This document shows, one piece after another, positions 1-64,000 of a DNA stretch of 64,000 nucleotides. This DNA comes from Mytilus galloprovincialis. Taxonomy: Eukaryota; Mollusca; Bivalvia; Mytilida; Mytilidae. Both the position numbers and the translations under genes were made by a program. A model generated the notes under the pieces. It made no database searches and had not been told where the DNA came from. It saw only the letters and a list, made by a program, of their open reading frames with translations. Numbering within the stretch: position 1 is the first letter of the stretch; each line of letters starts with the position of its first letter. The stretch spans positions 58,735,078 to 58,799,077 of the forward strand of contig NC_134841.1 of the NCBI RefSeq assembly GCF_965363235.1, given 5' to 3'.

Positions 1-176
1 AGTAATAACAAAACTATATCAAGTCAATACGAAACCATATCGTGTAATATCGAAATATCATTAAGTAATGACTATTCAATATTGAGTTATATAAAAATAT
101 TATTACGTAATGTCAAAACCATATTAAGTAAAGACAAAATATCATTAAGTAATGATAAAACAACATAAAGTTATAT
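1..176. repeat. Degenerate tandem array of about 22 bp
   Basis: An imperfect phrase of the type AAGTAATGACAAAACCATAT recurs with drifting spacing up to about position 176. It is AT-rich and has no coding signal. The array is cut by the left edge of the window, so its full length is unknown. Confidence 0.5.
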
Positions 177-886
177 CAGAGTTCCACATAAGACACCTGT
201 GGCGTTCCATATATAGCGACTGTTTACTAACAACTTTTTCGTTTGTATAAATATATTTATTAAAGTTATGTACACCGGTATGTAAACATTACCACTTGTA
301 TTTGTTTATAAAACTACACGTGTTTGAAAGTATATAATAGGTTAAATGTTTTTCATTGGTCGAGTTAGAACTGACCATAATATTTGAATAAGGTCATTTC
401 AAATATTTCTTGCTATACTTTTGGTGGTTTGTAAAATTAAAGATATTGTCATTCGAGGTTCGCTTTTGGTGCAGTAAAGTTTTCCCACCCTCCCACCCGA
501 CTTAATGTATTTCATTTGTGATATTTTTTATTAATGTTAATAATAATGTGTGTAAGAACAGAATCTTTATTTGATTCATTATATGTATTTTCGTACATAA
601 TGAAAATTGTTTTATTTTTGTAGATTGGTTTTTATGTTTGTTACCTGCAACGGCCTAGGCAGACAGTAACACTGATGAACATTTATTACGTTGCATTTGT
701 CTTTAATAAAATTAAAGCTTTGCTGCACACTGTCAGGCGAGCTGATCCCATACGAAGGTGTTGAGTTTATTTTGTAAATAATTTATGTTCGCTTGAAGTT
801 ATGAATTAGAACATAATTTGATATAAGATATTGTTTTATTCAAACAGTATAAATCGGTTGTTTTTGTAAAATGTTTTGTTCGAAAA

Positions 887-1200
887 AAGTGAAATCACAA
901 AAATGCTCCAAGGAAATTTGGAAAAAGAAAGTATCTAATCAAATGGCAAAATATAATTAAAAGTTCAAATACATCAAACGAATTGATAAGAACTGTCATA
1001 TTCGTGACTTGGTACAGGCATTTTCTTACGTATAAAATAGTGTATTAAACCTGGTTTTAAAGCTAGCTTAACCCCTCACTTGTATGACAGTCGCATCATA
1101 TTATATTATATTGACAACGATTCTAACAGACGTTATAGGTAAAAATACTACTTCGAACAAATACTATTCTAACAGGTACACTATTAATCCGTTTCGTACA
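887..1200 (+). repeat. Dispersed repeat family R1, copy 1
   Basis: The copy carries the family phrases: a run like AGTGAAATCACAAAAATGCTCC, then a variant of CCTAATCAAATGGCAAAAT, then GACTTGGTACAGGCATTTTC, then CTCACTTGTATGACAGTCGCATCA. The same ordered phrases recur at about 1672, 3915, 6868, 10335, 12745 and 15008 on the plus strand and, inverted, at 62015-62368. No open frame spans it. It looks like the terminal part of a mobile element, but the class cannot be told from these pieces. Confidence 0.7.
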
Positions 1201-1671
1201 TTTAAACGTTAATTATATCTCATTCAAAGCCTGCAATCAAAAACGTCAATATTGATTACTTCAAAACTCTGGAGTGATACTCCATTGCATTGACGTGCCT
1301 TTGAACTTCGGAAAAAATACATAAATGTTACACAAAAAAACGTTCGGATTACATAAGACTATCAGCAAGTGCACATCAGTGTTAGAAAAAGAATGTCGCA
1401 TATTATTGCAACTGACACCATGATAGCTGTCATATGTCATATATATTAATTGTAGGTATGTCAGCACACAATACACGTTGCATTAATGAACATATAACAC
1501 ATTGTTTTTATTATAAACCATAGGTGTTTTTGTACTCATAATCAGCAGAATGTATATCCTTTATTTTCTGAAACAAAACGAAAAGGCTTCTTGCAAGGTT
1601 CTTTGATGTCACTATAAGATTATATCATGTCACTCAATTACGAACATTTCAGCGAAGAGCAATATAACAAA

Positions 1672-1770
1672 AGTACCGAATCCCAAGAAAACTGAAAACG
1701 GAAATTCCTTAAACAAATGGCAAAAGCTCAAACACATCAAACTAATGGAAACCAACTGTTATATTATTGC
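1672..1770 (+). repeat. Dispersed repeat family R1, short copy
   Basis: Only the front half of the R1 phrase order is present: the 'ACTGAAAACGGAAA', 'CAAATGGCAAAA' and 'CAAACACATCAAAC' words. Confidence 0.55.
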
Positions 1771-3914
1771 ATCTCATGTATTCCATTGCACCCGGGATTG
1801 ATTTAGGATGCTATCGAAACTAGCATGTCTGCTTTATCTCTTTATTTTTTCAGGATATTGACACAGATGGACGACTTCAGACTAGAATCTGAAAAAAAAA
1901 CATCGAATGATTTATTTTTTTTTCATTTATTCAAAATAACTTATTTTCCTTATTTGTAGAAAACACTATAAAGTATACAGGATTGCAAAAGTAATGCATA
2001 CAGTTAGATTTTTTAATCTCTGAATTTTGACATACTCCTTCAACCTTCTAAAGAAAATAAAGAATACTATACTTTGAATTAGCAACGATTCACGAAGATA
2101 TCTTTTAAAGTTAAACTAAGTTAGTGTTTTCTCTATTTGGTTGGAATATTAATTATATCGCAAAAATAACTTGCATATTTCAAATATTTAACTGATTATT
2201 TATTTGCACCTCGGTTCTGTGATTGCAGATCCACGTTGCAGTTGCTATTATCGTGTTACTTGTCGTAAACTTTATTCGAGGGTCACTGATGAGTCTTTTG
2301 TCTCCTCGATCCCTCCTTCTTTCTAAAATATCATGAAAAGTCTCTAAAAAGTAAAATGAACACAATACTTTAATAAACTAGTACGACTCGAACTTATTTT
2401 AGACATTATGAAGCGAACTAAGAAAAGACGAAGGGAAATTCTTAAAAAAACAGCAACAAAATCTAACTAAGCATCCATTCTCTTAAAATCCATTCTACAC
2501 CAACAATTGCTTTCATAACTTCCTGTTCCTCCTTCGCATGAAGAAACTTTTCAATGCATCGATAGAGCTAAATATAGATTTATGTATGATTGATAGTTTC
2601 TGTAGTATCTGTGAGATACTTCACAAAACATAAAGCCATCCAAAACAGAAACAATCACTCATCACATATAAAACTTACTGGCGTAGGTATTTTCCCATAG
2701 AGAGTTGAAAGTACGAGGTCATATACTCAGAACCTTTGTAGAGTCATTCATAAAACTAAGGATATACCTCTATGATTTTCAAAGATGAAACAAAGACATC
2801 TCAGAAATCAACCATACCCGGAATTTGAACATATCCGTTCAAAATATTCCCATACAATTTGAATAATTCCATTTCAACAATTTAGATCTTTGAAAAAAAC
2901 AATAGGGTTTCATCAAAAAGGTTTAAAATAATCAGCAAATGAACAAAGACTTTCGACTGAACTACCGAAAATGATTTACAAAAAATGGCCACTACTATTT
3001 GTCCTTTCACGGGACTGAAACCCTTGCAGTGCTATTTCATCATTCTGGTTGGGAAACTGTTAATGTTGGATAAACTCGCATTACCTTTCTGAAAATGCAA
3101 TTTCCATTGTGCATTTTTAACGGAAGCATATTTTTCATTTGGATTTTTGAATTATTGTATTTGATTGAACACAGCAAGGTAATTTTGTGCAGCAAGAGAA
3201 CGGATCGAAACAATTTATAAATTCTAATGATAAATATAATAATCATCATTATCACTTGTGTAAAATTTTATCACGTAAGGGGGCATAAATAATTCAGTTT
3301 ATAGTTATATATTAAAGTTCTATATTTATATGATGATTTTGTTTGTTGAGTTCTAATTTACCTCGCCAGCCAACACTTAAGTCTTGTTCCAGTAGAAAAA
3401 TTGATAATAACTTACAGTTTCGTGGATAAATAGGTCTTGTGTCTTTCTTTATGGAAAAACGATGGTTTTTATATTTTTAATAGGTCGGCGCGAAGTACGA
3501 ATTAAAAGATAAAGTTAGGAGTAAAATTGTCGTTGTAATTACGATTCTCAAAAGTAGCATCGTTGTTATTCAATATGAGAATATGTATAATTTACCAAAT
3601 GGTGGATGTATTCCTAAAACGCAATAAAAATACATGTTAGTGCAACCATAACGTTTATAATCATAGCTCTTGCAAGTATGAATTTGTTGTAATGTGTATC
3701 ATGATTTAAGTTTTATTCATAGTGTCATTTTGACTGGCTCGTGATGTATGCATATACAACAGAAAACTAACCTGTTGACACAAACGGTCAAGATGCGATT
3801 CTTGATAAAAGATATTGAGAAAACAAAATGAAAAGACGCCTCAACAAAAGTAAGATTAGAAACAAAATAGTTAAGCGATAGTTCGTTAGTAAAGGATCAT
3901 TTGTTAAGGGTCAT

Positions 3915-4050
3915 ATTATCAAAAAGTAAAATCATAAAAATACTGAACTCCGAGGAAAATTCAAAACGGAAAGTCCCTAATCGAATGGCAAAATCAAATG
4001 ATAAAACAAATCAAGCGAAAGGACAACAACTATGTTTCCATTATTCATAC
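3915..4050 (+). repeat. Dispersed repeat family R1, copy 3
   Basis: The words AAAAAGTAAAATCATAAAAATACTG, AAAACGGAAAGTCCCTAATC and AATGGCAAAATCAAATGA match the family. The copy lies just 3' of the lectin pseudogene's last exon. Confidence 0.6.
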
Positions 4051-5689
4051 ATGACTATTTTTTTTTTATCAAATCTTCTTTTGCTCTTTTACGTTGATAG
4101 ATTTTTCTTTATCATGTCCTATCTAAATGAGTAAGCTGTGTTGACCCAATTAGGATAAATTTGAATACTTATAGCAAGGTATATTGGTTTTCTTCGGGAT
4201 TTCATTACGATTATTCGAGTTTTGGCTTTTGTCATTATAGGTAGTGACTTTTCACATATGCAAAACTGATGTTTATCACAGTTATCATCGTTCCATAGTC
4301 CACGATCGCCAATATTTACTTTCAGACAATCTTCATTTCAATATGTGTTGTCCGGTTGACCGGGATACCAAAATGTTGGTTCAATTATGTTATATAATGA
4401 TGCCCACCTCCACTCAGTTTCATGAACATCATCAATTCATTCCAACCAATAGTCCCCTTAAAAAATGTTTTCGAGACAAATGCAATTATTATAATATACT
4501 TTAGCCATGACATTGTAAGTTAATTTTCCATTTCTGAGTTTGAAAGACCATTTGGTATCTGTTGTCTCTCTTTTATAGAGTTAAATGCTATAAAGCATTC
4601 ACAATTAAAAAAAAGAAAGACTTACTGAAAACAGTCACGAATAAGACTAGTTAGTATTGGAATACAGGACTAGATTATAAAATATTTTTTCGGTTTGAAT
4701 GCAACCAATACACATACAGCAATACACCTATAAATGTATATGAAGAATCCATAGAATTAAAATCTAGGTGCAATATCAAAATCGGAAATTTAACATTTTA
4801 AATTCTACTGTCAACAAATAACCACTTTTCCTGTAAAGTCCTTCGAATAAATCAGCTGATCTGCTTATCAGTTTAAAAGATACACAGTGACAGTGACTGT
4901 AAATTTCGATTTTTCAAATTAGATAGTAAGTATCAAACTACTCTTGTCACTGCCTCATGTGAAATTGGTTTTATATGGTTAAAGGCATTTTGTATATTTA
5001 TCTTCTGCCTTTCTTTTGGTTTTAAAATTTGTAATCTGATTTGTCTTTGTTATATCATAATATGACTTTTGAACAGCGGTACACTACTATTGCTTCAATT
5101 TATACTTACAGATCTTATGATCTCGGGGTAATTTACCGACAGTTTTCAAGAATAATGTGTTGTGTCCACAGTAATCAATATTGTACATTATCAAATCCAA
5201 TCATGTTTACTCGATAATATATTATTAAGTCACAGATTTAACACACTATGTTTTTTTAAACCTTCACTAAATTCTTTCAAAGATGCAAATATTGGATTTT
5301 GATGTTCAACATTTCCTGTAGAAACCATAGTAAAGGGGATAGCACAACCTATATGTACGGTCATTCAACAGATAAATGAAATATCACCGAGATAAACTTT
5401 TGGGGACAAAAAAGATAAATGGTTCAAAATAAAGTTTTTTCGACTTCGGGTAAAATTTAATATTTACATCTCTCAAATTTGTAGATTTGAGCATGTATTT
5501 TGCTTATTGCTTTGCTCATAATGTTCCCATTTTAATTTGTAACATACCTGGTAGGTGGTTCAACACTTCATGAATCAAATTTTGCTCTTGTTGAGATTCC
5601 ACCCTAGCAAGATGTCCTTCCAATGATCTACAGTAGTGCTGAAAATTTTATGTGTATCTAAATTCAAAACGTTAAAATAAAAGAGGTTT

Positions 5690-5990
5690 TATTAAAATCT
5701 ATTGCATTGTTTATTGTGTATTTTCTGTCCTCAATGTTCTTGCATTTATTTTTATCGTATTCCTGCCATGTTATGTTGTCATTTTAGTGTTATATTTAAC
5801 CAATGTCGTTTGTTTCTTTGTTCACGTCAGTGTTTCTGTTGTTACGTTGTTTTCCTCTTATAGTTGATATGTTTCCCTCGGTTTTAGTTTGTAACCGGGA
5901 TTTATTTTTGTCTCAATGGATTTATGACTTTCGAACAGCGGTATACTATTGTTTACTTTATTTACATTTACGTCAGCGAGACAGCAAACT
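5690..5990 (+). repeat. Dispersed repeat (family R2), 3'-UTR-like
   Basis: A T-rich stretch carries the words GTTATGTTGTCATTTTAGTG, TTTGTAACCGGGATTTATTTT and CGAACAGCGGTATACTA. A shorter echo (GAACAGCGGTACACTACTATTGC) lies at about 5070-5105. It sits inside an intron of the lectin pseudogene. I recognise it as a common mussel-type repeat but cannot assign its parent element. Confidence 0.5.
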
Positions 5991-6624
5991 AACTCTATAT
6001 AAAACCCCAAACACAGTGATAGATGTCAGCATATTGTCTTTAATAAACAGTAGACATCTGCTTTATGTCAAGTTGAAAGACTATTAAATAAATTGAACTG
6101 GCATAGAACATTTCAGTGAACTCTTAGAATTAGATTTATTCAATTAGATATAGTCATAAAACTTCATGTTTATATTTTGTAGCTGTTGACCCTGAAAAGA
6201 GTTTTATCTATCAGCCGACTTTTGTGCCGTATGTCAAAGGCACACCAAAAAGTTTAAACACACGTAAATATAAAACGATAATCAAATTGATTCAACAACC
6301 TCTATAGTAAATTCCGATTCTAAACAAAATAAATTTCTTAGAATTAAAGCATCATCAAAGGTGCAGTTTATGTCCTTACGGTTTGTTCAACTGATAATGC
6401 CTGCGTTTTAGCTTGAATTAAAATCTTCACGTTGGAATAACTGGGCTTCTTTATTATATGGCATCAAAGTTCTTTTTGGTCCTCAATCGTAATGTATTCA
6501 AGAATACCTGGCTTTTAAATGTCTAGTCTTGAGTGTTGCTGGTTAATGTAAATCTTGAAAAGCGCCCCGGACGCACGACATTTGTAAGTTTTTACATTAA
6601 AATCAGACTATTACATAAACAATA

Positions 6625-6700
6625 TAACTTGAGTCTTATGTAGACGAAGCGCGCGTCTGGCGTACTAAATTATAATCCTGGTACCTTTGATAACTAATTG
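6625..6700 (+). repeat. Hammerhead-like repeat, degenerate copy
   Basis: It matches the repeat at 9067-9135 from GAGTCTTATGTAGACGAA onward, then CGTCTGGCGTAC and CTGGTACCTTTGATAACTA. The core reads CTTGAG instead of CTGATGAG, and GAAA is GAAG, so a catalytic fold is not expected. It abuts the donor of pseudogene exon 2 at 6708. Confidence 0.6.
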
Positions 6701-6867
6701 AACCTACTGATGCCACGGTCAATGACAATTTTACTTGGTGAAACAGGTAACAAGACCGGTTACCTATGACCCAACCAAATGGACACTCTGAGCGGACACC
6801 GTCTAAAATATAAGATCATAACTAGAAACAATTCTAACAGCTTTAGTTGCTGATGAAATTATGTAGA

Positions 6868-7025
6868 AAATTATAAAAAGTAAAATCACAAAAAAAAAAT
6901 GAAATGGAAAGTCCTTTATCAAATGGCAAAATTAAATGATAAACACATCAAACGAATGGACAACCACTTTCATATTCCTGACTTTGTACAGACATTTTCA
7001 AATGTAGAAAATAGTGGATTGAAAT
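6868..7025 (+). repeat. Dispersed repeat family R1, copy 4
   Basis: The copy has the words AGTAAAATCACAAAA, GGAAAGTCCTTTATCAAATGG, CACATCAAACGAATGGACAA and GACTTTGTACAGACATTTTC. It lies in intron 1 of the lectin pseudogene. Confidence 0.65.
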
Positions 7026-7286
7026 AAATGTAATTCAACACTAAAGTTAAAAGAAGAGAATTTCAATGCATCTAAATACTAGTATTCGAAATAATAAAAG
7101 AAAGGTAAAACTCATGGAAAGTTTCGATGGATTTTTCACCTCAAATTCAAACTTCGCCATTGGCATTTTCATAATCTGATGCTAGACTTTTCCTCAATGA
7201 TTGACACAAACAAAAAACATATGTTGCTAAACCAGATAAGTTCATATGCAATCGATAATTCCATTTTATAGTTTATTTTCTTTAAC

Positions 7287-7411
7287 ATGAAATATTCTTC
7301 GTCTTATATTTACTTGAAATATTCTTCTTCTTATAATTACTTGAAATATTCTTCTTCTTATAATTACTTGAAATATTCTTCTTCTTATAATTACTTGAAA
7401 TATTCTTACAA
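7287..7411. repeat. 27-bp tandem repeat, about 4.5 copies
   Basis: The unit reads CTTGAAATATTCTTCTTC followed by TTATAATTA. The central copies are identical and the outer copies diverge, as expected from slippage or unequal exchange. Confidence 0.85.
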
Positions 7412-7535
7412 ATAATAATTTTGAAATGGATGAAAAGGCTTATGGCCTTTAATGAAACAGCTGTAACAAGTAAGCCAATATAAATTAGATGAAGTTAAAT
7501 GAGTGCCAAAGAAACGACTATCTATCCAAGACACA

Positions 7536-7775
7536 ATGTATAAAAAAATTAAATGTCAGAGTACGGCCTTTCACATGGAGGTTTGGTTCACATCGAACAG
7601 CAAGCTATAGCTGGCACACCACAATGACTAGTGCAAAACAGTTCATGCAGGAAAATTAACAATTTAATCTATATGAAAAATAGAAACGAGAAACAACCAT
7701 GAATCACAAATACAAACGACAACCACTGAACAACAGTTTCTGACTTAGGATATGTGCATAAAATGCAGCGGGTTC
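7536..7775 (+). repeat. Dispersed repeat family R3, copy
   Basis: Ordered words of the family are present: GAGTACGGCCTTTCA, CACATCGAACAGCAAGCTATA, GAGAAACAACCATGAAT and AAACGACAACCACTGAACAACAG. Other copies lie at 23917, 26247, 36172, 40095 and 54486 on the plus strand and at 26783 and 37826 on the minus strand. Confidence 0.65.
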
Positions 7776-9036
7776 AAACGTCCATCCTAACCTGAAACTA
7801 CATCTTCAAAATACACACTATTGACTATAAAATACCAACTTAAAAATTTAAATGGCTTAATTTGATCAAAAAGACATTTAAACAGAAACAAGTAAACATA
7901 CACTGAATGAATAAGTTTGATGTATGACACAATATAAATACAATATTAAAACGGATGCGCATATATAAAATAGACGTTGCAGGTAGTAATAAAAAAAAGA
8001 TATATAGAAATCTGCTTTAAAGAGTAAGCAGATTCTTGCAATTGCTAGTATGTATTCAAACCTTGTATTTAGATTGCATAGAACTATATATCATATAAAC
8101 GTTAAGATTGTATTACTATAGTATAAGCGTTTTCAACTTGAATCGAGACTATTGTCTTTCTGTTATATTTTATTTTTTATAGGCGGTTATTGATCAGTTA
8201 ATCAAATCAGCAATTCTATCAATTGGATGGGTATTTTGACAAAAATTAATAAAAAATCTAGATACATGTATCAAACAACAATTTATTTTCGTCTTGTCGT
8301 ATGTGTGCTGGGCTTTAAACCAAAGTCAATCAAGCATTGATCTTTCTTTGTTTTGTTCATCTATGTAAACATGTAATATATTATATTAAAAAAAACCCTC
8401 TGAATTACTTACAAATGCATGTCAATACAAGCATATATGTTAGTACCATCATTTTAACCTTTAGGAATGTCTTATCTCATATAAAACTACTGTATATCTT
8501 ATCTTTATATTTACAAATTGTGTAATAGCAAGTTTTAGTTATATAGTATGCCTGTCGTAATGAAGAAACGTTTTAGAATTGGGTAAAATAAAGAACTCAC
8601 CTTTTAATACTAGTTCACCATTATCTACAGATGCATACATTTTATCATAAATCAAGCTGTAGGTCTTCTCGTTTAAATTGCTTTTTGTCGTGTCGTAGTC
8701 TTTCAAAGGTCACTATACAGTTTGGTTTTGGTCATTGTTATATATCTTATAGTGCCTTATGATTACTTATATCTGTATCATTTGTTGTCTTATTGAAAAT
8801 TCAATCCTATTTTCCTATACTTGTATATAACTCTTATGTTGTAAGACTCTTTGAATACAATTGTTTATCGATGTAACAACATGCATACTTTGTTTATTGC
8901 TTCTGGTAGATGTTAAGGGCAAACGATAAGTTATGAGGGAGATAATGACGTTGCTAACATAAAATGTTATTTTAGCGACGTCAAACTCTGACAAATCGGG
9001 AAAAGATGCATTTTTTGACTGATTTTATCATTCAAA

Positions 9037-9440
9037 CTGATTTATAAACTTTATAAATATTTTGATATGAGCGTCACTGATGAGTCTTGTGTAGACGAAA
9101 CGCGAGTCTGGCGTACTAAATTATAATCCCAGGTTATCACCAGCCCAGTAGTCAATACTTCGGTGTTGACATGAATATCAATAATGTGGTCATTTTTATA
9201 TATTTCCTGTTTACAAAACATAGAAATTTTCGAAAAACTAAGAACTTTCTTATCCCAGGCATAGATTACCTAAGCCGTATTTGGCACAACTTTTTGTAAT
9301 TTTGGAACCTCAATGCTCTTTAACTTTGTACTTGTTTGGCTTTATAAATATTTTGATATGACCGTCACTGATAAGTCTTATGTAGACGAAACGCGCGTCT
9401 GGCGTACTAAATTATATAATACTGGTACCTTTGATAACTA
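9037..9440 (+). repeat. Dimer of a 291-bp hammerhead-ribozyme-like repeat
   Basis: Two hammerhead-like cores lie in direct orientation with a 291-base period. The first has CTGATGA at 9077-9083, a stem II of GTC/GAC (9084-9086 with 9094-9096, extendable by T87-A93), GAAA at 9097-9100, then a stem III of ACGC/GCGT (9100-9103 with 9111-9114) followed by A and C. The second, at 9368, is the same except for CTGATAA in the core. Between them lies the unit body, with the words CAGCCCAGTAGTCAATACTT, TAGATTACCTAAGCCGTATT and TTGTACTTGTTTGGCTTTAT. Family knowledge: hammerhead motifs occur in Penelope-like elements and in retrozyme-type repeats that give small circular RNAs in animals including mussels. 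Inference: this is such a non-autonomous unit. I could not find a convincing stem I, so self-cleavage is unproven. Confidence 0.6.
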
Positions 9441-10334
9441 TTAACTTGAAAACGAGTTCATCGACCCGTTTGTTTTTCAAATTGTCATTTGGTTTGATTG
9501 TGTATGAATATTATTTGTACCAAATTTCATGAAAAAGTCAATGATGCAATTTTTTTTTAAATTTGAGAAAGATATACAGCACAAAATAACGATTTTTTTC
9601 TTCATTCATGAGCATTTGAGGAATTTTTGTTATTTCTAAACAAAATATTTCATGAATTTATGGGATACTTATATAAAAGAGAACTTATAAATAATTTAGA
9701 AAAAAATGCCTGTGTTTATCTCTTAAAACAAAAAAGTTATGCATTTCTGTTGGGAGGAAAAATACGTCCACAAATCCGAATTTTGAGCAAATATCTTAAA
9801 TATCAACATCATTTTACTCAAAAAGTAGCACATGAAGCTATATTTTTTATTACATATTTCATTTAAGGAGGTAAAAAATAGCCTTTATATCTAAAAGGGA
9901 AACATTCTCACCGTCAGAAATAAACTGATGGACATGCCCTTAAATATTATCTTTATCTACATTCCTCATGGATAATGAGGTTGAAACCAAAATTAATAAT
10001 ACCAAGTTGGATATTAACATGTTAATATAAACTATATGACCTATATTTTTTAAAGTTGACATTTCATCATTAATCATTGATACACCATTGTAATTAATCA
10101 CTTGATTTAAATAAAAAAAAAAATAAGTACGTGTAAACATATTATCGATGCATAATCTTCAGTGATGTTTTACGTTCTACATAGCTTCTTCATTACTTAA
10201 GACGAACGATACGATTACAGAAGTTCTGAGGCAACGGTCATGACGGTAGTTGTTAAAACCTCCTTAATTCACCAAGAACATAAACAAAAAAATGGTAAAA
10301 AAACTAAACTTGACGGAATAGCATCAACTCCAAA

Positions 10335-10620
10335 AATGCAGTGTTTGTATAAAAAGCAAAAAGTAAAAGCACAAAAATACTGAACTCCAAGGAAAATTCA
10401 ATCGGAAAGTCCCTAATCACATGGCAAAATAAAATGACAAAACACATATAAACCTGGTTTTATAGCGCTAAACCTCTCACTTGTACGACAGTCTCATCAA
10501 ATTCCGTTATATTTACAACGATGTTTGAACAAAACAGACATACTAAATAAAATAGTCAAAATATGGGTACAGCAGTCATCACTGTGTTACAATTTTAAAA
10601 GAAACAATTTTACAAAAAAG
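10335..10620 (+). repeat. Dispersed repeat family R1, copy 5
   Basis: The words GCAAAAAGTAAAAGCACAAAA, CGGAAAGTCCCTAATCACAT, CTCACTTGTACGACAGTCTC and TGAACAAAACAGACATACTA follow in the family order. The middle of the unit is missing. Confidence 0.65.
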
Positions 10621-10730
10621 CACAAAAGCATCTATCAAATTAAAAACACATCCATTGCTTCGCGTGTCTGACGTCAGAAAATTTATACGTCACATAGGAA
10701 GAAATTTTGTCGTTCAATGTTTATACAAAA

Positions 10731-10801
10731 CAATTTTATAATTTCACATGGGGAATGTTGGCATATAATTTTATAATTTCACATGGGGAATGTTAGCATA
10801 C
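10731..10801. repeat. Tandem duplication of about 35 bp
   Basis: Two adjacent near-identical copies of AATTTTATAATTTCACATGG followed by GGAATGTTGGCATA. The second copy has TTAGC for TTGGC. Confidence 0.85.
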
Positions 10802-12140
10802 AGCAAAAATGAAAGATAATATATTGACGGTATGTATAAGTACCGAGTCACGGATATCACAGAAAACAATTCAAACAGTAAAAGTAATAATAATAATAAT
10901 AGAACAAAGACAAATGAAAGAACAATATAACACGTTGTTAAGATGATACACAACGTAGGTACGCATAATCTATACATCAAGACCATCGTGTATTATTTGT
11001 AAAGTTAATACGGAATATTTATCAACAAGGTCTTGGTACCTTCCGATGAACTTATTTTAGAAAAAGGACGAGACGTTCTTTGACATACCCCTGGTTCATC
11101 AACTTTATGCTTAGACACTGGTGACGTTTTACAAAGTCTGAGTACAATCTGCAAGCTCTTGAATATCGAATAAGTTGGAAAATGTATATCCCGTATGCAG
11201 GTGAAGTTGGTATATTGCTAGGTGAGGAAAATTTATAGTTTCAAAATTAAAATCATCTCGTTTGTCATAGATTCACTGTGTATGTCAAATTCGAGATATA
11301 AGACCTCTTGTTTATGAAGTCTGTATAGTGTTAAAACACACGGGTATAACATATCAATAAAGATGCAAGCAATTATTATAATTCATTTGAAATAAATTGA
11401 TAAATACATACGTTTGTTAGCTAGGACCCCCGTATTTATTCATTTGAGTGTAACAGCAATATTTTACTTTTTGTTTTATTTTGTAACAATTGAAACTTTA
11501 TCTAAAAGCAAGCGATTATTGTTCTCCAAATTGTTAGCTTACACGTTAAGAAGTTAATTCATTTTTATCCTTGCATTGTCTATTTCTTGTTATCGCATAT
11601 ATGTTTTTTTAATTTGTATTATTCGTTTATAGCATTACGTGAAAAATTTCATTATTACATGTAGTTATGATTAAGTAAGATTACGCAATTCATTTTAAAT
11701 TGTTTTTGTGTAAATGGGCAGTTGGATAATAGTGGTCAAGCTGTACGGACGCCGTGCATTTACAATGATATTCATTGTATTTAGTATAGAACATTTATTG
11801 GAATTACCATTTGTTGTATCTTTTTCGGAATATTTACCGTTGAACTCATATTGTATACTTGTTGTACACTATTGAAGAAGTTGTTTATAAATCAGCGTAA
11901 AGCTTAACTTAGTTTTGTCGACTTTAGCCAGTGACTTTCCCTCGATTTCTTAATATAACCGGGACGACGAAAACCCCTGTTATATGAGCACGAAATAGAG
12001 AGAAACGCGGAAACAATACTTTACCAGATCTTCATATCTATGATCAATGTATTCTTTCGGAGCACTTTATATCTATATATTAGTTATATTTGAGAAGAAT
12101 TTATAACAAACGCATAGAAATTGTTTCAATCATTATTTAT

Positions 12141-15100
12141 TTAGTTTAGTGATTTTTCACATAAACAAAATTGATGTTTAGCGCAATCATCGTCATTCCA
12201 TTGACCATTATCGCCGATTCTTACTTCCAAACAATCTTCATTTCCTTTTAAATTGTCAGGTTGACCAGGATGCCAAAACGTTGGGTTGATTATACTATAT
12301 GTGGATGCCCACCTCCAGTCAGATTCATGAACATCATCTATCCCGTCCAACCAGAAGTCACCTTACAAAAAGATTGTAAAATTCGTTTTAACACATTAGA
12401 AAATACTAGTAAAAAAATTAACGGTACCAATTTTCTTGCACCAGATGCGCATTTCGACAATACATGTCTCTTCAGTGATGCTCGTGGCCAAAATATTTGA
12501 AATCCAAAGCTTATATAAAAGATGAAGAGCTATAATTCAAAGGGTCCAAATCCGTGAAAGGAATCAGAGCTTTGCATGAGGGAGATACATTCCTTAATTT
12601 ATAATAATTTCTATCATTATGTAACAGCAAATTTTAATAACACAAAAGATCCGTATTTTCATGCCAGTACCGAAGTACTGGCTACTGGGCCGGTGTTACC
12701 TTAGGGGACTAATAGTCCACCAGCAGAGGCGTCGACCCAGTAGTAGTAAAAAGTAAAACACAAAAATACTGAACTCCGAGGAAAATTCAAAAAGGAAAAT
12801 CAAAAATCAAAAGGCAAAATCAAAAGTCCAAACACATCAAACGAATGGATAACAACTGTCATATTCCTGACTTGGTACAGGCATTTTCTAATGTAGAAAA
12901 TGGTGGATTGAACCTGGTTTTATAGCTAGCTAAACCTCTCACTTGTATGACAGTCGCATCAAATTCCATTACATTGTCAACGATGCATGAACAAAACAAA
13001 CATACTCAAAGAGTAAAAATGTCAAAAATAGGGGTACAACAGTCAATATTGTGTTATCATCTTAATATCACTACATAAACAACAAATGTAACAAAGTAGC
13101 ACAAAAAGGCATAAAAAAATAAAATTAACGGTACCAATTTTCTTGCACCAGATGCGCATTTCAGTAAAGTAATTACTACAAATGTTATCCAGCTTAACAT
13201 ATTGCTGGTAAAGTTATAATGCTTGTTGTAGTTGGTTTTGTAATAGTTTGCATCAGAAAGACATCAATAGTAATAAATGAATAATTTTGTATCTGAAAGA
13301 CAATATGCAAAAATTAATCTCAAAAGAAATTTTGGCTTTGTTAAGAATGTCCTTTTTATTATTTTTTTTGTATATTTTCTCTAATACTGCAAAAATCGGT
13401 TACAATGGCAGTTTCGCGAATATTGATTATTCAAGTTCAAGAGAATTTTTAATAATTTTATAATCAGTTAAGATTGAAGAAAATGACTAGTGTGTGAAAT
13501 TCAGGTGAAACCTCTTTATAATTGTTTATTTGTTGCCCTGAATGCAATAATTTTGACTACTGTGGACTCATTTATTTTCGTAAAGAAAAACTTGTATGTT
13601 CGTGGATTTTTAATTTTGGAGTTTTGTCGAGGTCTACATAGGAGTAATCTCACACTTATATTAAATAAATATATAACTAATCAGATTAATTTTGTTTAGA
13701 AATATGATGTTTTGTTTCTAAAAATATTTCTTTTTGGTTGATTCAGGTGACTATGATTACATATATCATATTATTTCAAAGTTTTAATGTTGCACATACA
13801 GTATGCTTATTGCTTGAATATGTATTCCCTTTTCAGTATTAATTTTAACGTACCAGCTGAATGAAACTTTGAAAATTCATGAATTTCATCTTTTTCTTGT
13901 TTAGATTCCACTGTAGCAAGATGTCCTCCCACTGATCGGCAGTAGTGCTGAAAGTTTTATACAGATATTTACAATAATATATAGAAATCTGGGGTATATG
14001 CAATGAGATAGTTAGGCAATAGGGACACTTTGACATTCATTTAAACGTTCTTCAATACGACATACTATTATCATGCGACGAAAACCGCTGGCGTGAAACT
14101 TTTTTGTGCTTATATGACGTTGAGATACACGAATTCTAGTGTTTATTACAGATGGCCTTTCATAATTTGATGTCTCAATGAAATAATAAAAAAAAAGTAG
14201 TACATGTACTGCACATTTGCCGGTTGACGCTGAAAATCAACATTAAAAAAATAAAATATTAAGCCGTTATATTTACCTGTTCAATATTGTTTGTACATTT
14301 TTATTATTAACATTTTTCATATTAACTAAGAATAATCATCAACATAGTACAGAATTATGATGATATATTAGAGATGAACCTGGAATCAACCAAAATTGCA
14401 ATCGGATTAAAATAAAGATCCTGTGTTCGACCATTGTATTTATGATTTGAAAACACTCCGTTTTACTTTCGTCCTGATAATTATTTACAGCAGTCAATGG
14501 AATTTCATCCCTCAAATTTTCAAAGATGTGTATAAATAAATCCGTCAAAACTAGATCATCCTGAAAGTCTTAAAAAAAAAAACAGAAACTAAAACGAGAT
14601 GTCTCACCCCGTGAGTAACGCTTGGAGACGGACCTGTATTTTAAAAATATTTCCATACTTTTATCAAAATATAATAAAACAATATTATGAGCTTATTTGA
14701 CAAAATGTTACTAGTAACAGCTTCCAGGTTGGCTGCCGTCTTTCATTTTCTCAATAAGTTAGTTGATTCCTGTTGATACTTGGCGGATTTTGTTTCATTG
14801 AATTTCACTTTAATGTCACCTTTTATGATTCCTCACATACAAAAGAGAATGTTTTCTGTACGTAAAAGTGGTTAAACCAAATCATATTTATTGTATAAAC
14901 AAATCAAGGTTTACAGTATTAGTATTATCTGTTGATTATTTTGTCTGTCTAGAAATCTTTTTTCTGAGGAGTGGCAAGTTGGAAATAAGTGTGGTGTGAT
15001 GTTTTACGGAAAACAAGTAAAATAGCAAAAATACTGATCTCCGCGGAAAATTCAAAACGAAAAGTTCCTAATCAAATAATAAAACACATCAAGCGAATGG

Positions 15101-16448
15101 ACAGCATCTGTTATATTCCTGACTTGGTACAGGCATTTTCAAATGTAGAAAATAGCTGTTTGAACCTAGTTTCATAGCGCGTAACCTCTCACTTGTATCA
15201 CAATTACATCAAATTTCATTATAATTTATTTCACATGAGGAATGGTGGTATACCGGGTTAAAAAAAACAAAAGTTTTTGTTAAAACTTATTTCAGAAAAC
15301 AATTTTTGGTAATTTATGTCTCTCGACTAACTCTAAAAATCAGCACAGGTGCATGATCAAAATCGCAAATGTTATGATGTCTAATTCATAATGCATGTTT
15401 TAGACATCGAGCTTCAATATGAAAATGTTTCAATTTGGAATTGTTTATTAAACTTGGCTACATACGATACCAACAAATAAACTTACTGATGCCACTGTCC
15501 ACGTCAATTTTTCATGATGAAACAGGTAACATGAAGTATTACCTACAACCCAACCAAATGGACATTCTGCGTGAACAGCACCTGAAACACAAGACCGTTG
15601 ATTGTAAATAAAAGAACAAAACAATATCAAACGCTTTTGACATTTTGTAGTACGGTTAAAATTAAATATTCAATTACATTAAAAAAAGAATATTATATTT
15701 CAGTGCATTTAGATATTTTAAAATTGTTGTTAAATCACGGCAATGTAGGTCCCAGTTGACACACAATTTGTAAATTGTGGGTAACCAATTCTCCAAAATG
15801 TTATGATTTGATCACCCAATCCGAGATTTTTGTAGATGTAGCTCTTATTATTGCATGAAAAACTATAAGTTTTGTACCATCATTGATTTTTTTTTAACAA
15901 TTTGTTGACATGAAATGACTTTAATGCGTTTATTCAATGTGATTATTTTCTGTAAATCAACTACTGTGAAAGTACTTTCATTCGTAGACTTTTTTTAGCC
16001 TCATGTATTTTGATCACTTTTTGGTTGACGTAAATAGAAAACAATGTTTAACAACCTGTGTCTAAGAAGTTCAGTATCTATTCATTACATAAGTCACGTA
16101 AATATCTTTAAAATAGCCTTGCATGTTACTGAGTGCATCATTTACAATTTAGATTGAAATATGAAGTCATTGATCAGAAAACAGGGGAAAAAAATCTTTT
16201 TCTGGCTTTAGACAATCAGAAATGCATAAATAAACAGCGTTTTGATATTACAAAGTCTAAAAAAATATGTTACGGGTGTAGTCATGACAAAATTCAGAAA
16301 AAAAAACAGTGTTACCACCAAGAAACCAAATAAGCTTTTAAAAATAAAAACGACATCTTAAATATCTAATGTGTAGTCTATACAAAATAAATGCCTATTC
16401 AATTTACTTACAAATACACGTCAGTGCAAGCAGATATGCAAGAATCAT
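12141..16448 (-). CDS. Secreted C-type lectin, four exons, 148 residues
   Basis: Exons 16412-16448, 15487-15581, 13854-13947 and 12141-12361 join in matching phases (1, 0, 1) with GTAAGT, GTAAGT and GTACGT donors, giving 148 residues. Residues 1-17 (MILAYLLALTCICAVHA) form a signal peptide. The rest is one C-type lectin domain: ECPFGW at 18-23, Cys19/Cys30 as the extra N-terminal pair, HYC with GGHLATVES from residue 45, FWLDG at 78-82, the sugar-site loop FWHPGQPDN at 104-112, NEDC at 116-119, WND at 130-132 and FCLCEK at the end. QPD is the galactose-type version of the calcium and sugar site. It is likely a soluble lectin of haemolymph or mucus for microbe or particle recognition, by family. 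The start was chosen because the signal-peptide exon begins with ATG and the tandem copy has the same exon. An AATAAA overlaps the region just after the stop. Confidence 0.88.
12414..13165. repeat. Composite of nested dispersed repeats in lectin intron 3
   Basis: The phrase TTAACGGTACCAATTTTCTT followed by GCACCAGATGCGCATTTC occurs at 12417-12457 and again at about 13125-13165. Between them lie an inverted fragment of the hammerhead-like repeat unit (about 12655-12745; its reverse complement contains CTGCTGGTGGAC and CCAGTACTTCGGTACTGG) and a full R1 copy (12745-13110). The arrangement records several insertions into one intron. Confidence 0.6.
12745..13110 (+). repeat. Dispersed repeat family R1, most complete copy
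   Basis: All family words are in order: AAAATACTGAACTCCGAGGA, CAAACACATCAAACGAATGG, CCTGACTTGGTACAGGCATT, GGATTGAACCTGGTTTTATA, CCTCTCACTTGTATGACAGT and TGAACAAAACAAACATACTC. It has no coding potential. This copy serves as the reference for the family in the window. Confidence 0.7.
15008..15235 (+). repeat. Dispersed repeat family R1, copy 7
   Basis: The words AAATACTGATCTCCGCGGAA, CACATCAAGCGAATGGACAG, CTGACTTGGTACAGGCATTT and CCTCTCACTTGTATCACA match the family. It lies in intron 2 of the intact lectin gene. Confidence 0.65.
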
Positions 16449-16734
16449 TCTTTGAAATGTTGAGAGACGTGTGACCAAAATTGAATGTTAAAGTAATACA
16501 TATATATAACTTTTTGTTATCTTTACATATTATGTAATTGAAAGATTTAATAAATGGAACGGTCATACTGTTGTGCGGTGTATGATTTTTGTGGAGTAAG
16601 GAGAATCTATCTGGATATGTTCTGCAATAGTCTATCTTTATTTTAAGGTTCAAAAGCTAAACTTAAAAATGTAGATTTCCTATTTATGGAATATTTATAT
16701 TTTAGATATTATATAAGGCACAAAAAAGGGCTAT

Positions 16735-17378
16735 AAAAGAGGGACTAAAGATACTAGAGGGACAGTCAAACTCATAGATCGAAAATAAAGTGTCATCGCC
16801 ATGGCTAAAAATCAAAAAGACAAAGAGACAAATAAAAGTACACATGACACAACATAGAAAGCTAAAGACTTAGTAACACGAACCCCACAAAAACTGAAAG
16901 TGATCTCAGGTGCTCTAGAAGGGTAAATAGATCCTGCTCAACATGTGGCACCCATCGTATTGTTAATATCATTACAAACTAGGTAAACATGTCTAATTCG
17001 GTAGGTCACATTCATGAAAAGGGAAGGGATTGTAGTTACGACGTAGGAACATATCCGATATCATTTGTGAAACGGTTATTCCATAACGGTCAACCAACTC
17101 GTGATGGCGTCCGTAAAATTTACGAAGGGATGATTTCAACTTTACCATTTGGAACTCGTGGTTTAATATCTTCCTTGTGAGCAGCAACCCTCTATCAAGG
17201 AAATCATGATAGAAAATGCAAGCACGGGAATATCGGATCAATTGGGAGATATATACCCCGTATGCAGGTGCTGCTGGAATGTTGCTACTAAGAAATAGAA
17301 AGTTCACAATTGGAAAGCTGAACTCATCTCTTTTGTCGTAAAGTTTTGTTTTCAACCGACCCTGATTGTCAATTTTTA
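16735..17378 (-). mobile_element. 5'-truncated retroelement end (reverse-transcriptase ORF tail plus 3' UTR)
   Basis: On the minus strand a 120-codon open stretch contains KLYDKRDEFSF, IPAAPAYGVYISQLIRYSRA, LDRGLLLTRK and LRKFYGRHHELVDRYGI. I associate this tail with reverse-transcriptase ORFs of a repeat abundant in bivalves. It is followed by a UTR with the words CATTTTTAGCCATGGCGATG and GAGTTTGACTGTCCCTCTAG. A shorter copy of the same end lies at 59160-59573 and a diverged UTR at 33415-33590. The body of the element is missing, so it is a fossil. The exact family (non-LTR or Penelope-like) is uncertain. Confidence 0.6.
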
Positions 17379-17559
17379 GATGTAAGTCAGCTATGAGGCC
17401 GACTCAACTGTAACTGTTGTATCCTTTATCTCTACTTCGATGGGATAAATGCGTTTAACATAGTCACCAAATTTTGAATTATTTAGTGAAAGAACATGAT
17501 CTATATAGCGGAAAGTAGAATGAAAGGATATTAATAACTGTTTACAAAATTTTAATTTT

Positions 17560-17765
17560 TTTTTTGAAATACTTAGGCTTTTCTACCCCAGGCATAGATT
17601 ACCTTAGCTGTATTTGGCAAAACTTTTAGGAATTTTGGTCCTCCATGCTCTTCAACTTCGTACTTTATTTGACCTTTTTAATTTTTTGGGATTCGGGCGT
17701 CACTGATGAGTCTTTTGTAGACGAAACGCGAGTCTGGCGTATATACTAAATTTAGTCCTGGTATC
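17560..17765 (+). repeat. Hammerhead-like repeat, single copy
   Basis: It ends with core CTGATGA at 17703-17709, GTC/GAC stem II, GAAA, and stem III CGC/GCG, matching the unit at 9.1-9.4 kb. The preceding body words (CAGGCATAGATTACCTTAG, TGTATTTGGCAAAACTTT) match too. The front of the unit is missing. Confidence 0.6.
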
Positions 17766-20700
17766 TATGAACACAGTTCAAAAAACGTAAATGTTGAGCA
17801 AAACAACTCCACTAACAAATAGCTTCCAAATACTAATTGTGTTCGAATACATTTTGAAATTATTTGAAGTTACCACTGAGGAAAATTGGTTAAATAGCAA
17901 GAGAAAAATTTTGACCAGCTATACAACAATGTTTAATCCACCAATTTATTCGGAAAATATCTGTTCCAAGTCTGTAATATTACTGTTGTTTTTCACTTGC
18001 TCCGTTGATTGGTAGAGTTTGATTTGTCAGTTATAGTTTATCTGATCACCTTTCGAATTTACCCTTGGAGTTCGTTCGGTACTTTTGTTATGTTTCACTT
18101 GTTAACAAAGCTTCCTTTCAATCAACTACTGAGAGAAAAACCTGGAATATTTTAAATTATATTATAAATTCTACATATAGGACGTAATCACGTTTCATCA
18201 ACCTATGATCATAAGACTTAAAACAACATTAAGGATTTTGGGGTCCTCTTTAATACCCCTTATATGTATATATGTAACAATATTCTAGTTAAGAACTGAA
18301 ACAGGTGAATTACAGGTAAATACTAAGATGCCAGTCAATAAATCCATAATGTAATTGTAAGTCTGATTATCAAATGTTGGAGAAATGTGAACACAACCGA
18401 CCTAGTTGCCAGACTTTACCTATTCAATAATGTTTGAATTTGTTCCCATGAAAATGCATGCATTATCTCCCACTGGGCGTTTAACAAACCAACAATCAAT
18501 CATTGATCTGACAGTTATCTTTGTCTTCAATAAATTATAATGCTTAAAATCATAAAATACAATACTTTCTTGAATGAATTGAAGTATTGTTGCATGCAGA
18601 AGAATGGATATTTATAAGGCAGTGTTGCCAGACGAAAACACTAAATAAAAACTTCAGATACACTGTAGTTTTGACAACTTGGTTATTCATTTGAGATTCT
18701 TTGAGCCTTTTTTTGTTGGGATGTATTTGATGTTTGCATGTTCAGGTATCGGCGTCACTTGCTTTCATTTCGTTTTGAATAATCAAGTTCTCTAAAATTC
18801 ATTTTCAATTGTATGTTTCAAGATTAAAATCAAATTTATCTACAATTGGCGTAAACATGTACATACTAATTGTTGGTTGCAAATGATATTAGGTATTCTA
18901 AACACTGAGTCTAATGTCTATCAAACATCTCATTGTGTTTAAGAGGAAGTGCAAATGTCAAATCATTTATGTCGACCCAGTTGGCAGTTCCTATCTGTTT
19001 AGTTTATTGTTAGTTTGGTATCGTCATGAATATGCATGAAAAAATTCGTCACTGGACGTTATGTAAACGGTGTTCATACGTTAAAAATATAAATAATAGA
19101 ATTATAAATTTTAGGCTCTTGTTGAAAATTTTGAAATGCATTCAGTTACACCTTAAAACATTTACTCTATATAGTCACTTCGATTTTTCTGTGCTGAATG
19201 CAGGCATGGTTTAACAATTTATCCTGAACAACGAGGAAGTACTTTTACAATTCGTATTTTCGACTAACGAACTTTGAAGATAAAGACACTAAGATATGAC
19301 ACATGTCTATGGCTGCACCATGGGAAAATGTAGCTGTCAGATTTTTATTATTTGCCACTGTATAACCCGCAATTTCTAATATGATAAAAAAAGTTCATTT
19401 ATAAAAAAATATAGCGAAATCCTATATTAAAAAAAACTATACCCGCGAGCCCCTTTGTAATTTTTTCATATATATTTCGTTACACAGTTACTTTATAAAA
19501 TAATTTGTCTCACAAAAACAAATTAAATCGACAATTTAATATTTGTTTTTAGTTGCAAATTGATAAGCTTAAGTGCTTGTGTGCGCACTGAGGTATTAAA
19601 ATATTCTCGACTGAATCGAAGACGATAAGTGATGATTTACGGTATTTCACGTTAACTGTCGAGTATTTGCACGTACATATGTTTTGTTGAATAATTCATG
19701 TTTAAGACGATATATAAATACTGCAGATAGTTTAAATATTACAAATTGATCAATTCTAAAGTTTAATTCACAAATACCGGTAATTGAGTTACGAATTTCT
19801 ATATGAAATGAGAAAATATGCCTTAATTTTAACCAAAAAAATCGGATTGTTTGTAATGTAAATAAACATTTTTTTAAAACAAAAAATCTTCAGTGTTACA
19901 TAAGATATGATAGTTTTATATCTCTTTTGGTTGTTTATACCTATACTTTTTTTTTAATCGCTTTATATTAAAAATTTTAAATAAAAAATACTTAGTTGTG
20001 ATTACTAAATGAGGGAACCATTGAAAAGAACGTTTTTAAACCTCTTTTGGACATTTTTTTAGTATAACACCTTGTATTCTATCAATAAGATAATGAAGTT
20101 GAATTCAATCAAAAAAAAATCGCTGTACTCTGGGGTGTAACACAAACTCCTTAACTAGAGCGCTTTTGAAAACTAGTGCTATTTTAAATATCATAGATGA
20201 ATATAATAGGACTGACAAGGAACAGACAATGAAACGCATATGTAATATATTTAATGAATTTGGCTACGGACAGCTCCGAGTGATTGTACAGGAGGGCTCC
20301 AAGCGATTGTACTGTAAACTTGCAAGCGATTGTACAGTCAATTAAAATATCCGACATTTAGAAAATGAATATATTGGGATTTCTTCTTGGACAATGACTT
20401 TCAAACTTTCAGACAGGTAAAACTATATATCAGAAAAGGTACATATGAAAATTCTGATAGTAACGATGGATTTTTCGATGTTTATTAAACATTTTTGATC
20501 GCTGCTCCGTCACAGTTTTGATCGTTTTACTCGGAGCCCCACCATTCTAGTGAAAACGTTTGGATGCATATGTCATTTTCATTATTTTATTGGTTCATAT
20601 ATATGTATAGAATATTTTGAATATCAAAACTTGAAGCAGAAACGTTTTATAGTAACACTTGAGTTCATCAAACTTTTCATCAAGCAACTTGTTGTTGTTA

Positions 20701-21070
20701 CGAATGTCGGAGCTCCGCTTGACAGTCTCTCGAATGATCAAAACATTAGAAAACCGTACAGTTCCGTTCCCACACTGTTTTCACAGTTGCTCTCGAAAAA
20801 GCCCAGACAATTACATACATTGAACTAAGTGGTTAAATACATGGAAATTGTGCTTCAAAATAAGATGTGTAGGTATGTAAAAAACTATTATAATTACGAA
20901 ATAGCAGTTGTTTTATCACTCGAAAAAAAAGGACCGATTCACTCGCAAAACCACGATCCTAGCTATACAGTTTTACCTTCTGTGGTTATGCCCATCGACT
21001 TAAATTACATATAAATTTGTCCTTGAAGATTGTCACATATATCTGAAACGTCTGTGTGAAAAGTTATAGT

Positions 21071-21160
21071 ATAAGCCAGAAAAAGACGTAAATAAAAAAA
21101 ACTTTATTATACAAATAAGCCAGAAAAAGACGTAAATAAAAAAACTTTATTATACAAATA
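21071..21160. repeat. 45-bp tandem duplication with two AATAAA signals for the minus-strand gene
   Basis: Two copies of ATAAGCCAGAAAAAGACGTA followed by AATAAAAAAACTTTATTATAC. On the minus strand each holds an AATAAA (21103-21108 and 21146-21151), 150-200 bases after the stop codon of the gene ending at 21302. They are plausible poly(A) signals for it. Confidence 0.5.
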
Positions 21161-21301
21161 TCATAATTATAAATAGTAAAAATTCATGGGACCTTGTGAC
21201 ATGAAAAGACCATAATTCATTCATACATCTTGATTTTGCTTAGTATGTCCGGAAACTATTCTGTATCGAGAAAATTACTGATTTTCTCTTATCTTGAAAC
21301 T

Positions 21302-24300
21302 TTAATCCATGTTCATCTGTAATTTTAACTTTTTGAAGCTTTTTGTGAGATAGCGGACTTCATTTTTCACCCTGAAATATACAAAAAAATGTAGCATAAT
21401 TGTATTGTCCGGTAACTATAAAAACAAGAAGTAATTTTCATTATGACGAATAATATATAAATATAAGAACTTAATATAAGATGAACAGTTGCTTTTGCCT
21501 TTAGCCTTGTTAGTGTTAAGATTTTGATATAAAAGCATACTAAGTGATTATTCCTCATAGCCTTGCAGCGGTTCAGAATTTTATGTAATGATGAAATAAA
21601 GGATACGTAACATTTTTATAATAATTAGTAAATCAATCGCTGACTTTGTTTCACACTTTGTAAAAAACTCACTTTGGTTTAAATTTCTGGTCAATGATTT
21701 TTTGTTTATCAATGTTAACTCTTTTTGAAGAAGCACCGTCTTTAGATATTCTTCTGACCTGTTAAGATATAAATGAAAAGAGTAAAACCATGTCAGAAGA
21801 CAACAGTTGGACATTGAAAAAGCTAAAGCCTCCATTGCTATACAAAGTTAAAGAGGATTTCATTAAACAACAATAGTAAAAAACATAAAATTCTGCTGCT
21901 GTGGGTCTGTCGGGTCGAGCTCTAGAAGGCAACATCCGAGCTTCAAATCAACACGATAGAAATGATACATCTTGTCTTCACTTATTTAATTGTCAAAAAA
22001 ATGGAATCGATCTACTCCGACAAAGAATACATTAAGATGTTTTGACTTTTTTTTCAAACCCTGTTATTTTAAATACTTTCAAAAGTTCATATTTTTCTTT
22101 ATTTTTAAGGGTTTTCCAACTTCGATAGATATCTGACATTTTTATAATGAATAATATCTGTTTCTGAATGTTTGCTTGTGTGTATGGGTTGGTAAGGGGG
22201 TGTGTGTGTGTGCGTGTATGTGCTTCTTTCGTGCCTTGGACGTTGGGGAAAGGAAAGTTTCAGGTTGAAAGAAATCGACATTGAATGTCAAGAGTAAAAT
22301 GGAACAAGGTTATTATAGTACGAAGCACCGAAAAAACTCTGTATATCAGATAAAAATACGATATGTATGCATTGAGATTTAGTGAAATCAATAGCGTATA
22401 ACAATAACTGCACGGTAGGAAACTGAGATGAATCATGATTTTTTTTAAAATAAGGTTAAGGAATATGAAAAACAACCTTTACTATATTGCAAAATGTGTG
22501 ACCATTTATATTAAAAAAAGCAAGACGATAAAGTTTGAATAAAAGTGTAAATTACATACTGTTACAAACAATGCGATTTCTTTAAAAGAAACAAAAGTTC
22601 AAGAAAGCCGTTGTAACGTGTAATTGTAAACCAACCTTCCTTTTTGTTGTCTGAAACACGTCTTCTGTTTTTGTTGTCTGAAACACGTCTTCTGTTTTTC
22701 TTGTCTGTAAGACGTCTCCTGTTTTTGTTGTCTGTAAGACGTCTTCAGTGTTTGTTGTCTGAAAGACGTCTTCTGTTTCTGTTGTCTGTAAGACGTCTTC
22801 TGTGTTTGTTGTCTGGAAGACATTTTCGGTTTTTGTTGTCCGAAAGACGTCTTTCATTTCTGTTGTTAGAAAGACGTCTTCTGTTTCTGTTGTCTGGAAG
22901 ACGTTTTCTGTTCCTGTCGTCTGTAAGACGTTTTCTGTCTTTGTTGTCTGGAATACGTTTTCGGTTTTTGTTGTCTGAAAGACGTCTTCTGTTTCTATAG
23001 TCTGTAAGACGTCTTCTGTGTTTGCAATTGGTGTCTGGGAGACGTCTTCTGTTTCTATAGTCTGTAAGAAGTCTTCTGTGTTTGCAATTGGTGTCTGGGA
23101 GGCGTCTTCTGTGTTTGCAATTGGTGTCTGGGAGACGTCTTCTGTGTTTGCGATTGGTGTCTGGGAGACGTCTTCTGTGTTTGCAATTGGTGTCTGGGAG
23201 ACGTCTTCTGTGTTTGCAATTGGTGTCTGGGAGATGTATTCTGTGTTTGAGATTGGTGTCTGGGAGACGTCTTCTGTGTTTGTAATTGGTGTCTGGGAGA
23301 CATCTTCTGTGTTTGCAATTGGTGTCTGGGAGACGTCTTCCGTTTTAGTTGTCTGTGAGACGTCTTCTTTTTTTATTGTGAGGAATACGTCTTCTCTGTT
23401 TTTATTGTCTACCTGCTGACTGTTTGATACAGTTAAGCGCTATGGTAAAAAAAACGTAAAATTTTAATAGGCAATTATTTTAAACATATTAATAACAATA
23501 CATTTTAGAAACTGCTATTTCACTTATTTTCTCTTTACAGCTGTGATATCTGAGGAGTATGAAATGAAAAAAAATAAGCTATGCTAAATTATATTAAAAG
23601 CAAGATAATAAAATTTGAAGACAACATTTAATTGTTTACTGTAACGTACTAAAATACGATCTTGGTTTTTGTATAAAAAAAGAAGTTCAAGAAAGCCGTT
23701 GTAACTTGTAAATTGAAACCAACCTTCCTTTTCGCTTGGTGTAAGACTTCCTCTGTGTCTTTATCATCTACTGTCTGGCTAAATGACACTGTTAAACACT
23801 ATGGCAAAACAAAAACATAAAATTTGAAAGATGATTAATCATCATATTAGAAACTCATACATCATTCGGTCCTTTTGGAGTTCGTGCAATTCACTAAGTT
23901 TTTGTTTTTAATATAAAAAAGAAGATGTTGTATTGCCAATGAAACAACTGTCCACAAGATACCAAAATGACACAGAAATTGACAACTATAGGTCACCGTA
24001 CGGCCTTCAACAATGAGCAACGCCCATACCGCATAGTCAGCTATAAAGAGCCCCGAAATGAAAATCGTCATTTGTACAGTCTTCATCGCTTTACGAAAAT
24101 TTAAATATCAGCAAACTGATGTTGCTTACATATTTAATGTATAAAATCATACAAAAACGATTTTGCTATTATATATTCTTGTTTCGTTTTATAAATAACA
24201 TATAATTCCCCTAGATAGTAGAAAGTGCACTTTGAAATTAACACTTAGGTTTGCAACTTGCAGATTTACTATACTACATGTATAAACAGACATTATGTAA

Positions 24301-27300
24301 AATTTGCCAGGTATAAATATTAAAATGGCAGGGAAATTAGAACATAACGTTTTGATTTACAAGAAGTTGTTAAGCTACCTTCCGTTTCTTTGGTCTATCA
24401 ACTTTGGGTTCTGTACTGTTTGATAAAATACTTTGCTGCTGGGATCTTCCAGGCACTTCTATTTCTTTCCTCCACTCACGCTTAACTTTCTGTCTTATTG
24501 GACGCTGTACAATTAAATTGAGAACGTTATGGAAAACGTAATAAGTGTATCTTGTCGTTTTCGAACTCGAATCTACTTGAATCAGCTTAGCTATAAACAA
24601 TCTAATATTTTTGAATCAATTAGTTCAATTTTATAAGAAAACAAAAATTAAATACCGACTAGCATCAAGCATCCAATGCAAATGTTGTGATGTGTGTCTT
24701 TGGAAGCACGTTTAGACGTGAATGTGGAATTTTATTGAAAAAGTAAAACCTAATTTGGAATGCCTTGCGATTTTTTTTATGAAACATAAATGCAATTTTA
24801 TAATTATATAAACATATTAGCAAGAATTGTATCGTAATCAAGAATCTAAAAAAGAAAAAGCACAGCTGACTAGATTGCCAAAACTGTTTGGAAAATAACC
24901 TACCTGTTTTTGTTTTAGTTCTTTGACTTCTTTTATCTCGTTGTCATCTAGATCTTTTAGTGACAGTCTTTTAAAGCTATCAGTCAATACACTGATTGGC
25001 TGAAGCAAGAAAATGTAATCAAAATAATGTTATAACATATAAATAATATTTAACATTATCTGCTGTCTGTTTTATTAAAGTCTAAGTGTTTTGTTTTATC
25101 TATAGGGCTTTTAAAACTGACAGGAAGTTTCAGTAATTATACCTCTATGAATTCAAGTATTCTTATTTTGGTATTTTGCTGTATCTTGTTGGGAGAGGGG
25201 ATATTCTATTTTTTAAATTCTAATTTATAAATATCTTTTTCCAGAAAATACTATTTTCGACAAATACAATATAAGAAATAAACAAAGAGCTGAAATTTTA
25301 GAAATAATAAAAGTAAAAGATTGGAAAACTAATATGATAGTTTGATTTTGTTGTATGTAACGACTCGAAAGCCTGAACGGCATTAGTCAGTCCAAAAAGA
25401 CATCTCAAGCGATTTTAGTGGGACTGTTACAAAACTCTATACCACTTTTTTTCCATTCATGTAATATTCAATTATCCCCACCCCCCAAAAAAAAAATTCA
25501 AGGGAGCAACCATATAACTTTAAGGTGTGAGGGGGGGGGGGGGTGTTTTTTTGTATTTTGTTTTTTTGTTTGATTCAGAATTCTAAATCGATAATATTGA
25601 ACTGCGATCTACAATCGAACTAAGATTGGTTCAGAATGTGTGTGATGGAAGAGATTTTCATGTACAAAAGATCTCAGACTAATTCTAAAGAGATAATTGA
25701 TAAGCTATCAACAGGTCGATCTTGCTCTATTTTGATATATCTATTTACCGTGGTGGTGACAACTGGTATCTTCGTAGCATTAACATCCATATCATCCGTT
25801 CTGGCAATGTCACTTTTGTCTGCCTTTTTAATTTGATCCATGTGTTCCATCACACCTTTATTGGTTTGCTGCTGAACTGTTCCATTATTTGGTAGATCTA
25901 CAATCGAAAAGCAATCATAGTTCTTGCAACAAAATTGGGATAAAGAATTTAAACTTGAAAGAAACTTTCTATCTGTTCAAGAACAAATAGAACGACAAAG
26001 TCAATGGAAAAACGCTACTTTTTGAATGAAAATAAACACACTTTGATTGGGGCCAAACTTCATTAATCAGTTTGAAATGGAATATCAGTACATCTATATC
26101 TTTTGACTAACTTGTGTAACTATCTAAAAATGAAAACATAAATATTTAAAAACACAAACTTATTTTTACCTTTTGTATGAATTTCTAACAATTCTATTTT
26201 TCCGTTCTCATAGATCAATATGAATATGTTACTTCACTAAATAAATATAGGAAGATGTGGTGAGAGTGCCAATGAGACAACTCTCCATCCAAATAACAAT
26301 ATATAAAAGTAAACCATTATAGGTCAATGTATGGCCTTCAACACCGAGCATTGGCTCACACCGAACAACAGTTAAGCTATATAAAGGGCCCCAAAATTAC
26401 TAGACTAAGTGTAAAACCATTTAAACGGAAAAACCAACGGTCTAATCTATATAAAAACGAGAAACGAGAAACACGTATAAATTAAAACATATTTTTTGAC
26501 TGAAAAAGCCAACGAATTTTCAACTTTTTAGACTATTCTACCTGAAAACCAAATCATTGATTCATAACATGAATTGTTTCAACTTTATTTTTGCTTGGTC
26601 TTCGATTCGAAAAAGGTAGAATAATGTATTGTGTCTGCAACAAATAGTCAAGCGTGTCAGTAACTGCTAGTAGTCTGTCTTTATTTATGTAATATTGTCA
26701 TTTGGTTATTTTCTTTTGTTTCCTCTTCTGGCATCGATCGGACTCGGACTTCTCTTAACTGTGCGTATTGTTGCGCGTTTGGTTTTTCTACATTGGGAGG
26801 GTTGAGATAAAAAATAAAATAAAAAAAAAAACATAAAAAAACATGTTTAACCTCGCCGCATTTTTGCGCCTGTCCCAAGTCAGGAGCCTCAGGCCTTCGT
26901 TAGTCTTGTATATGATTTTAAATTTTAGTTTCTTACGTACAATTGAACTAAAACAACCGATAAGCCTAATTAAACCCCAATGCAACATTTTGTCTTACCA
27001 TTCAGTTTCTGGCCGGACATGACATCTACTAACTGGGATAGTTCATCTTTCATATCGTTTTTAACTGGTGTTTCGACCTAAGAACATCAAATGAATGTAT
27101 GAAAAAATACATTAATAGATAATTCTCAATAAAAGGGAAAACTTAACTAAGTTGTTTTCCTGAGGCCAGGGAATAGTTCGATTTAAAAAGATATATATTT
27201 AAACAATTTTTTAAAAAATAACCATTTTGGGATGTAAAATAGTGTTTTCTACCAAATGCGAATTAAATTCTGACTACACAGTCGCCGTATTTTCCAGTAA

Positions 27301-30300
27301 CTATAGAGAAAGGTGACAACTGTGAAAATGATTTCAACTATATAAGGTAGCACTCCACAGTTAGGTGTGTAGTTTGGCATTTTGGCCCCTGTGGATTTTT
27401 GGAAATATGAGAGCTAGTGTGCAATAAAATTCATTTTTGGATAGCTGAGTATTAAAATAGCCTTTGTATTGGGTTTATATGAACATCAAGATTATGTAAT
27501 GTATGTAATATAGGCTGTTTTCTGTATGACAGTCCGTATTTGCATGTCCCTACCATACATTGGTCCGGCAATTATTGTAATGTTTTTTTTCCAACTTTTT
27601 ATCGCACGAACTTTGTGATTGGATTTTACGAAAAAATGAGGCGAAAGACACCCATTTTTTATTTGATCATTAGGAAGATTTATGAAAACAGTTTCTAAAA
27701 AGGTATCACTCAAAGGCATTGAAATTCTAGTTTGATCCAAATTTTGGGGGGATATGTGACATGTCCACCCCCCTTTTTGCAATATTTTATTGTAAATAAA
27801 TGCAGAATGTTGCCATGGATACACATAAAAGGAATTAATTTTCACTCTTTTAACTTTTGAAAATCAAATCTATGGAATATACTGATTACATACATATGCA
27901 CATGTACAACACAAACAGTAAAGGTTAATGTATTAGAAATCCAGGAATATGAGATGATAAAACATTTTGTGGCTCATTTTTGATTTTATTTTCTAACTGT
28001 GGAGTGCTACCTTATGGCACATCAGAAAGCACAGAAATACACTTTTTAAAATAAAATTTACCCCAAATATTTAGTCTTTAATGTTCTTGTTTTAGTTCTG
28101 AAGGTAAAAAATCTGCTAGGAATGCAATTTATGTTTATTTTATTGTTTACTGTCCTTAGCAACCAAATATACACATTTTGGCACTTAGACATGTTGCGGT
28201 CTTAAATTTGTACTCCATTAGCTTCGCCATTGTAACCAAAGATTGCGCTTTATATGATATCCTCAGAATGTATCGCTTCATATTTTTGAATGCGAATAAG
28301 TCAAATAAACATTTTTAGTAGGATTTTATATTATAATTTGGCATTAATTAGATTTAATGATGTCAATACTGCTAGAAATTTATACCCTGCTTGAGAGCTT
28401 CTAAACCAAGGTTAGGTATGCTATTAACAGCAAAATTGACCTATAAGTGCTTTCAAATACCTAAAAATTGTACAATTTGTCCTCTTTTAAGGTAATTTTA
28501 TGATTTTAAATAAGATAATGGGAAAAGTTTTAGAAATTTACCCCAAAAATGAGACAGACTTGAAGTTTTCCACTATGATCCAGCATTTATTTTTAAATCA
28601 CTTTTTGTCGCGTTTCAACATCAACTGCTAACCTTCATAAAATCTTTATTACTGAACCAATTTTAAAAACTAAGGTACCATTTTCACCGTAACAGCTAGT
28701 AGAATACAGAAAACATAATAAAAATTGAGGCAGGAGGGGAAAAATTTCACCTTAAGGTAGCACTCCACAGTTAGGTGTGTAGTTTGGCATTTTGGCCCCT
28801 GTGGATTTTTCAAATATGAGAGCTAGTGTGCAATAAAATTCATTTTTGGATAGCTGAGTATTAAAATAGCCTTTGTATTGGGTTTATATGAACATCAAGA
28901 TTATGTAATGTATGTAATATAGGCTGTTTTCTGTATGACAGTCCGTATTTGCATGTCCCTACCATACATTGGTCCGGCAATTATTGTAATGTTTTTTTCC
29001 AACTTTTTATCGCACGAACTTTGTGATTGGATTTTACGAAAAAATGAGGCAAAAGACACCCATTTTTTATTTGATCATTAGGAAGATTTATGAAAACAGT
29101 TTCTAAAAAGGTATCACTCAAAGGCATTGAAATTCTAGTTTGATCCAAATTTTGGGGGGATATGTGACATGTCCACCCCCCTTTTTGCAATATTTTATTG
29201 TAAATAAATGCAGAATGTTGCCATGGATACACATAAAAGGAATTAATTTTCACTCTTTTAACTTTTGAAAATCAAATCTATGGAATATGCTGATTACATA
29301 CATATGTACATGTACAACACAAACAGTTAGGTTAATGTATTAGAAATCCAGGAATATGAGATGATAAAACATTTTGTGGCTCATTTTTGATTTTATTTTC
29401 TAACTGTGGAGTGCTACCTAAGCTATATTACAAAACAAATGCGGACTTAAACTGTCTTTTCATTTACACTGAAAAATGACAACACCAAAGCATGATAATT
29501 GAATGAATTTTGAAAGGTACAAATGTATATATGTCGTGTACAAGTTGCGATTTTGTACAGGTTATGACATGTACAAAAATGTTGTACATGTTATAATTTG
29601 TACAATGCAAAAATACAAGTTATAACAGTTACAAAAGTACAAAATATTGCTTGAAATTGGTTTTAACTTGTACAAAATGTCTATTATTACATTTACCTTG
29701 AAGTTAATAATATTTCATCATTTTTTTGTTATTGTCCATTTATGTTAGTTTAATAATTACTTAAAAGTTTAAAAATGGTATTCAAACAGAAAAAGACGTA
29801 GAAGCTATATTTGAAGCAAGTTCTTTATTCAATAATAAAGATAGTGAAGACTCTTTTACCGAGACAGTCTGAGAACTTTATACCAACACTGAAACTGACA
29901 AAACAATGTCAGAGACTGATATTATTACTGGCACAAATACCGAAACTTATGTTGAATTAAATGGTCATGATTCAGCCGACAAGAATGAACAAAGTTACCA
30001 TTGGGTTAGAAACAGAAACAATGGTACTTGAATTTATTCAAGTGATGTTAACATGGCTAATGAAGCAAGTTTGTGCATGACCACTGTGTATCATCGCCAC
30101 CGGGAATTCGGTACTAACGAAGCGGAGAGAAAAGAAAAAATAAATAAACAAGTCTAGAATTCCTTTAATTAAGTTAATTTCTAGCGGTTTGGTGAGGGTA
30201 TTGCTTCTAAAACAATTTACTGATATATAAAGCTTTATTTTTTTAGACCAACAAGTAGCAAATAAATACAAAATTTTTATGTTATACTCTAAAACAGTGC

Positions 30301-33300
30301 ACCAGAATATTTTGAGGCCACTCGTCCTCCGTCCCACCATGCTACTGTTCACATATTAACAGTACGGCAACTTGTTTTCCAACTGTATGTCAACTTGGTA
30401 GTTTTATTATATGTTAATGCCATCTTTTTCAAGACTTATAAACATTATTTCTTGAAAAGGGCCGCATATACAAATAATAAAACTAACAAGTTTAAATATT
30501 TTAAATATAAATCAAATATAAATATAACTTGCCTAACAGCATTATAGATCATGGTACACGTATCATACACAATGTTTTGAAGGTTAAATCATATCCCCTT
30601 GTATTCTCCTATATGATAGTATAGGTAAGCCTAGTTTGTTTAGTCTCTCTGGATAACTCGTGTCTTTGAGACCTGGTAGTTGTTTTGTTACCCTTGTTTG
30701 GACTCCTTTTATTTTATCAATATCCTTTTTCTTTTATGGCGACCATACTGAACTAGCTTAGTCCAAAGGAGATCTGACAATCACGTTTTATACAATGGTA
30801 TGAATGTCTCAGTACCCAAGTATTTAAAAGTTCTTTTGCGAACTTCAACAGTGGCGGATGCAGGAATTTTCGAAAGGGGGGGTGCTAGCCCAGGGCAAAG
30901 GGGGGGGGGGGGGGGGGTGCAAAACATATGTCCCGATTGTCCCGATTCAAATGCATTGATCGGCCAAAATAAAGGGGGGGTGCGCACCCCCGGAACCCCC
31001 CTCTGGATCCGCCACTGTTCAAAAATGGAGTTGGCCTTATTTAATTTTTCGCTCTTTAACCTTTGCTATTGTATGATTTAGTAGACTGTGATTTGTTCAG
31101 TGGTCAGTATTATTTGATTACTTACATATATTCATGTATTTACATTTTTCAGGGTAAAATTTTAGTGACCAGTTGTCAATTTTCTTCTTTAGCTTTTGAT
31201 TATTGTCCTTTATTATTTAATAAATTTCAATCTAATGCATGTATATTCTGCTTTATTATAATTTTTAAATTTTGTACAGGTTAAAACCATTTTTAAGCAA
31301 TATTTTGTACATGTACGAGGTACTTTTGTACATTTTATAACTTGTATTTTAGCATTGTACAGGTTATAAGATAACACGTACAATATTTTTGTACATGTTA
31401 TAACCTGCACAAAATTGCAACTTGTACACGACATATATATAGCTGGTTTTGTATAAACCAACATGTTAATAGGAAAAGCACAACAATAACTTACTTTTGG
31501 AGTGTGCCGGTAGGGTGTTGAGCTGCGATTACGATACCTTTTAACACGGGAAACGCTTTGATTTCTCTGAAAAAAGAAGGAAAAAAACTGGATTCTAGCT
31601 TTTAAAACATGAACACTATATTTAAATGCTACATATTGCTTTATCATATGGTAAGTAACAGAAGCATCTGATATTAAGAAAATAAATTTAACCTTGATGA
31701 AAAACCTTTTTCTATACCAATTTCCTAGTATGCGATTTAGAGGTGTCAATTTCTATAATAATCTTTCATATTATTTTTTATCACAAATATAGGTGATAAG
31801 ACTCTTAAATATCTCTGTTAAAAACATCGGTATGGTTTTAAACAATACATGCACTTAAAATATATATCCATTGTTTAGAATTCACACAACTTCAATATCT
31901 TCATTAAAAAAAATCAGCGATATAAAAGAAAAAGTAAGCAGGGTGTGCTCAGTATAGCTTTGTATATAAACAAGACAAAACATATGTAAATCTTTGTCTA
32001 TTCGTATATTCATCATAACATAAAATTAAGAAGATGTGGTTTGATTGATTGTCAATCGGACAACTCTCCACAAGAGCCCAGATAACTTAGAAGTTAAATA
32101 AATTATATATTTTGTATTTTTCTCACCTTACGTCCACCGGGCAGCTCTGGACCTATCGATTTTTCTCGATAATGAAATACGTTGAGATCTATATTGTCTC
32201 CTGAAAAGCAAAGTTACATTATAGGCAAACAGATATCAATAAATGTACATAAGAAGACAACTAAACATTTTAACTTTCACAAAAAGAGTGCTATCATTGC
32301 TGTTCTTTATCTTGAAAGATGTCAGCTATCTACCTGGCACCAAATGTATAGTGATAAACTTAACAGCAAAAAAATCTTAATAACAAAGTGAAAAGGAGTG
32401 ACGAGCAATACCCTAGAAACTTGTTCAGTTTGTGTAAAAGATAACTTCCATATGATTTATTGGTGTTTAATTACCGTCCAGTAGGAAATATTTCATGACA
32501 TAAAAACTTGCCAAAATGAAAAAAGAAAAGAAACTATGTAAACGCGAACTGGTCTTTTTAAGATCGATTCAAATAAAGATTGATTCAATTTCGTTGCCAG
32601 TGTAAACGGGGTCTAAGTATGTAAGAAAGCCCGAACATTTGATATTTGAAGTTTGGGCGTTCTACGAGAAGGAAAGTTTTAAAATTTATGAAACATTTTC
32701 ACTGGGAAAAAAACTATTAATACATTAATATAATCAAGACAAAACTTACCGCTCATATTTGCCCTCATCTGAGTCTGTAATTCAATAAATCACAGTTGAA
32801 ATCATCAAAAATTATTGTGCTTGAACTAAGCACGTCTTTGTCGATGAAGCTTCGCGTAACGTCGCCTAGTCTTCCTTGGTTTCATGTTGTGACGTTGATA
32901 TATTATTAGACGTTATTTATTAAAATGCACATTATTTATATCTAATTGATACCTGTTTATGTAAATTAATACCACAAATACATGTAGATATGTCTACTGT
33001 TGGACTGCAAGTTTTCCAAGTCATTTAAAACCCAGTGTTCGTTTCGGTGTCATACCATTACTGATTTTGTCTACAATGAAGCAGTTAAAAATCGGGATTT
33101 TTAAAATTTAATCTGTATTTGATAGTTTGCAAGAAGTAACGATTAACTAACCTTGTTAGTCGAGTAATGTGTATTGTCTAAAATGAACACTGTGACCAAT
33201 CTATAATAACTGTACAAATGCGCAGAAAAAAATGGAACTTGTACTTGAATAAGACCTATTTTATTTATAAATTTTTCCTGATTTCTTGAGAATATTTTCT

Positions 33301-36300
33301 TTAGACCCGTTAGACAGTTGCTATTCAGTATCAAAATATTTACAGAAGAAATGTTGACGAACCTGACAAGTAGGCTTGGCTCTTTTTTTACAGTTATATT
33401 GTATATTATTCTATATTGTAGATATCTGGGTTCGTGTTGCTAAGTTTTTAGTTTTGTGTGTTTTGCTAATATATTGTGTGTCTCTTGGTCTTTTTTTCTT
33501 TTTAAGACATGGCGTTGTCAATTTATTTTTGACTTATAGGTTTGAATGTCACTCTGGTATTTTTCGCCTATCTTTTAAAAAAAATCCTTCTTATGAATAT
33601 GGTTTAATTCTTTGACTTATTCAATTTTGAAACTGCCTCCTTTCATAACTATACAAATAATCAATTATAATACATGTTCTACATTGAACGATGTTGTACA
33701 TGTAATATCGATACCTTTTCAAACTTTGACTAGTAACATATTTTAAAACCTGTTAATTACATGTAGTAGACACAAAACTGACGTTGTTTAAGCAATTATT
33801 TGTGCATATGGTAGCAGATGGCAGATGAATTGCATTTATTTTTTGCCTTATAATATCGAAAAACTTTGAGCTATTTCGCAGACATTTTGAACTATTATAT
33901 TATCTAGTTTTTACAACCTAGGGCATAAGGTGTAACTGGTTATATTTGAGTGAACAAGTGTCGTCTTTCACAGATTTTAAATGTGACCATCGAAACTCTT
34001 CACATCTATCTAAAATTTTGCCTCAAATTGAGTTGTCTACCCTACCACCTCTAACCATATCGTAACTGAGAAACCTGCTTAACAATTCCTTTCCTAGGAA
34101 TACACTCCTTATATTAATGGCGAATTAGGGTATCAGGGTAAACTAAAAATTGTCTGTCTGTATTATTACGTTTAGATATGTAATAACATATTTTAAGAAA
34201 TAACTCCGTATATATAAAATAAGGCTAAGGTAGTTCGAATACTTTCTATATATACTAAATTCGAAATCTGTATATAGAACAGAACAGAAAAGAATAATTC
34301 ATTTTCTAAAATTAAATTGTTTATAATGAGCGTATAAATCAAGAACAACCAGTGATGGTGCGAGCTACTGATGATACCCCCGCCCAAATAATTCGGTTAA
34401 CAGGAAGTCGTTGAGTTGTGAATCTGTAATAGCATCACACAGTATAGCTGAATTATATAAACCTTGAAACCAAATTTCAGAAATCATTGGATTGTAGTTC
34501 CTTAGAAAAATGTGACGAAAAATGTCAACTTGGCTGTCATGTGAAAAGTGTTCGGTAAACAGGAAGTTGTTGAGTAATGAATCTGAAAACGCACCACACG
34601 ATATAGCCGACTTCAATAAACCTTTCAGAAATCCTTATAATGTAGTTCATGAAAAAGATGCAACGAAAATATTTATGGGACGGACGGACGAACTGACGGA
34701 CCGACTGACGGATGTACGGACGTGCAGACAGAGGTAAAACAGTATCCCCCCTCAAGTTTTTCGAATCGATGGTATAATGATTGGGTCAACATTAAGACAT
34801 TACAATACTAATATGATATAATTATCTTTATTTCACCATAAGCCTCAGTTACAAATGGAGCCAAAACAAAATAGAAAAAAAACCTAACTCGTTGATTGAT
34901 ATCAAAAGCACAGTCAGTATCAAGACATGTATTATACATAATTGAAAAGAACTAACAATAAAATCATCAGTTTTCCCATAATAGTAAAGTTTTCTTGTGT
35001 TGACATCGAAGATTTATCATGTTTATCTAACTTTTTAAAGTTCTGACAAATGCTAGAAATATGCTGAAAGTGTTCATCCCTCAAATTATTATGTATAGTA
35101 AGCATTCGATTGAAAAAGGACGCTCTTCCTCAACTTTATGAGCTGTACAATACGATTTTTGGAGTATCTGGCATTTCCAATCCCTAATGTAATGGGTGAG
35201 CACCGATTTTTAATTAATATATGAACTACTTTTCTTAAAATCAATGATATCTAAATATTTTTCTTCTTGAAAACAATCTTTAAATGAGAAATAAGTGTCA
35301 AGTTTGCCACAAAACACATAATTGAAATAAGACAATTTGACAAAGACACAAGCGGGACAAGAATGTCACACATTGTCTTAGATTTTTTACTAGTTGTTAT
35401 TGGTTTTTATACTGCACTCGTTCTATTTGAGCATTCAAAATGCGTTGACTATATATTTCTATGTCATATAGAGTCACTGACCCGATATCACTCTTCATTA
35501 TGAATATTTAGATAGAAGTTGCCGAAATGTGCATGTCCGTCATATTTGTTATTCGTAATAGTTTTGTTTTAAATCCTGTTGACTTCTGCATCTCCACCAA
35601 TCATTATAAAAGAGGCATATTTTTCTAGATTTTAAAACAAGCTCGGGATATAAAATCGGTATCCCTACAAATATATTGAGTGTCATCTCTCAGGCCGATC
35701 GATCGCTATTGGAAGTGCTGTGTATTGTCTCTGTATTTTGTGGATTCAAATTCCCGAACATGATACCGTATTGCTGGTCTTTTCTCGCATGCGCGTAGCT
35801 ACGTTTACGTCAAAACGCCCGGGCGTACATTTGAATTTTGGTAAAAAAAAAATAATCTTAAAGCACATCAGATTTATAATTCTTTCTTCATTAGGCCACA
35901 CCAATTTAATTTCTTGTTCTACGGATTTTTGGACTCGAAAATTTGGGGCGAGCGAGCGATTTGAAAATTTTAATAAAAAAATATTTAATTTGCAAATTTT
36001 TGAGGCGAAGCTTGAAAAGTAAAGGCGAGCGATTATAATTTTTTTTTGTAAACATAAAATAGTAGGTTTTGACAATATTAAAGCTTGATTTATCACTTGT
36101 ACTTTGACATTTCTTTAATTTCTGAAGTATTTTTTCCCTGTTCACCAAGAAATAATTAAATCTGGTCTATGTATGTGTGACTGACAATGAGACAATTCTC
36201 CATCCAACATGTCCAAGTCATAATCAGTTTGGGGACAACCCCTTAATGTTATAAATATCCCGTTTACATGTTTATGAAGGATCAATATAAGTTATAATAT

Positions 36301-36503
36301 ATATTTGCTTGTACAAAAGGGCTCATATTTTCTGAAAGAACTATATATCTATCTCGTAATTAAATGGTCAAAACATGTCCAAGAATTTTGTAATATTCCT
36401 GGACTTTAACCATGTTAACACATTTACCTTAACAGTTGGTATTTCTATTTTCTTTTCTACATCAGTAAAATTACCCCTTGTCTGAGGGAGGGTTGTTCTC
36501 AAC
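21302..36503 (-). CDS. Gene B: unrecognised basic protein with tandem Thr/Glu-rich repeats, at least 12 exons (5' end not found)
   Basis: Exons on the minus strand, all with AG/GT borders and agreeing phases: 36428-36503, 32750-32774, 32127-32200, 31495-31566, 26999-27077, 25749-25897, 24904-24999, 24379-24504, 23724-23798, 22636-23439, 21673-21758 and 21302-21371 (stop TAA). About 576 residues are visible. I recognise no domain. The chain is rich in Lys, Arg, Glu and Thr; it has basic clusters (RVKRYRNR, RPKKRK) that could be nuclear signals and lacks membrane segments. Three successive exons end in KRK before the donor. Two parts share a motif: LTDSFKRLSLKDLD and LTKSFKKLKLQMNMD, the latter being the C terminus. 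The 25-base exon is short, and the most upstream exon is the least sure, as it sits between halves of an R3 repeat. The start exon must lie above 36.5 kb and was not found. Confidence 0.68.
22636..23439 (-). CDS. Gene B repeat exon: 268 codons of TEDVFQTTK / TEDVSQTPIAN repeats
   Basis: The exon runs from acceptor CATAG at 23440-23444 to a KRK-GTTGGT donor and is exactly 804 bases, fully open. It begins RLTVSNSQQVDNKNREDVF, then has nine 11-residue units (TEDVSQTPIAN, 33 bp) and about sixteen 9-residue units (TEDVFQTTK, 27 bp). The plus strand shows the array as repeated GACGTCTTCTGT words. The two unit types share TEDV-x-QT, so one derives from the other. Its ends and flanking introns match those of the 75-base exon at 23724-23798, so it is an expanded exon duplicate. 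Being open in an array this long argues for coding. The unusual GTTGGT donor is shared by both exons. Confidence 0.75.
23724..23798 (-). CDS. Gene B short exon, unexpanded twin of the repeat exon
   Basis: It encodes CLTVSFSQTVDDKDTEEVL and ends AKRK at a GTTGGT donor. The acceptor side (CTATGG on the plus strand) and the downstream intron words (CAAGAAAGCCGTTGTAAC, CCAACCTTCCTTTT) are nearly the same as at the large exon. It holds a single TEEVL unit in place of the array. Confidence 0.65.
23917..24086 (+). repeat. Dispersed repeat family R3, copy
   Basis: Words GAAGATGTTGTATTGCCAAT, GACAACTATAGGTCACCGTA, CGGCCTTCAACAATGAGCAA and CATAGTCAGCTATAAAGAGC lie in family order. It is intronic to gene B. 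Confidence 0.7.
26247..26490 (+). repeat. Dispersed repeat family R3, copy
   Basis: Words GAAGATGTGGTGAGAGTGCC, AACCATTATAGGTCAATGTA, GGCCTTCAACACCGAGCATT and AAACCAACGGTCTAATCTAT are present. It is intronic to gene B. Confidence 0.7.
26783..26940 (-). repeat. Dispersed repeat family R3, inverted 3' part
   Basis: The reverse complement reads GGCTCCTGACTTGGGACAGG, then GCGGCGAGGTTAAACATG, which is the 3' part of family R3. It lies 60 bases from a gene B exon. Confidence 0.65.
27345..28012. mobile_element. TIR element T1, copy 1 (668 bp)
   Basis: Inverted termini AGGTAGCACTCCACAGTTA and its complement TAACTGTGGAGTGCTACCT flank the element, with TA on both outer sides. It is almost identical to the element at 28755-29419. 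On the minus strand both share an open stretch beginning MKINSFYVYPWQHSAFIYNK, whose function I do not recognise. It is too short for a transposase, so it is non-autonomous unless that reading frame matters. It sits in an intron of gene B. Confidence 0.8.
28755..29419. mobile_element. TIR element T1, copy 2 (665 bp)
   Basis: It has the same termini and interior as the copy at 27345, with only a handful of differences, including small length changes in homopolymers. The outer TA is kept on the left only. The two copies lie in direct orientation 742 bases apart, so recombination between them could delete the spacer. Confidence 0.8.
30545..30848 (-). mobile_element. LINE reverse-transcriptase C-terminal fragment
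   Basis: On the minus strand the translation contains KYLGTETFIPLYKT, SSVWSPY, KIKGVQTRVTKQLPGLKD and YPERLNKLGLPILSYRRIQG, the conserved C-terminal region of jockey/CR1-like LINE reverse transcriptases. It is interrupted by stops (for example within 'PLYKT-stop-IRSPLD') and is a dead fragment. It is embedded in the 1.9-kb TIR element. Confidence 0.7.
30849..31017. mobile_element. 169-bp MITE with 5-bp target duplication TTCAA
   Basis: The termini are CAGTGGCGGATGCAGG and CCTCTGGATCCGCCACTG, inverted with one mismatch near the end. The element is flanked by TTCAA at 30844-30848 and 31018-31022. It contains G runs (18 or more) and a C/G-rich interior. The end sequence CAGTGGCGGAT is a common MITE end in invertebrates. 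It is a non-coding insertion into the 1.9-kb element. Confidence 0.85.
33415..33590 (+). mobile_element. Diverged 3' UTR of the retroelement seen at 16.7 and 59.2 kb
   Basis: The words TCTGGGTTCGTGTTGCTAAG, GACATGGCGTTGTCAATTTA and GTCACTCTGGTATTTTTCGC are degraded counterparts of the UTR at 59410-59570. No coding part remains. Confidence 0.5.
34388..34745 (+). repeat. Direct duplication of about 160 bp ending in a GGAC-rich tract
   Basis: The phrase TCGGTTAACAGGAAGTCGTT ... CACACAGTATAGCTGAA ... CAGAAATCATTGGATTGTAG recurs as TCGGTAAACAGGAAGTTGTT ... CACACGATATAGCCGAC ... CAGAAATCCTTATAATGTAG. A GGACGGACGGAC tract (34679-34725) follows. It is a dispersed-repeat style unit with no gene. Confidence 0.6.
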
Positions 36504-37257
36504 CTGATAATAACAAACACAGGTCAAAGTACGGCCTTTCACACAGGGCTTTGATACAGACCAAACAGCAGGCTATAAAGGACCCCAAAATTATTAGCGT
36601 GCACAATTCGAACAGGAAAACCAACGATCTAATTTATATATCATGTATATCCAAACGGGAAAATACCAATGAACAACATCAACAAACGATAACTGCTGAA
36701 CGACAGGCCCCTCAATCAATCAGGACAGGTGCATAAACATGCAGCGGCTATGGATAGTTTTGTTTCGCCAGCATACAATATAATTGCAGTTGAAGGCAAA
36801 TCCTTCAGAAGTTCTTTGTACTTTATTTTAACAACGAACATTTTATGACAGGGAATATAAGTAAGAGGGAAAGTAACCAATTTTTTGTTCTTTACAGCAA
36901 GGACGTATAACTAACATACGTCCTTGTTTACAGGTATTTCTGTTATAAATTTATATCGGAGCACTCCCGCTTTGGATAAATAGGTTTCATGCTGAAACAA
37001 ATATTCTCACAGATATTTACAAAGTGTGGTGGGGTGCTTTTATGTTTAAAATCGTTATATACAGGTTAGACTGTGATTTTAAAAACAAATGTTGATATCT
37101 TTTTATAATATTTACAAAAAAAACGGTGCGGGAAATGGACATGATTACATTTCCGGATGCGGGAAGCGGGAATATAAAAAAAATAAAAAAATTCTGTTTT
37201 GAAAAAAATAAGTGCGGGCGGGTCCGTCGAACAAGGAATCAGATTGGTGTGGCCTTA
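35892..37257. repeat. Paired inverted ends (GGCCACACCAATTTAATT) about 1.36 kb apart
   Basis: Left end 35892-35936 (TTAGGCCACACCAATTTAAT, then TTGTTCTACGGA) is the inverted counterpart of 37218-37257 (TCCGTCGAACAAGG, then GATTGGTGTGGCCTTA). Both are followed inwards by a GCG-rich segment (GGGGCGAGCGAGCG; GTGCGGGCGG). They may bound one element, or be two separate one-ended MITE remnants, since R3 pieces and the most upstream gene B exon lie between them. Confidence 0.45.
36172..36755 (+). repeat. Dispersed repeat family R3, split copy
   Basis: The front piece (36172-36215, with GACAATGAGACAATTCTCCA) and back piece (36518-36755, with GGTCAAAGTACGGCCTTTCA and ACAGGTGCATAAACATGCAG) are separated by sequence containing the exon at 36428-36503. 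Confidence 0.6.
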
Positions 37258-37825
37258 GCTTGTACTTGCGGAAATTTACTTTTCAGCCAAATGGTATCAT
37301 ATATTATATTAGTTCATTTTCTGTCAAGTCTGAATCTATACTGTGAGTTCTATACGAACTTCCCTTTTGTGTAAAACAATTCATTATCTGCTGAGATTCG
37401 TTTTTTTTTGTTTAAAGTTTTGTTGAGCCTACGACATATTTATGACGCTATTTAAAGCGAGATAAAACCGCTATCATCATTTTTCGTCGGCGGCGTCAAT
37501 ATCTGGGTTCAGTATGTTGTTAAAAAAAACACATCAATTTCTTTGTCAAAACTTCATCTTGTTATTAATAAATAAAACTTTAGCAGGATCCAAGAATTTT
37601 TTTACAAAATTTGTCTGAAGCAAAGTTTTGGAAGTAAATTTGTTTATTCATTTTTCAGTATTATACTGACAGACTGTATGGCTTTTAAACATTATAAATG
37701 CATAAACCCGCTTTATAAACTGTCATGAAACTTGGACCAAAACTAATAGTTCAGATCAAGAAATGTTTAATTTTTTAAAATCCTGTAATAGACTGATATA
37801 TATTCTTTATATAGACTAGACCGTT

Positions 37826-37997
37826 GGTTTTCCCGTTGGAATGGTTTTACACGTGTAATTTTTGGGGCCCTTTATAGCTTGTTCGGTGTGAGCCTAGGCT
37901 CAGTGTTGAAGGCCGTACATTGACCTATAATGGTTTACTTTTATATATTGTTATTTTGATGAAGAGTTGTCTCATTGTCACTCATACCACATCTTCC
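37826..37997 (-). repeat. Dispersed repeat family R3, inverted copy
   Basis: The reverse complement carries GACAATGAGACAACTCTTCA, ACCATTATAGGTCAATGTAC and GGCCTTCAACACTGAGCC in family order. It is closest in sequence to the copy at 26247. Confidence 0.7.
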
Positions 37998-38412
37998 TAT
38001 TTCTATGATAAATGAATTCACTTTTGCGAGGAATATCCCAGACGAGAACCAGGATTCCGCAGAACCCTTAACGATATTTAATATTGCTCCTGAAAATCTC
38101 TGAAGATTAATTATTGCATGTTCGTTTAAGAAATTTGGACATAAAATAGGTGTGTTTGTTGGTTGAGTGCTTAACCCCACGGCCCCTTTAAACCATATTT
38201 AAAAAGTCACTGGTTTTAACATTTTCTCTAAATCCAATGACCATTATGTTTCACATTAACAAAATGAATAACTTTACTTAACAAATAAACCATTTAGATT
38301 CAAAAGTATGTTGCTACTGATGAGCTTTTAATGACAGGAATGGTATCCATTCTCGATAACTCTTTAGATTCCGGGGGCTCCGCTCCCTAGCTCTAGCCCG
38401 CTACATGAACCC

Positions 38413-38500
38413 CATCTTCGCTAGCCAAGGGTTACGGTCCATTGCCGCTCTCTCCGTGGAGAGCGCGGAAGTGGATCGTAACCCTTGGCTAGCGAAGATG
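38413..38500. repeat. 88-bp near-perfect palindrome
   Basis: The arms CATCTTCGCTAGCCAAGGGT ... and the complement ... ACCCTTGGCTAGCGAAGATG meet at 38456/38457 (CTCC/GTGGAG), with about 40 of 44 positions paired. The sequence would extrude as a hairpin. It is GC-rich compared with its surroundings, which suggests a small fold-back insertion. Confidence 0.9.
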
Positions 38501-39104
38501 CATGAACCCGTTTTGGGATCATTGGATTGCTCGGCAAGGTTCGTGCGTACACGTAAAAATGACCTAGCTACGCCACTGTCTCGGCACATATTTCGTCGTA
38601 TTAGTCATCTTATTTTTAAGGATCTGGGTATGTATTTGTCTCTTTGTTTTTCTTATTTTGACTGACGCTACATTAAGTCCTTTATTCTGCGACAAAATTA
38701 GTTTAAATAAAACTCAGATGAGTGATACAAGGGGTAGAAAGTGTTGCTACCAAAAAGGGCGGATAGTGTTATCACCTCACTCCTCTGATACGCGAAAGGG
38801 GGAAACCGAAGATCTAGTGAAAGAAGAGATCAAGACACACAAAAAAAAACAGCGATCTAGAACAGCACAGACTGACAGTGGACACACAAACGACGAAATA
38901 TAAAGACAAATAAAATACCGTAAAACGAAAGAGGGACGAGTGTACGGACTGAGCAGTTGCAATAAGCATGTGTATCAACTCCAATATACTGAGACAAATA
39001 TCCCGCATGGAAAGAATAATTGGAATCAAAACGGACAACCACAAATATTATAGAGAAAGGAGTTGGTCTTTTTATCCATACACATAAGAAAAATGCATTT
39101 TCAG

Positions 39105-39230
39105 AATAATGGGCTGTCGGAGTAATGGGTTGTCGGAATAGTGGGCTGTCGGAGTAATGGGCCGTCGGAATAGTGGGCTGTAAGAGTAATGGGCTGTCGG
39201 AATAATGATTGTCGGACTAATGGGATGTCA
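39105..39230. repeat. 18-bp minisatellite
   Basis: About seven imperfect units of GGGCTGTCGGAGTAATGG, alternating AATAGTGG and TAATGG endings. It is non-coding by context. Confidence 0.85.
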
Positions 39231-40094
39231 CCACTCTGGTTCGTAAGAGGGACATATATTAGAGTATCCATGATGTCAGTTGAGCGGTCTGTTCCGTAGT
39301 TAACATGTTCGTCTGTCTGTTTGTACAAAATTTTTCATTACTCTTTAATACTTTTTTGGTTCCTGCGACTCATCTCACTGTACTAAAGAATGTGTGTCAG
39401 CAAAATATATACCATGTCATGTGTGAGTCAGTACTTGTTCATCATGTCTAGATGTTAATGCTGTCAAATCTTTCGTTTAGTCATAGATGCAACTGACTCG
39501 AATACAACAAAAAATAAAAACAATGGAAGATGAAATGAGTATTACGTATTAAATGATGATTCTTAACTTTATCCAAATATATCTTCCCTCAACTTGGACT
39601 TCAGATTTAATAAATTATACATTTTAAAGAAAAGAAACAATGAAAAGACACATATCATGGAAAGATACATTATAAATAACTCTTATTCAAACTAGAGATG
39701 TTGAAAAGACATCTAAACTTTAAGTCAAAACATGGTTTCAATTTTCCAATTGTAATCTTTCCCTTTTTTCATTGAAACATATTTCTGGTATATGAATATA
39801 GTACTCTGTTGATACGACATTCCACTTGTTTTCCTTATAATAATTTCTTCATAGATAAATTTGTATTTGCCGTTCCAGTGAATCTGCTGAAGTACGTATA
39901 TATATATAGTAGTTATTTGTAACGGAAAAGTTCTAAACACCATGTGCTTAATGACATGACCATTATTTGACAAACTGTTACTGATTTTTTTTTTGGTTAC
40001 ATATGACCAAAGATGCTCGAATTCGTAACCACCAAACCGTCTTCTTTTCCAAGATTATGGCAGAACGTGTACTTTTAGGTGGATACTTATCTAA

Positions 40095-41165
40095 AAATAA
40101 GGACATGTGATATGATTGCCAATGAGACAACTATCCTCCAAAATTCAAATGAAGTTGATGCAAGCAATTAGTAGTATAGGCAACCGCTATCAACTAACAA
40201 TGAGAAAAACGCGTATACGTATAGTCGGCTTTAAGGATGTATTCTTCTGACTTTTCAGTCTCGTTCAGTCTCGTTGATCTCGTTCTTGAATTATTTCCAA
40301 AACCTGGGATAGAAGTGGAAAATATCAATGAATTTTAAAATATTATAAACAAACATAAATCTGTGAAAAAATTGTGCATTTACAATGAATGTTTTTGAGT
40401 AATCCAGTTTTCAAATTTTACGACCCATCAAGTCAGTATTTTTAGCCAAAATTTTGAGAAAATGGGTGAGGGATACAAAAAATGATTTTACAAGAATTAT
40501 GCACATCGTTTTGGTCTTTTTAAAATTTCTTAGATATGTATTTTTTCAATCATTTATAACAAAGAAGTTGCCTGAAATAATGTGCATTTTGTTCTTAAAA
40601 CTGAGAAAAATCACAAAAATGCAAAATTGACAACATGGTAAATTTTACACAAAAAAGCGTCAAAATATGATAAAACTTTCTTATATTAACACCTACCTAT
40701 AGTTTTTGTAAGTAAAATTTATTTAGATTGGTCCACTCCATCTTTATAGAAAGTATGAAAAAAAGTTTAATTGTGGAACTGTATTTTTTTTCACGATAAT
40801 AACCCAAAAATAGGTAAAACTCGATGAAAAATGGGGAAATCATCAAAATTGGGCATTTTCAACGGCCGTAGCAAAAAAAGAAGTACATCACCATATGATT
40901 TTTTCTTCACCAATTGTTTTGCTACAGTCTTATAAACCCAAATAATCAGGTTAAATTGTTGGCTCCTCAGAGGTGTACATCCTTAAGAGGCCTCCAATAT
41001 GGAAAACTATGAAATAATTCAATCGAGCAAAATAACGGCATACTTTATAACAAAACAATTTACCAAATAAATATGACAGACATAAACCAACGACAACCAT
41101 TGAAATACAGGCTCCTCCTGACTTGGGACAGGCACCTTAAGAATGTGGCGGGGTTAGACATGTTC
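40095..41165 (+). repeat. Dispersed repeat family R3, copy interrupted by the TTAA element
   Basis: The front half (40095-40234, with GACATGTGATATGATTGCCA and GAGACAACTATCCTCC) and the back half (40983-41165, with CCTGACTTGGGACAGGCACC and ATGTGGCGGGGTTAGACATG) are parted by the insertion at 40235-40982. The repeat is therefore older than that element. Confidence 0.7.
40235..40982. mobile_element. 748-bp element with TTAA target duplication
   Basis: The ends GGATGTA and TACATCC are inverted and sit between TTAA at 40231-40234 and TTAA at 40983-40986. The interior is AT-rich with no long open frame. A TTAA target is used by piggyBac and Kolobok transposases, so this could be a non-autonomous member of either class. 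The terminal repeat is very short. Confidence 0.65.
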
Positions 41166-41379
41166 TTGAGTGGTTTTTCTTCAGACCATGATGATTATTG
41201 CGCCTTAATGTCGTCTCCCCCCCTTTTTTTGTTATATACTACTTTTCGCGTCCCTAATACAATTGGCTTGCCAAGTTAAACATTTTAAACTTATTTTCAG
41301 TATACAGGCGCAGCATTCATTATAAAATATCCTTTTTCATAATTGAAAGCGTTACTTTTTATAGAACGAACAAGAATGG

Positions 41380-41790
41380 GTCCCAAGTACACGGATGCCC
41401 CACTCATAAAGAAAAATGTGTACTAAGTTTCAAGTTGTTTGCATGGTCTTCAACTTCATCAAAAACTACCTTGACCAAAAACTTTAACCTGAAACTCCCA
41501 CTTTCATTTTCTATGTTCAGTCGATCGTGAAATTGGGGTTAAAAGTCTAATTTGGCTTTAAAATTAGAAATATCACATCAGAAGCAACAAGTGTACTAAA
41601 TTTCAAGTTGATTGGACTTCAGCTTCATCAAAAACTACCTTGACCAAAAACTTTACCCTGAAGCGGGATGAACGGACGCACGGACGAACGAACGGACGGA
41701 CGAACGATACGACGGACGAACGAACGAACGAACAGAGGCACAGACCAGAAAACATAATGCCCCTCTTCTATCGTAGGTGGGGCATAAAAA
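41380..41790 (+). repeat. Dispersed repeat with inner duplication and GGAC/CGAA tract
   Basis: The phrase CATCAAAAACTACCTTGACC appears twice (about 41458 and 41629), each time preceded by a TTTCAAGTTG phrase. After the second comes a degenerate (GGACGAAC)n tract at 41670-41735, then TCTTCTATCGTAGGTGGGGC. It resembles the unit at 34388-34745 in layout. It is non-coding. Confidence 0.55.
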
Positions 41791-42235
41791 CTATGGGGCA
41801 CTATGAATCAATACTTATGAATGCAACAATTTGCACACTTTAAAGATGTCATTGAGTTGCCAATTAGAAGGAACAAAAGAAAAGATCCAGAAAAACAAAA
41901 TGACATACAAATTTTAAAATGAAACAAGAAACGATGATGCAAACTGTATATATACATGTATAGCTGAGATTTATGATCTAAGTCTAAAAAAAAATCATCC
42001 TTGTAAATAGATTATTTTATACGAATAAAAATAATCTAGAATGATTAAATAACTAGTTTACATATTAGATAATTATCCAGTATACCGTGGCAAATTACAT
42101 CAAAGGTGGAGCAGGGTATAGAAAACCTTTAGCCTTGAAGTCTCCCGTTCAACAACAAACTCATGACAAGGGTTGGCGTTTTTTTTAGGTATGCGGGATT
42201 TACATGTACTTATAAATCTGCAAATGCTTTTTGTG

Positions 42236-42592
42236 AGAGCCGTGGTGTAGTGGTTAGTGCATCGGACTACTGACAAAGGTTCCTGGTTCGATTCCCGTCT
42301 GGAATGAAAATTTCATGGACTGAATTTTCGGTTCTCCCTAGACACAGTTTGCGAGTATGGTCTTGGGGAAACGATGATAGTCCGTCGGAAGGGGACGATA
42401 AATGGCTGACCCGTGTTAAGAGAGAGCCATATCTCTTGCACGTTAAATACACCCTTGTAGATTTCGAAAAAGAGCAGGCTAATGCCGCTACAAGGCAGCA
42501 CTCGTACCCGCAAAGTGGAAAGGGATTGATATAAGTTGCAAAACTTGTTTCCAAATCCACCATAAATAAATATGTTTAAACTAAACTAAAAC
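42236..42592 (+). mobile_element. tRNA-derived SINE
   Basis: The head has RNA polymerase III promoter boxes: A-box-like TGGTGTAGTGGTTAGTGCATC and B box GGTTCGATTCC, spaced as in a tRNA gene. A central part (GGGACGATAAATGGCTGACC, CACGTTAAATACACCC) and a 3' tail of TAAACTAAACTAAAACT follow. It is not a functional tRNA gene: the body does not close into a full cloverleaf and continues as SINE sequence. Confidence 0.75.
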
Positions 42593-44825
42593 TATTTTTT
42601 GTCAGATCGATGGAAAGACTTAATGCCTCGAACAGGAAGTGAGCTATGCTCTGCGTATTTTAAAGAATACTGTCTCAATGGCACTCATACAACATTTTCG
42701 TATATCTATTCACAATAAGGTCAATGAGGAGTTATAGGTGACATGATGCACTAATACGATACTTCTGCTTGTAGCCAACTTAATATCCTCTTTTCGATGA
42801 TAGTCCGAACAATCCGCCATCCGTCATTTGAATACATCTTTTCAATTAATTGGTGATTTGTTCAAGCCCAGAATAAGCATATACAATTTTCCACTGAAGT
42901 TAAGGAAATAAAAAAAAGAAAGATGCTTTGCTCTTCTTTCAATCATGTTAACTCGCTTGAGACGCGTCTTTCGACCTTATATCCCCTCTCTCAAACAGCA
43001 TTTGCACGAATTTGATGCATATAAAGTATATCCAGTCTATGATAAGATAATGCATGAGTGTTTCCATCTGTCAATGCATTTTGTTTGAACATTTTTATTC
43101 AATATTTTTTGGTGTGAAAAATAGTCAGGCCACGAGAAATAAATATAGAATAAAGGATTTTTTTGGGGCTCACCTGATATTTTACTATGATAAAGTCAGT
43201 ATCAAAAACAAAAAGTCCTTTATTCTGTTTATCGGTAATTTAAAAAAAATAAAAATCACTACAGTAATGCATTGCAAAGAAAATTCTGTAGGAAAAAAAA
43301 CATGAAAAAAGAAAATGAAGGTCAGTTAATAAAATCTTGCTTATATTATTATCTCTTTACTCAGTAAGCTATATTTCCATTCTCAATTTTATAGTAATAA
43401 GAGCAAAAACTAGCTTATCAAGCCAAGTCAGCCAAACAAGAAGTTTATTCAGAGATGTGTTCTTACAAAATTGAATTTATTCAAATGGCAAATTCTTGTC
43501 AAATTTAAGCATCTTTGATCATTATTGAAGTAAAATGCACAAAATTTGTCCCATCAGTTTCATTTCATTTCCTATTACTAGTATTCAGATAAAGTATATA
43601 TACAATACTTTGTTTATAAATATGTAATTATTTAAAGAAGCTGATACAGCAACAGCAACCTGTTCAAGAGAAGAAGTCCCATTTTTTCATAATCTATAAA
43701 ATACCCTGAGAAATAAGACAAAGGGCTACTGTGCAAGCTAATCTAATAGTTTAATTTTACAATAATAATGATTCTGAAATTCAAAATTGTGTCACTTTCA
43801 CTTATAATTTAAAGCATATATTTTTTTTACAAAATTTCTGTCAATATTTTTGGTATAAAACTTATAAATCCCTTTTTTGTATTTTACTGTTCAACTAAGA
43901 AACATAGGCTTGAGTTTAAAGGCTCTCTTAATTTGAAGAAATTTGTTGAGACTCTTGGTCACACTTTATAGAATATAAAATATATATATATGATCAGTAG
44001 TACTATTTATTTAATAGTCTAATTATATCAATTTCAGAAAGATTATTGAAATTGTATAAACTATGTTTTATTGCATTAAATATAATCAGAAGTGTTTAAA
44101 AAAATTCTGCATGTAGTATATTTCATCCGCCAGATCTAATTTCTTTCAATATAGCTAGCAGGTTATTAATTTTACATGTATGTGTCATTATCCACATTTC
44201 TGAATTGTTTTTTTTTACTGCAGTAATATTTTGTCTTTTAATATTTACATTTAGTCCTTCTCTGAAAAATAGGGGGAAGTATCTCTTCTTTATATTATCA
44301 TAACATAGTTATAAATCGAGTTTCGTTTATTTTCTTTCTAATTTTTGTAAGGTAAACTCCTTTTTTAATTTTTATGCATTTTGCTGGGTTTTTATTTTTG
44401 ACTGGTGATATTAAGGGGAGATAACCACTTGCACAAATCGGCATAAAAACCACCGCTTCGGTTTGAAATCAATTTGACGTTTGCGTATCCAACATTCTAT
44501 TGCCGAGATATTCATATCGAGTGTTTGTCTTAATGAGATGCTTTATTAAATTTAAATTCAGCCCATCATTTTTAGTTTCCTCGTAAATATTTAGATTTTT
44601 CGTTCAGGAGACTTGACAATTTTCACCCAAACTCCAAGTTTGCAGATAAAATAAAGAATAAAGGACTTTGATCACGGGGGGGTAACTTCGATATTTTCTT
44701 GGTAGGGATGTGCCATTTTTGCCTCAAAAAACGTACCCATTTTAATATAACATTCACTGAAATTCAGTACCTATAGTTATATAAATATTTAAGAAAGAAT
44801 GACCTATACTTATATACAATATTTA

Positions 44826-44906
44826 AAATATGAGCCATGCTTATATAAGCACTGCTTATATAAGCACTGAGCCATGCTTAAATAAGCACTGCTTATATAA
44901 GCACTA
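44826..44906. repeat. Cluster of GCTTATATAAGC palindromes
   Basis: The 12-base palindrome GCTTATATAAGC or a one-base variant occurs four times in 80 bases within a repeated GAGCCATGCTTA phrase. No gene is adjacent. Confidence 0.75.
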
Positions 44907-45449
44907 ATTCACCGGGGTTCATTTGGGAACTTATTCGAAAGCACTTTGTTTGAAAGGTGAACTTTCAAATGAATTGATTTAATTTAATATAATAATTGAC
45001 CATTAATAATGTATGATTCTCAATAGCATATTTATATATGATATGTAGATCATACCCCGAATCAATATATAGTTATCAAAAGTAAATGCATTTTAATATA
45101 GGATGTCATTAAAAAGGAGGGTCATTTTTATATAAAATCTCGCAAAATTATGACCCATATTTTTGGCACAACCCCGTATACCCAATAATAGGAAGTTGAC
45201 CCCCCGTGACTTTGATTTGATGTGTGAGCTTTGACGAGAATAAACTATGGATACTCAAGATGAGTTAGGTCAATAAGTTTTTATTACGACAATAGTATTC
45301 AGTGAGTTAAAATAAGGTTTGTCTCATTCGTTTTTTTACTGAATTTTCACGGTCACGTGACTCTATTGTTGCTGATAAACTTGGGGTCAAACCGTGACCT
45401 GCTTTCCAACTGTAATAGAGAAAATAACAAACGAACTTCTTTTTCGCGT

Positions 45450-45495
45450 CGAATCACGTCGAATCACATTTGACGTCACAGGTTGCATTACGTCA
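45450..45495 (+). promoter_or_regulatory. CRE-like sites upstream of a possible first exon
   Basis: TGACGTCA (45471-45478) and ATTACGTCA (45487-45495) are a full and a variant cAMP-response element. They lie 30-50 bases before the ATG at 45522, next to a doubled GTCGAATCAC. The base composition is richer in CpG than the flanks. A promoter role is an inference. Confidence 0.4.
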
Positions 45496-45521
45496 TTCGA
45501 AATTTTGTCACAGTGCACCAC

Positions 45522-45603
45522 ATGGCGTTCTCTTGCGCAAAGTATTGCTTTCATTTGGACATGACAATAACAATGGCAAATATAATGGTAGCATCTACAA
45601 CCG
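45522..45603 (+). CDS. Possible first exon of a plus-strand gene
   Basis: An ATG in good context (CACCACATGG) opens 27 codons beginning MAFSCAKYCFHLDM and ending at a consensus donor, CCG|GTAAGT, in phase 1. Upstream are CRE-like sites. I did not find a matching second exon in the window, and the peptide is not recognisable. It may be a genuine first coding exon, a non-coding first exon, or chance. Confidence 0.35.
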
Positions 45604-47394
45604 GTAAGTCAAATTTCTTTATTTTTCACAAAGCATCAGTTAAGTGATAGTCAGAAATAAGAATGATACGATATGATTATGGATATGAATCAGCACTCAG
45701 CAGATTTTTCATCGATCATCATTTTGAGTTCAACGACATATATTATATTTTACTTAGTTTAGTGGATAAAATTACATTTATTTTGTCATTATTCGCTCAG
45801 TATTCATCATGGAAACGATCACGTCATGATTGATTTCAAATAGTTTAAAGAAAGCACTGTGAGGAGACATTTATACAGGAGGCAATGTAAGCTGAATGTA
45901 AATTATCTGAACAAGCTCATTTCCTGTCGACTTCATAATTATTTCAAATATTTTAATAGACGTCACTAAACTTTTAGCTTATAATTCTTGCTATTTCAAA
46001 GTCATGTTCATCTATTTTCAACACCGACCAGAAATATGAAACTTGGAGTTTAAAGGACCTGCTGTTACCTGTTAATTTCAGAAGCGAATTTAGGGGTAGG
46101 CGATCTGGGTCACAATCACAGTCACCCCTTATAAAGGCTACAATTCTGGTCAAAACACACTTTTATAGTTTGGTGCCCCCGGCATGCCCGGTTACTCCCT
46201 TTTTAAAATTTATCCATGATAGATCCGCATATGAATGTCTGATTGTCACGGTTCACTTTTTTGTTCTTTGTTCTATGAATATTTGTCATATTGACAATGT
46301 CAATGAAACCACATCTTCTAAAATTGTATATGATGGTCCCTCAAAAATGTCGAAAATGCGTAAATTTCATTTTTTTTCTTCTATCTTTTCTCGTGCGATA
46401 GCAGTACCTTTTTGGTAACTATGTATGTGTTGCGTTTAAATATGAATTGTAACACTTTATAGTGACTGAACAGGTAAAACACATACTTCTCAAGAAACAG
46501 ACAAAGATTTGTTGGAACAGCACCAGGCTATGTATTAAAAATAACTCAGCATCATGAGCATGTTAGTTGTACTTCATATATAACGCATTTTTTTAAAATG
46601 TCTATCGGGTATTTGATGCGTTTCTGTTCACATTTTCACAACAATCGTTCAAAAAGGCTAAATTGACTGAAAGTTTCAAACAATGTCAAGTGTTTCATTC
46701 GCCAAAAATCTCGTGCGTGACGTTTCTGCGAGAAAAAAAAAATCACGCGCAATTTTTGTGAATGAAAGGGGAAAGTATAGATCCTTACGCGTTGCATTCG
46801 CGCATGTCATTTGCGTACTAACCGGATAATTTTTATAACTGCACGACCATACAGTCCACTGATACTGACATTATCAGCGAGTACACATCAGAGGAAAGAA
46901 TGTACAAATTACCGATAAATTAAAATGTTAATTGTGCATTCATTCAATGTGCATGTATAGGTAAAATATAACTTGAATGATCTCATTTTAACAACCATGG
47001 TATTAGGTATAACGACGCTAAGGTTGCAACATGAAGAAATTAAAGGTACCGCTTACCCGACCACATTAGATAATACCCAGCTTTTATTGGATTCCTGTTG
47101 CTCCATGCATGATATTGTGTGTTATAATTGTTTTTTTTTTTTATCTGTTTGTTGATTATTTTTAGCAACGATGCTGTCTTTTTATTTATCATTTCCGATT
47201 TGCAACTTCAATCTCCGTTTTTGAAACATATAACTTCAGACAAAATGTGCTAAAACAGATGCGCTGTCTGTGTCAATTATTTTAGACCGTATGGAGATTT
47301 AGAAGTGGCTAACTTGTGTGGCTGTGTTGTCACTATTCAATTCCTCATTTCAAAATATAGATAATTTGATATCGTAGTTTTATTTTTCACAAAT

Positions 47395-47425
47395 ATTCAA
47401 ATTCAAATTCAAATTCAAATATTTT
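47395..47425 (-). repeat. (TTTGAA)n tail after AATAAAA
   Basis: On the minus strand, CCAATAAAATATTTGAATTTG is followed by further TTTGAA units. This is the form of a SINE or LINE 3' tail. It lies about 50 bases beyond the end of the lectin exon at 47475-47712. Confidence 0.5.
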
Positions 47426-47474
47426 ATTGGACAAAGCACATATGATACAATGCGTATTCCAAGATATAAACACA

Positions 47475-47712
47475 TTAAACATGACAATTTATGCAAATAC
47501 AACATTTTTCACAAATAAGACAGTAATAATTCCCACATGCTCTATCGTTCCAGAGACCATTTTTATAAATCGATGTATTAAGACAATCCTCATTTCCCGT
47601 AAATTCGTTAGGTTCGCCGGGGTTCCAAAATGTTCCGCTTATCTTATCTTTTGATGGTTGCCAACACCAATTACCTTCAGTTATGTCATCTTTTCCGCCC
47701 AGCCAGTAAATC
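47475..47712 (-). pseudogene. C-type lectin last exon, EPN type (possibly a relic)
   Basis: The minus-strand frame reads YWLGGKDDITEG, FWNPGEPNEFTGNEDCL, NGLWNDRACGNYYCLICEK, which is the C-terminal half of a C-type lectin domain with EPN (mannose-type) and WND. It is about 85% like the exon at 58435. Where that exon has ATAAG before the coding part, this one has ACTG, so the acceptor seems lost. The frame also continues past CEK into CCICINCHV instead of stopping. No N-terminal lectin exons were found upstream. It could be an orphaned exon of a duplicated gene. Confidence 0.65.
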
Positions 47713-48358
47713 AGTAAGATAATACACATATACGAAAGATAAATGGTCGTGTTAACCCGAAGCCCTCTATTTTCATTCATAAAATGAAATACCCGCATTT
47801 TTTTTAAAATAAAATATTTAATAGTTGGTTTTTTTTATAAAACATTGTAGTCAATTGAAGTACTTAGATAGTACAAATGAAAAGGAAAATTCCATCTCCT
47901 CTTCTAAAAAATACATTTGTGTACATTGTAATTTTTCTACAAATTACAATCGAATTTTCAATCTTTTAATGTTATTGTTATTGTGAACGTAAAATGCGTA
48001 AATACAGCAATTCCAAAAAGTTGTAATAATGAATTTTTTACAATGTCGAGAGTTCATTTAAAAAAAAACAACGCCAAAATAGGTAATGACATTGTGCAGG
48101 AACATGGACATACGTTTATAACGGTTAAAACCAAAAATACATGTATATGCATACATATTGAGAATATTAATTCTCAGCAGATTCTACATTATTGAAAATG
48201 TTAAAACAAAATTACATTAGTTGAGTATCCTTTTGGTGGTTGTTTTCTATTCATTTAAAAAAACAAACTTGAAAAACTCTCATTCAGGTTTAAAAATCTA
48301 TGGATGACAATTTTTAAAAATAAATATCAAACATAGAACATTGATTTACAACCTTCCC

Positions 48359-49546
48359 CAGGGGTTAAAAAATTCACTAGCCCGACGCCCGGGACTAGAG
48401 CATTTACGCCTCGGGCAATCAAAATTTTTAACCGAATATGCCCGACGGACTAGTGACAAAAATATTCTTGGCGTTTCCAAAATAGATAGTAGAAAACCCC
48501 TTCATCCCTATTCTATCTTAGCCAATCAGATTCAATTACGTCATCCGGGATTCAAAGCATTTGAACTGGTTTGTACAGGTTTAGGGTTGCGTTCAATATC
48601 GTAGCCGCTACTTAGGGCTACACAGATTTATGACTATTGAACGTGTAGCTAGCCTAGCTGCTACATAGATATTGTTAGCAGCTAGGCTAGCTACTCGTTC
48701 AGTAGACAAAAATCTATGTAGCACTACGTAGCCTTTGCGATATTGAACACAACCCTGTTCTACAGTTACATGTTTTAAAAATAGAACAAATAACTCAGGG
48801 TGGCCAGGTATCATCTATTGATCGCAATATTTTACACTTTCAATATCGATTTCTCAGAACAGGGGGTATTGTACATTGCTTCTGTCGAGATTTTCAATTA
48901 ACGGTACCGATCATTATGTATTGGTCTTGTCGGACAACTGTTGAAAACGAAACAATACAACAAAATATTTCAAAATATTTGAGAACGGGCATCCCATGAA
49001 CTTCGTTAGTTTCAAAGCAAAAATCGGTAGACGAAGGGGGTACTAATGAGGCTGAAAATTCATCCAGAAAAAAATGTAAAATACGATCGGGAAAAGCGGA
49101 AAAGAACATATCTAGTGACATGGACAGAAAGATTCCTCTGGGCAAGGTCGGCTGTGGCGCCAGGATGAAAAATCCGAGACCATGTTCTGCTAATATTGCC
49201 AGTGTTTTCCAGAGCACGCCAATAAAAAGTCTCCCTTGTATGTGTGGACAACAAATATAATAATTAAACCACTTGTTTCACACGATAAAACCAATGAACA
49301 TGTTTTCTCTGCCTGATGACCCATAGTACTACAACGGATAAAAATGAACTAGTTTAATACAGTATATTATGTCCCCTTCAAAACATGACACCCACCCTGT
49401 ATTATGCAGAAAACTCTGATTTGTAAGGCATATATGGGCTAGCAGTTCAGTTTTTATGGGCTAGCAGTTCTTCGAACAGGGCTAGTAAAATCCTGCTGCC
49501 AAAAATTCCTGGGCTAGTTAGCTGTAACAACATTTTTTAACCCCTG
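48359..49546. mobile_element. 1.2-kb element with CAGGGGTTAAAAAAT ends
   Basis: CAGGGGTTAAAAAATTC at the left and its counterpart AACATTTTTTAACCCCTG at the right form 15-bp inverted ends. Both ends have CTAGCCC or GGGCTAG words just inside. A clear target duplication is not visible. The interior has no recognisable transposase and contains the smaller MITE at 48583-48756. Confidence 0.5.
48583..48756. mobile_element. MITE with AGGGTTGCGTTCAATATCG ends, 174 bp
   Basis: Ends AGGGTTGCGTTCAATATCG and CGATATTGAACACAACCCT are inverted. Inside, CTAGCCTAGCTGCTACATAG and AGCAGCTAGGCTAGCTAC form a second inverted pair, so the whole can fold into one long hairpin. The terminal sequence is of the type seen in hAT-like MITEs. 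Confidence 0.75.
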
Positions 49547-50539
49547 CTTTCTAATTTTCCATCAAAATAGATAAATTTACACAAAAAATGTTGATATAAT
49601 CCAGATTAATTGCTGAACTTGACCCCGAAAATACAATTTAATAAACAAAAAATGGTCACATGATAATCTCCTTTAAAATTTCTTGAATCATCCACTAAAA
49701 CCTCTTTGATACCAACACTTTTTACTATTCTTATTTTTTATGTACAAAAGTTTCGTCTGGAACAGATAAAAAAAAACTCTGCAATTCTAGTTAAGCAACA
49801 AGAGCCTAACTAAAACCGAATTGACTTCCGGTGCTCCATGTTCATATATTTGATCTTAGCCTCATTGCCATACTATGATCATGGTTACTTGGTGTCAAAA
49901 TGTGTTGCTATGGTTACTCGTTATTCATTGAGGTGGACCCATTCGGATTCTACTGTTGACTATACTTGTGACAAAGAAGTCAAATAGCGTGTGTGTTGTG
50001 CTGCTCCTAATGACTTTTTAGTAGATAGACTTTTAGAATCTTGCATTGTGGTTTAAGGTTCTATACTGAATAATGGTGCACTAAATATATTTATATGAAT
50101 GTTCGACTTCAAATTCTCATTTATGTTACCGCATGAAAACAAATCTGACAAGTTTCGGGAATGATCAGATAACACGGATTTTTTATCCTCTAATTTAATG
50201 TCTTTTTTTTGTTGTTGCCTTGAACGGTTTATTTAACCTTTGTAATGTTTTGCAGCTATAGCACTGACCTATATTAGCCGATCAAAAGGATCTTGTTGAA
50301 TAAAAACGACGAAGTCAGAAGAAAAATACAACATATCTAATTTACAAAATTATTCATTTAGTTATATACAATGTATGTAGTGAGACAAAGGGTACAATAG
50401 TGAGTCTAAAAAAACGTTAGTTCTATGTTCATATAAGCAATGCGATTGTTTTTGCTGTTGTTACAATTATTTCATCTAAAACCAATGATTTGTTTAAATC
50501 TATATGAAACCACCACAATATATATCTGCTTGCCACTCA

Positions 50540-50760
50540 TATTTTTAGTCCATCACATTTGTTACATCCCTTTCTGTCCTTACTAGATGGTTCAAACAGA
50601 TTGGAGAAGTTGCTTATCACAGGACATGTAGAATTGAAGACGAATCCGTATACCACAATTGTTTTACTTGAAAGGCCTAACAGGTTTACGAGTGCGCATC
50701 TTCTATTGACAGATTGCATTTCAGAATCAGAATATCATAGTTCAAGTTTCAAGTAAAATG
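50540..50760 (-). other. 3' UTR-side sequence of gene C shared with the right edge of the window
   Basis: This region (GGAGAAGTTGCTTATCACAG, GAATTGAAGACGAATCCGTA, CATCTTCTATTGACAGA on the plus strand) recurs at 63700-63930 with about 85-90% identity. In both places it is followed by TATAATCATGAACGTTTCC, the end of a gene C coding region. It is most simply the 3' flank or UTR of the two gene copies. Confidence 0.7.
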
Positions 50761-50790
50761 ATCAAAAATATTGTTTCATATATTCTATAA

Positions 50791-52558
50791 TCATGAACGT
50801 TTCCTGCTGTACTGATTAATTCTGGTATTTAGTGTTTTCGGTTTTGGTGTTTTAGGTGGCATAGGAACATATTTTTTTTCAATTTCGCTTTCCGAACCGA
50901 TGTTTATAACCTGCCAATCAGACGAAGGAGATTGTTTAGTCGCATCTTGACAATTATTCCCGGTACCACCTTCGCTTTGTACAATTGTAGTATCTTGGTC
51001 GAATACCATGTCAAAATTTTCTTCTGCAGCATATTTATTTGCGATTTTTATATCCAGCTTTGTACGATGTTGGTTGAAATCTGGGCAGCTATCTGATTTT
51101 TCCGTTTCTGTTTGTTTCCCGGCATTGCTTACTTCCTTTTTTAATGTTAAGTACCTTTCATAGATAACTTTACTAACTTTGTCACCTGGGCCTTTAGGTA
51201 TAAAGCAATCTTTAGTTGAGTCTTTTTGAAGCTTTGAATATCTGTAATTTCTCTCACGGGGTACAGAGCTCATCATATCCATGGCTAATTCTGAATTTAC
51301 GTTTGGTATGTCATTAAAAGCTGATGTCCCTGGAATCGGTCGCAAAGCTGACTTAGGCCTTGGTCTCATTGACATGACTTTAGTTTTCTCTTTCTTTTCA
51401 TTCCTGTCCTTATTTATGTTTAATGTCCTTTTTATGTTTTGGGGTAGCATCTTTAACGGTTGGAGCATTTTTGGTGGAATAACAGGACAATTAGAGACCA
51501 TGCAATTTTTCTTTTGACCCGGCAACAACGGTGGAAGTTTTACAGACTCCCAGCAGGATTTTATCTTCTTTGGTGATTTTATTGGAGCAGTATATGATTC
51601 GTCCTCGTTGTTTATGTTTGATAACAGTGGTGGAGGTTTCAGCTGAGTCGAAGCGGAATCGTTCATGTATTTCATTTTAGTTGGTAGCAGTGGCGGAAGT
51701 TTCGGTTGAGTGGAGGAGGATTTATCTTTGTGTTCTATTGGTTTGTTTGCTAAAAGTGGCGGAAGTTTCAGTTGTGTGGCGGTGGATTCGTCCATGTGTT
51801 TCATTTTTTTGTAAGCTAACTGTTTCACGGGAATCGGAATCTTAGACTTCTGAGATTTTTTATGCAACTCGCGTGTAAACCCGTCTTTTCTAAAATCATT
51901 TTCATTTCGTTTGCTGTTTTCCTCAAATACATAAAGCCGACATTCTATATCAAGTTCGTGGTTTTCAAAGCTAAGTACGGAGTCAGACCTATAGCAAGTA
52001 CAATGAGGGTCGAAACACTTCCCGGTACAGCAATCATCCAATTCAAATATATTTTCATAAATTGGTGTCATAATGTTTGCCCTGCCTAGTCTTCCCATGT
52101 ATACATTGGTGTTTCCAATGCTGATAGTATTGGGCTCTATCAAATGTCTGGCATGCTTGTTAGCGCGTTCGTTTGAAGAAATAAGTAGTTCTTCATTGAA
52201 CATGTGAAAGTGATTGAGTTTGACATCAAGAACGAATTTTGCAAATGGATCTTGAACTCTTGATTGTTTACATTTTTCAATTGAGTTAAAAATATTCTGC
52301 AGGGTATTTTGATAATCCAGAAGAAATTTTTCCTGATCTCTCAAGAAATTCAGCCGGTCTTGCATTGACCACTGTAGATGGTTCATGCATTTCTGCATAA
52401 CATGCCTGTCAGCATGATGAAAATCGATATGTTGCTCGATTTCTTTCCTAGTTCTATTGTCCGATAGTTCGCTTGGTTGCATATTCTGTAGTTTGTTAAT
52501 GGTTGTTTCGATGGCGTGCCCATTTTCTTCAACTAAGAACTTCCAGTTGGCAAGCAAC
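50791..52558 (-). CDS. Gene C large last exon, 588 codons
   Basis: This uninterrupted open frame is by far the longest in the window. It begins at acceptor TTGTTTCAG with the third base of a Glu codon (GA|G), continues LLANWKFLVEENG, and ends with TGA at 50791-50793. It holds the helical region, the Cys cluster and the PPLL repeats. Confidence 0.88.
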
Positions 52559-55500
52559 CTGAAACAATATTTTGTTATTCTAATCATCGTAATTATAATT
52601 CAATGAAAAGTTCTTAACATAAAATGTGGACTTTTAAAATTGGAATATTTCTTCATGATTTACATGCATTTCTTGAAACGTGTTAATAAAATATTATGAC
52701 AAAAACGGCATTCGGTGACTATAAGTACAAATACATAAGAATATCAATTAACGACCATAAAACGAGTACAATATGTAATTTCTGGCTGTTAACATTAAAT
52801 GCGAAGCTGTATTTTGCAGAACTTTATAATTTAGATTTTATTTCATTTTACTTTTAAATATTTTGATATTGTCTCATGATAGTCTATACCTTTTTATAAA
52901 CACAACATTATTTTGTAACATAAAACTTACTCTTTTCCTGTCTTCAATATCCTATCAAATGTATCACAATCTATCATGGATTTCCGGCTACTTGACGTGC
53001 CTACAAAAAATACATATATGTGTTCATAAATGTATGCAGTATGGTCAGTTGAATAATACAAATTATAAAGAATAGGCAATAAAAATCAGACTAAAAATCA
53101 TTTAATTTCCGATATTACAGACAACAAACGTTAGGATACAGGAACAAGTAAATTGGTAGTACTAAAACCTCTGAAAAACCTCCCTGTTACCGTTAGCAAG
53201 TTGGAAGTTCTTCACCTGCTTGAGGATAAATCATTCCGTCATACAATGCCACTGCTGGTGGACATTTCGTCCCCGAGGGTATCACCAACCCAGTAGTCAG
53301 CACTTCGCTGTTGACATGAATATCAATTATGTGGTCATTTTTATAAATTTCCAGATACAAAACTTTGAATTTAGATTACCATTATAGCCGTATTTGGCAC
53401 AACTTTTTGGAATTTTGGATCCTCAATTAATGAATGGCTATTATCTATTTTGAATTTATTGAACCATAAAACTAATTTTTGACTCTTCACATTGAATAAT
53501 CCGCGAAGCGGATTATGTAAAATGTGAAGAGTCAAAAATTAGTTTTATGGTTCAATAAAATCAAAATAAATTATTGCCATTCATTATAAATAAATTTCTA
53601 TCAAAAATAAGGCTCAAAGAACTTTTTATATTATTTATATTAACAATAACAACGTACACACATGTTGGCGTATGAATACACAACGTCAGAGTGGGCGTGT
53701 CGCCATCAAAATTGACAACATTGAAAATAAAACTAATAATTCTAACCAATCAGAAGACAGTAAAAACACCAAATTTATTTATTGCTCTTCAACTTTGTAC
53801 TTGTTTGGCTTTATAACTATTTTGATATGAGCGTCATTGATGAGTCTTATGTAGACGAAACGCGCGTCTGGCGTACTAAATTATAATCCTGGTACTGTTG
53901 ATAACTAACAGCCTTTTAAATAAAAAAAAAAAATGTTGGTTTTGTTTTAGCAATTTTTTTGTGAAAATGTCAACGAGACAGCAACCCAACACACAACCCT
54001 CAAACAAAAATAAAAACTTGTGTTCTCTTATTATGATTGTTTTTTTTTGCCCGATCAACAATTATTTTAATTTCAAGTCTATCTACACAACTCTCGTCAC
54101 ACAAGGAAAACATTTTTGCCGAAAAGTAGTTTCAGCTAGATTATTAAACAAAAAGGTCCAGGCAACTATATGCATGTATACCGAGTTTAAAATAACAGTA
54201 AAGGTATATGCCTCCTGTTATAATGTTCTTTTTTTTTTTTAAGTCATCCCAAAATATCTAAGAATATGCATTATGCGTTTCTTAACTTACTTCTTTCTGG
54301 TGTCATATTTGTCCAAATTTGCACTTTAATAGGAGTAGTATTTTCTACCTGATCACTAAAAAAGAAAAATAATAAGTATTTTCCAAATAGTCAGGTTAAG
54401 TCAGAGTATACAGATTAAACCTAAAACAATGGTTTGTCACATTCATAAATACATGGATGTATATCTCATGGACGTACAACATGAAAAATAAGAAGATGTG
54501 GTTTGATTGCCTGTATGACAACTCTCCAACAGGGAATTTTCAACTGTAGGTCACTGTACGGCCTTCAACAATGAGTAAAATCCATACCTTATAGTCAGCT
54601 ATAAAATGCCCCGAAATGACAACTGTAATATATACAATTCGAACGAGAAAACTAACGGACTGAATTATGTACAAAATAATGAACGAAAAAACAAATATCA
54701 TACAGCAACAAACGACAACACCTGACTTGGGACAGATACATATATAATGGGTCAGGGTTAAACTTCATTTTGTGGCGGGGTTAAACTTCATTTTTTTCAT
54801 TTTGAAGGTACGCCAATCCTCTTCTAACCTAGCTAATTTTTGTCCACATTTCCGACTGCTATTACAATACAATGGATTTATACAATAGTGTATAGCATAT
54901 TTGATTCGGGTTACATGATCTACTACATTTGCAGTACCGACATTGATTCAGTAATAGGGGTGGTTTATCATAAGAATATAACATATCACGTGTATTTTTT
55001 TTAAACTTGGGATTTTAAGATCTGCTAGAATATAAATATCGAAGTATTGCAAGAAAAGTTTAAATCAAACCAAATTTTGAACACGATCTTTTCGTTGATA
55101 GATGGAGAACTATCTTGAGAAACAGCAAACATATTTTTATACGTTGTGTAATACTGCTGTGCGGAACATGCATTTAATTTATTATTATTATTTAAATAAA
55201 ACTACGGCCATAATGCATCCGATAAATTGTTTACTTTTAAGCTAATTATAACTTATAAGCTAACATTTTATGTGTCACCTTCTATTTCTAACTTTTTTGT
55301 TCTAGCAACATCTGACGAATACTATAAAGGGAATGTTTTGAAGTAGTTTTACATTTTTTCATGCACACACTCTTAACTGACAATTGTATCTTATAATGTA
55401 TAACAAGTCCTATACTAAAGATATTGATACAAATGTAGCTTGAATACACACTTCGGACATCTAGTGTTGTCGTCCTTCAATAGTGAACACAATTGATATT

Positions 55501-55567
55501 ATAGGACGTTATATAAAATAAATATTAACTAAAATAAAGCTAAATATGCATACCGATTGTTCTTCAT
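50791..55567 (-). CDS. Gene C: unrecognised 638-residue protein, four exons
   Basis: Exons 55554-55567 (MKNN + R), 54291-54355, 52931-53000 and 50791-52558 have AG/GT borders, and the phases fit to give a 638-residue protein ending QYSRKRS. Residues about 50-180 look alpha-helical and charged (LLANWKFLVEENG, RLNFLRDQEKFLLDYQNTLQ) and may form a coiled coil. A Cys cluster (DDCCTGKC, DPHCTCYR) lies at about 225-239 and could bind metal. From about 300 to 395 come four spaced KLPPLL-type repeats (TQLKLPPLLANK, TQPKLPPLLPTK, TQLKPPPLL, VKLPPLLPG). The rest is Lys/Ser/Pro-rich and likely disordered. There is no signal peptide or membrane segment, so it is intracellular. I do not recognise the family. 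The ATG at 55567 was chosen as the first exon because the phase fits; an in-frame stop lies about 16 codons upstream. Confidence 0.8.
53230..53905 (+). repeat. Hammerhead-like repeat unit split by a fold-back insertion
   Basis: The unit body (CACTGCTGGTGGACATTTCG, CCAACCCAGTAGTCAGCACT, GCCGTATTTGGCACAACTTT) runs to CCTCAAT at about 53427. It resumes at GCTCTTCAACTTTGTACTTG near 53783 and ends with the hammerhead-like core at 53837-53880. The core has TTGATGA for CTGATGA, with GTC/GAC and GAAAC intact. It lies in intron 2 of gene C. Confidence 0.65.
53429..53585. repeat. 157-bp fold-back palindrome
   Basis: The arms start AATGAATGGCTATTATCTAT and end with the complement, AATTATTGCCATTCATT. 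Near the centre TTTTTGACTCTTCACATT pairs with AATGTGAAGAGTCAAAAA, and the tip is ATAATCCGCGAAGCGGATTAT. It is part of an insertion of about 355 bp that splits the surrounding repeat, so it is younger than that repeat. Confidence 0.85.
54486..54790 (+). repeat. Dispersed repeat family R3, copy
   Basis: Words AGAAGATGTGGTTTGATTGC, GTAGGTCACTGTACGGCCTT, CATACCTTATAGTCAGCTAT and ACACCTGACTTGGGACAGAT lie in family order. It is in intron 1 of gene C. Confidence 0.7.
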
Positions 55568-56039
55568 TTTTTTCTTCTGTAACTCTTGTATACACTGACT
55601 GAAATAATTCGATTATGTTGGCTTCTTCTAAAATATCAAACGGTCATGGTACAGATGGAATTCTGTAGTGAGGGGGAGGTGCCGTCACATTGTTTACGTC
55701 TCTTCAATTGTGACGTTCGCTTCCGCCCAGCAAATCTGTACAACATTCTATATGATGTAAATCTCAGACAGTGCAATAGACACGTTTGCATTAAGTTTTG
55801 CATTAGTCAAGCAACCATTCGTTTAGCCTAGATTAATATAGAAATACCGAATTTAAATCTGCGGGCAATTTAGCACTCATTAGGGTTTTTTTTTTAAATG
55901 AAAATCTAACATTTACTATATATATAGAAAACCATGAGCCGTATTCCCTCTTCCTGAATGAAGATCTCAAATGCTATAAAGTGTGTAAGATGCTCCGATT
56001 TCATTAGCAAATTAGTACTTTGAGGTTGCTTTTATGAAC

Positions 56040-56290
56040 TGTAGGCCTATTTTGATAGGTACAATTATGGAAGCAGCGCTGTTCGAGAACAATTGAATAC
56101 GCACGTGATAGGTATGCTCGACCCAAATCTAAAGTGACAAGGGTTGTCAGTTTTCCTATTGAAGGTCGATGGTTCACTCCGCGCACTCCGGTTTCCTCTA
56201 TACCAATAAAAACTTGCCACCACAAAAAAGCACAAAAGTTTTGAAAGTGGCGTTAAACACAAATTACTAGTAATCAATCAATCAATCAAA
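56040..56290 (+). mobile_element. SINE 3' part, V-domain-like end
   Basis: GCGCACTCCGGTTTCCTCTA, then AAAAACTTGCCACCAC, then GAAAGTGGCGTTAAACAC and a (AATC)n tail. The GTGGCGTTAAACAC plus ATCAATCAATC end is typical of molluscan V-domain SINEs (RUDI-like), as I recall them. The tRNA-like head is not clear, so the copy may be 5'-truncated. Confidence 0.65.
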
Positions 56291-56394
56291 TTATGCGATA
56301 ACGATGTAGTATACATTTTGTAAATTTTGGACTATTGAAAGCATCAGGAGCAAATCGTGTAAGCATACTGCTTCTCTAATAGGCACCTATAGAG

Positions 56395-57060
56395 TTTTGA
56401 AATATCCGCTGTGCAGATTATTAAACCTGAAGTGTATTCATCACTTATCAAATGTCCCATCGACTGGAAATATGTTAAAGTAACTTCTGTATTTAAGAAA
56501 GACTCTCAAAGTGACTTTCAAAACAACAGATCAATGAATCTCATCGATAAGTGATATTTAGGCAGTCATAGAAAGGTGTGTTTTAAGCATATTCGTAGCT
56601 ACTTACAGTACTTGCTAACCAGATTATTACACCCAACCAATCAGGTTTAAAGGGGACTCAGTTATTTGTCAATTTTTAATATTACAAATGAGTATATGAA
56701 GGCATAAGATTACGGGAAAGAAATTGTAGCATTTTTTTTTGCAATATAAGGAAGGCATTCGACAGAGTTTGGCATCAAGGCTTTTTCAGAAAATTGGAAA
56801 CTATTGGCATAAAGGCATTATGGAATTGGTAAACAAATATTTTTCCGATAGAAAGCAAAGGATACTTATAATTAATTCATGTTTCCTCTGAGTGGGATAC
56901 TATAAAGGCTCGAGTACCACAGGGATCGATCATGGGACTTCTGTTATTTCTTGTGTGTATCAATGATATCATAAATGATATGCACTCCACTATTATGTTT
57001 TGGCTGATGATACTTGTTTGTATTTGATAGTAGATGACCCCCTAGAATCAACAAACAACT
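56395..57060 (+). mobile_element. Degraded LINE reverse transcriptase
   Basis: Plus-strand pieces in shifting frames read WKYVKVTSVFKK, RKAFDRVWHQGF, ARVPQGSIMGLLLF and LADDTCLYLIVDD. They match, in order, the conserved blocks of jockey-like non-LTR reverse transcriptases, including the catalytic ADD and the PQGS block. Many stops and frame changes show that it is dead. It lies close 3' of the SINE end, in the same orientation. Confidence 0.75.
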
Positions 57061-57610
57061 TGAATCTCTTTAAATAAAAGAGAAGGGTTACGACTGGCTT
57101 AACATTTGTCTAAACTTTGAATTTTGTAGCTATCCGAAACACCCAGTAAACAAGAATATGTACACGTTCAGGACACCATTCCCCGCTCACACTATTATAT
57201 AAGGTACTTATAATCTTTTTAAGGCCATACGATACAGTTACATAAGCAATCATTCCTTCTCTCTCTCATTTAAAAAATAATGTCCAAACTGCATGCATTT
57301 AAGGAATAATGCAGAATACTACGACAATAGTGTGATGGGTAGGCTAAATGTTATAAAAAATATAGACGTTTTCTTAGTCTTTTCTGAATTTCAATTTCAT
57401 GTCGTTGGTGTTTGTTTAACCTATGAATATGATACAAGATTATACCGGTATTCTTTGCATTTAAAGAGATGTGGGGTGAGAAAGCATCAATTTTTGTAGA
57501 TGCAGCTGCAGTTGTGTTCAACTGCCTGCATCAATGAAACTTTAAGGGCAATATAAGAACATAACTGGCAAATTCTTCTACATTTATAAATGTTGTCATG
57601 GAGATAAACG

Positions 57611-57780
57611 TTTCGTAGTGGACACTACGGTACCATTACCATGCAGTCGTTTATTACTCTTTTTAAATTATATTCGTACAAAAAAAATAACAAGGGTTAG
57701 TTTCATGTAATTTTCAATATATTTCTATCAACATAGAATAGGGTTGATGTCAACTACGTAAATTTTTGTCCACTACGAAA
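57611..57780. repeat. 170-bp segment with 13-bp inverted ends TTTCGTAGTGGAC
   Basis: TTTCGTAGTGGAC at 57611-57623 is exactly inverted at 57768-57780. No target duplication is evident. It is a possible small MITE. Confidence 0.45.
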
Positions 57781-58434
57781 CTCATCAAAATGTTTACTAC
57801 GTAACATGAGTTGTACAATGTACCTTCATTTGTGAAGTACTGTCTAATCTTTATCGATACAAAATTGTTCTCCAATTCTGAAAAAAAATAGGCCTTTCCA
57901 GTATATAGAATAAAACAAACAAAAATGTCAATTGGAGACATTAAAATGCCACAAGATGTGCGTTTAGAAGCAGTTTTATAGTATGAAACAATATATAAAT
58001 TATGAAAAATAAATCATTTGAACAGTGGTGGATAGTTGTCTCATTTGCAACCATACTTCATCTACACTACATGTCTTTATTTTCATATAAAATTTTTTTT
58101 GTGGAATACAAGGGCGGATATAGCCATTTCTAAACCATATGTCCCCATTAAAAAGTATTGATCGTATACAAAATTTAAGTGAAGCTTATAATCGAATATA
58201 TTATACTAGGATACCAGGTTACTTCATTGCAATAGTTTTTAAAAATGACAAGAAAGTGGCTCTCTTTACTCAAGATTAGTTAAATTCACAACATATGTTG
58301 TAGTTGTTAGGTCATTATTTTGGATAAATGCGCCGTATGTCTATTTTGATAACTTGAATTGTTTGGTTACTGGCTCATTGACGGTTTCACCTCATATTCC
58401 TCTTTTGATATTATAATTGTAAATTTAATTCATT

Positions 58435-58645
58435 TTATTTTTCACAAATAGTACAGTAATAATTCCCACATGCTCTATCGTTCCAGAGACCATTTTCAAA
58501 GATCGATGTAGTAAGACAATCCTCATTTCCTGTAAATTCGTTAGGTTCACCGGGGTTCCAGAATGTTCCGTTTATTATATCTTTGGATGGTTGCCAACGC
58601 GAATCACCTTCAGTGACGTCATCTTTTCCGCCTAGCCAGTATATC
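58435..58645 (-). CDS. C-type lectin last exon, EPN type
   Basis: A 211-base open segment ends CEK with TAA at 58435-58437 and begins after ATAATAAG at 58646. It encodes YWLGGKDDVTEGDSRW, FWNPGEPNEFTGNEDCL and LWNDRACGNYYCTICEK: the C-terminal half of a C-type lectin domain with the EPN calcium/mannose motif, WND and three of the domain's cysteines. No N-terminal exons were found in the 5.3 kb upstream on the minus strand before the next gene. The tract before the acceptor is poor in pyrimidines, and the phase (2) differs from the QPD lectin's (1). It may be an active exon of a gene with a distant 5' end, or an orphan. It is a close paralogue of the exon at 47475. Confidence 0.65.
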
Positions 58646-58690
58646 CTTATTATATAAACAATATTTTCCAATGATTAAACGCCGTATTTT

Positions 58691-60118
58691 ACGGTGGCAG
58701 AATGAGCCCATGAAGAAATTAATATGTTGTCTCTTAAGATAATATGTCGTTCCCTCAAAATGCTATGTCGTTCCCACGAGATAGTTATCTCGTTCCATCA
58801 AGATGCTATGTCGTTTCAACAAGATAGTTATCTCGTTCCCTCAAGATGCTATGTCGTTCCCACAGGCACAAGATGCTATGTCGTTTCAACAAGATAGATA
58901 TCTCGTTCCCTCAAACTGTTCTGTTGTTCTCTCAAGATAGTTATCTCGTTCCCTTAAGATGCTATGTCGTTCCCACAAGATGCTATAATGTCGTTTCAAC
59001 AAGATAGATATCTCGTTCCCTCAAAATGTTCTGTTGTTCTCTCAAGATTATTATCTCGTTCCCTAAAGATGCTATGTCGTTTCAACAAGATAGATATCTC
59101 GTTCCCTCAAAATGTTCTGTTGTTCTCTCAAGAAAGTTATCTCGTTCCCTCAAGATACTATGTTCGTAAATTTTACAGACGCCATCACGAGTTGGTTGAC
59201 CGTTATGGAATAACCGTTTCACAAATGATATCGGATATGTTCCTTACGTCGTAACTACAATTCCCTTTCATGAATGTGTCCTACCGAATTAGACTATTTT
59301 AATACCGGATTAAAATTTTGTAATGATCACATAAGCAACACGACGGGTGCCACATGTGGAGCAGGATCTGCTTACCCTTCAGGAGCACCTGAGATCACCC
59401 CTAGTTTTTGTTGGGGTTCGTGTTGTTTATTTTTTAGTTTTCTATGTTGTGTCATGTTTACTATTGTTTTTCTGTTTGTCTTTTTCATTTTTAGCCATGG
59501 CGTTGTCAGTTTGTTTTAGATTTATGAGTTTGACTGTCCCTTTGGTATCTTTCGTCCCTCTTTTCCCTCAAGATACTATGTTGTTACCTCAAGATATTAT
59601 GTCGATCCCTAAAGACATTATTTCGTTCCCACAGCATAGCAATAAAGTTTGAATAATATATCAATACAATTATATAACTATGTTTAGAGAACAACATAGT
59701 ATCTTGTGGGAACGAAATAACTATCTTGATGAAACATCATAACATATTGAGGGAACAACATGATAGTATCTTGTGGGAACGAGATTACTATCTTGATGAA
59801 ACAACATAACATCTTGAGTGAACGACATAGTATCTAGAGGGAACGATATTACAATCTCGTGGAAACGACATAGCATATTGAGGGAACGACATAGTATCTT
59901 TTGGGAACGACATAGTATCTTTTGGGAACGAGATAACTATCTTGTGTGAACGAGATAACTATCTTGTGTGAACGAGATAACTATTTTGTATGAACGAGAC
60001 AACTATCTTGTGTGAACGACGTTGCATCTTGAGGGAACGACAAAGCATCTTGAGTGAACGACAGAGTATCTTGAGGGAACACATTTTTTTTGTATTTCAT
60101 GGCCGCATTCTGCCACCG
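58691..60118. mobile_element. Fold-back element with inverted minisatellite arms
   Basis: ACGGTGGCAGAATGAGCCCATGAA (58691-58714) is inverted at 60095-60118 (TTCATGGCCGCATTCTGCCACCGT). Inside lie arrays of 21-23 bp: on the left, units such as AAGATAGTTATCTCGTTCCC and AAGATGCTATGTCGTTCC (58735-59160); on the right, their reverse complement such as GGGAACGAGATAACTATCTT (59675-60085). The two arms face each other, as in Drosophila FB-type fold-back elements. There is no transposase. A 5'-truncated retroelement piece sits in the left arm. Confidence 0.8.
59160..59573 (+). mobile_element. 5'-truncated retroelement end nested in the fold-back element
   Basis: It begins within the FYRRHHELVDRYGITVSQMI coding tail, followed by the UTR (CATTTTTAGCCATGGCGTTG, GAGTTTGACTGTCCCTTTGG). 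It ends at TCTTTCGTCCCTCTTTT. The words CCCTCAAGATACTATGTT lie on both sides, consistent with an 18-bp target duplication, although the array is itself repetitive. Same family as 16735-17378. The piece is a fossil. Confidence 0.65.
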
Positions 60119-60129
60119 TTTTTAATCTC

Positions 60130-62010
60130 AAAAGTTTGCCCATTACTCCCTATAGTTTTAAATCCGATATAATACCTAAAATAATAACCGAACAGAAGAT
60201 GAAACGCACTGCCATAGCTACTATCTAGTAAGCATTAATAAAAGAGCTTAAATAATTATCCTTTTTAAACTAATAATGATTGGTCTGAAATTGTTTAAAT
60301 ATTTCATGAAAGAAATCAAACTTTCAATATTGAGTAATTTCTGAAATTGTATAATTCATTTTTTAAAGGAAGATATGTTTTCTATTTAAAAAAAAACCAT
60401 GAAAGTCTCCTAGAGTGTCACGTTTTTTATTGGATACACTACCGTTGAGTGACAATGAATAGGCTCTGGATTTGAAATTTCAACGGAAAACATCAAAAAG
60501 GAAGCGTTACAATGCGTACGTTTCTAATGGAAACAATTTTTTTTCGACGGTCAGTTAGATTTTTGTTTGGTATAAACGGAAATGATCAATCTAACGGATG
60601 TTTATGAAATGTGCGAAGTTGATATACCCATTAGAACAAAAAATATAAACAAAAAGATGCAATTAAATGTTATACAGTAACTCTGGTGATAGAGAGAATT
60701 TAATATTCTTCAGAAAGAAGTACAAAAATGTATAATAATTGTGCCACGTGGGACAGAAATTGATATTATGCAAATGCAAATCAAAAAGTCTGTTAACCTA
60801 CTTCGGGTTGAACCAATCTCTATGGAAAGTCTGTAAATGTTTGAAAACTGAGTTGCTATAGGAACCCTTCAAAACAATCCAACATTCATCTTCTTTTTCG
60901 TATATATGCATGTTCCAAAATCAAACCAAGTCTTATATACATGTACATGTATACACGTACTTGCATAAAGGTCGATGCAGCTCTTGTTTTATTGTATTTT
61001 AAAAAAAAACTGTCTTACAAATTGTTTAATTTGAAACTATGTTTTATGTCAATAAATCTTCCGTTTTATATAAAATTTACAGGAGTAACCGAATTTATGT
61101 TTAATCAATAAACTGTTTTAATCCGTTCAACTGTACATGTTATATATAGACTTTGAAATTATGAATTGGATGCACAATGCAATCAATCACGATGTTACTT
61201 TGTCTTTCCCCTGTGGAGCAGAATATAGAATCCCGGCCGGGGAAGAACAAAAATTTGCTTCTACAAATTTACAGATCTAACATTGTTTGGTTGTTAATCA
61301 TACGAATGATATATACAGAATATGTTTACAGCCTTGTATCACAATCACTGGTGATCCGATGGATCAAATCTGTCATAGAGTTGTCACTGGTTCCGACGTA
61401 CTTATGTAATTTACGGCTTATTCTTTTTAGAACTATTTTTTATGACTTTGTATAAAGACTATTTCTTATAATACGGATAAAAACGTTTTGATGATGAACA
61501 TAATTAATATTTGTAAAATACGTTTTCATACAGCATTCTAATTGGTTAAACTCTGGTTTTTCATCTTCTTCTGGTCGCTAAACCGAAACCACGGCGTTGA
61601 AATTTGGTTGACGCCGACCATTTGCCAAATGCCAAATCAAGCACTCTGGCATTATGACGTAATGCTTATTACGTGACTCTGTACTTTAAAAGATCCCGTC
61701 AGTATGTTATTGTTCTATTATATGTCATTATGTTATTCTATTATAAATTTGAAAATAATTTGAACGACAAACGACAAAATTATCTACTCGCTTAAGGATT
61801 TAACCATATGTGGATTCTTAAAAATTCTAAAGAACTTCTGGACAATTTTAAATCTCAGTCTATTTCTGAAATTAATTCTAACAAAACTTTTGATTTTTTA
61901 ACCCTGTATACCACCATTCGCAATGTGAAATTATAATTGTTTTGAATAAACATTGAATGACAAAATGTCTTCCTATGTGACGTTTACGTCAGACACGTGA
62001 ATCAATGATG
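60130..62010. other. Intergenic stretch with no gene seen
   Basis: AT-rich. A 92-codon open stretch at 61177-61455 has no recognisable domain and reads like repeat sequence (CCTGTGGAGCAGAATATAGA, CACTGGTGATCCGATGGATC). No splice-supported exon was found on either strand. Confidence 0.35.
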
Positions 62011-62014
62011 TTTT

Positions 62015-62368
62015 TTAAATATTATAGATGCTTTTGTGCTTTCTTTGTTTTGAGCCTGTTAGAGATTGTAACTCAGTGATGACTGCTGTACCCATATTTT
62101 GACTTTTATTTATTATGTCTGTTTTGTTCATGCATCGTTGTAAGTATATCTGAATTTGATGTGACTGTGATATAAGTGAGAGGTTTAGCGCTATAAAACA
62201 AGGTTCAATCCACAATTTTCTACATTTGAAAATGCCTGTACCAAGTCAGGAATATGACAGTTGTTGTAAATTCGTTTGATGTGTTTGTCATTTGATTTTT
62301 CCATTTGATTAGGGACTTTACGATTTAATTTTCCTCGAAGTTTAGTATTTTTGTGATTTTACTTATTT
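62015..62368 (-). repeat. Dispersed repeat family R1, inverted copy
   Basis: The reverse complement reads AGTAAAATCACAAAAATACT, CCTGACTTGGTACAGGCATT, TGGATTGAACCTTGTTTTAT and GCGCTAAACCTCTCACTTAT, in the same order as the reference at 12745. It extends further at its 3' side than the others (to CAAAACAAAGAAAGCACAAA). Confidence 0.7.
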
Positions 62369-62449
62369 TTAAGTTACGTTAGAATTTCGTTGGCCTTTGA
62401 CAGATGTTATCTTCTCTTATCCCTAAGGGAGCTACCATTTGATATCTAG

Positions 62450-62672
62450 GGGGGGGGGGGGGGGGGGCTAGGATGAAATTTGAAAAGGCAGGACAGGATT
62501 TTGAGTAAGAAAAAAAAGGCAGCATGAGTAACTTGGCAAAAAAAAAAGGCAGGATGACAATTGTTGTAAAAAAGTCAGGATAAGCTAAGAAAAAAAAGGC
62601 AGGACCGAATAGACTGAAAAATAAAAAGGCAGGACAGAGATTACAACTAAAAAAAAAGGCAGGACACAATTT
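62450..62672. repeat. Irregular tandem repeat of AAAAAAAAGGCAGGAC with a poly-G start
   Basis: After an 18-base G run (62451 on), the word AAAAAGGCAGGA(C/T) recurs about seven times at uneven 25-35 base steps. It is non-coding. Confidence 0.75.
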
Positions 62673-63699
62673 TTCATCCTACCAGCAGCAAGAGGGTTAA
62701 CTTCTTTATTGAGGTTCAGATGCCGTTGCCGATGTTAACTAGAATGATTCTAGTGGCCAATCTGTCTTTAAGGGTCGTGCATCGTTGTTATAAGTCATAA
62801 AATGATTAGTTAGGAATTTAAAGCATGAAAGCCTTAAAAGTGTATATAATGGGTTTTTCCCGTTTGCTATTTGTAGTAATTATTTATAGATGGGAACTAG
62901 TATAACTAGTTCGGATACTGGTTCTGTAACAGTATGTATTATTTATAAATTTGATGTAAGGTGCATAAGCTTAAGGCACGAGGAAAGTTTTGGCGGTTTT
63001 TACGGGTGGGGTTTAATGGTACAAATGTACTATATAAAGTTTGACATTTAAACGTATTAGTATTGAAGGTGCTCGCAGTTACTTCGAACTGAAGTTGGTC
63101 ACATAGGTATATATGCAGTTGCTGCTATGTTTATTGTACGTACAGGCGTTGGAGGTATTAGCCGAGGAAAAAAGAAACGATGCGAAAGAGGAACAATGTT
63201 TAATATAGTTTCATGTATTTATATATTGTTTCAATCGAAGAAATATGTACAATAAAGTAAAATAAAATATTGTATCGCAAGAGAAAATAAGATGTTACTG
63301 CGAGCAACTAATCCTATATCTGTGTTTGTCTTGTTTATAGCCTATTAAATTTAGAGATTAAATACTCTAAATTCGGACGAGCAGGGCGAGGGACAATTTA
63401 ACTCATTAGTTTAAGTGCCGAAAACTGATCAGATCTTCTGTCATTGACATGAAATATGATCTTGTTCTATAAAAACAAAATAGAAAAACATTTCATACTT
63501 TATTCACATAATTATTTATTAATATATACATTCATGATTGAAACAAAATAGAACAAAATACAATATTGAATACTACTGTTACAGATTGAGAACAAATCTA
63601 CGTTAGTTGATAAGTAATCTGATTCTATCTTTGATGTTATTTTAGATATTTCATCTATGGTAAATGGGTTGTTTTACATGCCACCTCTACACTATATAT

Positions 63700-63930
63700 A
63701 TATATATGCTTGTCACTCATATTTTTTGTCCATTCTATTTGTGTTTCAGCTCTTTTTGTCTTTGCTTGCTGCTTCGAGCAGATTGAGGAAGTTGCTTATC
63801 ACAGGACATTTAGAATTGAAGACAAATCCGTATAACAACTGTTTTACTTGAGATGGCCTAACTGGTTTACGAGTGCACATCTTCTATTGACAGAGTGCAT
63901 CTCAGAACCAGAATGTCATTGTTTAAGGAT
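63700..63930 (-). other. 3' flank of a second gene C copy
   Basis: It shares AGGAAGTTGCTTATCACAGG, GAATTGAAGACAAATCCGTA and CATCTTCTATTGACAGAG with 50600-50720. It precedes the partial coding end at 63987. Confidence 0.7.
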
Positions 63931-63986
63931 CTAGTTAAATTACCTAAATTTGTCAGGCTAAAATGCTGTAACAGGTATTTTTATAA

Positions 63987-64000
63987 TCATGAACGTTTCC
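63987..64000 (-). CDS. Last codons of a gene C paralogue, cut by the window edge
   Basis: The final 14 bases encode (R)KRS and TGA, identical to the last codons of gene C at 50791-50804. The 3' flank is also homologous over more than 200 bases. By homology, the rest of the second copy lies beyond the right edge on the minus strand. Only the identity of the end can be stated. Confidence 0.65.

Follow-up and report, generated by a model that had tools for sequence, protein, structure and literature searches.

A worn type I retrozyme copy in the mussel Mytilus galloprovincialis and the common 3' end of its relatives

What is the pair of hammerhead-like motifs near 9 kb in this stretch of mussel DNA, and does it give rise to a small RNA circle? 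In a first-pass annotation of the window (the whole stretch of 64,000 nucleotides analysed here), the locus had been described as a dimeric hammerhead repeat with a 291-base period, the genomic form of a retrozyme, from which a 291-nt circle was predicted. We consider it highly probable that 9049-9445 represents the mussel type I retrozyme, a putatively non-coding retroelement of about 355 bp, in the form of an old genomic copy that is truncated at its 5' end and carries an internal deletion, and that its family has a fixed 3' end; this confidence covers the identity and the fixed-end pattern and excludes which enzyme copies the retrozyme. By its published description (PMC7229834), the retrozyme of M. 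galloprovincialis is of the type found here, and the locus itself is an ordinary, worn member of that kind. The points that deserve a second look are the common 3' end with its hairpins and a third ribozyme family, not the 291-nt circle.

The locus at 9 kb and the state of its ribozymes

The whole copy measures 397 bp, or 1.36 times the 291-base period (Table 1). This period is exact between the two predicted cleavage sites, and both hammerhead cores lie in direct orientation where they had been placed. Only 77 bp are duplicated (9049-9125 versus 9340-9416, 94.8% identity). A 39-nt motif, with at most three mismatches, has four copies in the window (9077, 9368, 17703 and 53837) versus none in 100 shuffles; the last two are the further copies that had been noticed at 17.7 and 53.8 kb. 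A scan for the core with stems I and II gave three window matches (9077 and 17703 on the forward strand, 12444 on the reverse), whereas 40 Markov controls of one 64-kb strand each gave no match.

Table 1. Retrozyme copies and fragments in the window
Feature	Position	Strand	Remark
5'-truncated first unit, family A monomer positions 296-355	9049..9108	+	96.7% to 355-bp genomic monomer
Type I hammerhead of unit 1 with intact CUGAUGA/GAAA core, predicted cleavage after 9108	9071..9114	+	
Unit shortened to 291 bp, monomer positions 1-21 fused to 84-355	9109..9399	+	exact junction once in genome
Type I hammerhead of unit 2 with CUGAUAA core (G8 to A), predicted cleavage after 9399	9362..9405	+	
3' terminal segment, monomer positions 1-44, stops at usual family 3' end	9400..9445	+	
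Single 5'-truncated copy of family B (364-bp unit) with hammerhead at 17697-17740	17528..17768	+	
Family C (350-bp unit) near-full copy, hammerhead 12438-12481, CUGAAGA core	12407..12754	-	missed by the first-pass annotation
Family C 3'-end fragment, monomer positions 1-33	13118..13150	-	
Left part of family A copy, beginning near monomer position 57, split by another insert	53246..53427	+	
Family A copy, right part, hammerhead 53831-53874 (UUGAUGA core, C3 to U)	53783..53907	+	
Family A 3'-end fragment, start inside hammerhead	6630..6697	+	

Stem I, for which no good pairing had been seen before, does form in unit 1, with six pairs of which two are wobble (A-U, C-G, U:G, G-C, C-G and G:U); unit 2 has lost the outermost of them. 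Stem II of unit 1 has 4 bp, and its stem III consists of A-U and C-G under a GCGA loop, a form with 163 exact genomic copies versus 13,301 for the usual GCGC. The core is intact in unit 1 and carries one change, G8 to A, in unit 2; the G8-to-A form occurs in 303 exact genomic copies. G8 matters to cleavage, as G8C abolished cleavage in the Penelope-like element PAc (Frangieh et al. 2024, PMC11167929). The type I core (CUGANGA, GAAA and UH, with three stems of which stem I is open) is present in unit 1 and in the 17.7-kb and 12.4-kb copies, and is broken in unit 2 and in the 53.8-kb copy by the changes given in Table 1. Cleavage would be plausible at 9108 and unlikely at 9399. Because of this change of G8 in unit 2, an efficient 291-nt circle from 9049-9445 would be unlikely.

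The Rfam hammerhead model RF00163 matched both units, with 27.5 bits at 9071-9114 and 24.6 bits at 9362-9405, but both matches stay under its gathering score of 34, which no window copy reaches (24.6-28.8 bits). When the 481-bp stretch was searched alone, the E values were 1.1e-4 for unit 1 and 1.1e-3 for unit 2. Genomic relatives score higher, with 33.0 bits for a family A locus (L012) and 34.0 bits in two of the four matches at a family B locus (L059). Together with the related 355-bp units in head-to-tail arrays, these scores bear out the hammerhead and retrozyme reading.

The 291-bp unit, with a G+C of 34%, corresponds to a 355-bp unit that has lost positions 22-83. An exact-pattern search of the 1.38-Gb genome, which diverged copies would escape, matched the deletion junction once, at the window locus. 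On this count we rejected the 291-nt circle as a product of the family, and, with G8 also changed in unit 2, the circle is not supported as the natural product. A specially stable 291-nt circle was also rejected, as 56 of 100 shuffles folded equally well or better. The deletion takes out the left part of a hairpin (positions about 46-105) that is common to three families; a second hairpin, whose loop is usually UUCG, comes next. Computed on 13 hand-chosen sequences, the two hairpins have 95.5% of cells paired and 21 double-change cells versus 7.0 in shuffles (none of 500 had as many), while the number of pairs with a double change, five, was not unusual (101 of 500 shuffles).

Three families across the genome

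The assembly searched comprises 1.38 Gb in 331 contigs, of which C1-C14 measure 73-133 Mb. The intact 32-nt core has 13,301 exact copies and its reversed control none, and the core matches listed occur on all of C1-C14. No match to the core was found on viral contigs. The unit length is 355 bp in family A, 364 bp in family B and 350 bp in family C, and family A forms head-to-tail arrays of its 355-bp unit, for example with seven full units at L012. Metazoan non-LTR retrozymes were taken to be non-coding units in head-to-tail order, each about 150-450 bp long and carrying a type I hammerhead, with a G+C below 50%; the families agree with this in unit length and tandem type I hammerhead, and the 291-bp unit in G+C.

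Family C, with its CUGAAGA core, is represented by 3,271 exact genome copies of one 35-nt form. Position 7 of the hammerhead is variable, and this core is allowed. These include 44 exact core matches at 350-bp spacing in one long array (C1:433,303-448,387, in the L081-L092 region), and a family A fragment lies beside this array (L081). Compared with family A, both sides are changed in one pair of stem I, two of stem II and one of stem III. In 18 hand-chosen hammerheads, 14 of them distinct, 95.8% of stem cells are paired, and 12 double-change cells were counted versus 3.1 in shuffles (none of 500 had as many); pairing drops to 18-48% of cells when the stem partners are slid. The number of stem pairs with a double change, four of 12, was not unusual (73 of 500 shuffles), and all of these double changes separate family C from families A and B, so they may represent few events. 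From this comparison of aligned copies, family C keeps all three predicted stems through paired changes. RF00163 gave no report for the family C units in L081 and in the window at E up to 10. The third family suggests an abundant class that escapes the Rfam type I model. Neither family C nor the common 3' end was met in the literature, within the scope of the search and of the parts of the sources that it covered.

Several other features lie in the window. The family A copy at 53 kb is split by a 355-bp insert (53428-53782), whose part 53428-53586 matches its own reverse complement with 88% over 161 columns; by this sequence, it looks like a small inverted-repeat transposon. A long hairpin on the reverse strand (48626-48714) gave a weak match to Rfam MIR3522 (32.6 bits versus a gathering score of 100) and is probably an inverted repeat. 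Tandem repeats of about 21 and 43 bp occupy 58733-60084, in one orientation to about 59.63 kb and in the opposite one from 59.67 kb, and a tandem array of 27- and 33-bp units at 22641-23410 contains AGACGTCTTC.

Insertion ends and the possible copying enzyme

The ends of genomic copies were collected from 46 loci, 21 of them drawn from the sequences most like the window copy and the other 25 from the first 80 clusters of contig C1, all picked by the hammerhead or by the window copy. After pieces below 80% identity or 90 bp were dropped, 49 arrays remained, of which 41 end in family A with a unit junction, six end in family B and two have no junction. The sampled 3' ends lie 32-55 nt downstream of the cleavage site in 50 of 53 cases, and the 5' ends are variable. 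In family A, the 3' end falls at positions 39-46 in 33 of 41 arrays and at 35-52 in 39 of 41 (the exceptions being 20 and 338), while the 5' starts are spread from 1 to 327. Three of these arrays start at position 1, which is the cleavage site; as the flank resembles the ribozyme end in two of the three, this may be an alignment effect. The 3' ends fall at 46-55 in five of six family B arrays, the sixth reading 364 owing to an indel in the tail, and at 32-37 in six of six family C cases (from the window and four loci). Genome-wide, the terminal 20-mer continues for 14 nt across the end in only 2,349 of 11,362 cases (20.7%), compared with 5,082 of 8,877 (57%) for an equal step inside the unit.

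Target-site duplications, which in metazoan retrozymes exceed 4 bp when present, were not above control: five of 43 arrays share at least 7 bases, with a control mean of 5% and maximum of 16%. No consistent poly(A) or microsatellite tail was seen at the ends of the sampled arrays. Divergence within arrays is below the mean between arrays (5.1%) in eight of 11 arrays but reaches 7.1%, a spread from which the origin of an array in a single circle does not follow. By eye, a stretch near monomer positions 51-61 resembles a B box and one at 1-11 an A box, as candidate RNA polymerase III boxes. Reverse transcription from the end of a cleaved linear RNA would not leave a constant 3' end some 40 nt beyond the cleavage site, which points instead to internal initiation or to a transcript ending there.

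To which enzyme could such ends be due? Penelope-like elements have already been named a strong candidate helper (PMC7229834), and the same genome contains probable ones, a label that rests on the GIY-YIG domain, frame length and a hammerhead-like motif. A GIY-YIG profile gave 1,001 candidates; all of the 150 scored exceeded the curated cut-off, and several of them lie in open frames of 780-911 aa. Five 3' flanks were read (L096-L100, which enter (TA)n tracts). A hammerhead-like motif is present in four of them, which belong to two families; judged by eye, it is clear in one of these families but degenerate in the second, and the fifth flank (L098) has none. Rfam reports neither family's motif as a hammerhead. 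At the four loci with the motif, the distance from it to the start of the (TA)n is 44 or 84 nt for one family and 67 or 104 nt for the second, a spacing that corresponds to an optional extra 37-40 nt and matches in size the optional 30-40 bp described for published Penelope-like tails. L096 and L097 are identical over 461 bp, which suggests recent activity.

The same few tens of nucleotides between hammerhead and 3' end are found in the retrozymes, and by this match in length the retrozyme end looks like a Penelope-type tail. The target habits of the two differ, however, with a (TA)n tract in five of five Penelope-like flanks and within 60 nt of none of 45 retrozyme arrays. Direct sequence homology between them was considered and rejected, as comparison with L097-L103 gave nothing convincing (best E 0.001, on the reverse strand, over 46 nt). 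In PAc, whose enzyme is described in PMC11167929, reverse transcription initiates internally, mostly 111-118 nt into the ORF and at a second adjacent site; the hammerhead cuts at 26 nt, and the ends of genomic copies coincide with the initiation sites.

LINEs and SINEs, too, are marked by a constant 3' end and 5' truncation of variable extent, and a LINE (RTE, CR1 or similar) could mobilise the retrozymes by ordinary target-primed reverse transcription at the RNA 3' end, the fixed end being that of a primary transcript which terminates about 43 nt past the hammerhead. We regard this as unlikely, though well worth bearing in mind: hammerhead cleavage would put that end at monomer position 355, not 43, the ends lack the consistent tail of adenines or microsatellite noted above, and Penelope-like copies of the same genome end at a comparable distance past their motif.

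Long arrays such as that on C1 would also suit a satellite DNA with an incidental hammerhead, spread by way of DNA circles or through unequal crossing-over. Such a satellite is very improbable, because the listed matches are distributed over all of C1-C14, the sampled copies, many of which fall short of a full unit, share a 3' end, and the three stems are preserved via paired change; the RNA circles published for the mussel (PMC7229834) weigh against it too. A reading of the 9037-9440 motif as an unrelated repeat, or as a likeness due to chance, might appeal to the Rfam scores of the window, all under the gathering score, but its probability is practically negligible: it is already refuted by the shuffle and genome counts, and two intact family B copies reach 34.0 bits.

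Returning to a Penelope-like helper, a mode of copying may be proposed. Arrays would be transcribed and their units would cut themselves at the hammerhead, a step of which the window data show only the conserved fold; transcription of arrays, self-cutting and retrozyme RNA circles have all been published for M. galloprovincialis, with both linear and circular monomers in its tissues (PMC7229834). A host RNA ligase would then close the monomers to circles, as published in vitro. From the insertion ends measured, we infer that reverse transcription may begin internally, at a defined point some 40 nt downstream of the cleavage site and immediately ahead of the conserved two-hairpin domain, and that copying could exceed the length of one unit on a circular or multimeric RNA. 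Copying would halt at variable points and so leave the 5' truncation that is seen as a pattern. The enzyme would probably be that of a Penelope-like element, although we give this about even chances. The initiation itself would be of the Penelope type, as argued from the comparable place at which the PAc enzyme starts and from the tails of the Penelope-like copies in the same genome. In PAc, hammerhead mutants insert as well as the wild type and unprocessed RNA seems to be the main substrate (PMC11167929), so cleavage and circles may not be needed.

More tentatively, and with slightly less than even confidence, animal retrozymes may be parasites of Penelope-like elements that mimic their internal-initiation signal. 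The hammerhead and the two-hairpin domain would be a portable landing site, on which the enzyme would start about 40 nt past the cleavage site of a circular RNA, roll round it and write multi-unit, 5'-truncated insertions; the third family, with its CUGAAGA core unreported by Rfam, would then show the ribozyme and hairpins to be under selection. A review (PMC7761336, section 9) states for animal retrozymes that there is no conserved motif for deducing the helper reverse transcriptase. The common 3' end with the adjoining conserved hairpins is a candidate for such a motif.

Comparison with known systems

The closest known system is the non-LTR retrozyme of M. galloprovincialis itself (Cervera and de la Pena 2020, PMC7229834), for which repeats of about 350 bp in head-to-tail order, each with a type I hammerhead, are described, along with the same low G+C, thousands of copies and two similar ribozyme families. 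Its likeness to our copies was judged by this published description; the clones are MN642551-MN642576. The locus 9049-9445 differs from it in its deleted 291-bp unit and its core change, the published repeats being 350-390 bp. Amphibian and coral type I retrozymes are likewise described there as non-coding tandem units with a type I hammerhead, and animal retrozyme repeats as being without LTR, PBS and PPT. Plant LTR retrozymes resemble them in that hammerhead-flanked units give circular RNA, but differ by type III hammerheads, LTRs, PBS, PPT and 4-bp target-site duplications, according to the accounts in PMC7229834 and PMC7761336. PAc, in turn, has a minimal type I hammerhead a few tens of nucleotides before its genomic 3' end, tandem copies and an internal start beside a stem-loop (PMC11167929); the retrozymes resemble it in the place of the hammerhead, the tandem units and the proposed internal start beside their hairpins. 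They differ from it in having no known coding region, a hammerhead with stem III and insertions that are not at (TA)n tracts.
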